Positions 1 to 33,988 of a stretch of 33,988 nucleotides of DNA are shown piece after piece. Within the stretch, counting starts at the first letter, position 1. Each line of letters starts with the position of its first letter. A model generated the notes under the pieces. That model made no database searches, was not told where the DNA came from, and saw nothing but the letters and a program-made list of their open reading frames with translations. The DNA comes from a virus, in IMG/VR virus record IMGVR_UViG_3300031578_000195, positions 1-33,988 of that record; one strand, given 5' to 3'. Position numbers and translations under genes: made by a program.

Positions 1-370
1 CATCCATTGCTGGCTGATCCTTGAAAAGTTTTGCAGGCTGCTTACTGAGCCACACTGCAATCTTCTTCTTGGAAGCACCCCAATTTTTTGGAGTGACACC
101 AGCCAGAATCTGGTTCAGTTCAAGTTTTGCGTCTTGCGCCAACCGTGGTGAAAGGCAAACGGCTATTGCTCCCTTCGCCATGGCTGCTTTTCTACTTAGC
201 AGTAATTTACGATTCATAGTAAAGTTCTCCTTACCATTATTGCCTTCACCTGAATTTTTGAATGGAGCAGATGTATCTCCATCTAACAAAGAAGAATCCA
301 ATCCCAGTGCACGTAATGCTGCGTCTGGTGTCTTGTATTTTTCTTTAAGAGCCTTTATTAACTTACTCAT
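1..370 (-). CDS. C-terminal half of split DUF2213 head-maturation protein (partial)
   Basis: The reading frame starts at ATG 370 (MSKLIKALKEKYKTPDAALR...) and runs off the left edge of the window. A GAGGGG ribosome site lies about 7 nt upstream. The segment around residues 52-110, from MNRKLLLSRKAAMAKGAI to GVTPKNWGASKKK, resembles what I recall of the C-terminal tail of DUF2213 phage proteins. The N-terminal part of that family is encoded at 1629-991, on the far side of a homing endonuclease gene, so this looks like the second half of a broken gene that now has its own start. An internal ATG at 217 is preceded by AAGGAG and could give a shorter product. The role, assembly or scaffold domain of a prohead protease-like protein, is inferred. 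Confidence 0.6.
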   Translation of the reverse strand, partial: MSKLIKALKEKYKTPDAALRALGLDSSLLDGDTSAPFKNSGEGNNGKENFTMNRKLLLSRKAAMAKGAIAVCLSPRLAQDAKLELNQILAGVTPKNWGASKKKIAVWLSKQPAKLFKDQPAMD

Positions 371-401
371 TTTTTACCCCTCGCATCGGTATAATTACTG
401 T
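363..401 (+). promoter_or_regulatory. Candidate promoter giving a leaderless endonuclease mRNA
   Basis: A perfect TATAAT lies at 390-395, only 6 nt before the ATG at 402. Transcription would therefore begin at or next to the start codon. No ribosome binding site precedes this ATG, which fits a leaderless message. No convincing -35 box is visible at 16-18 nt. The element overlaps the ribosome site of the minus-strand gene. Confidence 0.35.
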
Positions 402-1001
402 ATGAAAAATACTGCAAAACAATTTTATATTTATGTTCACTGTCGGCCAGATGGTGAACCTTTCTATGTTGGTAAAGGCCACAGCACGACTAGATCACGT
501 GGTCGTGCTTATGACTTAGCTCCTTCACATAGAAAAAATCCACATCATAAGAATGTGGTTGCCAAACATGGTAAAGAAAAAATCTTGATCTATACACACA
601 ACTGTGAATCTGAACAGCAAGCACATGAGCATGAAGTGTGGATGATTGCTTATTTTGGTCGTAAAAATTTAGTTAATGGTACTGATGGTGGTGAAGGAGT
701 CTCTGGCTTAAAACATACACCTCACACACCTGAATTTCGCAAAGCACTTGCTGAACGAAATCGTGGAAATCAGTATGGACTTGGTAACAAAAATGCTATT
801 GGTAACAAACGTACTTACTCATCTAAAGAACGAGCAGGAAGATCAGCACGTATGATTGGCAATCAATACAGCTTTAACCGCAAACACACACCCGAAGAAC
901 TTGCAGCAATGTCAAAGGGTATTAGTGAAGCATGGACACCGAAACGCCGTACAGCACAAGCTGAGAGAATGCGTGGCAATAAATACAGTGTTAAAAATTA
1001 A
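402..1001 (+). CDS. GIY-YIG homing endonuclease
   Basis: This 199-residue protein is the only convincing plus-strand gene. The GIY-YIG core is visible as Y9-I10-Y11 and Y22-V23-G24-K25-G26, followed by an Arg-rich helix (about 31-35) and a conserved glutamate in EHEVW (E78). The C-terminal half has repeated NUMOD3-like DNA-binding segments (GLKHTPHTPEFRKA, GNKRTYSSKERAGR, NRKHTPEELAAMSK). Such enzymes make a site-specific cut that drives copying of their own gene into empty alleles. The gene lies between the two halves of a DUF2213 gene and its last 11 nt overlap the upstream half. The frame is open upstream of 402, but that part is antisense to the DUF2213 tail, so ATG 402 is chosen. Confidence 0.9.
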   Translation: MKNTAKQFYIYVHCRPDGEPFYVGKGHSTTRSRGRAYDLAPSHRKNPHHKNVVAKHGKEKILIYTHNCESEQQAHEHEVWMIAYFGRKNLVNGTDGGEGVSGLKHTPHTPEFRKALAERNRGNQYGLGNKNAIGNKRTYSSKERAGRSARMIGNQYSFNRKHTPEELAAMSKGISEAWTPKRRTAQAERMRGNKYSVKN

Positions 1002-1629
1002 GTAAAGCTGTTTCCAATCTATGCCACTGTATATTTTCCAGTGAATCCCCAACAAGGACATCATCACCAACACGTCCTTCCATTACAAGAGCTACATGAT
1101 TGAATTTTATTGAACGCATAATTCCATCATACTGAGTGCCTTCAAAAATGCCGGGAGTTAAATCACATACATAATAATAACCAGCACTCAGTTCCTTCTG
1201 TGTGTCATCTTCAATGCCCTCAATTGCGTCAGCATCCCAAACTACCAGTGAATTGTCTGTGTAAGGATCGTTCCATCTTGCGGAATCACCAGTTGATCCT
1301 ACGATCAAATCTTTTTTCTGATCATCAGGTTTGACTGGTCTATGTTTTATAAGCAACTGCAAATTATTTAGGGTGCTAACAGCTTTTGCCAATTCATCGG
1401 GATCACGCAACAACTGATAAACCTGTTTAGGTTTAAGTCCAAGTTCTTCTGCATTTGGTATTTCACTGCCCAAATATGGTGATACATTGGCTTTTGAAAT
1501 ATGCGCTACTGCAATATGCAGAAAACCATTTGCGTCATATGACCTCACAGAGGCTTTATCAAAAGCAAGGGGCATGTAGTTACCCACATACCCCTTATCT
1601 CTTGCTTGACTTGAAACTGTGTTAAGCAT
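991..1629 (-). CDS. N-terminal half of split DUF2213 protein, prohead protease-like
   Basis: This 212-residue protein matches the N-terminal region of DUF2213 phage proteins, which sit between portal and major capsid genes. H96 in IKHRPV and S148 in KELSAGYYY occupy positions like the His and Ser of HK97-type prohead proteases. The segment SIKFNHVALVMEGRVGDDVLVGDS is the family's conserved end block; after it comes a short unrelated tail (LENIQWHRLETALLNF) and a stop inside the homing endonuclease gene. The tail is probably read from inserted DNA. The gene overlaps the upstream 60-residue gene by 8 nt. Family assignment is fairly sure; protease function is inference. Confidence 0.75.
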   Translation of the reverse strand: MLNTVSSQARDKGYVGNYMPLAFDKASVRSYDANGFLHIAVAHISKANVSPYLGSEIPNAEELGLKPKQVYQLLRDPDELAKAVSTLNNLQLLIKHRPVKPDDQKKDLIVGSTGDSARWNDPYTDNSLVVWDADAIEGIEDDTQKELSAGYYYVCDLTPGIFEGTQYDGIMRSIKFNHVALVMEGRVGDDVLVGDSLENIQWHRLETALLNF

Positions 1630-1804
1630 GATTCATTGCCTTTCTTGTTAGTGCTTCAATACGTTTGTGTTTGTTTTGACGTTCTACTCTTTGCCTTCTC
1701 TCTTCCTTGCGTATTTCACACTCACTCCTGTGAAGCAAATCATCTGCAATGTCATTTGGATTTCTGTACATCCATGCAGGAAGTATTTTTGGGAACTTGA
1801 GCAT
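1622..1804 (-). CDS. Small basic protein of unknown function
   Basis: This 60-residue gene starts at ATG 1804 with AAGGA 6 nt upstream and overlaps the DUF2213 gene. It begins with a hydrophobic/aromatic stretch (MLKFPKILPAWMYRNP) and continues as a strongly basic charged helix rich in Arg, Lys and Glu (residues 27-54). I recognise no family. Its place among head genes suggests a virion or assembly accessory protein. The predicted helix could bind nucleic acid, but nothing shows this directly. Confidence 0.65.
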   Translation of the reverse strand: MLKFPKILPAWMYRNPNDIADDLLHRSECEIRKEERRQRVERQNKHKRIEALTRKAMNHA

Positions 1805-1813
1805 GTTTTTCCT

Positions 1814-1864
1814 TAATTAAAATTAAACAGAGCAACGTGCTGCTGCTCTGTTTAATTTTAATTA
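1814..1864 (-). terminator. Long perfect hairpin, probable terminator or attenuator
   Basis: Arms 1814-1834 and 1844-1864 are perfectly complementary (21 bp) around a 9-nt loop. The 3' arm on the minus strand is U-rich. The hairpin covers the stop codon of the 76-residue gene and ends just before the ribosome site of the 60-residue gene. It could terminate part of transcription or protect the message end. Because of its symmetry it would form in RNA of either strand. Confidence 0.65.
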
Positions 1865-2092
1865 TTTGTGACGAGCAACAAGTGCTGCAACTTCATTCAC
1901 GAAATGCCAGCCTTTTGTTTCGGCCAGTTCCATGATCTGGTCACACAGTTCTTTTGCTGCTGTGATTTCAGTACGAGCTTTAGCTTTCTTTTCTTTCTCT
2001 GCTGCTGATGCAGGTGGTTGTGTTTCAGTAGAATCTTTTTCAGTGTTTTCCGTTTCACCTACTGCTGGTTTGACTGCTTTTGCCTTTGCCAT
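1862..2092 (-). CDS. Small charged Ala/Lys/Glu-rich protein, unknown
   Basis: This 76-residue protein has a low-complexity N-terminal half rich in Ala, Lys, Glu, Thr and Pro (residues 1-45). A more structured C-terminal helix follows (ITAAKELCDQIMELAETKGWHFVNEVAALVARHK). The start at ATG 2092 has CAGGAG upstream. It is flanked by the Mu F-like gene upstream and a strong hairpin at its stop codon. No family is recognised; a capsid-associated role is possible from position only. Confidence 0.65.
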   Translation of the reverse strand: MAKAKAVKPAVGETENTEKDSTETQPPASAAEKEKKAKARTEITAAKELCDQIMELAETKGWHFVNEVAALVARHK

Positions 2093-2125
2093 TTCAACTA
2101 CTCCTGTCTAGTTTAAAAAGTACTA

Positions 2126-2950
2126 CTACAGCCTGCCAAGTTCTGGAACAACTGAACGTGACACACATCTGCAATTTATTAACTCTCCGGGGTAAACCCA
2201 GTCACCTTTTCCCTTACCGTGAGCGTCTGGATCAAACCAACCTTTGTCTATGTTGTACAGCTTTCCATCATTGGCCAGATGTGTTGGTCTTGGTGTCTTG
2301 CCAGCATGACTGTGTAACCACTTGGCCTGTTTGATACCAACTTCATTTTGTCTGACTCTCACTATAGCTGCTGTGGCCTTGTTGTTCTGGTCCCTAGCAA
2401 TAAGACGTGATCTTTTCTTGGTCATCCCATATGCAGCTTCCAGTTGCTTCGCCAGACCACCTACATCACGTCCCTGCTGTACCGACCTCATCACCATACC
2501 TTCAATCTGTTTCAGGTGCGTCTGTGTCATGTTAGTGATCAAGGCTACGTTTGCTTTTATGGTTGCCTGTAACACATCCTGTTCTGCTGGTGTGATCTTG
2601 AACTTGATTGCAAAGCCAGCAACTTTCAGTATGTTCTCCAGTGTCTGGTTTGCATGCTGTGTGGATTTGTTTGCAAAGTACTCTGCCAGTTGTTTTGCAG
2701 CTATGTTGAAATGCCTGTTCCAGTACTTGTTGAGCTTGTTGATGATTCTCTGTAACTGAATTGCACTGTTTGCATCCAGTGCCATTACACTCACTGTGGC
2801 AGGTGTGTTTGCCTTGTAACCGGCAAGCACCCACCACATGATTGATTTGTGCATGGCAAGGATCAGTGTATTCAACTTGCGTGTGTATTCCAGTTCAAGT
2901 CCGATGTTTGGATGTACTGGTGGTAAAACTTTTTGTGCCAGCATTACCAT
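2126..2950 (-). CDS. Mu F-like head morphogenesis protein (SPP1 gp7 family)
   Basis: This 274-residue protein belongs to the phage Mu gpF / SPP1 gp7 family, minor head proteins next to the portal that take part in head assembly or DNA entry. The C-terminal half carries the family signature: an Arg/Asp helix (RLIARDQNNKATAAIVRVRQ), then KWLHSHAGKTPRPTHLANDGKLY, then PGELINCRCVSRSVVP with the typical Cys-x-Cys. The N-terminal half is helical. ATG 2944 is an alternative start; neither start has a strong ribosome site. Many such proteins carry a toxin domain, but this one ends right after the core. Here the effector-like modules are on the portal instead. Confidence 0.88.
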   Translation of the reverse strand: MVMLAQKVLPPVHPNIGLELEYTRKLNTLILAMHKSIMWWVLAGYKANTPATVSVMALDANSAIQLQRIINKLNKYWNRHFNIAAKQLAEYFANKSTQHANQTLENILKVAGFAIKFKITPAEQDVLQATIKANVALITNMTQTHLKQIEGMVMRSVQQGRDVGGLAKQLEAAYGMTKKRSRLIARDQNNKATAAIVRVRQNEVGIKQAKWLHSHAGKTPRPTHLANDGKLYNIDKGWFDPDAHGKGKGDWVYPGELINCRCVSRSVVPELGRL

Positions 2951-2968
2951 GTCTCTTTTATTTAGTCG

Positions 2969-2996
2969 AAAAAAAAGACCAGTCGTAACTGGTCTT
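2969..2996 (-). terminator. Rho-independent terminator
   Basis: On the minus strand a 9-bp stem (AAGACCAGT / ACTGGTCTT) with a TACG tetraloop is followed by eight T residues. It lies between the small gene ending at 3019 and the Mu F-like gene starting at 2950. It should cut transcription coming out of the portal gene, so the Mu F-like and DUF2213 genes may be expressed at a lower level. Confidence 0.85.
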
Positions 2997-3018
2997 ACAC
3001 TTGTTGCTCATCTTGATT

Positions 3019-3189
3019 TTAAGGATCAAGCATGGCAACGTTCTGAGCTATTCTCATTTCTTCCTGTTTCTCTGGAGGATCATTGGGATTGATAGGATAC
3101 TTTTTCTTGATCAGTTCCCACTCAGCCTGACGTTCTGCATCAGCCTGAGATTGTCCTGCCAGTACATCCTTTTCATTTCTGCTCATCAT
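3019..3189 (-). CDS. Small protein downstream of the portal, unknown
   Basis: This 56-residue frame begins MMSRNEKDVLAGQSQADAE. The likely start is the second ATG (3186), which has AGGTG at good spacing; ATG 3189 lies 2 nt after the portal stop. It is hydrophilic and helical, ends in ...QNVAMLDP, and is followed by a terminator. Its first eleven codons are nearly identical in DNA to the start of another small gene at 28519, 25 kb away. No family is recognised. Confidence 0.6.
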   Translation of the reverse strand: MMSRNEKDVLAGQSQADAERQAEWELIKKKYPINPNDPPEKQEEMRIAQNVAMLDP

Positions 3190-3191
3190 CG

Positions 3192-6100
3192 TCACCTGTT
3201 TCCTGCTTGCTCTCGCTCATATTGCTTGAGGTGTCGCTGGAGTTGTCCTGTGGTTTCGGCGCGAACAGAATTGATCCACTTACGAAGGGGTGTTCTGGAC
3301 AATCCTCTTCCAGATTGATCTTGCCTACTAAAGCCATAGTTGTCATCTCCTTTCTCTGGCCACGACACGTTCAATGTGTCATGCCCAACCTCAAACTTAT
3401 CATTCAGTGCTTTGTTCACACGTGTTGCCAAATTCTCTTCAGTGTCTTTGTCCACCAGTATGATCATGCGTCCTGCGTCTGTTGTGTGGCCATTGATCAG
3501 TGGGTTGCCCCTAACATCAAGTACACTGGCCCGAAGTGTATTATACATAGATTGAACATCTTTGTAACCTATGTTCTTTGGCACCTTCACTATCACAGCA
3601 CCCATCTCAGTGCTGCCAGTGAATGGCTTCTTGGCCACACGCATCATGCTATCTTGCGACAAAATTGCACCTAGTGAACGTGTGAGTAAATCAGCCTGTT
3701 CATCACTTGTTCCTTTGCCCAGTACCAGTGACACACTTGGATTTGTGTCGGCACCATAACCACCATACTGCATGTGCACTTTGCCTTCAGCACCAGTCTT
3801 CTTCAGCACTTCAGGCAACACATCATTCAGCACTTCTATACTGATCTTGGTACGTGTCTGTGGATCAACCTTATTCCACCGTGCAGATAAATCAGAGTGC
3901 ACACGTGTTACACCACCATTGATGCCCTTCTCAATCCTCTCACTGTGTGGGTCAGGTGCAACCTCAAACAACACTGTGCGTTTCGTACTAGCAGTCACTG
4001 GCCGTTTTTGCAGCTTTGGTTTGGAGCCACCAGTACCCTTGGCAAACTCACCGGCATTCTCTGGCTGTCCACGCGGGTGTTGTGATTCATTCCAGTCATC
4101 ACCAGCAAGTCTGTCTTTCGATGACCTCTCCAGCTTCATCTTGTCATTGTTGCTGTATGTCTCAAACTCATCCACCAGTTTTTCATAGTCAGGCAGTGCT
4201 GCACCAAAATTCTTGTGTGCAAGATTCAACATGGCTGGATCAACATACCGGCCAGTGTTCTCATATCTCATCATGGCACGTTTCAATGCAAGTTTAGGAT
4301 CAACCACTACATTGAACATTTTTACTGTGTAGCCTGCATCCTTGAACTCTTGAATACGTTTGATGCCTTTGTCATGGTCGGACATCGTGACATCAAACAC
4401 AATATCGTAGTGACCTTCCTTTGCAGCTTTCAGTATGTCTTTGGACAGTGCACTGCTGTCTTCATGCACGATAGCAGACGCACGATAGTCACCGGCTGCA
4501 AACACTTGCTTGTAACGTTTCATTGATGTCTTGATTCCGTCTGGATCAATCATCACTGCACCGTCATTACGTGTCGGCACTTTGCCTTCTTCCTGCAACA
4601 TGTGCAGCAAGTAGCCCTTCCCTGCACCACTGCCACCACCCATTACATACAACACAGGCTTCCTGCCAGTCACTGGCTTTGCATTTGCAAATGCATGCAG
4701 TGCTATTGATACACGCTCACTCTGTGCTTCTTTGCTGTGATCACTGCGTGACTCAACCAACAGTGGTGAATTGTCTGGCAGTGTTTTCTTAGGGGTAGTG
4801 GAGAAGTGTTGCTCAGTGTTTGCTCCACCAAAATGAGAATCCATCTTTGTCTTTGCTTCTGCAAGTGATCTGAAATCACCAAGTGGTTTTCCACCAACAT
4901 AAGCTGTATGCAATCCAGAGTACTTGCTTTCAGTACCGTGTGACACAATCTTTCCAGATTTACCATCAGGTGATTTGTGTTCTGGATATTTAATTGCAGT
5001 TGTCTGAGCACTACCACCACTTGCTTTTGCAAACTCACCTTTGTTCTCAGGTTGACCTCTTGGGTGGTCTGCTTCATTCCACGCATCACCAACTGCTTTA
5101 CCTTTTGGCAGACGCACCATGTGGTCATGGTTGCCACGTTGCTTCTGTTCAACAAAACCATGTCTGCTGTACCAGCGAAGCAACTGTGACTTGCTCATTG
5201 CCGTGTCTTGATTCTCAACATAGTGAGGCATTGGTGCAGCTTCAAGATCAAGCGTCACACCATGCTTGTCGGCAAGCTCACACACTGTGTCCAGTGCCTT
5301 GCTTGCATGTCCGTGACCTTGTTCCAGTGAGCGAATAAAACTGATGTGCACATTACCTTCGCTGGTTGGTTTCAGTTCCACACCGGCCTTGCCAATAATC
5401 ACTTCAGTATCATCCAGTGGATTGCGGAATCCAGCTTTCAGGAAGTCACTGAAGAAAGGTTTCAATTGCTTGTCACGTTGTACTGGATCAACTTTCTTAC
5501 CACTGAGCTTCAATACGTTACGTTCTGGTGCAGCTTCAACTGGCTTCGATGCAGCAACAGCTTTGTGTAATTCCTTGAACAACTCTTCTTTGTCATCAGT
5601 GGTTGTTCCAATCAGTTTCGTATCTGGATCATCCAGACGCTGGTAGGCATAAACAAACTTGCTTTCATCATCTGGCTCATCAGGGTCTTCCTGTTTCGTG
5701 ATCCCAAAATGAACACCGTCTATGTTGGCAACATATTCTTGGCTATCATGCAAACTGAATGTGTTGCTGTCATTCACACGTTTCAGTTTGTCTGCTGATT
5801 TTGGTGCCAGCTTACGTGCCTCATGTAATTCATAGCCAGCCCTACCACCAGCCTTGTGAATGTCATCCCAGTCATAATTATCAATTACATCCTGTGGCAG
5901 TGATGCAAAGTGTGTTGCAGCTTCATGTATCTTGCTGCTGCCTGCACTGCTTGTGAATTGGCCAGCATTGTCTGGTTGTCCACGTGGATGATCACTCTCA
6001 TTGAATTCGGCATCCTGTGCCTGTGTTACTGGCAGTGCATTGAAGGTAGCTGCAACGATCCCACCAAACTGTGGGTTGTTTACCCAGTAACCTTCATAGC

Positions 6101-9100
6101 CTGCATCCTTGATTGCTTTCTCATACACATTGATTGCATTCTGCTCATTGGCATTGCCATAGTCCAGATTCTTCTTGATGTGGTCTGGATCATGTGCAAG
6201 ATCATACAGCTTGCTTGCCGGTAACTTGCTGGTGTACTTGATCCTGCCAAGTCCAGCTTCTTTCCTGTGTGGTCCAACATAGTGGAATGAACGTGATACC
6301 CAGTTGTGTGGATCAGACTGCATACGTGCAGACTCAGCACCACGCAATCCACTGCCATACATGTGTGGATTCAGTGCAGTGATGTTTGGTGTGCGCGAGT
6401 AGTGAGTCAGTTCAACATTACCACTCGCATCTACTGGCAATCCGCTTGACGTACTTGCCAAGTTTTTTCTTCCACTGGCTTCACCTGTCCCTTTCGCAAA
6501 CTCACCGTCTTCTTTGTTGTGGTTAGGGTTGAAGTCCATTGCAATGTCGTGCGCTTGGTCTGAGTTTCCAAATAACTCATCCATATACTCAGACATTGGT
6601 TTACTACGCCAATCATCAAGAATAAGCTCTCGATCCCATCTTCCAGTTAAACCTTCAGACCTGTTGAAATTACGTGCTGGTGTTTCTGGAAGTTCATGGT
6701 CTGATATTCTCCACAACAAACCATTAGGCATTTTAAGATATTGAGAACCTCCTGTACGCCGACTTTTTGAAGACACATAATCAAACTTAGCACCACGTTT
6801 AACAGCCTCTCTACTGATAGCTTCAAGTACTGCTGCCTGCCCAGCTTTATTCACATCTTCGCTTCTGAAAACTTCTCTAGGTGACTTAGCGCCATTACTA
6901 CTTATTTCAAAATCAACAGAAGACTTTAGTTTCTCAAGTAGATTTTTATGCAAATACTGCTGCATTCCTTCTGGTAACATACTTCCATAAACATTGTTTT
7001 GTGTAGACTCTAACTGCTTCTGAGATTCTTCTCGTTTCTGTTTATCAGCTTGTCTCCAAGTCTCACGTTGTTGTTTTTCTTCTGTGGAAGCTTCTGGTAT
7101 ATCTAATGATTTTTTAAGAACCATCTTGGCTCTTTCAACATCATCAGCTTTGTTAAAAGTGTTGATTTCATTTTCAGTAAATGAAATATCCCCCTTATAC
7201 AGAGGCTCATAATCGAAGGTCTGTTGAAGCCCTTTTATCACCAAGCTTGTCTTGTAAGAACCATCACCTTGTTTTACTGGTTTTATAAAAAATGCTTCCT
7301 CATTCCCATACTGAGCATAGTAAGTTTTACCAGAACCACTTTTAGCTACTGTTGGCGTTCCAGTGTAGTTTTTAATAGCATCACCCCGTTCTTTCTGAGT
7401 GAATTTACCACCATCATCACGGGGATGTTCTTCTTCTACAAATTCTGCTGAATCATGTGCACCGGCAACTGGTTTGCTTTGTACTGGCTTGTTGCCTTTC
7501 TCAGCAGCTTGATTGCCTTGTGGTACTGCACCACCAGTTGCAGCAGGTGCGTCTGGCTTGTCTGTGCCACCTTCTGCGTCTTGGTGATCCATTGGATTAC
7601 CATTCTCATCAGTTTCCTGTCCGGGCTGCTGTGGAGGCTCTGGCAATGCTTCTTCAGACAGATCAAGTGCAGCATATGGACTTTCTTCATCACTGGCCAG
7701 ACGTGTACGTGCTTCCAGTGGTGAAATCACACCGGCATTGATATATGCAATGTCTGTGTCACCTTCTGTCTTACGCTGTGTAGCAATCTCAGCAGGGTCC
7801 ATGGCTTCCAGTGGTTCAAAGACAAAACCAATCTCTGGATCAACCACACCATACAAACTCAGTTGTATGAAATTAAGTATCTTGGAAAGATTTTCTGTGA
7901 AGTAGGCTACTTGCTGTGCTTCTACCTTGTTGTAGAAAACACTGACTTCATATTCGGATGTGGCATTCAAACCACTGGGTGATATTCCAGTGAGTTTAAC
8001 CAGTGGAATTTGGGATGGACTGCTCATGTGTTCCTGTGACTGTGCCTGCAAGTGGTCCAGTCCAGACAATGGCATTGATACGTTTGTCAGTTCTTCACTG
8101 TTCTTGTCGGCAAGCATAAGTCCACGATTGTCACGTGTGACATTGAAGAACTCTGCACGATCTACCAGATCAGTTGCTGCACCTTCGTCCATCAGTGCGG
8201 CCATGTCTGTCAACAGTACCATGATGCTGTAGTTGCTGATTGCATCACTGACTGACTGGCGTGTGCGTAGCCAGTTGTCAATATATGGCTTCGTCATCTG
8301 GCTCAGTGACAATCCACCAAAACTGTATGCAGGTTTCAACAGGTCCGGCATTGGCCTGCCAATGAAAGTAAGCAGACGTGTAGTGTGTATTTCCTGTCCC
8401 ATCACAAACCAAGTGGATGGTTTGAAGAAGTCTGCCTTCAGTGGATCATTTGCATTGTATGAATTCGGATAGGTCCACACAGGTTCGATCACACGCAAAC
8501 TCTTCAGTGAATTCTTTTTCACTTTGGCTTTGCTCAACCTGCTGGTTGCGGCACCGTCACCAATGGGTGATTTCAGTTCGTCACGATCCTTGCTGTCTAC
8601 ACCAAGATCAATGTAAATCTGTGCGCGACCAAACAGGCCATCCAGTTCTGTGCACTTGCGGAAACAGTCTTGCACTTTCAGACGTTTCATTTCAGCTTCA
8701 ATTTCCTTGAGCTTGTCTTCCTTGTCTTCAATGTCAGAACTGCCAGTGGATACCAGACGCACCCACTTGCGTGTCATTTCCTGTGCCCATGTTTCACTGA
8801 TGATTCTGTACTCAGGCCGTTGTGACAATTCTGCCAGATACGGATAGCCAAGGAATGCCTGTCCTTCTGCGAACAGTGCATTCTGCATGGCCCAACCACT
8901 GTAACCATCTGGAGCTTCGTCCATGGCCATAAGAACACTCTCTGGCACTACACCGGGAGGTGGTTTCGGTATGCTCCAAGTCTTGGTCTTGTCCATTACT
9001 GGGAAACTGTTTGACTCTTGCTTCAGACGTGCAATAGCCCGTTTCATGGCCATACGATGTTGCTGTGCAAGCTCACGTGCAGATGGCATTTGTTGTAATG

Positions 9101-9128
9101 CTTTTGAGTTGAGTGTTTTACGTTGCAT
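3192..9128 (-). CDS. Giant portal protein fused to polyvalent effector-like modules
   Basis: This 1978-residue protein is about four times the usual portal length. Residues 1 to about 505 match the DUF1073 portal family, the dodecameric DNA gate of the capsid. A Pro/Gln/Gly-rich linker follows (about 505-565). Then come modules bounded by a recurring spacer (HPRGQPEN-GEF type) near residues 568, 869, 1047, 1355 and 1684: an unknown module (583-865); a module opening LTHYSRTPNITALNP that resembles ART-like domains (888-1040); a region ending in a GNAT acetyltransferase fold (EQGHGHASKAL near 1269-1279, LLRWYSRHGF); a zeta-toxin-like kinase with P-loop GGGSGAGKG (K1504), DPDG and RAMMRYENTGRY; and a module starting TVLFEVAPDP (1700-1978). 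The start overlaps the upstream stop as TAATG. The portal assignment is firm, the kinase and GNAT good, and the ART-like call tentative. Virion injection of the modules is inference. Confidence 0.85.
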   Translation of the reverse strand: MQRKTLNSKALQQMPSARELAQQHRMAMKRAIARLKQESNSFPVMDKTKTWSIPKPPPGVVPESVLMAMDEAPDGYSGWAMQNALFAEGQAFLGYPYLAELSQRPEYRIISETWAQEMTRKWVRLVSTGSSDIEDKEDKLKEIEAEMKRLKVQDCFRKCTELDGLFGRAQIYIDLGVDSKDRDELKSPIGDGAATSRLSKAKVKKNSLKSLRVIEPVWTYPNSYNANDPLKADFFKPSTWFVMGQEIHTTRLLTFIGRPMPDLLKPAYSFGGLSLSQMTKPYIDNWLRTRQSVSDAISNYSIMVLLTDMAALMDEGAATDLVDRAEFFNVTRDNRGLMLADKNSEELTNVSMPLSGLDHLQAQSQEHMSSPSQIPLVKLTGISPSGLNATSEYEVSVFYNKVEAQQVAYFTENLSKILNFIQLSLYGVVDPEIGFVFEPLEAMDPAEIATQRKTEGDTDIAYINAGVISPLEARTRLASDEESPYAALDLSEEALPEPPQQPGQETDENGNPMDHQDAEGGTDKPDAPAATGGAVPQGNQAAEKGNKPVQSKPVAGAHDSAEFVEEEHPRDDGGKFTQKERGDAIKNYTGTPTVAKSGSGKTYYAQYGNEEAFFIKPVKQGDGSYKTSLVIKGLQQTFDYEPLYKGDISFTENEINTFNKADDVERAKMVLKKSLDIPEASTEEKQQRETWRQADKQKREESQKQLESTQNNVYGSMLPEGMQQYLHKNLLEKLKSSVDFEISSNGAKSPREVFRSEDVNKAGQAAVLEAISREAVKRGAKFDYVSSKSRRTGGSQYLKMPNGLLWRISDHELPETPARNFNRSEGLTGRWDRELILDDWRSKPMSEYMDELFGNSDQAHDIAMDFNPNHNKEDGEFAKGTGEASGRKNLASTSSGLPVDASGNVELTHYSRTPNITALNPHMYGSGLRGAESARMQSDPHNWVSRSFHYVGPHRKEAGLGRIKYTSKLPASKLYDLAHDPDHIKKNLDYGNANEQNAINVYEKAIKDAGYEGYWVNNPQFGGIVAATFNALPVTQAQDAEFNESDHPRGQPDNAGQFTSSAGSSKIHEAATHFASLPQDVIDNYDWDDIHKAGGRAGYELHEARKLAPKSADKLKRVNDSNTFSLHDSQEYVANIDGVHFGITKQEDPDEPDDESKFVYAYQRLDDPDTKLIGTTTDDKEELFKELHKAVAASKPVEAAPERNVLKLSGKKVDPVQRDKQLKPFFSDFLKAGFRNPLDDTEVIIGKAGVELKPTSEGNVHISFIRSLEQGHGHASKALDTVCELADKHGVTLDLEAAPMPHYVENQDTAMSKSQLLRWYSRHGFVEQKQRGNHDHMVRLPKGKAVGDAWNEADHPRGQPENKGEFAKASGGSAQTTAIKYPEHKSPDGKSGKIVSHGTESKYSGLHTAYVGGKPLGDFRSLAEAKTKMDSHFGGANTEQHFSTTPKKTLPDNSPLLVESRSDHSKEAQSERVSIALHAFANAKPVTGRKPVLYVMGGGSGAGKGYLLHMLQEEGKVPTRNDGAVMIDPDGIKTSMKRYKQVFAAGDYRASAIVHEDSSALSKDILKAAKEGHYDIVFDVTMSDHDKGIKRIQEFKDAGYTVKMFNVVVDPKLALKRAMMRYENTGRYVDPAMLNLAHKNFGAALPDYEKLVDEFETYSNNDKMKLERSSKDRLAGDDWNESQHPRGQPENAGEFAKGTGGSKPKLQKRPVTASTKRTVLFEVAPDPHSERIEKGINGGVTRVHSDLSARWNKVDPQTRTKISIEVLNDVLPEVLKKTGAEGKVHMQYGGYGADTNPSVSLVLGKGTSDEQADLLTRSLGAILSQDSMMRVAKKPFTGSTEMGAVIVKVPKNIGYKDVQSMYNTLRASVLDVRGNPLINGHTTDAGRMIILVDKDTEENLATRVNKALNDKFEVGHDTLNVSWPEKGDDNYGFSRQDQSGRGLSRTPLRKWINSVRAETTGQLQRHLKQYEREQAGNR

Positions 9129-9346
9129 TACTCACTGTCCTTGAAAGAATTTTTAGATACAAGTGATGCTTCCACTCGCATATCAACTTCTAGGAATGCT
9201 TCTTCAACCTTCATCACATCATTCATATGCACGATGCACAAATAAGATGTGGGTGTTTCACCATCACGTGTTGCAACCATGGTCGTGATCTTTCCAGACT
9301 CAACACTATTGATCAAGTCCCTCACATGTTTGCCCTTGATAATCAT
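9128..9346 (-). CDS. Small head-region protein, unknown
   Basis: This 72-residue protein (MIIKGKHVRDLINSVESGKI...) lies between the portal and another small gene. It overlaps the portal start as TAATG and the upstream stop as ATGA, so translation is probably coupled. It has predicted beta strands (MVATRDGE, SYLCIVHMND) and an acidic helix. No family is recognised. Confidence 0.65.
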   Translation of the reverse strand: MIIKGKHVRDLINSVESGKITTMVATRDGETPTSYLCIVHMNDVMKVEEAFLEVDMRVEASLVSKNSFKDSE

Positions 9347-9561
9347 TTGCCAGTCACCTGTATGGATTTCTCTACATGTGTTGCCTTCAACTCATTGGCA
9401 TAAACCCACTCACTGAAACGCCGGTCTTCAGACCAGTAGACAACTCGATACTGAATTCCATCCAGCATGTACATGATGCCATCAATGCGCCCTGTCTTGC
9501 TGATAGGCACAATGTTCACTGTCTGGCCAAGTGAGAATCCAAAATCAACTTGTTCACTCAC
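9343..9561 (-). CDS. Small SH3/KOW-like beta protein
   Basis: This 72-residue protein starts at GTG 9561, supported by AAAGGAG 7 nt upstream and a TAGTG overlap with the terminase stop. The pattern GQTVNIVPISKTGRIDGI followed by YRVVYWSEDRRFSEWVYANEL resembles small SH3/Tudor-like barrels that are common beside phage head genes. The fold is inferred from sequence pattern alone and the function is unknown. Confidence 0.6.
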   Translation of the reverse strand: MSEQVDFGFSLGQTVNIVPISKTGRIDGIMYMLDGIQYRVVYWSEDRRFSEWVYANELKATHVEKSIQVTGK

Positions 9562-11201
9562 TATCTTCTCCTTTGCATCATTCTCTGCATCATTGCACCA
9601 CTGATTTTTACCGTGTGTGCTTTGTGTGGAGCATTACGCATCATCACACTGTCTGCCAAGTTAGGTGACTTCGCACCTTCAGGTACTTTGTCTATCAGCA
9701 TCTTGCCTGCACCATCCTGTGTGTAGACTGGCTGTGACAATTCAATTACCAGACGATCCCTGTTTCTGCATGTTGGCGATATGGAAATGATCTTGCTGGG
9801 ATCACACGGTTTGCCTTCAACTACCCATCTGTATGTGTTGCGGAAACGTGTACGCAATCCAAACCATGCCTGTGCCTTCAGGTTCTTGAAATAATCAAGG
9901 TTGGTCCTGTTGGTTCCTTCAACAAGTTTGTCTGGATCAACTACAGCAGCACTGCCACGAAATGGAATGATCTGTATCTTGTTGTCCACACCACGTGCTT
10001 CATTGATCACACGTGCATCACCTTTCACACCTGCCCCCAGTCCGTCTTCATCGTATGCAAAACGTGTAACTCCATACTCATCACATAATTCAAACGATTT
10101 TTGCACTGACTTGAATATGTCTGAACCTTTGCCGGTCCACTCATCCACATCCTGTATCAGTATTCCTTTTTGTGTGCATAGTGAGCACTTGTCACCTTGA
10201 TCCCCAACGTCCATGGCACTGAACAGATCACCAGTGATTTTTATGCCTAGTCTTGTGTGGGCATCAATTGCTGCCATCACCCATGCACTGGGGATAATGA
10301 CATTCTCGACACTGGCCATGTAGTCAATGTCATATTCTTGTGCAATTACGATAGGATCATACTTGTCTTGCAGCTTCTCATACCACTGTTGATCTTTACG
10401 TGGATCATCTTTCCAGTGAAATGTGAACACTGATATTTTTCCACTGAAGCGTTTAACAGCAAATGGATTAGCCCTGCCATTGACTGATGACAAATCAATT
10501 CTGCAATCCGTAGTGGATGCCAGTGACATGTCCACTGACTCAGGTTGTTCCAAGTGTGCAGACTCATCCACAAAGTAAACTGCACATCTGTCACCACGTC
10601 CAATACTGTTGCCTGCCTCACCAGTCATTGCACTGCCAGTGTCTGGAAACAACATACGCATGAATGGATCAGTCTTGCCACGTACCCAACCTGCTCTGAA
10701 TTCTACTGGTAGATGATCTACAAATTCACGTGCTTTCCAGAACAGTGATTTTGGATCACCTAGCTTGTCTACATAGTCTTCCTTGCGGCTACCATATCCA
10801 ACCTTGAAGCCTTGCAGGAAGATGCATAGTGTGCACCCAAGACTAACAGTAAGCCACGATACACCTTCATCACGTGACTTCTCAATCAGTCCGTCTTCTG
10901 AATTGTGCATCTTGGCCAGTATCCACTCCAGACATTCCACTTGTTTCGGGAATGGTATGAACGGAAACTTGGTCTGCATGCGCTTGCCATTCTTGTTACG
11001 CTTCATGGCAAACCGTGGATCAAACGTGATTCCCCAGTCGATGATGAACTGTATGGGATTCTCTGCGTAGAACAGTTTAAGATTGCTCAGTACTTCACCA
11101 GTCTTGTCTGTGCGTATCTTGTTTAACAGGAATGCTCTGTGTTCATACACCTCAGTGTAATCAGGATTCTTCCAGTCAATTTCAAACGTCTGGACACTCA
11201 C
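9561..11201 (-). CDS. terL: Terminase large subunit
   Basis: This 546-residue ATPase-nuclease drives DNA into the prohead and cuts the concatemer. It has an atypical Walker A, EKSRDEGVSW (107-116), and Walker B VYFVDES (208-214) with the catalytic glutamate. An RNase H-like nuclease follows, with candidate acidic residues in SAMDVGDQGD (about 328-337) and FAYDEDGLGAG (381-391). The length is usual for the family. The start is GTG 11201, overlapping the small-subunit stop as GTGA. The order TerS-TerL-portal is the classic packaging module. Confidence 0.95.
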   Translation of the reverse strand: MSVQTFEIDWKNPDYTEVYEHRAFLLNKIRTDKTGEVLSNLKLFYAENPIQFIIDWGITFDPRFAMKRNKNGKRMQTKFPFIPFPKQVECLEWILAKMHNSEDGLIEKSRDEGVSWLTVSLGCTLCIFLQGFKVGYGSRKEDYVDKLGDPKSLFWKAREFVDHLPVEFRAGWVRGKTDPFMRMLFPDTGSAMTGEAGNSIGRGDRCAVYFVDESAHLEQPESVDMSLASTTDCRIDLSSVNGRANPFAVKRFSGKISVFTFHWKDDPRKDQQWYEKLQDKYDPIVIAQEYDIDYMASVENVIIPSAWVMAAIDAHTRLGIKITGDLFSAMDVGDQGDKCSLCTQKGILIQDVDEWTGKGSDIFKSVQKSFELCDEYGVTRFAYDEDGLGAGVKGDARVINEARGVDNKIQIIPFRGSAAVVDPDKLVEGTNRTNLDYFKNLKAQAWFGLRTRFRNTYRWVVEGKPCDPSKIISISPTCRNRDRLVIELSQPVYTQDGAGKMLIDKVPEGAKSPNLADSVMMRNAPHKAHTVKISGAMMQRMMQRRR

Positions 11202-11887
11202 CGCGCATCCATCAACTGTTTGTAAAAGTCACTGAGTGCTTCACCAGTGAGTTGTCCGTGTGCAACTGATACTGGAATTGGTACACCATTAGGACCACTC
11301 AACTCACTACGTACAGTCTCTCTGTATGTGTTCGGGAAACGTGCCGACATGATCTTGCCCCACAGTCCTGCATTGAATGCACTGGCTGGTAAATCTAGTG
11401 CTCTCTTGGCCTTTCTTTCGTGCCATGCTTGGCTGTGTGTTGTTGCTTTCTTCAAGGCTTCGGAAAACTCACTGTGTACTTTAGCCCATTCATACAGTGT
11501 ATCAACACAGACGTTTAACTCACTGGCAATTTCTTCCTTACTGTATCCTTCTCTTCCCCACATCACTACTTGCTCACACAAATCCTGTGAGTACTTGGTT
11601 GGTCTGCCACCTGCATGTCTGTCTGAGTAGTTTGTCTCTACTTGTGTGTTTTCACCATACACTGGTTCCAGATCATTCTTGATGTCACTCTGTGGATTTG
11701 GTGTCACAGTTTTATGTGCATTTCTTCCAGTATGAATACTGCTGTTATCCCCAGTGCGAACATTATTACGAGTGTGATTATCAGCAGTCCTAGCAGACAC
11801 TGACTTAACACCAGACATATTCTTACCAGATGTCTGATGATTATCATTTTTTGTTGCCACCCTGCTTTTCAGTTGTTTGCGTTCCAT
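11198..11887 (-). CDS. terS: Terminase small subunit
   Basis: This 229-residue protein is immediately upstream of terL and overlaps it by 4 nt. The first 90 residues are an Asn/Thr/Ser-rich, probably disordered extension. Residues about 94-145 form a helix-turn-helix DNA-binding domain (GRPTKYSQDLCEQVV, GYSKEEIASELNVCVDTLYEW), typical of small terminases that recognise the packaging site. The C-terminal part resembles the oligomerisation region. The long N-terminal extension is unusual; an internal ATG at residue 24 is possible. The function call rests on the HTH and the gene order. Confidence 0.85.
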   Translation of the reverse strand: MERKQLKSRVATKNDNHQTSGKNMSGVKSVSARTADNHTRNNVRTGDNSSIHTGRNAHKTVTPNPQSDIKNDLEPVYGENTQVETNYSDRHAGGRPTKYSQDLCEQVVMWGREGYSKEEIASELNVCVDTLYEWAKVHSEFSEALKKATTHSQAWHERKAKRALDLPASAFNAGLWGKIMSARFPNTYRETVRSELSGPNGVPIPVSVAHGQLTGEALSDFYKQLMDAR

Positions 11888-11943
11888 TATGGATACTCCA
11901 GACGATTGTAGTGGACCATGCCACTATTCTATGCTGTGTTGCT

Positions 11944-11975
11944 TATGATAAATTATATCGTATGATAAATTATAT
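11944..11975 (-). repeat. Tandem 15-bp direct repeat containing -10 boxes
   Basis: The 15-mer TATGATAAATTATAT occurs at 11944-11958 and again at 11961-11975, a 17-bp period. On the minus strand each copy contains TATAAT. The pair lies about 60-90 nt upstream of terS. It could be an operator with two protein sites, or overlapping promoters, though no good -35 box is seen at the proper spacing. Confidence 0.55.
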
Positions 11976-12011
11976 GGGATGTGAGTTGATGTGACACACC
12001 AACAAGAATGA

Positions 12012-12106
12012 ATACACAGATGGCAACTGTTAATGATACGGACAGACTGGTTTTAAATCATTTGCCGTGAAATTTTTGTCTGTCTAACAATTGCCCATCT
12101 GTGTAT
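12012..12106 (-). ncRNA. Long hairpin upstream of terS (structure 1)
   Basis: Arms 12012-12032 and 12085-12106 are complementary over 21 bp with one bulge. The pairing is extended inside by GACAGAC (12041-12047) and GTCTGTC (12078-12084). In minus-strand RNA the one non-Watson-Crick position is a G-U pair, whereas plus-strand RNA would have a mismatch. This suggests the functional molecule, if RNA, is the minus transcript. Alternatively it is a DNA site for terminase. Confidence 0.5.
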
Positions 12107-12108
12107 GC

Positions 12109-12248
12109 ACTATGTAATGGTCTGCCGACTATGCTCTCACAAAGGGTTATGGCCTCATGTCGAAGGACCATCTTTTTCGCTAGAGTTTTTTGTGTCCAAG
12201 GTAACACGTTACTCCCACGTAAGCATAGCCAGCAGACCGTTACATAGT
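12109..12248 (-). ncRNA. Long hairpin upstream of terS (structure 2)
   Basis: Arms 12109-12135 and 12222-12248 (27 nt each) pair at 26 of 27 positions in minus-strand RNA, two of them G-U, with one mismatch. The 86-nt apical part holds further small inverted repeats (GTAAC/GTTAC and GGTCC/GGCC). It directly adjoins structure 1. No tRNA features such as a T-loop or CCA end were found. No protein frame in this region looks real. Confidence 0.5.
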
Positions 12249-12258
12249 ACAAATACAA

Positions 12259-12293
12259 AGCCACCAAGAACGTTGCCCGTTTACTTGGTGGCT
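12259..12293 (-). terminator. Hairpin, possible attenuator
   Basis: GCCACCAAG (12260-12268) and CTTGGTGGC (12284-12292) form a perfect stem, 10 bp with the flanking A-T pair. On the minus strand it is followed by TTTGTATTTG, a weak T-tract. It lies only about 20 nt downstream of a good promoter's expected start, so it may attenuate transcription toward terS. Confidence 0.5.
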
Positions 12294-12319
12294 ATTCTGC
12301 TTCTACTCAGTAGAGGCGT

Positions 12320-12347
12320 ATTTTAATGGTAAAAACCTAAAAGTCAA
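12320..12347 (-). promoter_or_regulatory. Sigma70-like promoter facing terS
   Basis: On the minus strand TTGACT (12347-12342) and TAAAAT (12325-12320) are 16 nt apart, the same spacing as the three promoters in the accessory region. The expected start near 12313 would give a transcript that includes the hairpins and then terS and the head genes. Confidence 0.55.
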
Positions 12348-12390
12348 TCACATATAATGTTTTTGCAGTGTGTTAGGTGTCTGAAGCACA

Positions 12391-12693
12391 TTAAGTGTTT
12401 GATTCTTTTTTTGGTATTGGTGACACACCAAGTATGGAAGTCCAGCTTAAATCTGGTGGTTGTGTAGCTGCTTTGGCCTTCTTCTCTTTGTTCTTTTTGT
12501 AGCCCAGTTCTCTGGCTGCTTTCCAACATTCCAGACAGTCTGGCAACCTGTCACCAATAGCATGCATGAGTTTACCTACCAATGCTGGATCACGCCCTTT
12601 GTAAAATACCTTGCGGCGATAGTGATAGAAGCCCTTGTCGGGGAATGATCCACCACATTTCCTGCATGTGAACAGTTCTTCATCAGTATCCAT
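12391..12693 (-). CDS. Small zinc-ribbon protein
   Basis: This 100-residue protein starts at ATG 12693 (MDTDEELFTCRKCGGSFPDKG), preceded by AGG. A Cys4 site is formed by CRKC near residues 10-13 and CLEC near 64-67. Between them is a basic aromatic segment (YHYRRKVFYKGRDP). The C-terminal tail is Lys/Ala-rich. The first 11 nt overlap the end of the collar-like gene. The fold suggests nucleic-acid or protein binding; the role is unknown. Confidence 0.7.
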   Translation of the reverse strand: MDTDEELFTCRKCGGSFPDKGFYHYRRKVFYKGRDPALVGKLMHAIGDRLPDCLECWKAARELGYKKNKEKKAKAATQPPDLSWTSILGVSPIPKKESNT

Positions 12694-12943
12694 GATATGC
12701 CTGTCTATAAACAATTAAAACTTCTTCCCAATCGTCTGGTAATTTTGGGAGCTTGAAATATTCACCAACTTCCATACCTGCTTCTTCAGTATACACATCA
12801 CCTATTGTTGCATACAACTCAGGATACTCCTTAACGCTCAGTGATTGGCCGGTAATAAGGAGCATGTTTGCAGGTATGCAATCAAACAGTTTTCTTGGAA
12901 ACAGGGTGCCTACAGGGTATGGGCAAAATGTTATATTGGTCAT
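12683..12943 (-). CDS. Tail-collar-domain micro-protein
   Basis: This 86-residue protein resembles the phage tail collar domain (PF07484), usually found near the N- or C-terminus of tail fibres. The pattern is VGTLFPRKLFDCIPANMLLITGQSLSVKEYPELYATIG, then FKLPKLPDD. Here the domain stands alone with no fibre attached. It overlaps the genes on both sides (ATGA upstream). It may be a small virion protein or a domain that assembles with a separate fibre. Domain assignment is moderately sure. Confidence 0.65.
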   Translation of the reverse strand: MTNITFCPYPVGTLFPRKLFDCIPANMLLITGQSLSVKEYPELYATIGDVYTEEAGMEVGEYFKLPKLPDDWEEVLIVYRQAYHGY

Positions 12944-13107
12944 GATGTCTTCAACTCCGTCTTGCTGATCATGTTATCGCCTTGTGAATCCTCCACCAGT
13001 CGCATGATGTCATCAGCAACATCACGTGCAAAGTCATCACCAGTGACCATGATGTGTGTTTCATGTGTAGTGTCATCACACTCAATCATTATGTGTGCCG
13101 TACTCAT
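12940..13107 (-). CDS. Small acidic protein, unknown
   Basis: This 55-residue frame (MSTAHIMIECDDTTHETHIMV...) starts at ATG 13107. It overlaps the 170-residue gene's stop (ATGA) and its own stop overlaps the collar gene start (ATGA). This doubly coupled arrangement supports a real gene despite its size. It is rich in Asp and His, with no recognised family. Confidence 0.6.
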   Translation of the reverse strand: MSTAHIMIECDDTTHETHIMVTGDDFARDVADDIMRLVEDSQGDNMISKTELKTS

Positions 13108-13616
13108 GATTTGTGCATTGCATTTCTGATTTCACAGTAAACATCTGTGGCACGTGGTGAGTTGTGTGGGTACACCAGAACCACCTTCTTAACACCTTTA
13201 TCATGCTCTACATAGACGTTGTGAGGTGTGGCAATTTCCACACTGATTGTCTTTGGCTTTGGTTTATTCCATGTCAGAATCTCTGTGTTTAACCAACACT
13301 GTGTTCCATCATCACAGTGTCCCTGTAACATTGTCTCATTAACATGTATAGCACCAACCCCAAATCCTTCACCTGTTCTGATCACATACAGCCTGTCCCA
13401 TCTGAACACTGGTTTGTTCTCAATGATGCAAACAGCAAATGTGATTTCACCTCTCACCATTGGATCACAGGCTAACAGTCCGGGCACACCAAACCAGTAG
13501 GTGTTTGGATCAAAGTCTTTGCCATTGAAACGAACACAGTGATATGGCATTACTGTTGTTCCCTCACACATGTCTACAACACGTGCGTACTCTCTGAATA
13601 TGTCTGATTTTTTCAT
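13104..13616 (-). CDS. Conserved-looking phage protein, unknown
   Basis: This 170-residue protein (MKKSDIFREYARVVDMCEGTTVMPYHCVRF...) appears to be a mostly beta globular domain with several Cys and Trp residues. ATG 13616 overlaps the upstream stop, and the downstream end overlaps by ATGA. I recognise no domain. Its place between small virion-type genes and zinc-ribbon genes does not decide a function. Confidence 0.65.
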   Translation of the reverse strand: MKKSDIFREYARVVDMCEGTTVMPYHCVRFNGKDFDPNTYWFGVPGLLACDPMVRGEITFAVCIIENKPVFRWDRLYVIRTGEGFGVGAIHVNETMLQGHCDDGTQCWLNTEILTWNKPKPKTISVEIATPHNVYVEHDKGVKKVVLVYPHNSPRATDVYCEIRNAMHKS

Positions 13617-13963
13617 GCTATAAACTCCTTATCTCCGATTGTGTAGGTACAGGGTACAAAGACCATTGGCCTACGTTTAGACAACTCCCATTCCAGCATC
13701 TCACCCTTCATTGGTCCAAACTTGTATAACTCAATTGGCTTTGCATTGTCTTCAAAGTACTTCTTAACATATGCCTCAGTGGAAGGTATGAATGTGATCC
13801 ACTGAATAGAGATATTTCCATTACTGTCTATGCCAGCATTCAGTGGTGCCCTGAATGTTGGGTACACACGTTTTTCATTCACACGTTTTATTGGTGTCTT
13901 TCGCACCTTCCTTTGTTGCATTGTTGGTCGTCTGAATGATACCTTGCGTGTGCGAATTCTCAT
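13613..13963 (-). CDS. Basic small protein, unknown
   Basis: The chosen start, ATG 13963 (MRIRTRKVSFRRPTMQQRK), has AGGAG 6 nt upstream; a longer frame would run into the zinc-ribbon gene. The 116-residue product has a strongly basic N-terminus (residues 1-40) and a more globular C-terminal part (YKFGPMKGEMLEWELSKRRP). The basic tail could contact nucleic acid. No family is recognised. Confidence 0.65.
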   Translation of the reverse strand: MRIRTRKVSFRRPTMQQRKVRKTPIKRVNEKRVYPTFRAPLNAGIDSNGNISIQWITFIPSTEAYVKKYFEDNAKPIELYKFGPMKGEMLEWELSKRRPMVFVPCTYTIGDKEFIA

Positions 13964-13971
13964 TACAACTC

Positions 13972-14172
13972 CTATGAACTTAACACAGTGTCTGCTGGCA
14001 ACCACTCCCCACAACTGTCTTCTTCACCCAATGGTGGTTGTGGGAATGCAGACACTGGTAACACCTCTTTAGTTGCTGTGTTGTATGAAACTATAAATAC
14101 GTGTGGTGCATGTGCACGACACACATTATGTTTCTTACCATAGTGTCTGCAATTACCACAAATCTGTTTCAT
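13972..14172 (-). CDS. Small zinc-binding protein
   Basis: This 66-residue protein starts at ATG 14172, which overlaps the upstream stop as ATGA. It begins MKQICGNCRHYGKKHNVCRAH: two Cys, a spaced third Cys, and His or a later Cys (DSCGEW) form a likely zinc site. Short CxxC proteins of this kind are common in phages. The role is unknown. Confidence 0.7.
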   Translation of the reverse strand: MKQICGNCRHYGKKHNVCRAHAPHVFIVSYNTATKEVLPVSAFPQPPLGEEDSCGEWLPADTVLSS

Positions 14173-15161
14173 CTTGGGCACTCATTGCACTGGCGCTTGT
14201 CGGCATCCTTGTCGTCAGGATAGCATGCACAGTTGCTTTCTGGTTGTTCGGCCATGCGGTGGATTATTTCCAAGGCCCACCTCACATGCGTAATTCCACA
14301 ATTCACTTCTTTGTATACTTCTTTCAGCACTTCCCTGCGCCACTGTGCTTTCTGCTCTGCAAGCCAGTTTGAGCTATTGGTGGAGGCGAGGATAGACGCA
14401 GCTCTTTCAGCACATGCACTACAGACATTGCACTTGCAACTATTATCTTTAGAAAACCATCCCCGCAACCGTGCATTCTCAGCCTGAAGCTGCTCTACCT
14501 GCTCAACATAGAATGCACAATCTTCGGCAGTAACAGGTTCTAGCAACTCGTGGCTTTTATACCCCTGCGAGAACTGTGGCACTCGTTCCTCTGAGAATTT
14601 CATTACCACTTGCTGCTGAAGCTGCTCAATAAGCTCCTTGTCGGCAGGATAGAACTTCTCCTTAACGATGGTTACTTTACCGGCAGTAGCGGCTGCGAGT
14701 TCGGACTGTAGCTGCCGAATGCGCTTATCCAAGTCGTTGTAGCCAACCTGAAGATTCTTGGCGTTGGCGATCCAGCAGTCCCGTTCCTCGGTCATTGCCT
14801 TCAGTTGCTTTTGAAGCTGCTCGACTTGGGATTGGAGCTTATCTACTTTCTTAAATGGTTTAACTTTCCACTTAGAATAATTCTGGTCGCCCGTTGCTAT
14901 ATGCTCCAAGTTACCATTTCTTGAGGTTTTGAATTTACCTTTGGGTAAGAATGTCTGGTCAAACTGACCGTGCCACTTACCATATTCAGTTGGTGTGCCG
15001 TCCGAATACGTAGTTGGCCCACATGCGCTGCACAGTTTCATAGCTTTCTTTTCCTCGATACCTGTCCAGTCGAAGAGCTCTGCAAATACTTCAGGATAGC
15101 TCTGTGCGGCTAAAGCAGTATTTTCAACACACCCGCAGTTGTCACACTGGAATAAACTCAT
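14169..15161 (-). CDS. Zinc-ribbon and coiled-coil phage protein
   Basis: This 330-residue protein starts at ATG 15161 with AAGGAG, overlapping the upstream stop as ATGA. It opens with MSLFQCDNCGCVENTA and a partner CSACG (residues about 44-48), a zinc ribbon seen in phage proteins. A long coiled coil follows (about 105-170 and 190-250, Gln/Leu rich). Two more Cys clusters lie near the C-terminus (CKCNVCSAC and CYPDDKDADKRQCNEC). Third codon positions are richer in G and C than in neighbouring genes, suggesting a separate origin. Function is unknown. Confidence 0.7.
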   Translation of the reverse strand: MSLFQCDNCGCVENTALAAQSYPEVFAELFDWTGIEEKKAMKLCSACGPTTYSDGTPTEYGKWHGQFDQTFLPKGKFKTSRNGNLEHIATGDQNYSKWKVKPFKKVDKLQSQVEQLQKQLKAMTEERDCWIANAKNLQVGYNDLDKRIRQLQSELAAATAGKVTIVKEKFYPADKELIEQLQQQVVMKFSEERVPQFSQGYKSHELLEPVTAEDCAFYVEQVEQLQAENARLRGWFSKDNSCKCNVCSACAERAASILASTNSSNWLAEQKAQWRREVLKEVYKEVNCGITHVRWALEIIHRMAEQPESNCACYPDDKDADKRQCNECPR

Positions 15162-15826
15162 GGCTGCTCCTTGATAACTGGTGCGGCGTAGAGTGGCTCT
15201 GGTATTATTCCAAACATCATGACTTTTATGGCGCAATCCCATCCATAGCGCATAGCTTCATATCTGTCGGTGATACATCTATCCTCCAACCCGCACCCCA
15301 TTCCTTGTTCGTGATACTCAGGACACTCAATCTCGACTGGCTCCTGCTCCTGACTAGCCTTGATGATGGCTTCGAGTTCCATAACTCTTTTGCGCGAGTG
15401 CTCCAGTTCATCCCCACACTTGCACAATCCAATGAGTCTATTTGCAGCAAGTTCATTCAGGCGATGAATTTCAACGGCCTGCTGGTCGATGGTGGCTTGC
15501 TGCTGTAACGATGCAATAATGCTATCCACCAACTCCGCGTGTAAATTACCAAGAGCAATATGTTGAGCATCTATCGTATCTTTCCATCCGGCAACACGTA
15601 TGCGCTCTTCCAGTTTGGCAATAACCTGCAAATCAGACTGGCGCACTGATAACAAGTTTTCATGTTGTTGCTTCCACTCATTGCGATCAGCAATTAAATC
15701 CTTAATCTTTTGTGGTTGTGCATCTTCCCTACCTTTTCTGTGACCATAGGCTAATGCAGTACGTTCATTATCTGTCAGTGTTTGAACACCAAGTAGTTTC
15801 TCAAGCTCTGTATAATACTTGCTCAT
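15158..15826 (-). CDS. Coiled-coil phage protein (Ea22-like type)
   Basis: This 222-residue protein has a long amphipathic helical region (about 35-160) and ends in DRYEAMRYGWDCAIKV...EPLYAAPV. The PLYAAP ending recurs in many hypothetical phage proteins related to lambda Ea22. It overlaps both neighbours by ATGA, so the three coiled-coil genes form one translationally coupled group. Like its partners it looks different in base composition from the rest. Function is unknown. Confidence 0.65.
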   Translation of the reverse strand: MSKYYTELEKLLGVQTLTDNERTALAYGHRKGREDAQPQKIKDLIADRNEWKQQHENLLSVRQSDLQVIAKLEERIRVAGWKDTIDAQHIALGNLHAELVDSIIASLQQQATIDQQAVEIHRLNELAANRLIGLCKCGDELEHSRKRVMELEAIIKASQEQEPVEIECPEYHEQGMGCGLEDRCITDRYEAMRYGWDCAIKVMMFGIIPEPLYAAPVIKEQP

Positions 15827-16173
15827 TTCTTATCTCCTTCCAGCTTGGCAATTTCGTCCAAGTATTCGTTCCGTGTGGCAGTATCTTCCGCGATTATCTG
15901 ATTGTAAGTGCTTCGTACTTGATTCAGATTTGCTTCCAGTTGCTTGTTACGCCGCTCCACTACTTCTACCAAGTCCAGCAGTTCCGCTATGCGCTTGTTG
16001 GCGGCGGAGAGTTGCTCGATGATATTCGGTTTCCCTTCAATTCTGTCTTGAATCATCTTCCAGACAATTTCATATTCAGGCCAATCATCCTCCACAACAA
16101 CGCAGGAACCCTTCCAGTTCGGGTCGCTGAGTTTAGTTACTTGATACCTTTTTTCTCGTTTGAATTCACTCAT
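15823..16173 (-). CDS. Coiled-coil protein, unknown
   Basis: This 116-residue protein begins with a compact N-terminal part (MSEFKREKRYQVTKLSDPNWKG, residues 1-45) and continues as a heptad-like coiled coil (about 50-112). It is the first of three coupled coiled-coil genes (ATGA with 15826). No family is recognised. Confidence 0.65.
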   Translation of the reverse strand: MSEFKREKRYQVTKLSDPNWKGSCVVVEDDWPEYEIVWKMIQDRIEGKPNIIEQLSAANKRIAELLDLVEVVERRNKQLEANLNQVRSTYNQIIAEDTATRNEYLDEIAKLEGDKK

Positions 16174-16210
16174 CTCATCTCTCCTTTTGGTTAGGTGTGG
16201 TTATGGCTGT

Positions 16211-16708
16211 TCAAAGCATACCGTTTGGGTGGTACATTCTTTTTGCGGATATATAAGCTTGGTGAGCTTCTTCAGGGGTTGAGAAAATACCTAAATGTAT
16301 ATTCTTTCTGTCTATCTTTATTGCTGACTGATATTTTCCTTGATGATAGGAAACGCCAAGCAATCCAGTTTTGTTATCGCAACGCGCTTTGATTAAGTTT
16401 TGCTGATTTCCAGATTTTGTAACATCGCGTAAATTATCTATCCAGTTGTGATTGCGAATTGTGTCCTTATGGTCAATCTCATTTTTTGGCCAAACTCCAT
16501 AAACAAACAGCCATGCTATACGGTGGGCTTTGTACTGCTTTCCACTAACCTTTATGCAGATATAACCATCTTTATTGGTATTACTGATAACAGTTCCAGC
16601 GCGTACATTGCCGCGTGATACCAGCCAAGTAAATATCCCACTATCAGGATCGTAATCAAGCAACTCTTTCAAACGTGCCTGTGTCAACTCTCGTTGCTTG
16701 TCCATCAT
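16211..16708 (-). CDS. HNH homing endonuclease with AP2 domain
   Basis: This 165-residue enzyme shows the HNH fold as H62 (KAHRIAW), D79-H80 (NEIDHKD), and Asn residues 87-92 (NHNWIDNLRD). An AP2 DNA-binding domain follows (about 115-160: GVSYHQGKYQSAIKIDRKNIHLGIF...EEAHQAY). This HNH-AP2 layout is typical of free-standing phage homing endonucleases. The start at ATG 16708 has AAGGAG. It is preceded by a 50-residue gene (TGAATG junction) and sits at a composition boundary. It may have entered as a mobile gene with no effect on its neighbours. Confidence 0.92.
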   Translation of the reverse strand: MMDKQRELTQARLKELLDYDPDSGIFTWLVSRGNVRAGTVISNTNKDGYICIKVSGKQYKAHRIAWLFVYGVWPKNEIDHKDTIRNHNWIDNLRDVTKSGNQQNLIKARCDNKTGLLGVSYHQGKYQSAIKIDRKNIHLGIFSTPEEAHQAYISAKRMYHPNGML

Positions 16709-16861
16709 TCACTCCTTGGTAATTCTCTTGGCTAACATCTTCTTCCACACACTACAGAGAAACAACACACCACTGCTTTTCTGTACCCATGTCTTACGTC
16801 TTCGCAGTGAATCAGCTACTGCCAATGCCTGCTTGAATTCGTGTGTGTGTCTGGTGTTCAT
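16709..16861 (-). CDS. Small basic protein, unknown
   Basis: This 50-residue frame (MNTRHTHEFKQALAVADSLRR...) lies exactly between the zinc-finger gene (TGACATG junction) and the HNH gene (TGAATG junction). It is basic, with a hydrophobic centre (GVLFLCSVWKKM). The tight fit supports translation, although its ribosome site is weak. No family is recognised. Confidence 0.5.
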   Translation of the reverse strand: MNTRHTHEFKQALAVADSLRRRKTWVQKSSGVLFLCSVWKKMLAKRITKE

Positions 16862-16862
16862 G

Positions 16863-17057
16863 TCAGTAGCTCATTGGTGGTGACAGGACTTCAATTATTA
16901 CTTTGTTGCAATCCTTCACACAGTCATAACATACGCAACAATTTGTCTGTGTGCTACGCAGTATCTTCTTTGGATGCTTGCCACAGAATGAACATCTGAA
17001 CTGTGCAGAGTCATTTTTCTGGATAGCCATCACACCCTCTGTTCGCTTAGTCAACAT
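16863..17057 (-). CDS. ClpX-type C4 zinc-finger protein
   Basis: This 64-residue protein resembles the N-terminal zinc-binding domain of ClpX: FRCSFCGKHPKKILRS, then CVCYDCVKDC. The first pair CxxC and last pair CxxC give the Cys4 site. The chosen start, ATG 17057, has GGGAG 5-6 nt upstream; a second ATG at residue 10 is possible. In ClpX this domain dimerises and binds adaptors and substrates. A free phage copy might influence the host protease, but this is inference. Confidence 0.75.
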   Translation of the reverse strand: MLTKRTEGVMAIQKNDSAQFRCSFCGKHPKKILRSTQTNCCVCYDCVKDCNKVIIEVLSPPMSY

Positions 17058-17059
17058 TA

Positions 17060-17110
17060 TCACTCCCAGTCATCCCAGTTATGTTCTTCATCGTGATACT
17101 TGTCACTCAT
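17060..17110 (-). CDS. Candidate 16-residue micro-ORF
   Basis: The peptide MSDKYHDEEHNWDDWE has AAGGA 7 nt upstream. Its ATG overlaps the stop of the upstream gene (TAATG) and its stop lies 2 nt before the next ATG. It may be a real micro-protein or a translational bridge. Very short, so uncertain. Confidence 0.35.
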   Translation of the reverse strand: MSDKYHDEEHNWDDWE

Positions 17111-17325
17111 TACTTTTTCCTTGCTTTTAGAATAAACATCTGTCTTGGTTGGTCTATCTCCATCGTCATTAGGTAGCCACCAGTATCATCAACATGCTGC
17201 ACTGGCAGTTCCACCTTGCCACCTTGCCTTACTACCAGTGCTATCAGCAACTGGTTCAGAAACACTTGTGTGGTTGCACTGCCAAGAAACTCTTTGGCAT
17301 GTGGTAGCAGTTCTTTCTCAGACAT
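17110..17325 (-). CDS. Small protein, unknown
   Basis: This 71-residue protein (MSEKELLPHAKEFLGSATTQVF...) starts at ATG 17325 with GGGAG 8 nt upstream, overlapping the DUF3310 gene by 8 nt. It has a hydrophobic helix (FLNQLLIALVV) followed by beta strands (KVELPVQHVDD, GYLMTMEI). No family is recognised; it is read with the nucleotide-metabolism genes upstream. Confidence 0.65.
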   Translation of the reverse strand: MSEKELLPHAKEFLGSATTQVFLNQLLIALVVRQGGKVELPVQHVDDTGGYLMTMEIDQPRQMFILKARKK

Positions 17326-17536
17326 TGCTTTTCTCCCTGTTGGTAATCTCACGATTCAAATACCACACAGCCTTTTTTAAATCTTCCAAAGCTGCACCTT
17401 TCTTCCCTGATCTGGCAATGTACTTCACTGTGTTGCCAAGATTAAAACCAAGCTCCCATGCTTCTATTACTTTGATGGCCTCATAGGGGTTATCTTCGCC
17501 ACCATAATGATCAGGATGGTTTACTTGTTCAGCCAT
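17318..17536 (-). CDS. DUF3310 family protein
   Basis: This 72-residue protein matches DUF3310, a small family common in phages: VNHPDHYGG, then AIKVIEAWELGFNLGNTVKYIARSGKKG, then EDLKKAVWYLNREI. Databases often call members putative nucleotide kinases, but no P-loop is present and the true role is unknown. It overlaps thyX by 8 nt, which fits a link to nucleotide metabolism. Confidence 0.88.
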   Translation of the reverse strand: MAEQVNHPDHYGGEDNPYEAIKVIEAWELGFNLGNTVKYIARSGKKGAALEDLKKAVWYLNREITNREKSNV

Positions 17537-18311
17537 GAGATTCCCCTTTCACAAACAACTCATACGTTCTTGGAAAGTTTTCTTCGATCAGTTCTGCAAC
17601 TGCATTGGCATACTGTCTAATCTCCCACTGTGCTCCGGGTGCCTGCCTGAGTGTCAGGAATGCCAGCCAGTTGCGTAGGTTTGCACTGGCCCTCATACGT
17701 GAGTATCTGGCCACTGGTACAGGCAGACGTGCAAGCTCTTTTGGCACCCCCATATGAAGTCCAAGGTCATATGATAGTTGTGCCTGTACATAAGACTGCT
17801 GTAGAGATTTTTGGAAGGTTCTGGCATCAACCTCTGTCAGTACTTCACCTGTACCTTGTGCTTGTTTGTTGGTGCCTGATGTAATCATCAGACGTTCAAC
17901 TGTTGGGATGTAGTTCTCATCAGGTAGTGGTGTGTAACGTGCAGACATTTCATTGTAGCTCTGTGTACGATGTCTATGCCATTCACGAAACACGAAGATA
18001 GGTGCCTTCACTTCAATGATCATGCCTGCCATTTCAAATGGTGTCATGTGTTTGTTGTTGTACAGATATGCCAGCAGCTTTTCATCACCATTTTCATATT
18101 TTTTATTAGGACTGTTACATACTGTACACACAGGACAATCAAGTTTGTCCCAAACTGCACCACAATTAAGACACTTTTCCTGTCCCCAACCTATGAACCC
18201 TTTGTTGGTAGACATACGTGCTGCTTCAATAATACTTTTATCACCTCCCCATGTCTCAACCAATGAGACATACCCACCATCTAGTACTTTTACAACTCCT
18301 ATTTCAGACAT
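17529..18311 (-). CDS. thyX: Flavin-dependent thymidylate synthase with zinc-knuckle insertion
   Basis: This 260-residue enzyme converts dUMP to dTMP with methylenetetrahydrofolate and reduced FAD. The ThyX signature RHRTQSYNEMSARY is at 113-126. Other family blocks are the N-terminal ARMSTNKGF (the usual substrate-loop region) and the C-terminal ARYSRMRASANLRNWLAFL. An extra segment at 47-66 (KCLNCGAVWDKLDCPVCTVCNS) holds five Cys and looks like a small zinc ribbon, not part of usual ThyX. The gene overlaps DUF3310 by 8 nt and the upstream gene by 8 nt. It would supply dTMP for phage DNA. Confidence 0.95.
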   Translation of the reverse strand: MSEIGVVKVLDGGYVSLVETWGGDKSIIEAARMSTNKGFIGWGQEKCLNCGAVWDKLDCPVCTVCNSPNKKYENGDEKLLAYLYNNKHMTPFEMAGMIIEVKAPIFVFREWHRHRTQSYNEMSARYTPLPDENYIPTVERLMITSGTNKQAQGTGEVLTEVDARTFQKSLQQSYVQAQLSYDLGLHMGVPKELARLPVPVARYSRMRASANLRNWLAFLTLRQAPGAQWEIRQYANAVAELIEENFPRTYELFVKGESHG

Positions 18312-18594
18312 GACTCTTCTCCTTTACTGGTTTTCTTTCCTGTGTTTCTTTTCCTTCAAGCTCACTGAGTGGTGGAACCCTGCGTAACCACCTCACTGGG
18401 AAGTAGTCACGGATACCATTAAGTGTGACCAGTGCCAGACGTGTGTAGATGTCTGTGCGGCCGCATGAAGTCATAAAATGTGTACGCAGAGTAGTTGTCT
18501 CAACCACTGTGTAAACTCCCAACAAATAGTCTGCATCACCACAACTACACACTTCCACTACTTCCACTGTGTCACCAGTCTTGATAGGCTCCAT
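18304..18594 (-). CDS. Small beta-rich protein, unknown
   Basis: The start is taken as ATG 18594 (MEPIKTGDTVEVVEVCSCGD), 10 nt after the upstream stop. The 96-residue product looks like a small SH3-type barrel (TVEVVEVC, YTVVETT, RLALVTLNGI, YFPVRWLRRV) with a charged tail. It has CSCGD and TSCGRTD motifs that could bind metal. Function is unknown. Confidence 0.6.
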   Translation of the reverse strand: MEPIKTGDTVEVVEVCSCGDADYLLGVYTVVETTTLRTHFMTSCGRTDIYTRLALVTLNGIRDYFPVRWLRRVPPLSELEGKETQERKPVKEKSHV

Positions 18595-18604
18595 GACGTG
18601 ATTT

Positions 18605-18997
18605 TTACTCTTCAGCCAGCAACCACATAAGTGCAACCTGCTCACCGGCCTGCAATGTCACCTGTGCTTCCTGCAACTGTGTCAATGTAATTGGCTTCAC
18701 ATCCACTGTCACCGAAACATTAGAGAATGCCTCCATCCCTTCATTGTATTTGTCCATGGCATCCACATCTTCTTTCTGGATACCCTTGCGTTTATTTGGT
18801 TGCTCAGTACCAAACTCTTCAATCAGACGATTGCTTTCCTTTGTGAAGTTCTTGCCTTCACGCTTCAGTGCCATCTGGAGCTTGCTCAGTAACTTGATGA
18901 ACCAGTACCGTTCCTTGCCAACAGGAACATATACTTTGCCAAGTGAATCAATTGCTGCTTTTGATTCCATCAGTGCCCCACGTGTTAGTGTAATCAT
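18605..18997 (-). CDS. Phage protein, possibly DUF1617-like
   Basis: This 130-residue protein is mainly helical. Its layout (MITLTRGALMESKAAIDSL, a helix ending in KLLSKLQMALKREGKNF, then a C-terminal VDVKPITLTQL strand-helix) resembles DUF1617 phage proteins. The resemblance is weak. It lies 10 nt upstream of the barrel protein and within the same run of genes. Confidence 0.55.
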   Translation of the reverse strand: MITLTRGALMESKAAIDSLGKVYVPVGKERYWFIKLLSKLQMALKREGKNFTKESNRLIEEFGTEQPNKRKGIQKEDVDAMDKYNEGMEAFSNVSVTVDVKPITLTQLQEAQVTLQAGEQVALMWLLAEE

Positions 18998-19003
18998 GCT
19001 GCT

Positions 19004-19315
19004 CTACTCCTTCTTTAGTTGAGAAACCTTGTTGATAATATCTGCTGCTTCTTTTGCTGCCTCTTCTTCTCCTTCTTCTTTGTACATCTTCATCATCAGA
19101 TCAATTGCTGAAATCAACACAAATGGAAATCCTGTCTTGTCCATCTTACCCAAACCAATCAGCAATCTTGCCAACATTAATGGTGTGTCGTTACTGTATG
19201 CATCAATAACAGTTGCACAGTCATTATCATTAACTTGTACATACAGAATTGATTCTGGTTTTCCAGACAGATACTGTGTGGTTAGTTCAATACCTCTTTC
19301 TGCTTTACGTGTCAT
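19004..19315 (-). CDS. Small phage protein, unknown
   Basis: The start ATG 19315 (MTRKAERGIELTTQYLSGKPES) follows AGGGTG and lies just after the upstream stop at 19326. The 103-residue product has a beta strand region (ILYVQVND), a hydrophobic helix (LMLARLLIGLGKM) and an acidic helical tail (YKEEGEEEAAKEAADIINK). No family is recognised. Confidence 0.6.
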   Translation of the reverse strand: MTRKAERGIELTTQYLSGKPESILYVQVNDNDCATVIDAYSNDTPLMLARLLIGLGKMDKTGFPFVLISAIDLMMKMYKEEGEEEAAKEAADIINKVSQLKKE

Positions 19316-19325
19316 GTTATTCACC

Positions 19326-19886
19326 CTAGTCAATGATGCCTGCAAGTCGTAGACGGTCTTCAACCAACTCCCACGCACTTCCTTCAGTCTTCTTGATGAT
19401 CTTGGTTATCTTGCCATGGTGAGTGGCTACAGTGGCCTCTACGACCTCACATGCCTTGGCCAATTCATTGATCCTGATCCTCTCACCAAAGAACTTGGCA
19501 ACTAGTGCTCTACGCATGGCAGGATTGTCAGTGGCACCACGTGTGCCATCTCTACGTTCATTGTCTATCAATCTCTTCACTTCCATGGTGATGTAATTCA
19601 CTGACTCATGCCAAATCCAGTTAGGCTTGCTCTTGCTGCAACAAGGTGCACCACATGCACAACTTGTTCTGTGGACAGCACTACGGGCCACCAGACAGGC
19701 TTCATGGAACTCCCCAGTACCTTTTATCATTGCCAGTATTGCACCGGCCTGCCCCTGTTCACGCTCACTATCTGCACCCGCTACTGGTGAAGACATCTTG
19801 TTCATGGCCGATCTTTCTATGTGGCCATCGTTACCATAATTGACTGCCCATCTTACGGCTGCATTTGCACTTTTAAATAATGACAT
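19326..19886 (-). CDS. Putative DNA-binding regulator with Cys cluster and HTH
   Basis: The start is ATG 19886 (MSLFKSANAAVRWAVNYGN) with GGAGG 6 nt upstream. The 186-residue protein has a Cys cluster CACGAPCC (about 75-82), and a C-terminal helix-turn-helix-like segment (INELAKACEVVEATVATHHGKI). The combination resembles phage antitermination or late-regulator proteins. It is the first gene after a strong terminator, so it heads a transcription unit. The regulator role is inferred from fold and position. Confidence 0.6.
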   Translation of the reverse strand: MSLFKSANAAVRWAVNYGNDGHIERSAMNKMSSPVAGADSEREQGQAGAILAMIKGTGEFHEACLVARSAVHRTSCACGAPCCSKSKPNWIWHESVNYITMEVKRLIDNERRDGTRGATDNPAMRRALVAKFFGERIRINELAKACEVVEATVATHHGKITKIIKKTEGSAWELVEDRLRLAGIID

Positions 19887-19937
19887 TTTCACCTCCAGTT
19901 AAGTCAGTTATACCTGAATTATGGACAATTTATTAAC

Positions 19938-19974
19938 AAAAAAATAGGCACAAGCTGTTAAGCTCATGCCTATT
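19938..19974 (-). terminator. Rho-independent terminator of the accessory operon
   Basis: On the minus strand arms 19961-19974 and 19943-19956 form a 14-bp stem (two G-U pairs) with a TAAC loop, followed by a run of T (19944-19938). It directly follows the stop of the gene at 19978 and separates the accessory region from the downstream unit. Confidence 0.85.
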
Positions 19975-19977
19975 GAT

Positions 19978-20406
19978 TTACCTACTGCGTCTTCCCCTTT
20001 TCACTGCATTTTTTGCAGCATTCTGTGCCGACTCATTTGGTACACAGTTGGTGTGTTTATTTTCCAGTTGAATCTTTGGGTATAACTCAGGGTGTTCTTG
20101 AAAATGCAATTCACATTTGTCTTGATATTCCCTGAACACTTCCTTGCTGATACGCTTACTGGTGTAAGCCTCTTTGAGTGCATTACACAGGTCGTAGAAC
20201 CCCGGTTTAGACGCTTGTTTGTATATCGGGATACCACCAGTCACAGACACTGTGTACAGGAAGAAATTAACCTTGTTTGACTCATGCAGTGTAAATGGTC
20301 CAATCTTTTCATAGCTGTTGAATTGTTTACCGGCACGTGCTTCCAAGAATGGATGGCGTACTTGTATGCCTACTGGTATTTCATTGAAACTTGTTTTCTT
20401 AGACAT
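19978..20406 (-). CDS. Phage protein, unknown
   Basis: ATG 20406 (MSKKTSFNEIPVGIQVRHPFLEARAG) is chosen for its AAGGAGA site; a longer frame would run through the upstream hairpin. The 142-residue product has a beta-rich first half (VNFFLYTVSVTGG) and a helical, basic C-terminus (AAKNAVKRGRRSR). It is the last gene before the terminator. No family is recognised. Confidence 0.65.
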   Translation of the reverse strand: MSKKTSFNEIPVGIQVRHPFLEARAGKQFNSYEKIGPFTLHESNKVNFFLYTVSVTGGIPIYKQASKPGFYDLCNALKEAYTSKRISKEVFREYQDKCELHFQEHPELYPKIQLENKHTNCVPNESAQNAAKNAVKRGRRSR

Positions 20407-20444
20407 CGTATTCTCCTTGTAGTTATGATGCTGCTTGCATCTCA

Positions 20445-20467
20445 CTGCACACTCATTGAATGTGCAG
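20445..20467 (-). repeat. Type-1 intergenic hairpin
   Basis: CTGCACA (20445-20451) and TGTGCAG (20461-20467) pair around a 9-nt loop. TGCA boxes flank it on both sides. The same hairpin with one base changed in the loop recurs at 24642-24664. It lacks a T-tract and lies about 40 nt before the start codon at 20406, so it is not an ordinary terminator. Confidence 0.6.
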
Positions 20468-20477
20468 TAGGTTGCAT

Positions 20478-20969
20478 TCACAGTTTGAATTTAACCTGAA
20501 GACCTGCAAATCCTGTTGCCTTTGCATTGTTGACAGTAACACTTGGGACCATTATTAAATTCACTCCTGCATTACCTACAAGATACTGCACTTCTACACC
20601 AGCCATACCAACCACTGGAGCTAATGTGTATCCAGTTGCTAAGTCAGCAATTGGCCCTGCACTGAAATTGCCAAGATGTATTGGTAGATAAGCATATGAC
20701 ACATAAATAGACGGTCTGCTCTCACTGTTGTTATAGAAACCGGCACCGTAAACAGAGTTGCCATTAGTGTGCTCATACCCAAGTCCAAAATTATTCTCAT
20801 TAAGACCGCTGGTTGCATTTGTATTAGTTGCTGGTTTCGCTTTAACATCATTACGATTCCAGTGGTATGAATGCAATGACACCACTACAAAGTCATCTGC
20901 ATGTGCTGAAGCTACATACCCAAATACTGCTGACAGTATTACCAGTAAAACGACATGGTAGTTTTTCAT
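20478..20969 (-). CDS. Exported beta-barrel-like outer membrane protein
   Basis: ATG 20969 (MKNYHVVLLVILSAVFGYVA) follows AAAGGAGAG. The first 24 residues form a signal peptide with a likely signal peptidase I site after AHA. The mature part has alternating strands with aromatic residues (SIYVSYAYLP, AGVEVQYLVG, VNLIMVPSV) and ends FAGLQVKFKL, as in small outer-membrane barrels of Gram-negative bacteria. A phage protein of this type might change receptors or lipid A and so block superinfection, but that is inference. Confidence 0.65.
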   Translation of the reverse strand: MKNYHVVLLVILSAVFGYVASAHADDFVVVSLHSYHWNRNDVKAKPATNTNATSGLNENNFGLGYEHTNGNSVYGAGFYNNSESRPSIYVSYAYLPIHLGNFSAGPIADLATGYTLAPVVGMAGVEVQYLVGNAGVNLIMVPSVTVNNAKATGFAGLQVKFKL

Positions 20970-21006
20970 TACTCTCTCCTTTGTTGTTATGATGCATTTG
21001 CATCTC

Positions 21007-21032
21007 ACAGTCACCTGTTGACAAGTGACTGT
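21007..21032 (-). repeat. Type-2 intergenic hairpin
   Basis: ACAGTCACCTGT (21007-21018) pairs with ACAAGTGACTGT (21021-21032). In minus RNA all positions pair, one as G-U. Flanking TGCA boxes occur on both sides. Related copies are at 21373 and 21860. It precedes the leader of the gene starting at 20969. Confidence 0.6.
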
Positions 21033-21049
21033 AGGTTGCATTTAAGTGC

Positions 21050-21334
21050 TTACCGTTTCCATTCATGTTGAACAGGGGCTACAATCTGATAAACTACCAG
21101 ACTGACGTTGCCACCGTCCTCTAAGTGTTTTATCACTGCGCGGCGTGTGGCTGCATCCAGTCTGCGACCTCCCTTCTTCCCACCACCGGACTTAACCAGA
21201 AACTTTCCAACTTCACGCTCATATGCTTCAACCACATAGGGCTTTGTAATTGCCGTTTCTTTTGTAATTAACACCAGACGTACTTTAACTGCGTCCTCCA
21301 GTCTCTTCAAATCTTTTTCAATGTCCAATAACAT
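21050..21334 (-). CDS. Small helical protein, unknown
   Basis: ATG 21334 (MLLDIEKDLKRLEDAVKVRL) has AAGGAGA upstream. The 94-residue product is amphipathic and helical, with a Gly/Lys linker (KSGGGKKGGRR) followed by a helical part (LDAATRRAVIKHLEDGGNVSLVV). It is one of a set of small genes that each have a hairpin and conserved leader. No family is recognised. Confidence 0.65.
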   Translation of the reverse strand: MLLDIEKDLKRLEDAVKVRLVLITKETAITKPYVVEAYEREVGKFLVKSGGGKKGGRRLDAATRRAVIKHLEDGGNVSLVVYQIVAPVQHEWKR

Positions 21335-21372
21335 CTCATTCTCCTTGTCTGTTATGAGCAGGATTGCCCACA

Positions 21373-21393
21373 CAGTCACCTGTCACATGACTG
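21373..21393 (-). repeat. Type-2 intergenic hairpin (diverged)
   Basis: CAGTCA (21373-21378) pairs with TGACTG (21388-21393), and nearby CACA and TGTG can extend the stem across a bulge. It is the middle member of the type-2 family and lies upstream of the start codon at 21334. Confidence 0.45.
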
Positions 21394-21404
21394 GTTGTGT
21401 AACC

Positions 21405-21497
21405 CTAAACACGTAATGACCAAGACAATGCCAGCAAGATTGCTATCACCCACTGGCCTTGTGCTATGGCTATTACAAATGCAAACAACAGTAACAT
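21405..21497 (-). CDS. 30-residue membrane micro-protein
   Basis: The peptide begins MLLLFAFVIAIAQGQWVIAI and ends LSWSLRV. It is almost entirely hydrophobic, one or two membrane segments. GGAGGTGA lies directly upstream and the ATG overlaps the previous stop as TGATG, so it is translationally coupled. Candidates include a holin-like, inhibitor or membrane-anchor role. None is shown by sequence. Confidence 0.55.
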   Translation of the reverse strand: MLLLFAFVIAIAQGQWVIAILLALSWSLRV

Positions 21498-21691
21498 CAG
21501 TCACCTCCTTTGATTGCTTCAGCCAGTCTGATGATCTCGTCTTCAGTCAGGTTTATTTGAAAGAGTTGATGGAGTGATCTGTCTGTTCTGGCTTGTGGCC
21601 ATCGTGACTTGATGCTGACACTCACCAACTTACCATCCACCTTTCGATCCACAAACAATTCAAAAAGCGGCCTACTTGCTACCAGTACCAT
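21497..21691 (-). CDS. Small protein, unknown
   Basis: ATG 21691 (MVLVASRPLFELFVDRKVDGK) is preceded by an ideal AAAGGAGGT. The start lies inside the end of the upstream 48-residue gene, a 20-nt overlap. The 64-residue product has a beta-hairpin-like first half and an acidic helix at the end (LTEDEIIRLAEAIKGGD). No family is recognised. Confidence 0.65.
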   Translation of the reverse strand: MVLVASRPLFELFVDRKVDGKLVSVSIKSRWPQARTDRSLHQLFQINLTEDEIIRLAEAIKGGD

Positions 21692-21818
21692 GGGCACCTC
21701 CTTTCTCTTTTTGTTTAGTTGTGCCTATTGGTGAGATGGGCAATTGCAAATCACCAACCTTTCCACCAATTGCAGCAACCTCACGGTTCTGCTTGATGAT
21801 GTCTTCTAATCCTCTCAT
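21672..21818 (-). CDS. 48-residue protein, unknown
   Basis: This peptide starts MRGLEDIIKQNREVAAIGGK and ends GGAHGTGSK. The ATG at 21818 has ACAGGAGA upstream and the conserved ATAAC leader. The C-terminal codons contain the ribosome site of the next gene. It looks like a short helical and then flexible peptide. No family is recognised. Confidence 0.6.
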   Translation of the reverse strand: MRGLEDIIKQNREVAAIGGKVGDLQLPISPIGTTKQKEKGGAHGTGSK

Positions 21819-21849
21819 GTTAAATTCTCCTGTTTGTTATGATGCAATG

Positions 21850-21893
21850 TTGCATCTGGCAGTCACCTGTTGCCAAGTGACTGTGGGCTGCAA
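21850..21893 (-). repeat. Type-2 intergenic hairpin
   Basis: CAGTCACCTG (21860-21869) and CAAGTGACTG (21874-21883) form a 10-bp stem with a 4-nt loop. Outer boxes TTGCA (21850-21854) and TGCAA (21889-21893) add a second helix. It precedes the gene starting at 21818. Confidence 0.6.
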
Positions 21894-21894
21894 A

Positions 21895-22359
21895 TTACCT
21901 TACCCAGTACGTGACACCATTGAACTCAACTGAAGTGTAATCCTGCTTCAGTGCTTCGTAGTCATACGTGATGGTCATCCAGAATGGCAAGTCTTTTGGA
22001 AGTGTGTAGCACTCTTCCACCATCTCATCCATGGCTTCATTAAAGTAGCTATCACGAATAAGTGATATTGGATACCAGTCACCTTCCCACTGCTCATCAC
22101 CACCACGCCTTTTGCATGATTCCAGCAAATCTTGCAGTGATTTAAGTTCAGCATAATTTTCGCTGTCCCAATCATCCAGTTCTTCTTTGGCTGCAAGCAA
22201 TGCATCATGAACAGCTTCATCAGAATCTTTGTCATCAGACTCGTTGACTTCATTATACTCAGCTTCCAAAGGTTCACGTTCTTCACGCAACTCTTCCACA
22301 CGTGCAATGACATCACGAATGTCGATGATGTCTGCATTACTATCAATACTTTCTGCCAT
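21895..22359 (-). CDS. Acidic protein with conserved DYTSVEFNGVTYWVR ending
   Basis: This 154-residue protein is very acidic in its first 85 residues (ESDDKDSDEAVHD, EELDDWDSENYAE) with a helical character. The C-terminal part, LIRDSYFNEAMDEMVEECY followed by QDYTSVEFNGVTYWVR, is a block I recognise from phage and mobile-element proteins of unknown function. ATG 22359 has AAAGGAGA and the ATAAC leader. The charge pattern raises the possibility of a DNA mimic such as an antirestriction protein, but this is only a suggestion. Confidence 0.7.
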   Translation of the reverse strand: MAESIDSNADIIDIRDVIARVEELREEREPLEAEYNEVNESDDKDSDEAVHDALLAAKEELDDWDSENYAELKSLQDLLESCKRRGGDEQWEGDWYPISLIRDSYFNEAMDEMVEECYTLPKDLPFWMTITYDYEALKQDYTSVEFNGVTYWVR

Positions 22360-22441
22360 GATATTTCTCCTTTGTTGTTATGGAACCTTTACTACATTCC
22401 CTCATGCCCACTGTTACCAATGAGCATTGAGTAATGCATTA

Positions 22442-22702
22442 TTAATACGCTGCTTCGATTGACTTGCCACAGTTGTCACACACCAAGTCTGTGTCTTCCC
22501 AGTTCACTGTTACAGCCATCACTGTCCAACCACTTTGGTAGTTGGTGCGTGTGTCCTTTATTATTTGCTTGGCATTGTCCTTCACACAGTCCTTGCACAG
22601 ACATCCACCATCAGCAGTGATTGCAAACAGTGGATACCCTCCCGGCCATGCATACGGTTGCCGTATGAATTGTTTCACCTCTGCTGTCTTAGACGTTGCC
22701 AT
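22442..22702 (-). CDS. Conserved phage zinc-ribbon-like protein
   Basis: ATG 22702 (MATSKTAEVKQFIRQPYAWPG) has AAGGAGA and the ATAAC leader. The 86-residue protein shows YAWPGGYPLFAITADGG, CLCKDC, and NWEDTDLVCDNCGKSIEAAY. This pattern recurs in small phage proteins of unknown function; two CxxC pairs probably bind zinc. Confidence 0.75.
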   Translation of the reverse strand: MATSKTAEVKQFIRQPYAWPGGYPLFAITADGGCLCKDCVKDNAKQIIKDTRTNYQSGWTVMAVTVNWEDTDLVCDNCGKSIEAAY

Positions 22703-22738
22703 GATCTTCTCCTTGTAGTTATGAGGAATGATCCCCTT

Positions 22739-22764
22739 GTAGCCAACCATTGCTGATTGGCTAC
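22739..22764 (-). repeat. Intergenic hairpin
   Basis: GTAGCCAA (22739-22746) and TTGGCTAC (22757-22764) are perfectly complementary. It sits between the DUF932 gene and the next leader, in the same position as the other hairpins but with a different sequence and no T-tract. Confidence 0.55.
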
Positions 22765-22775
22765 GGGTGAATCCC

Positions 22776-23873
22776 TTACTTGGTTGCAAGATCAAGAACC
22801 TTGCCTGCTTCACGTTCCAGCTTCACACGTTCATCTTGGAACTGAACTCCACGTGCATATGCTGTGATGCCAGTTGCTGCATCCCACAGGTTCTCGATTG
22901 GCCGATCCTCATCACTGAGGTGTGCCGCCTTGATTGCATTGGCCTGTGACTTAGTGAAACGCTTGGCCAAGAACACATCAACATTGTCAATACGTGATTT
23001 CTTCGCATCTTCAATTGCCAGTACAACACTCTGGCTACTGGAGTTGGCATAATTCTCGATGGCAGGAACTACTTCATCCAACCAACGATCAGCAGCCGAT
23101 GCAGTGTGACGGATACGAACTTCTGCATACTGATCCGCACCCCACACGATACGATTTGCACACACGTAATCGAACAGGAATGTTGCGATACCAAACGTGG
23201 TTGAACCTACTTCGCTGTTCCACACGAAGAAGCCACGTGCCAGATCACCAGACTGGCCATTGCGCCGATTAGGAACAGTAATGCGATGTTCTTCATCAGC
23301 CAGAAACACAAACATGTCACGATCAGATGCATACAAGGTTGTGTTGTCCTTGGTCACATCCACATGCTTGCCGAACTCACCGGGAACACGGAAGTCACCA
23401 GTGATGCCATCACCAAAGCGATCCACCAATGCTTGTGTGATTGTGCTGTTCCAGATACGTCCATACTGTGGACCAGTCACGGCACGAAGTTCAGGGGAAC
23501 CTTCTTCTGGTTTGTGCAAAAGAACACCAAGGTCTTCACGGTCACGTACATACTGCAAACCGTAGTTGATGTTGTCTGCGGCCAGTGGTGAAGGCAGTGT
23601 GCGAAGATAACCTGCTGGTGCACCTGCACGTGCTGAAATCTGGCCGAATGCCCAGTTAGTCACATTGACTGGTGCACCATTGGGACCAACCACTTGCAAT
23701 GCTTTGTGATCACCTTCAACTGGCACACATTCCAGTGAACGGGATGGAAGAACTTTGCTGCTGGATGTCTGACGGAATTTGTGAACTGCATCATTCAGGT
23801 CCCACAGTGAAACGAAACGTTCATCAGCAGGGCGTGTTGCCCATTGACGTGATGCTTTCATGATTGTACTCAT
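22776..23873 (-). CDS. DUF932 family protein
   Basis: This 365-residue protein matches DUF932 (phage/plasmid-like TIGR03299-type), with blocks such as GRIWNSTITQALVDRFGDG, DRDMFVFLADEEHRI, RGFFVWNSEVGSTTFGI and FLFDYVCANRIVWG. The family is widespread on phages and plasmids with no settled function. ATG 23873 has AAGGAGA. A promoter at 24067-24094 probably drives it with the 28-residue peptide gene. It is the largest gene of the accessory region. Confidence 0.88.
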   Translation of the reverse strand: MSTIMKASRQWATRPADERFVSLWDLNDAVHKFRQTSSSKVLPSRSLECVPVEGDHKALQVVGPNGAPVNVTNWAFGQISARAGAPAGYLRTLPSPLAADNINYGLQYVRDREDLGVLLHKPEEGSPELRAVTGPQYGRIWNSTITQALVDRFGDGITGDFRVPGEFGKHVDVTKDNTTLYASDRDMFVFLADEEHRITVPNRRNGQSGDLARGFFVWNSEVGSTTFGIATFLFDYVCANRIVWGADQYAEVRIRHTASAADRWLDEVVPAIENYANSSSQSVVLAIEDAKKSRIDNVDVFLAKRFTKSQANAIKAAHLSDEDRPIENLWDAATGITAYARGVQFQDERVKLEREAGKVLDLATK

Positions 23874-23908
23874 TGTATTCTCCTTGGTTTAAGTTACCCT
23901 CTGCGGGG

Positions 23909-23945
23909 GGTGGGAATGCCCCACCTCAATGCCCCGAAGGGCATT
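23909..23945 (-). promoter_or_regulatory. Twin hairpins with UUCG tetraloop upstream of DUF932
   Basis: On the minus strand AATGCCC-TTCG-GGGCATT (23945-23928) forms a very stable C(UUCG)G hairpin. Next to it GGTGGG/CCCACC (23925-23909) forms a second stem. The octamer AATGCCCC occurs twice on the plus strand (23915 and 23928), so GGGCATT could pair with either copy, giving two exclusive structures. It lies about 35 nt before the DUF932 start. Confidence 0.55.
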
Positions 23946-23956
23946 AAGCTGTGCAC

Positions 23957-24043
23957 TCATTTATCAGCTTTTACCGGCACCAGTTTGGGGTATGCACATG
24001 CAACAAAACTGGATACCAATATCAGTGCCACTAATGCAAACAT
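23957..24043 (-). CDS. 28-residue signal/membrane micro-protein
   Basis: The peptide begins MFALVALILVSSFVACAYPK and ends VPVKADK. It has a hydrophobic segment ending in FVAC, close to a lipobox. AAGGAGA precedes ATG 24043 and a good promoter lies directly upstream. It may be a tiny lipoprotein or membrane peptide. Function is unknown. Confidence 0.55.
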   Translation of the reverse strand: MFALVALILVSSFVACAYPKLVPVKADK

Positions 24044-24066
24044 GATTTTCTCCTTGTAGAACTGCG

Positions 24067-24094
24067 ATTATATATAAACCACACAGAATTGCAA
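24067..24094 (-). promoter_or_regulatory. Promoter, TTGCAA-16-TATAAT
   Basis: On the minus strand TTGCAA (24094-24089), 16 nt, then TATAAT (24072-24067). The spacer ends in TTTATA as in the promoter at 25895-25922. Expected start is near 24060, giving a short leader before ATG 24043. Confidence 0.7.
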
Positions 24095-24099
24095 CTACT

Positions 24100-24606
24100 T
24101 TACAGCCAGCCCTCCTTGCTGGTAAACCCAAGTCCCATGGAACCCTTCTGTACACCATCCACTGGTTGAAAGAAGGCTTCACCATTTGATGCAGTGCCTT
24201 GCTTCACCAGTGCATTACCAAAACATCCTGCACCAGCCTTAACAATCTTGGCACCAACTTGATCACACCAGTGAGCAGACAGACCAGTTAAATGATTGTC
24301 ACTGTAGTAACCATCATCTTCTTTTGGCACTACCCAGACAGACACCAGACCACAGTACTCAGACACACCCACTTTGCAGTGTTTGTTTTCCAGCAACACA
24401 TGGTCTTCATTGTCCAACCAACTGTCACATGCACTCAGTGATGGGTAGAGTGAAGAAAGGTAACTCTGAAAATCTTCAACTGCAAAGTCGAAGTCATCAG
24501 AATCAAATTCACGGTACTCATTGCTTTCTTCATCAACAAGTACTGGCTCCAGACTGGCATAGGCAACAGCCACTGCACCACTTGCTACCGATACGGACCT
24601 AGACAT
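24100..24606 (-). CDS. Phage protein, unknown
   Basis: ATG 24606 (MSRSVSVASGAVAVAYASLE) follows AAAGGAG. The 168-residue product has an acidic first third (VDEESNEYREFDSDDFDF) and a globular rest with several Cys, Trp and Tyr residues (HCKVGVSEYCGLVSVWVVP, AHWCDQVGAKIVKAGAGCFG). No family is recognised. A hairpin of the type-1 family precedes it and a promoter lies just beyond its stop. Confidence 0.65.
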   Translation of the reverse strand: MSRSVSVASGAVAVAYASLEPVLVDEESNEYREFDSDDFDFAVEDFQSYLSSLYPSLSACDSWLDNEDHVLLENKHCKVGVSEYCGLVSVWVVPKEDDGYYSDNHLTGLSAHWCDQVGAKIVKAGAGCFGNALVKQGTASNGEAFFQPVDGVQKGSMGLGFTSKEGWL

Positions 24607-24641
24607 GATCATCTCCTTTGTTATAAGCAGGATTGCTTCCA

Positions 24642-24664
24642 CTGCACACTCAGTGAATGTGCAG
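24642..24664 (-). repeat. Type-1 intergenic hairpin
   Basis: CTGCACA (24642-24648) and TGTGCAG (24658-24664) enclose CTCAGTGAA. It differs by one base from the copy at 20445, 4.2 kb away. No T-tract follows. Confidence 0.6.
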
Positions 24665-24675
24665 CAAGTGCTACC

Positions 24676-25047
24676 CTATTCAGCAACTGCGTAGCCAGCA
24701 AGGTAAGGGCAGTTAGCAGCAGTGAGTTTAGTGAACCCAACACTGCTCACCATGTACAATGAATTGTTGTACAGGATGATGTCACCAACTGAAGTAGAAC
24801 GATTCTTACCAAAGCTGTCACTGATTACTTCCTTGACCTCCTTGTTTTCACCCCAGTACCTGAAGGTGCTGTTGGTTCTTTCGTAGGCATAATCAAGAAA
24901 CGATTCGTCAGAATTAAACAATCGCTCATCCCTTTCAACTTGAGCAACCACTTTGTAGTCTTCAGGTTTGTATTCCTTCATAGCCAACTTTGCGGAGAAC
25001 ATGGTGTTTCTATTTTGATTGTGAAGCACGTCTGCTTTTAAGTTCAT
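24676..25047 (-). CDS. Phage protein, unknown
   Basis: This 123-residue protein starts at ATG 25047 with AAGGAGG. It is charged and Tyr-rich in its first two thirds (EYKPEDYKVVAQVERDERLF, FLDYAYERTNSTFRYWG) and has a beta-rich end (GDIILYNNSLYMVSSVGF). No domain is recognised. Confidence 0.65.
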   Translation of the reverse strand: MNLKADVLHNQNRNTMFSAKLAMKEYKPEDYKVVAQVERDERLFNSDESFLDYAYERTNSTFRYWGENKEVKEVISDSFGKNRSTSVGDIILYNNSLYMVSSVGFTKLTAANCPYLAGYAVAE

Positions 25048-25090
25048 GATCCATCCTCCTTGTTGTTATTGATGTGAAATACACATCACT

Positions 25091-25114
25091 GAGCACACTC
25101 AATTGAATGTGCTC
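25091..25114 (-). repeat. Type-1 intergenic hairpin (variant)
   Basis: GAGCACA (25091-25097) and TGTGCTC (25108-25114) enclose CTCAATTGAA, sharing CACACTCA and TGAATGTG with the other type-1 copies; both arms changed together (CTG to GAG, CAG to CTC), so pairing is kept. A second 7-bp hairpin (TGATGTG/CACATCA, 25070-25088) lies next to it. Confidence 0.6.
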
Positions 25115-25124
25115 TAGCTATGTA

Positions 25125-25271
25125 CTACTGAGCCATTACCTTGTACTCGGAAACTTTGTTTAGCTGTTTATTGTGGAATTCAGCAAGTCTGGATGCCTCA
25201 CTGAAGCTCTTACGTTGTACAACAGCACTCTTACTCTTGCTGTCTACCACCTTGAACATTGATGCTCTCAT
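25125..25271 (-). CDS. 48-residue basic protein, unknown
   Basis: The peptide begins MRASMFKVVDSKSKSAVVQR and ends VSEYKVMAQ. GGAGGG precedes ATG 25271 at good spacing. It is basic and helical. It lies 12 nt after the upstream stop, in the operon led by the structured leader. No family is recognised. Confidence 0.6.
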   Translation of the reverse strand: MRASMFKVVDSKSKSAVVQRKSFSEASRLAEFHNKQLNKVSEYKVMAQ

Positions 25272-25283
25272 GATTCCCTCCAC

Positions 25284-25529
25284 TCACACTTTCGGTTTGC
25301 CTTCTGGAAAACATTTCTCACAGAAGAAGTAGTCTTTAGCTCCAACCACTTCTTCATCCTTGACTACTCGCAATGAAAAACGTGCACGACCAGATGAACA
25401 TTTAACTACTGCTGCATTTGTCCATCCTTTATGGTACGTGCCAGTCTTCACATTTCTCACAACCACTTCATTGGGAAACACTTCAGCCCATGCACTCTTT
25501 ACATCTTCAATGAATTTTTCGTTGCTCAT
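25284..25529 (-). CDS. Small protein with C-terminal Cys pair
   Basis: ATG 25529 (MSNEKFIEDVKSAWAEVFPN) follows AAGGAGA. The 81-residue product has beta strands in the middle (VVKCSSGRARFSLRVV) and a CEKC motif near the end that may bind metal. It is the first gene after a long structured leader. No family is recognised. Confidence 0.65.
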   Translation of the reverse strand: MSNEKFIEDVKSAWAEVFPNEVVVRNVKTGTYHKGWTNAAVVKCSSGRARFSLRVVKDEEVVGAKDYFFCEKCFPEGKPKV

Positions 25530-25556
25530 GACGTTCTCCTTGTGTTGTTGAAATAC

Positions 25557-25888
25557 CTGTATGCACCCTTCAGACTCGCACCGAAGTTGGGCTATCATCC
25601 ACGCTCTGATTTGCTGGTGCATACAGTTACCACCTCTTGCGAAGTGGCAACAACGAAGACTTATACAAATGGAATTTTTCAAGGATATGGTGCAAGTCTT
25701 TATCACCATGTTGGGAAGTGGAAGTCTGATCAATTAACTCTGTTGAGCCGCTTCGGGGGAACCCCTACTGATCAGGCCACTTGCCTCATGTCAACTTCCC
25801 AGTATCTTAGAACTCGTCCCCGTAGGGAGCCACTGTCTGTTGTTCGATCTAGTTCAGGAAGAAACATCACTTACTTACTACAACTTAC
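25557..25888 (-). ncRNA. Structured 5' leader of about 360 nt
   Basis: No convincing protein frame covers this stretch between the promoter and ATG 25529. Inverted repeats are dense: 25557-25567 with 25616-25626 (perfect 11 bp), 25656-25662 with 25694-25700, 25712-25719 with 25794-25801, 25726-25732 with 25769-25775, and 25810-25814 with 25851-25855. The apical part of one holds GGGGAACCCC. It could be an antitermination site, attenuator or stable RNA. Confidence 0.5.
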
Positions 25889-25894
25889 AGACAC

Positions 25895-25922
25895 ATTATA
25901 TATAATCCAAAACAAATTGCAA
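25895..25922 (-). promoter_or_regulatory. Promoter, TTGCAA-16-TATAAT
   Basis: On the minus strand TTGCAA (25922-25917), 16 nt, then TATAAT (25900-25895). It shares TTGCAATT, a GG in the middle of the spacer and TTATA before the -10 box with the promoter at 24067. Expected start is near 25888. Confidence 0.75.
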
Positions 25923-25991
25923 CTCTTTTCGTACTATTTTTTCACTATATTTGTGTGTCTTTTTCACACGATTTTGCTTGACAAAGACAAG

Positions 25992-26020
25992 AAAAAACCA
26001 CCACATTTCTGTGGTGGTTT
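25992..26020 (-). terminator. Rho-independent terminator
   Basis: AAACCACCACA and TGTGGTGGTTT form an 11-bp stem with a 4-nt loop; on the minus strand the second arm runs into six T residues and TTCTTGT. It ends the transcript of the exported protein gene at 26056. Confidence 0.88.
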
Positions 26021-26055
26021 CCTGTGTGACCATTGAAGGTCTGGCCGTTGCCGTA

Positions 26056-26412
26056 TCAGATATACAAAGTTGTGTGTGAACTGCAACTTCGCTTTTCCAA
26101 CATGGCCACACTGGGCTGGCGACTGGCAGATGTAAACGTTGCCATGGCGGTCACGCCGATCACTTGAGTTTTATCGCTGATCAATTTTGCAGTGGCTTCA
26201 TCCGTACTTCGCTGTGCCATTGCTGCCACAGTAGAAGTTTGGGGAATGGCAACCAGTGCTTGCATACTAGTGTTAGGTGTAGTAGCCATGGCGACTTGTT
26301 TCACTGCCACAGTGCTGGCTTCAGCAAAGGGAGCAGCAAACAAACCCAGCGCAACCACACATACCATCAGCAACTGCATCAGTGATGTGCTTCGTAAACT
26401 TCGGAACATCAT
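26056..26412 (-). CDS. Small exported protein, unknown
   Basis: This 118-residue protein has a signal peptide (basic start, hydrophobic LMQLLMVCVVALGLFAAPF, likely cleavage after AEA near residue 32). The mature part is Ala/Thr/Ser-rich with repeats of VA and TS. The preferred start is the second ATG (26409), as AAGGAG lies 7 nt upstream. It has its own promoter (26497-26524) and terminator (25992-26020), so it is a single-gene unit. Envelope or lysis-related roles are possible. Confidence 0.65.
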   Translation of the reverse strand: MMFRSLRSTSLMQLLMVCVVALGLFAAPFAEASTVAVKQVAMATTPNTSMQALVAIPQTSTVAAMAQRSTDEATAKLISDKTQVIGVTAMATFTSASRQPSVAMLEKRSCSSHTTLYI

Positions 26413-26496
26413 TTTCTCCTTAGTAATTAACTGGCAGGTTTCAGTGCGCCAGCTTCACTTACGTTTAATTAAACTCCCATTCACATAGGAAGTTAA

Positions 26497-26524
26497 ATTA
26501 TACATAGACAGTTTAAAAATGCAA
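26497..26524 (-). promoter_or_regulatory. Promoter, TTGCAT-16-TATAAT
   Basis: On the minus strand TTGCAT (26524-26519), 16 nt, then TATAAT (26502-26497). It starts directly after the stop codon of the exonuclease gene. A perfect 12-bp palindrome GTTTAATTAAAC (26463-26474) lies downstream of the expected start and could be an operator. Confidence 0.7.
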
Positions 26525-27211
26525 TCAGATTTCCATACGTCTGTAGCACTCGCGCATGGCACCAGTATCATCCTTGCAGTATCCCAGTATCTTGGCATAC
26601 TCACGCTTGGCCCACATGTAAGCCACGTCTGAGCCATCCATGTCATTCTTGTCTTTTGGACTCTCAACACCCAGTGCCAGACAGAGCTTATGCAGTGAGA
26701 TACGCCGGTCTTGTGCGGGATTCCACATGGCCATGGTGTCACGTACATGTTCACTGTACTTGCTTGCATTGAATGGCAGACATGATGGTGGTATCACACC
26801 ATTGATGACTGCACGTTGCCATATGAAACGAAGATCAAAATCACTCACGTTGTGACCAACAACTGTCAGACGTGTTGGTGTGAATTTACCATCTGCATTT
26901 TTCCTGCATGCAGAAAAAAATGTATCCAGCACGGTTTTCTCACTACGATCAATAACCCCCTGTATTGGACCATCATCAAATGCCCAAGTTATGCAACACA
27001 CCCTACCGTATGTGCCATCAAGTGCTGTTTTTGAAATAGCTGCTTCAATCAGCTTTGGCTTCTCTTCGGCCTCCCACTTTGCAATGGTTTCTGCCTTAGA
27101 CATATTGCCGGGAGGTGTGATGGTTTCAGCTATCAACTTCTTCACACGATCATCTGCACTTGGCAAAGATTCAATGTCCATAAACAACTCACCTTTTTGT
27201 AGTGCTGACAT
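26525..27211 (-). CDS. DEDD-type 3'-5' exonuclease
   Basis: ATG 27211 is chosen since AAGGAG lies 6 nt before it; the earlier ATG 27217 touches that site. The 228-residue protein shows exo I FMDIESLP (D-x-E), exo II VVGHNVSDFDLRFIW and exo III YCKDDTGAMRECY, like PolB-type proofreading exonucleases. It carries no polymerase domain. Such stand-alone enzymes trim DNA ends in replication or recombination. It directly follows the RuvC-like gene. Confidence 0.85.
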   Translation of the reverse strand: MSALQKGELFMDIESLPSADDRVKKLIAETITPPGNMSKAETIAKWEAEEKPKLIEAAISKTALDGTYGRVCCITWAFDDGPIQGVIDRSEKTVLDTFFSACRKNADGKFTPTRLTVVGHNVSDFDLRFIWQRAVINGVIPPSCLPFNASKYSEHVRDTMAMWNPAQDRRISLHKLCLALGVESPKDKNDMDGSDVAYMWAKREYAKILGYCKDDTGAMRECYRRMEI

Positions 27212-27213
27212 GC

Positions 27214-27879
27214 TCATCTCCTTTGGTATTTGTTTTTTGGAAGCAGTGCATCTTTATACAGAGTTGAATTCCAGAAATCTTTCATTTGCTGTCCACCATC
27301 AGTTGGGGCAGTGAGTAATGCAGCAAGTCTTTTGAACTCGTCTGTCTTCAGGCCAGCATAGATAGTTGCTACTGCATCTGCCAAGTGTTCATTTGCACCC
27401 ACCAGTTTCTTGTTGTGACGTAACCACTGTGCATCTGGATGCATGCTCACTGCCCACTCTATCATCTCAGCCTTGCTTGCAGTCTTCTTGCCCACTGTGG
27501 CCATCTTCACCTCAAGCTGTGACACTTGAATCACAGGCACTGGACATGATGCCAACACACCCACTGATATTCCCAATCCCCAACTTGATCTTGCCTGTTG
27601 TGATCCACTGGGTACTTCAGCAAATGCAATACCAACTCTACCAAGACAGAAAGTTTTCAACGGTTCAAGTAACTCTCTTGCTCTGCGAAGATCATCACTG
27701 CTTTTACGCACTAACTTCTTGTTGAGTCCTTCAGTGGTTATCAATCGTAGATCAGTGACATTCACACGTGTGTAGTCAAGGTTTCTTATGCCATCAGGAT
27801 GTATCTCTGCCCTTGCCATACCAAAGTTTGCAAAGGCTACATCCAGACCGGCTACGTGAATTGGTTTCACAGCCTGCAT
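27214..27879 (-). CDS. RuvC-like Holliday junction resolvase
   Basis: This 221-residue protein has the RNase H-like fold of RuvC-type nucleases. The acidic residues appear in HVAGLDVAFANFGMA, in IAFAEVPSGSQQARS, and in NEHLADAVATIYAGL; KKTASKAEMIEWAV matches the family's third block. It would cut branched DNA made by recombination before packaging. The first 13 nt overlap the upstream gene. It belongs with the RecA-like, SSB and UvsY-like genes upstream. Confidence 0.85.
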   Translation of the reverse strand: MQAVKPIHVAGLDVAFANFGMARAEIHPDGIRNLDYTRVNVTDLRLITTEGLNKKLVRKSSDDLRRARELLEPLKTFCLGRVGIAFAEVPSGSQQARSSWGLGISVGVLASCPVPVIQVSQLEVKMATVGKKTASKAEMIEWAVSMHPDAQWLRHNKKLVGANEHLADAVATIYAGLKTDEFKRLAALLTAPTDGGQQMKDFWNSTLYKDALLPKNKYQRR

Positions 27880-28061
27880 CCTCTCTCAGTAACCCTGTTC
27901 CATATTTTGTCCAACAGGTCATCCTGCTTCTCAGACAGAAAACCACCTCTGTCCATATAATGTGAAAAATCATCTATAGCTCTTGCATCATAGTCAGACA
28001 GATGTTCACTACGATTTTCACAGTCGGTAATCATCTCCAGTTGCTGCTCCCTAGTATTCAT
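27867..28061 (-). CDS. Small acidic protein, unknown
   Basis: ATG 28061 (MNTREQQLEMITDCENRSEH) has AAGGAGA upstream, inside the end of the previous gene. The 64-residue product is acidic and helical, with FLSEKQDDLLDKIWNRVTERG at its end, a pattern seen in short phage proteins of unknown function. Confidence 0.65.
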   Translation of the reverse strand: MNTREQQLEMITDCENRSEHLSDYDARAIDDFSHYMDRGGFLSEKQDDLLDKIWNRVTERGCRL

Positions 28062-28266
28062 TATTTTCTCCTTCACAGTACTCATCCCTAACAACCCACT
28101 CCATAACACATCTGCAATTTATATTTCTTGGTGGCCATCTTGGATCAACACCAAATAAAAAATAATAGACAGTGCACTGAGCATTTGTTTTTGGAAATAT
28201 TGCCCAGTGTGCTGTCATGTCAGTACTTCCTTGATTTTGGTAGGGTTGCTGCTCAAATGGGTTCAT
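28051..28266 (-). CDS. Small protein, unknown
   Basis: ATG 28266 (MNPFEQQPYQNQGSTDMTAH) follows AAGGAGA and overlaps the upstream stop by 14 nt. The 71-residue product is aromatic and Cys-containing (VYYFLFGVDPRWPPRNINCRC). Its middle (WAIFPKTNAQCTVYYFLFG) recalls WIVFPATTAENTIKYFLLG in the next gene upstream, so the two may be paralogues. Confidence 0.6.
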   Translation of the reverse strand: MNPFEQQPYQNQGSTDMTAHWAIFPKTNAQCTVYYFLFGVDPRWPPRNINCRCVMEWVVRDEYCEGENNEY

Positions 28267-28519
28267 GGCAATCTCCTTCTTCCCAGTACACAGCATCTTC
28301 TGGTAAGCCAAGTAAGTAGTGATCTTTTCTTCCTAGAAGAAAATACTTGATTGTATTCTCTGCTGTTGTTGCTGGAAAAACTATCCACGCTCTAACTCCG
28401 ATTGTTTCATTAATATTACTTAGCTTTGGAAAAATAACTACCATTGTAGTTTTTTGCATTGCCTTCTTGATATACGTTTTAAACAACCGTGCCAGTACAT
28501 CCTTTTCATTACTACTCAT
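28253..28519 (-). CDS. Small protein, unknown, paralogue of neighbour
   Basis: ATG 28519 (MSSNEKDVLARLFKTYIKKA) starts just before the RecA-like stop. The 88-residue product shares the block W-I-(V)FP-x-TxA...YFLLG with the next gene, and its first eleven codons share 29 of 31 nt with the gene at 3189. No family is recognised. Confidence 0.65.
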   Translation of the reverse strand: MSSNEKDVLARLFKTYIKKAMQKTTMVVIFPKLSNINETIGVRAWIVFPATTAENTIKYFLLGRKDHYLLGLPEDAVYWEEGDCHEPI

Positions 28520-28520
28520 C

Positions 28521-29660
28521 TCAGTACTTCTTTGACTTGGGGAGAAAAGTTGTCTCAATAGCAGACCACTCTTCTTCCACTATCTTGTCTAACTGATCCC
28601 TAAACGCTATAGCTTCAAGACCTCCATTATTTCTTAAATTTCCAATCCGAATTTTATACCCGGCTTTACTGATACCAAGTTCTTTCAGACGATGCTCTCT
28701 ACCCACACTGATAAGCCACTCAACATTGGCTGTCATATCGTCTATTCCAAAACCAAACAACAGGGGGAAGTCGCACTCACGGAATGGCAGGCCAATCTTG
28801 TTCTTCTTGCACTTGGCACGTACCTGTATGCCGGTCACACGATCAATCTTGTCTATGGTTCTCTTCAGCTTCTGAACCTCAGACAACCAGATGACTTGAC
28901 TGGCATAAAAATCCATTGACTTTCCACCAGTACGCATCTTTGTCTCACCAAATGTCACACCAATCTTATCGCGTATCTGTGAGATGATTATCAGGCACAC
29001 GTTTGACTCTTCCAGTTCCTGCACCTTGCGTCTGAACAACTGGCCCAGCAACTTCTGCTTGGCTAAGTTATATGAACCTTCACCAATGTCACGCCCTTTC
29101 TCACCACGATCAGACAGTGCATCCAGTGAGTCCAGTATGTACAGGATAGGCTTCGCTGGTGTTGACTCCTTGCAGACCTTCTCAATGCTCTCAAAGAAAT
29201 CCTCTATGGTGAGAATATCCTTTTCAAACCTCACTGAGTTCACTGGCATGCCCAGTGCTTCAGCATACTTCGTATCGAAAGCAGCTTCAGCCTCTGCATA
29301 CCTGATCTGACCTTTTGGGAAGCTGCGAATGAAATTGGAACAGGCTTCAATGGCCAACAGAGTTTTTCCTGTGGATTTATCTCCCACTATGTTGGCCATC
29401 CTACCCAGTACATAACCACCGCCAAACACATTGTCCAGTATTCGGCAACCAGTGCTGAAGAACTTCAGTCCTTTGTGCTCTGCACTGGATGCAAAGTAGT
29501 TAGGTTCTGCTTTCTTCAACACAGCCCTCCGCACTGTAGTGGTTGTAATGCTTAGATCACCAACTGCAACCTTCTTGGTTACAGACACAGTTGATGTCTT
29601 AGCACGTGGCTTACGCTTCACTGGCTTCTTCTTTGCTGCCTTGCGTTTTGCTACTGCCAT
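28521..29660 (-). CDS. RecA/UvsX-like recombinase
   Basis: This 379-residue ATPase would form filaments on single-stranded DNA and drive strand exchange. Walker A is GDKSTGKT (93-100) and Walker B is LYILDS (172-177). The L2-region-like stretch (QIRDKIGVTFGETKMRTGGKSMDFYAS) is present. The first 30 residues are a Lys/Arg-rich tail not found in RecA. The start, ATG 29660, has GGGAG. It lies directly after the SSB gene and with UvsY-like and RuvC-like genes forms a recombination-dependent replication set. Confidence 0.9.
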   Translation of the reverse strand: MAVAKRKAAKKKPVKRKPRAKTSTVSVTKKVAVGDLSITTTTVRRAVLKKAEPNYFASSAEHKGLKFFSTGCRILDNVFGGGYVLGRMANIVGDKSTGKTLLAIEACSNFIRSFPKGQIRYAEAEAAFDTKYAEALGMPVNSVRFEKDILTIEDFFESIEKVCKESTPAKPILYILDSLDALSDRGEKGRDIGEGSYNLAKQKLLGQLFRRKVQELEESNVCLIIISQIRDKIGVTFGETKMRTGGKSMDFYASQVIWLSEVQKLKRTIDKIDRVTGIQVRAKCKKNKIGLPFRECDFPLLFGFGIDDMTANVEWLISVGREHRLKELGISKAGYKIRIGNLRNNGGLEAIAFRDQLDKIVEEEWSAIETTFLPKSKKY

Positions 29661-29663
29661 GGT

Positions 29664-30827
29664 TTACTCCCGATCACGCCTCATGTTACGAAGTTTTTCA
29701 CGTGGATTATCATCATCACTCTTGGCTGACTCACGGCCAGACCTACGTGTGGATTTTTCCAGCTTCAAATCCTCACACACCCAGTCTGCAAGTTCCAGAT
29801 CACTGGTAGAGTCTTTTGGATCAATGTCCAACTTCTCATCATCAATGATGGCACACAGTTCTTCGTACACCATCTCATGAACAGACTCATAGGTAAGATC
29901 AGAGTCAGACTTGTCACCACGTGTGCTGCGAGATTCCACACCACGCAGACCGTCTTCCTGATCCCTATCCACACCGTCATCATCTTTCTTTGATGTCTTG
30001 CCACCAAACACATTGGCAATGTGCTCATAGCTGTAGTAGTCCAGTTGGTCCGGTATTGGATTGTCAATGGCAAACTGTAGCCAGTCATCACTGCCAAGAT
30101 CAGATTCACGTCTGGCAACCTGCAAACCAAGATACTTGGTAGTCAGCCCTTTGCCGGTTCTCTTGAACTCCACGTCATACCCATTCTCTGGATCATCAAT
30201 GGCCAGTACCTCACCACTACGTGGTTCAACAATCAGTGTGTTCAGATCACGGTCCACTGTCCATGGTGCTGCCCAAATCTGTACGCCTTCTTTCTCTGCG
30301 TCACGATCAATCAGGTAGTAGACAACACGTTTGTTTGCCTTCAGTTCCTTGGCATAGTCATCATCGTTGTCCTTGACTGCACGTGCACGTTCTTCACACA
30401 CTGGGCAGGGATCACCATTCATTTCCTTTGGACACAGGTAGGTCTGTTTGTCTGGACCCACCCCATAGTGCACAAAAATGTCATAGCCAAAGTGTACTGG
30501 CTCTGGCCATGTGGGTGGAACAATGCGAATCAGGTTGCTGTCATCATTCACCTTAAATATCTTGGAACCTTGTTTGAAGATGGAATCAAACTCGTTGCCA
30601 CCACGTTGCTCTGCACGTTTCTTTACAGACTCAGCAGTTGGTTTGTGGTATTCAAAACCTTTGTGTGAGCCACGTGTGCTTCCACGTGTGCTTTCCCGGT
30701 CACGTCCACCACGTGCTGGTGCACGTCCTTCATCACGTGAGCTTCCACGTCCTTCATCACGTGATCCTCTTTCACTGCCACGTGAGCTTCTTCCACTGTC
30801 ACGTGTACTACGATTATTTCTTTCCAT
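29664..30827 (-). CDS. gp32-like single-stranded DNA-binding protein with RS/RG-rich N-terminus
   Basis: ATG 30827 is preferred, with AGAGGA upstream. The 387-residue protein has a T4 gp32-like core (about 75-275) with a zinc site, C132, C141 and C144 in LCPKEMNGDPCPVC plus a nearby His. The C-terminus is acidic in part (DDEKLDIDPKDSTSDLELADW) and ends in a basic tail. The first 55 residues are a low-complexity RS/RG/RD repeat, unlike gp32. It would coat single strands during replication and recombination. The start overlaps the small membrane gene by 14 nt. Confidence 0.88.
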   Translation of the reverse strand: MERNNRSTRDSGRSSRGSERGSRDEGRGSSRDEGRAPARGGRDRESTRGSTRGSHKGFEYHKPTAESVKKRAEQRGGNEFDSIFKQGSKIFKVNDDSNLIRIVPPTWPEPVHFGYDIFVHYGVGPDKQTYLCPKEMNGDPCPVCEERARAVKDNDDDYAKELKANKRVVYYLIDRDAEKEGVQIWAAPWTVDRDLNTLIVEPRSGEVLAIDDPENGYDVEFKRTGKGLTTKYLGLQVARRESDLGSDDWLQFAIDNPIPDQLDYYSYEHIANVFGGKTSKKDDDGVDRDQEDGLRGVESRSTRGDKSDSDLTYESVHEMVYEELCAIIDDEKLDIDPKDSTSDLELADWVCEDLKLEKSTRRSGRESAKSDDDNPREKLRNMRRDRE

Positions 30828-30954
30828 TTTGATTATTCCTCTCAAAGTCTGCTCTGGTTTTAAAATAAGCTGCAAACACTAACCTTGCAACTGTGTACAA
30901 CACTACAAAAACAACTGGTATTAACAACACCACCACCCCCAAGCTAGTTGTCAT
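30814..30954 (-). CDS. 46-residue membrane protein overlapping ssb
   Basis: The peptide begins MTTSLGVVVLLIPVVFVVLY and continues into a positively charged tail (FKTRADFERNNQNGKK). One membrane segment with a basic cytoplasmic end is likely. AAGGAGA lies 9 nt before ATG 30954. It overlaps the genes on both sides (11 and 14 nt), so its last codons also hold the SSB ribosome site. Function is unknown; it might tether replication proteins to the membrane. Confidence 0.55.
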   Translation of the reverse strand: MTTSLGVVVLLIPVVFVVLYTVARLVFAAYFKTRADFERNNQNGKK

Positions 30955-31438
30955 TTACTGATCTCCTTTGCCTTCTAACAGGCTGTCTTGACTGTCTGCT
31001 TTCTGCAATCACTTTGCGATTATTTTCATAAGTGGTATCCACTTCGTAGTAATTGGCAACAGCCAGATCAGCCAAAGACTTTAAAGCGAAGCCACGTTGC
31101 TTCCATGCTTCAGAAAGTCCAAGCCATTCTTCATGAACTCTGCGATATGCTGAAGCAGAAGCCTGAAGCTCACCACGTCTATGATCTTCCTGTATGGCAC
31201 ATTTGATTTCTTCAACAGTCATCTTTCTACTTTGATCAGAAGATTCCCTGCGAAGTGTTATGTACAACTCAGCTTCATATTTCTCCAGACGATCATCAAC
31301 TTCACGAAGTTCAAAACTTGAACGTGCAACATTTTGGGAAATGTTGAATGCAGTCTGTGCTTGCTTCTCTAATTCATCATCCAATCCATGCTTGTTGATG
31401 GGTAACATTGGAATCACTTGGTTCATTGTCAGTAACAT
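30944..31438 (-). CDS. UvsY-like recombination mediator
   Basis: ATG 31438 (MLLTMNQVIPMLPINKHGLD) has GGAGAG upstream. The 164-residue protein is helical: an N-terminal helix (ELEKQAQTAFNISQNVARS), KMTVEEIKCAIQEDHRRGEL, and WLGLSEAWKQRGFALKSLADL. The last block resembles T4 UvsY, which ends in a similar KSRGFAIK segment and loads the recombinase on gp32-coated DNA. Its position next to ssb and the RecA-like gene supports this. Homology is by eye and should be treated as probable only. Confidence 0.6.
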   Translation of the reverse strand: MLLTMNQVIPMLPINKHGLDDELEKQAQTAFNISQNVARSSFELREVDDRLEKYEAELYITLRRESSDQSRKMTVEEIKCAIQEDHRRGELQASASAYRRVHEEWLGLSEAWKQRGFALKSLADLAVANYYEVDTTYENNRKVIAESRQSRQPVRRQRRSVNDN

Positions 31439-31469
31439 ATTTACTCTCCAGTTAATGTAGTTATACCGA

Positions 31470-33752
31470 CTATGCCGGGAAAATATCGTCCCCAAGTGCT
31501 AAAATAATACCAGCCCATTTATCACTTGCCACCAATGGCTTTGAGAAGCTAGACAACAGATTAAGTAATCGTGGAACATCTCTATCTCCTTTTGCATTAA
31601 GCAGACAGGCATTGAGATAATTCACTATCACAATCCTCACACTCTCTGAATTCTGATCAGACATTGCCTTGATGGTTGTCTGTACCTTCTTCCAATCCAG
31701 ATCACCAGCCACCAGTGCTCTGGCAAGGTCTATAATTTCCTTGCTCTCCATGGGAGCTTCCAGCAATGCAGCAGCTTCGTTCTCATCCTGACACTCTGCT
31801 ACATTGGCCAGCATAGTGAGTGCCTGTCTAGGACTACCCTGACATGACTTGGCTACCAGCTTCAGAACGTTTTCACTGGTTCCCAGTTTTTCTGTATCGG
31901 CAACATATTCCAGTAGGTCCATCAAATCATCATAACGTAGTGGTTTCAAATTGAATGCTTGGCAACGTGTCACCATGGTGTCTGGAACCTTGCCATCTTC
32001 AGTTGTGCAGAAGACGAAGAACACATGCTGTGGTGGCTGCTCTGTGGCCTTCAGTAACGATCCCCATGCCGACTTGGAAAGCATGTGGCAATTGTGAACT
32101 ACCAAACCTTCTACTGAAAACGATGGGTGATTTTCTATTTCTAAGTCGTAGCAATCAATAACTTCAACCTCACCTTGTTTATATGAAACAACACTGTTTC
32201 CAAGGATTGCTCTACGTCCTCGTTCAATATATGCAACACTTGCCATCCCAGTGTTTTTAGTTTTGCAGCTTTCTTTTGATCCCTTAACTTCCCAAGCTTT
32301 GATCTGTGTGTCTTGCCATCCACTTCTATTGCTAATTTCAGTGCCGGAAAAGCTAAGTCTACTTTGTAATGATGTGGAAAACCTTCTTTCCAAGAACTGC
32401 CAGTGTTGATTACAAACTCTACAGCACACTTCAAACGCTTTTGCAAAACTTCCTGTGCTTTTGTCATGCCTGTCCCATTGCCCCCGCGTTTCCCTACCCA
32501 AACGTGTAGTGTCCCATTCTGTTCCTTGGTATTCATCATTTTTTTGATATGCTTCTTTTGAAACATTGGATTGTTTTCCAACATTCTTTGTGAAGACTTC
32601 AAGGCCATAGCTTCTACCATTTTTGGCTTCTCTATTTTTAATCTGGCATGTGCTTCTTTTATTGCCAACTTCCATTCTAGGGGTCGTGGGTAGGATCGCT
32701 TTCTTGCTGCAACTAAATTTCCACAAGTTCTTGAGCAAGTTGAATGTGTACTCTGATATAGCTTTCCACATTCCGGGCACTTCTTCTGCAAGTGAATTTT
32801 CTTGCACTTGTTGCAGTAACGTGCTCCTGCACCTTTGCTCGTAAACTTTGTCCCACATTTCCAGCATTTGTGGTTGTATGTTGGAACTTGTTGTGTATAT
32901 TGATTTGCCATGAGTTAAGTCCTTCGCAAAAACCCATCCAGTACTTGTTAAGAATGGGTGTTCTTCTGAGCACAAAATATGTACCCCGTTTGCTAAGTTT
33001 ACTTTGATAACACGTGTCAGTGCAACTTGTTTCTTCAACACACCTTTTATTCTGTTTGTGCCTTGTGCACCAATAACTGTGTCACCTATCTTTAAATTCT
33101 GTATTGGCACTAGACCTAATGGTGTATTTACTCTAGTATTTTCTGCAAAACACTCATCCACTATGATCATCTTGTTTGGAGTGTCACCAAGTCCCTTGTA
33201 GATGGTGGTCTCTAACAAATCGCGCATATCATCCACACCTGTCTTTACTGCTGCATCAACTTCAGTGATGTCACAGTTGAACTTGCTGGCAAGAATACGT
33301 GCCAATGTTGTCTTGCCAATACCGGATGGACCAGTGAATAGATAACAGTGTGGCACAGTGGGTTTCTTCAGCATGTCCATCAATGAATTGATCACCAGAT
33401 CATGCCCTATCACATCTACAAAAGTTTTTGGTCTGTACTTGATATGCAGTGGCTGATCTGGCACATCAGAAGTTTTTGGTGTGTTCGTTTTATTTTCTTT
33501 CTGTGAAGAAGTCCTACCAGTAGTTGTTGCTTCACGATTGACAAGTTGTTTGCGCGGCATTTTCTTCTCCTTAGATTGATTCTCTTTAAAACGTTGTTCA
33601 TATAATTGCATGCCAGTTACCTGTTCACACCCTTCACCAAGACACTGCTGCAATGCACGTCTGTTGAACACTTCAAACAGACATGAACTTTCTGGATGCC
33701 AGAGCAAATGTCTGACTTCATAATAGCGTGAAGGAACATTGTACTCAGGCAT
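31470..33752 (-). CDS. Clamp-loader ATPase (DnaX/RFC-like) interrupted by an intein
   Basis: The 760-codon frame encodes an AAA+ clamp loader subunit. Exteins: KYRPKTFVDVIG (105-116), Walker A GPSGIGKT (141-148), Walker B MIIVDE (195-200), then after the intein CHMLSK, sensor-like FFVFCTTEDGKVPDTMVTRC. The ligated sequence reads IIVDE-CHMLSK, exactly the family's Walker B. The intein spans residues 201-554, leaving about 406 extein residues. A strong AAGGAG precedes ATG 33560 (residue 65, MPRKQLVNREATTTGR), the likely main start; ATG 33752 overlaps the upstream stop and would add 64 residues with a Cys-containing segment. The protein would load a sliding clamp for phage DNA synthesis. Confidence 0.88.
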   Translation of the reverse strand: MPEYNVPSRYYEVRHLLWHPESSCLFEVFNRRALQQCLGEGCEQVTGMQLYEQRFKENQSKEKKMPRKQLVNREATTTGRTSSQKENKTNTPKTSDVPDQPLHIKYRPKTFVDVIGHDLVINSLMDMLKKPTVPHCYLFTGPSGIGKTTLARILASKFNCDITEVDAAVKTGVDDMRDLLETTIYKGLGDTPNKMIIVDECFAENTRVNTPLGLVPIQNLKIGDTVIGAQGTNRIKGVLKKQVALTRVIKVNLANGVHILCSEEHPFLTSTGWVFAKDLTHGKSIYTTSSNIQPQMLEMWDKVYEQRCRSTLLQQVQENSLAEEVPGMWKAISEYTFNLLKNLWKFSCSKKAILPTTPRMEVGNKRSTCQIKNREAKNGRSYGLEVFTKNVGKQSNVSKEAYQKNDEYQGTEWDTTRLGRETRGQWDRHDKSTGSFAKAFEVCCRVCNQHWQFLERRFSTSLQSRLSFSGTEISNRSGWQDTQIKAWEVKGSKESCKTKNTGMASVAYIERGRRAILGNSVVSYKQGEVEVIDCYDLEIENHPSFSVEGLVVHNCHMLSKSAWGSLLKATEQPPQHVFFVFCTTEDGKVPDTMVTRCQAFNLKPLRYDDLMDLLEYVADTEKLGTSENVLKLVAKSCQGSPRQALTMLANVAECQDENEAAALLEAPMESKEIIDLARALVAGDLDWKKVQTTIKAMSDQNSESVRIVIVNYLNACLLNAKGDRDVPRLLNLLSSFSKPLVASDKWAGIILALGDDIFPA
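32091..33152 (-). mobile_element. Intein in the clamp-loader Walker B site
   Basis: The element encodes 354 residues, Cys201 to Asn554. Block A is CFAENTRVNTPLG, block B is CSEEHPFLTSTGW (261-273, H265), and the C-terminal blocks are CYDLEIENHPSFSVEGLVVHN, followed by extein Cys555. Splicing residues Cys1, His-Asn and Cys+1 are all present. The splicing domain alone needs only about 80 N-terminal and 35 C-terminal residues. The middle, about 250 codons, shows no endonuclease motif in the intein frame; the endonuclease is in another frame (32141-32911). Confidence 0.9.
32141..32911 (-). CDS. Zinc-finger, Vsr/PD-(D/E)XK-like homing endonuclease nested out of frame in the intein
   Basis: This 256-residue protein lies wholly inside the intein but in a different frame. 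It has its own AAGGA about 9 nt before ATG 32911. Zinc sites: C16, C19, C33, C36, and C45, C48, C59, C63. The catalytic domain near 150-240 shows KVDLAFPALKLAIEVDGKTH, an Asp (D211), and LGWQVLHILNEDV, the pattern of very short patch repair-like (EDxHD) nucleases. A related nuclease group is known from 'fractured genes' with split inteins in phages. Here the intein frame stays open. It should provide intein homing. Confidence 0.85.
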   Translation of the reverse strand: MANQYTQQVPTYNHKCWKCGTKFTSKGAGARYCNKCKKIHLQKKCPECGKLYQSTHSTCSRTCGNLVAARKRSYPRPLEWKLAIKEAHARLKIEKPKMVEAMALKSSQRMLENNPMFQKKHIKKMMNTKEQNGTLHVWVGKRGGNGTGMTKAQEVLQKRLKCAVEFVINTGSSWKEGFPHHYKVDLAFPALKLAIEVDGKTHRSKLGKLRDQKKAAKLKTLGWQVLHILNEDVEQSLETVLFHINKVRLKLLIATT

Positions 33753-33988
33753 AGACAGTTCCCCATCTACTAACTTTACCCTTCATACCTTCTTTAATTC
33801 TTCTCTGCATTTTTAACCGTAACGTCTTTTTAGCCCATTGAGCTTTTGCTTTAACAGAGCATATTCTTTTTGATTCTTCAGAATGTTTACATCCTATATT
33901 TTTACCAACATGTGATACTTTCATCTTTTCAATACTCTTTACTGTGTGGTGACTTCCTTTTCTGTAAGTATTTCCATAGTGTCTACAA
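33745..33988 (-). CDS. C-terminal end of a homing-endonuclease-like protein (partial)
   Basis: The frame enters from the right edge and ends at 33745, overlapping ATG 33752 of the clamp-loader frame. The visible 80 residues are basic. CRHYGNTYRKGSHHTVKSIE and GCKHSEESKRICSVKAKAQW resemble the NUMOD3-type DNA-binding repeats of GIY-YIG or HNH homing endonucleases. The catalytic part lies outside the window, so the class is not decided. Confidence 0.6.
   Translation of the reverse strand, partial: CRHYGNTYRKGSHHTVKSIEKMKVSHVGKNIGCKHSEESKRICSVKAKAQWAKKTLRLKMQRRIKEGMKGKVSRWGTVYA

What the first reader, a model, noticed from the sequence alone, without database searches (positions are those of the whole stretch)
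32091..33152. Intein whose homing endonuclease is encoded in a different, overlapping reading frame
Seen: the clamp-loader frame is open through a complete intein (block A, block B, His-Asn, Cys+1). Inside it, from 32911 to 32141, a second frame encodes a zinc-finger EDxHD-type nuclease with its own ribosome site and ATG. The nuclease overlaps the intein even into the C-terminal block F region. Known: ordinary intein endonucleases are in frame with the splicing domain; a related nuclease family has been found between halves of split inteins in fractured phage genes (Dassa and colleagues). Inferred: this may be an intermediate where the nuclease gene invaded a mini-intein without breaking its frame, giving dual coding, or one that could evolve into a split intein. 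The intein-frame middle would be a passenger 'linker' of about 250 residues.
Basis: partly seen in the sequence, partly recalled or inferred. Interest (0 to 1): 0.92.

Follow-up and report, generated by a model that had tools for sequence, protein, structure and literature searches.

The report
Intein hiding nuclease in second frame
A viral replication gene carries a self-removing protein insert (an intein), and the DNA-cutting enzyme predicted to spread that insert is written over the same letters in a shifted reading frame; the same layout recurs in about a hundred diverse viral and bacterial lineages, and one branch of them has become split inteins.

Summary
In an IMG/VR virus contig a clamp-loader gene (31470-33752, minus) stays open through a complete 354-aa intein (32091-33152). 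Inside it, in the +1 frame, lies a 256-codon zinc-ribbon/DUF559 (I-Bth0305I-like) nuclease (32141-32911) with its own Shine-Dalgarno and ATG.

It is not a one-off. Homology searches with the nuclease, blind to frame, gave 117 clusters (70% identity). In 106 it is nested in the same +1 phase inside an intein-bearing ORF, nearly always inserted at Walker B (DE|C...HN|CH) of clamp loaders or SF2 helicases. Given the nuclease proteins, about 850 host-frame stops were expected over 19,717 codons; none occurs. The variable codon position switches frame exactly where the nuclease starts and ends. AlphaFold predicts a folded nuclease in one frame; in the other, a Hint fold with a disordered ~210-aa linker. 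One strand of each fold is coded by the same DNA.

Six clusters are split inteins with the nuclease in identical phase. They form one clade inside the nested radiation, suggesting fractured genes arise from nested ones. I found no description of inteins with an out-of-frame nuclease; the closest is a 2025 non-intein 'hidden HNH' insert. Splicing and cleavage are untested.

The parts
31470..33752 (-). Host ORF: phage clamp loader (DnaX/RFC-like AAA+) with intein, 760 aa
   Evidence: exteins 49% identical to an Edwardsiella phage clamp loader
33153..33752 (-). N-extein, ending in Walker B ...MIIVDE
32091..33152 (-). Intein, 354 aa (C1 to N354), inserted DE|C in Walker B
   Evidence: Pfam Intein_splicing/Vint; alignment; AlphaFold model, Foldseek top hit gp41-1 intein 1.9e-7
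32889..33152 (-). N-terminal Hint (splicing) part, residues 1-88, pLDDT about 95
32920..32924 (-). Shine-Dalgarno AAGGA, 8 nt before the nuclease ATG, within intein codons VFAKDLTH
32915..32917 (-). TAA in the nuclease frame, two codons upstream of the ATG; argues against a frameshift fusion
32141..32911 (-). Nested nuclease ORF, 256 aa plus stop, +1 frame relative to host
   Evidence: predicted fold pLDDT 90, I-Bth0305I is top PDB hit
32720..32866 (-). Zinc-ribbon cysteines of the nuclease (residues 16-64)
   Evidence: Pfam DZR 0.002; C45, C48, C59, C63 conserved
32306..32326 (-). Catalytic-type motif E196-x-D198-G-x-x-H202; with D185 and D211 invariant in the family
32225..32255 (-). Dual-coded strand: nuclease strand 224-229 (QVLHIL) and intein strand 300-308 share this DNA
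32091..32162 (-). C-terminal splicing blocks F and G (residues 331-354); nuclease stop 32141-32143 lies in block F
31470..32090 (-). C-extein, from CHMLSKSAW
   Evidence: Pfam DNA_pol3_delta2 3.7e-8

Best explanation
This is a bipartite mobile intein whose two functions are written in two overlapping frames. (1) The host frame is translated straight through: N-extein, Hint N-domain, a ~210-aa disordered shadow linker, Hint C-domain, C-extein; the intein then splices in cis and restores the clamp loader (inferred). (2) The nuclease is translated on its own from an internal ribosome site in the codons that end the Hint N-domain; it reads the middle in the +1 frame and stops at a stop codon supplied by block F/G codons (start, SD and stop are shown; translation is inferred). 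(3) The nuclease cuts intein-less Walker B alleles, and repair copies intein and nuclease together (inferred; supported by inteins more alike than their flanking exteins). (4) Purifying selection keeps nuclease residues in the middle and intein residues at both ends; in the linker the host frame is held mainly to 'no stop'. (5) The nuclease's conserved C-terminal strand (LGWxVLRF) and an intein C-domain strand (RVESVEV) share DNA, which plausibly locks the phase. (6) Stops arising in the linker, with translation starts for the IntC half, would turn a nested intein into the fractured-gene split intein seen in one clade.
For: Both frames homologous and complete. Host frame open in 106 clusters, 0 vs 850 expected stops, 104/106 individually P<0.05; split and free relatives at or near expectation except L174; free DUF559 controls average 14.3 stops in that frame, 1 of 44 with none. 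Third frame full of stops. Wobble switch: nucleotide variation at host codon position 3 in exteins and Hint N-domain, at position 1 (= nuclease position 3) in the middle, both low near codons 300-339. Nuclease Gly of LGW is GGG in 81/99 nested and 6/6 split, versus 36% of other Gly codons in the same genes (Fisher 3.5e-19), 0/4 free, 4/15 generic: intein-level selection on the overlapped strand. Structures: nuclease pLDDT 90, best PDB hit I-Bth0305I; host frame = Hint fold at both ends, middle pLDDT about 37-60, best PDB hit gp41-1. SD of 5 nt or more in 49/105 vs 15% at interior starts. Mobility: L011/L013 exteins differ at 57/110 and 72/150 third positions but the Hint N-domain at 3/80. Split clade in identical phase inside the nested tree.
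Against: No splicing, translation or cleavage data. About half the relatives lack a 5-nt SD. Deep branches of the nuclease tree are weakly supported (quick search, SH-aLRT 82-93, no bootstrap), so the ancestral state is a parsimony inference. The window is atypical at the dual-coded Gly (GGA, host M rather than V). No closely related intein-less allele of this phage was found.
Confidence: 0.85

Rival explanations
1. Split (trans-splicing) intein: the host ORF is really translated as two polypeptides around the nuclease, as in fractured genes, and the open middle is accidental.
For: A sister clade does exactly this at an equivalent site. The intein's nearest structure is gp41-1, which I recall as a split intein from a fractured gene.
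Against: Openness of the middle is far from accidental (0 vs 850 stops), while true split relatives carry 15-35 stops there.
Confidence: 0.06
2. The nuclease is made only as a fusion by ribosomal frameshifting from the host frame.
For: The phase is always +1; about half the relatives lack a clear SD.
Against: In the window a TAA lies two codons before the ATG, so a shift would have to fall in that gap; SD enriched; split and free relatives encode the nuclease as its own ORF.
Confidence: 0.04
3. Chance ORF or dead relic: one of the frames is not under selection.
For: The host-frame linker has no hydropathy signal beyond stop avoidance.
Against: Position-specific variation in both frames, invariant nuclease motifs and the GGG bias.
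Confidence: 0.02
4. The insert is removed as RNA (group I or II intron carrying a homing ORF).
For: Homing ORFs in another frame are normal in introns (general knowledge).
Against: No Rfam intron match in 31400-33988; the host frame is open and encodes a complete Hint domain.
Confidence: 0.01

Closest known systems
Fractured genes with split inteins and a Vsr/EDxHD-like homing endonuclease (Dassa et al. 2009, doi 10.1093/nar/gkp095; not readable here, from memory and citing papers)
   Same: Same nuclease superfamily; Hint domain whose nearest solved structure is gp41-1; nuclease between the splicing halves; a related clade here is the fractured form at an equivalent site.
   Different: Here the host frame is continuous through the nuclease, so splicing would be in cis and one DNA stretch codes two proteins.
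I-Bth0305I (PDB 3r3p), EDxHD homing endonuclease
   Same: Nuclease domain: family profile E 5e-4, top Foldseek hit, TM 0.72 on target.
   Different: PDB calls it a mobile intron protein; here it has zinc ribbons and sits in inteins.
ShiLan domain / hidden HNH (Arsenault et al. 2025, PMC11855218)
   Same: Out-of-frame endonuclease inside an insertion that keeps the host frame open.
   Different: HNH, no splicing domains, host keeps the insert, no detectable RBS; described from phage methylases.
Canonical LAGLIDADG/HNH inteins
   Same: Hint splicing domain with a nuclease between blocks B and F; insertion in an active-site motif.
   Different: There the nuclease is in frame and part of the excised intein; here it is a separate product of another frame.

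Membership tests
Intein | Blocks A, B, F, G with C1, block-B His, C-terminal His-Asn and C+1 in one open frame | tested here: met
   block B is SEEH rather than TxxH
Intein | Hint fold | tested here: met
   (29 PDB hits at E up to 0.001, led by inteins)
Intein | Insertion in a gene whose relatives lack it | tested here: met
Intein | Protein splicing | not testable with these tools
   needs expression
EDxHD / I-Bth0305I-like homing endonuclease | Conserved catalytic residues and fold | tested here: met
   hits are modest (Foldseek E 9e-3)
EDxHD / I-Bth0305I-like homing endonuclease | Site-specific cleavage of the empty allele | not testable with these tools
   only indirect: extein/intein divergence contrast
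Intein with in-frame endonuclease | Nuclease in the intein's own frame | tested here: not met
   nuclease in the +1 frame in all 106 nested clusters
Fractured gene / split intein | Host ORF broken into two ORFs around the nuclease | tested here: not met
   host ORF continuous in the window; met in L074, L096, L098, L099, L100, L102
ShiLan-type hidden HNH insertion | HNH nuclease and no splicing domain | tested here: not met
   DUF559 nuclease, intein domains present
Group I/II intron | Intron RNA structure | tested here: not met
   no Rfam match

The most novel reading that the evidence does not exclude
There is a large, so far undescribed class of continuous inteins, mostly at Walker B sites, whose homing endonuclease is encoded in a fixed +1 overlapping frame. 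The phase is locked by a strand that is dual-coded for both folds, and fractured-gene split inteins are descendants of this class.
Probability: 0.7. Interest if true: 0.93.

Novelty: new variant of a known kind. Interest (0 to 1): 0.88.

Why it matters
It uncouples the nuclease from the spliced protein while keeping both on one DNA stretch, and may explain how an intein keeps splicing while its nuclease evolves or is swapped. It offers a concrete route from continuous to split inteins, an open question and the source of widely used tools. It is a clear case of long dual coding with measurable selection in each frame, including one stretch of DNA serving strands of two unrelated folds. In 40 public phage records the nuclease lies under a host CDS with no annotation of its own, so the genes are systematically missed. 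Cultured examples (phi673 of Corynebacterium glutamicum, Pseudomonas phage MR14) make it testable.

Tried and rejected
Single-protein scans with P0002 and P0001 in viral contigs found 4 weak or no relatives; profile alignments were needed. Alignment A4 was too diverse to search with. An intron explanation was rejected. A possible series of nuclease-dead, intein-intact relatives (L044/L081, L125, L126, L132, L163/L169, L173) was considered and dropped: their stops lie within about 30 codons of the match start, before or near the true start, and the search patterns require an intact catalytic motif, so decay cannot be judged. Amino-acid-level selection on the linker: hydropathy z -0.3, i.e. none; a small shift to lower net charge (combined z -8.6) could be a codon-context effect and is not interpreted. 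Dassa 2009 and Taylor 2011 are not held in the library, so a mention there of overlapping frames cannot be excluded. Nine paper searches found no description of out-of-frame nucleases in inteins.

Full report
What is there. The window is a 33,988-base IMG/VR virus record. On the minus strand, 31470-33752 encodes a clamp loader whose frame is open through a 354-residue intein, 32091-33152. The insertion point is between DE and C of the Walker B motif, and the joined exteins align without interruption to an Edwardsiella phage clamp loader (49% identity over 304 positions). Within the intein, 32141-32911 encodes a 256-residue protein in the +1 frame: zinc-ribbon cysteines, then a DUF559/MTES_1575 nuclease domain. 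AAGGA stands 8 nt before its ATG, and a TAA in the same frame stands two codons upstream, so a frameshift fusion is very unlikely in the window. Its stop lies at intein residue 337, inside block F.

A family, not an oddity. tblastn against phage records gave 40 genomes (Vibrio, Corynebacterium and Pseudomonas phages). In the eight I opened the nuclease is in the +1 frame of a CDS called helicase, hypothetical or similar; in all 40 only the host CDS is annotated under the match. Profile searches of viral contigs and of GTDB genomes, which do not know the host frame, returned two sets of 80 loci and eight close genomic relatives. Clustered at 70% identity they form 117 groups: 106 nested in the same phase, 6 split, 5 free-standing; none in frame with the host and none in the third frame. 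One of the free ones, L002, is only a weak relative. Host genes, judged from 103 C-exteins: Helicase_C 65, clamp loader 21, ResIII 15 (overlapping sets), SNF2 5, terminase 1. Nearly all sites read DE|C...HN|CH or DEAH|C. Bacterial genomes include Ktedonobacter racemifer (L175).

Is the host frame kept open by selection? Permuting synonymous codons keeps the nuclease protein and its codon usage. Under that null 850 host-frame stops are expected in 19,717 codons of 106 clusters; there are none. The window alone: 12.3 expected, 0 seen. Split and free relatives show about the expected number, except L174 (17 against 24.3), and 44 free-standing DUF559 genes average 14.3 stops in that frame. Zero stops in the host frame was part of how 'nested' was called, but 106 of 117 frame-blind clusters passing is itself the signal.

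Where selection acts. In sets of close relatives, variation sits at host codon position 3 in exteins and Hint N-domain, jumps to host position 1 (the nuclease's third position) at intein codon about 80, and returns at about 340. Example: seven sequences at codons 220-239 vary at 18/7/6 of 20 codons (positions 1/2/3), against 4/3/12 at codons 60-79. At codons 300-339 both frames limit change. There the nuclease motif LGWxVLRF overlies the intein strand RVESVEV: the Gly codon is GGG, giving host Val, in 81 of 99 nested and 6 of 6 split members, but 36% of other Gly codons in the same genes are GGG (Fisher 3.5e-19); 0 of 4 free relatives and 4 of 15 generic homologues have it. In the linker upstream of this strand, host-frame hydropathy equals the null that only forbids stops.

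Structure. With 31 family members as alignment, AlphaFold2 gives the nuclease a mean pLDDT of 90; I-Bth0305I is the top PDB match (TM 0.72 on the target; E 9e-3, so modest) and the family profile matches 3hrl and 3r3p by sequence. The host frame gives a confident Hint N-part (1-88) and C-part (300-308, 331-354) around an unconfident middle (mostly 37-60). Its best PDB match is gp41-1, E 1.9e-7. Nuclease strand 224-229 and intein strand 300-308 are coded by the same bases.

Mobility. L011 and L013 differ at 57/110 and 72/150 third positions in their exteins but at 3/80 in the Hint N-domain. L062 and L093 have close exteins but divergent nuclease segments (76/177 wobble sites), so the nuclease part has been exchanged. 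These patterns fit homing and recombination but do not prove activity.

Split and free forms. L074/L094 and its kin interrupt an SNF2-like helicase at DEAHS|C. The IntN ORF ends shortly after the nuclease starts, the IntC ORF begins near its end, and both halves keep the +1 relation. In a tree rooted on generic DUF559 the split forms are one clade (SH-aLRT 99) inside the nested ones. Rooting and depth are weakly supported, so 'nested first' is the parsimonious reading, not a proof. Free relatives L113, L166 and L174 sit directly upstream of intein-less helicase genes.

Mechanism, and what is inferred. Shown: two complete homologous frames, selection on each, conserved internal start signals in about half the family, related split forms. 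Inferred: cis-splicing, internal initiation, cleavage of empty Walker B alleles, the phase lock, and the direction nested to split.

Relation to known things. It works like a mobile intein and belongs to inteins by every sequence and fold test made here; splicing is untested. The nuclease belongs with the I-Bth0305I/DUF559 group. It is not an in-frame endonuclease intein and not a fractured gene, though it is kin to one. The only published out-of-frame case found is the ShiLan hidden HNH, which has no splicing domain. The original fractured-gene paper could not be read, so I rate this as a new variant of a known kind rather than categorically new.

Noticed in passing
window 33745-33987 (-): 3' end of an ORF cut by the contig end, with a weak NUMOD3 match (E 0.022): probably a second, free-standing homing endonuclease directly upstream of the clamp loader gene.
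   Followed up: no
L166 4880-4900: Free-standing nuclease next to an intein-less DECH helicase whose reading frame is broken exactly at the Walker B insertion site; could be a repair scar of cleavage or a sequencing error.
   Followed up: partly
L175 (Ktedonobacter racemifer), host ORF: The same helicase seems to carry a second intein further on (...TEGYD|CLDRETEILTPQGW...).
   Followed up: no
L174: Free-standing nuclease with fewer host-type-frame stops than expected (17 vs 24.3, P<0.002): possibly a relic of a nested past.
   Followed up: no
nested elements, linker part: Shadow linker is slightly less positively charged than synonymous permutations predict (0.028 vs 0.048 per residue, combined z -8.6); cause unknown.
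   Followed up: partly
L037 and L137: Same class of nested intein in a DNA methylase-like gene (NE|C) and at a terminase Walker B (HN|CEEAQ), the hosts furthest from helicases and clamp loaders.
   Followed up: no
alignment A6 (C-exteins of the nested loci): Two C-exteins match Cas12f1-like TNB in Pfam (best E 2e-5); not looked into.
   Followed up: no
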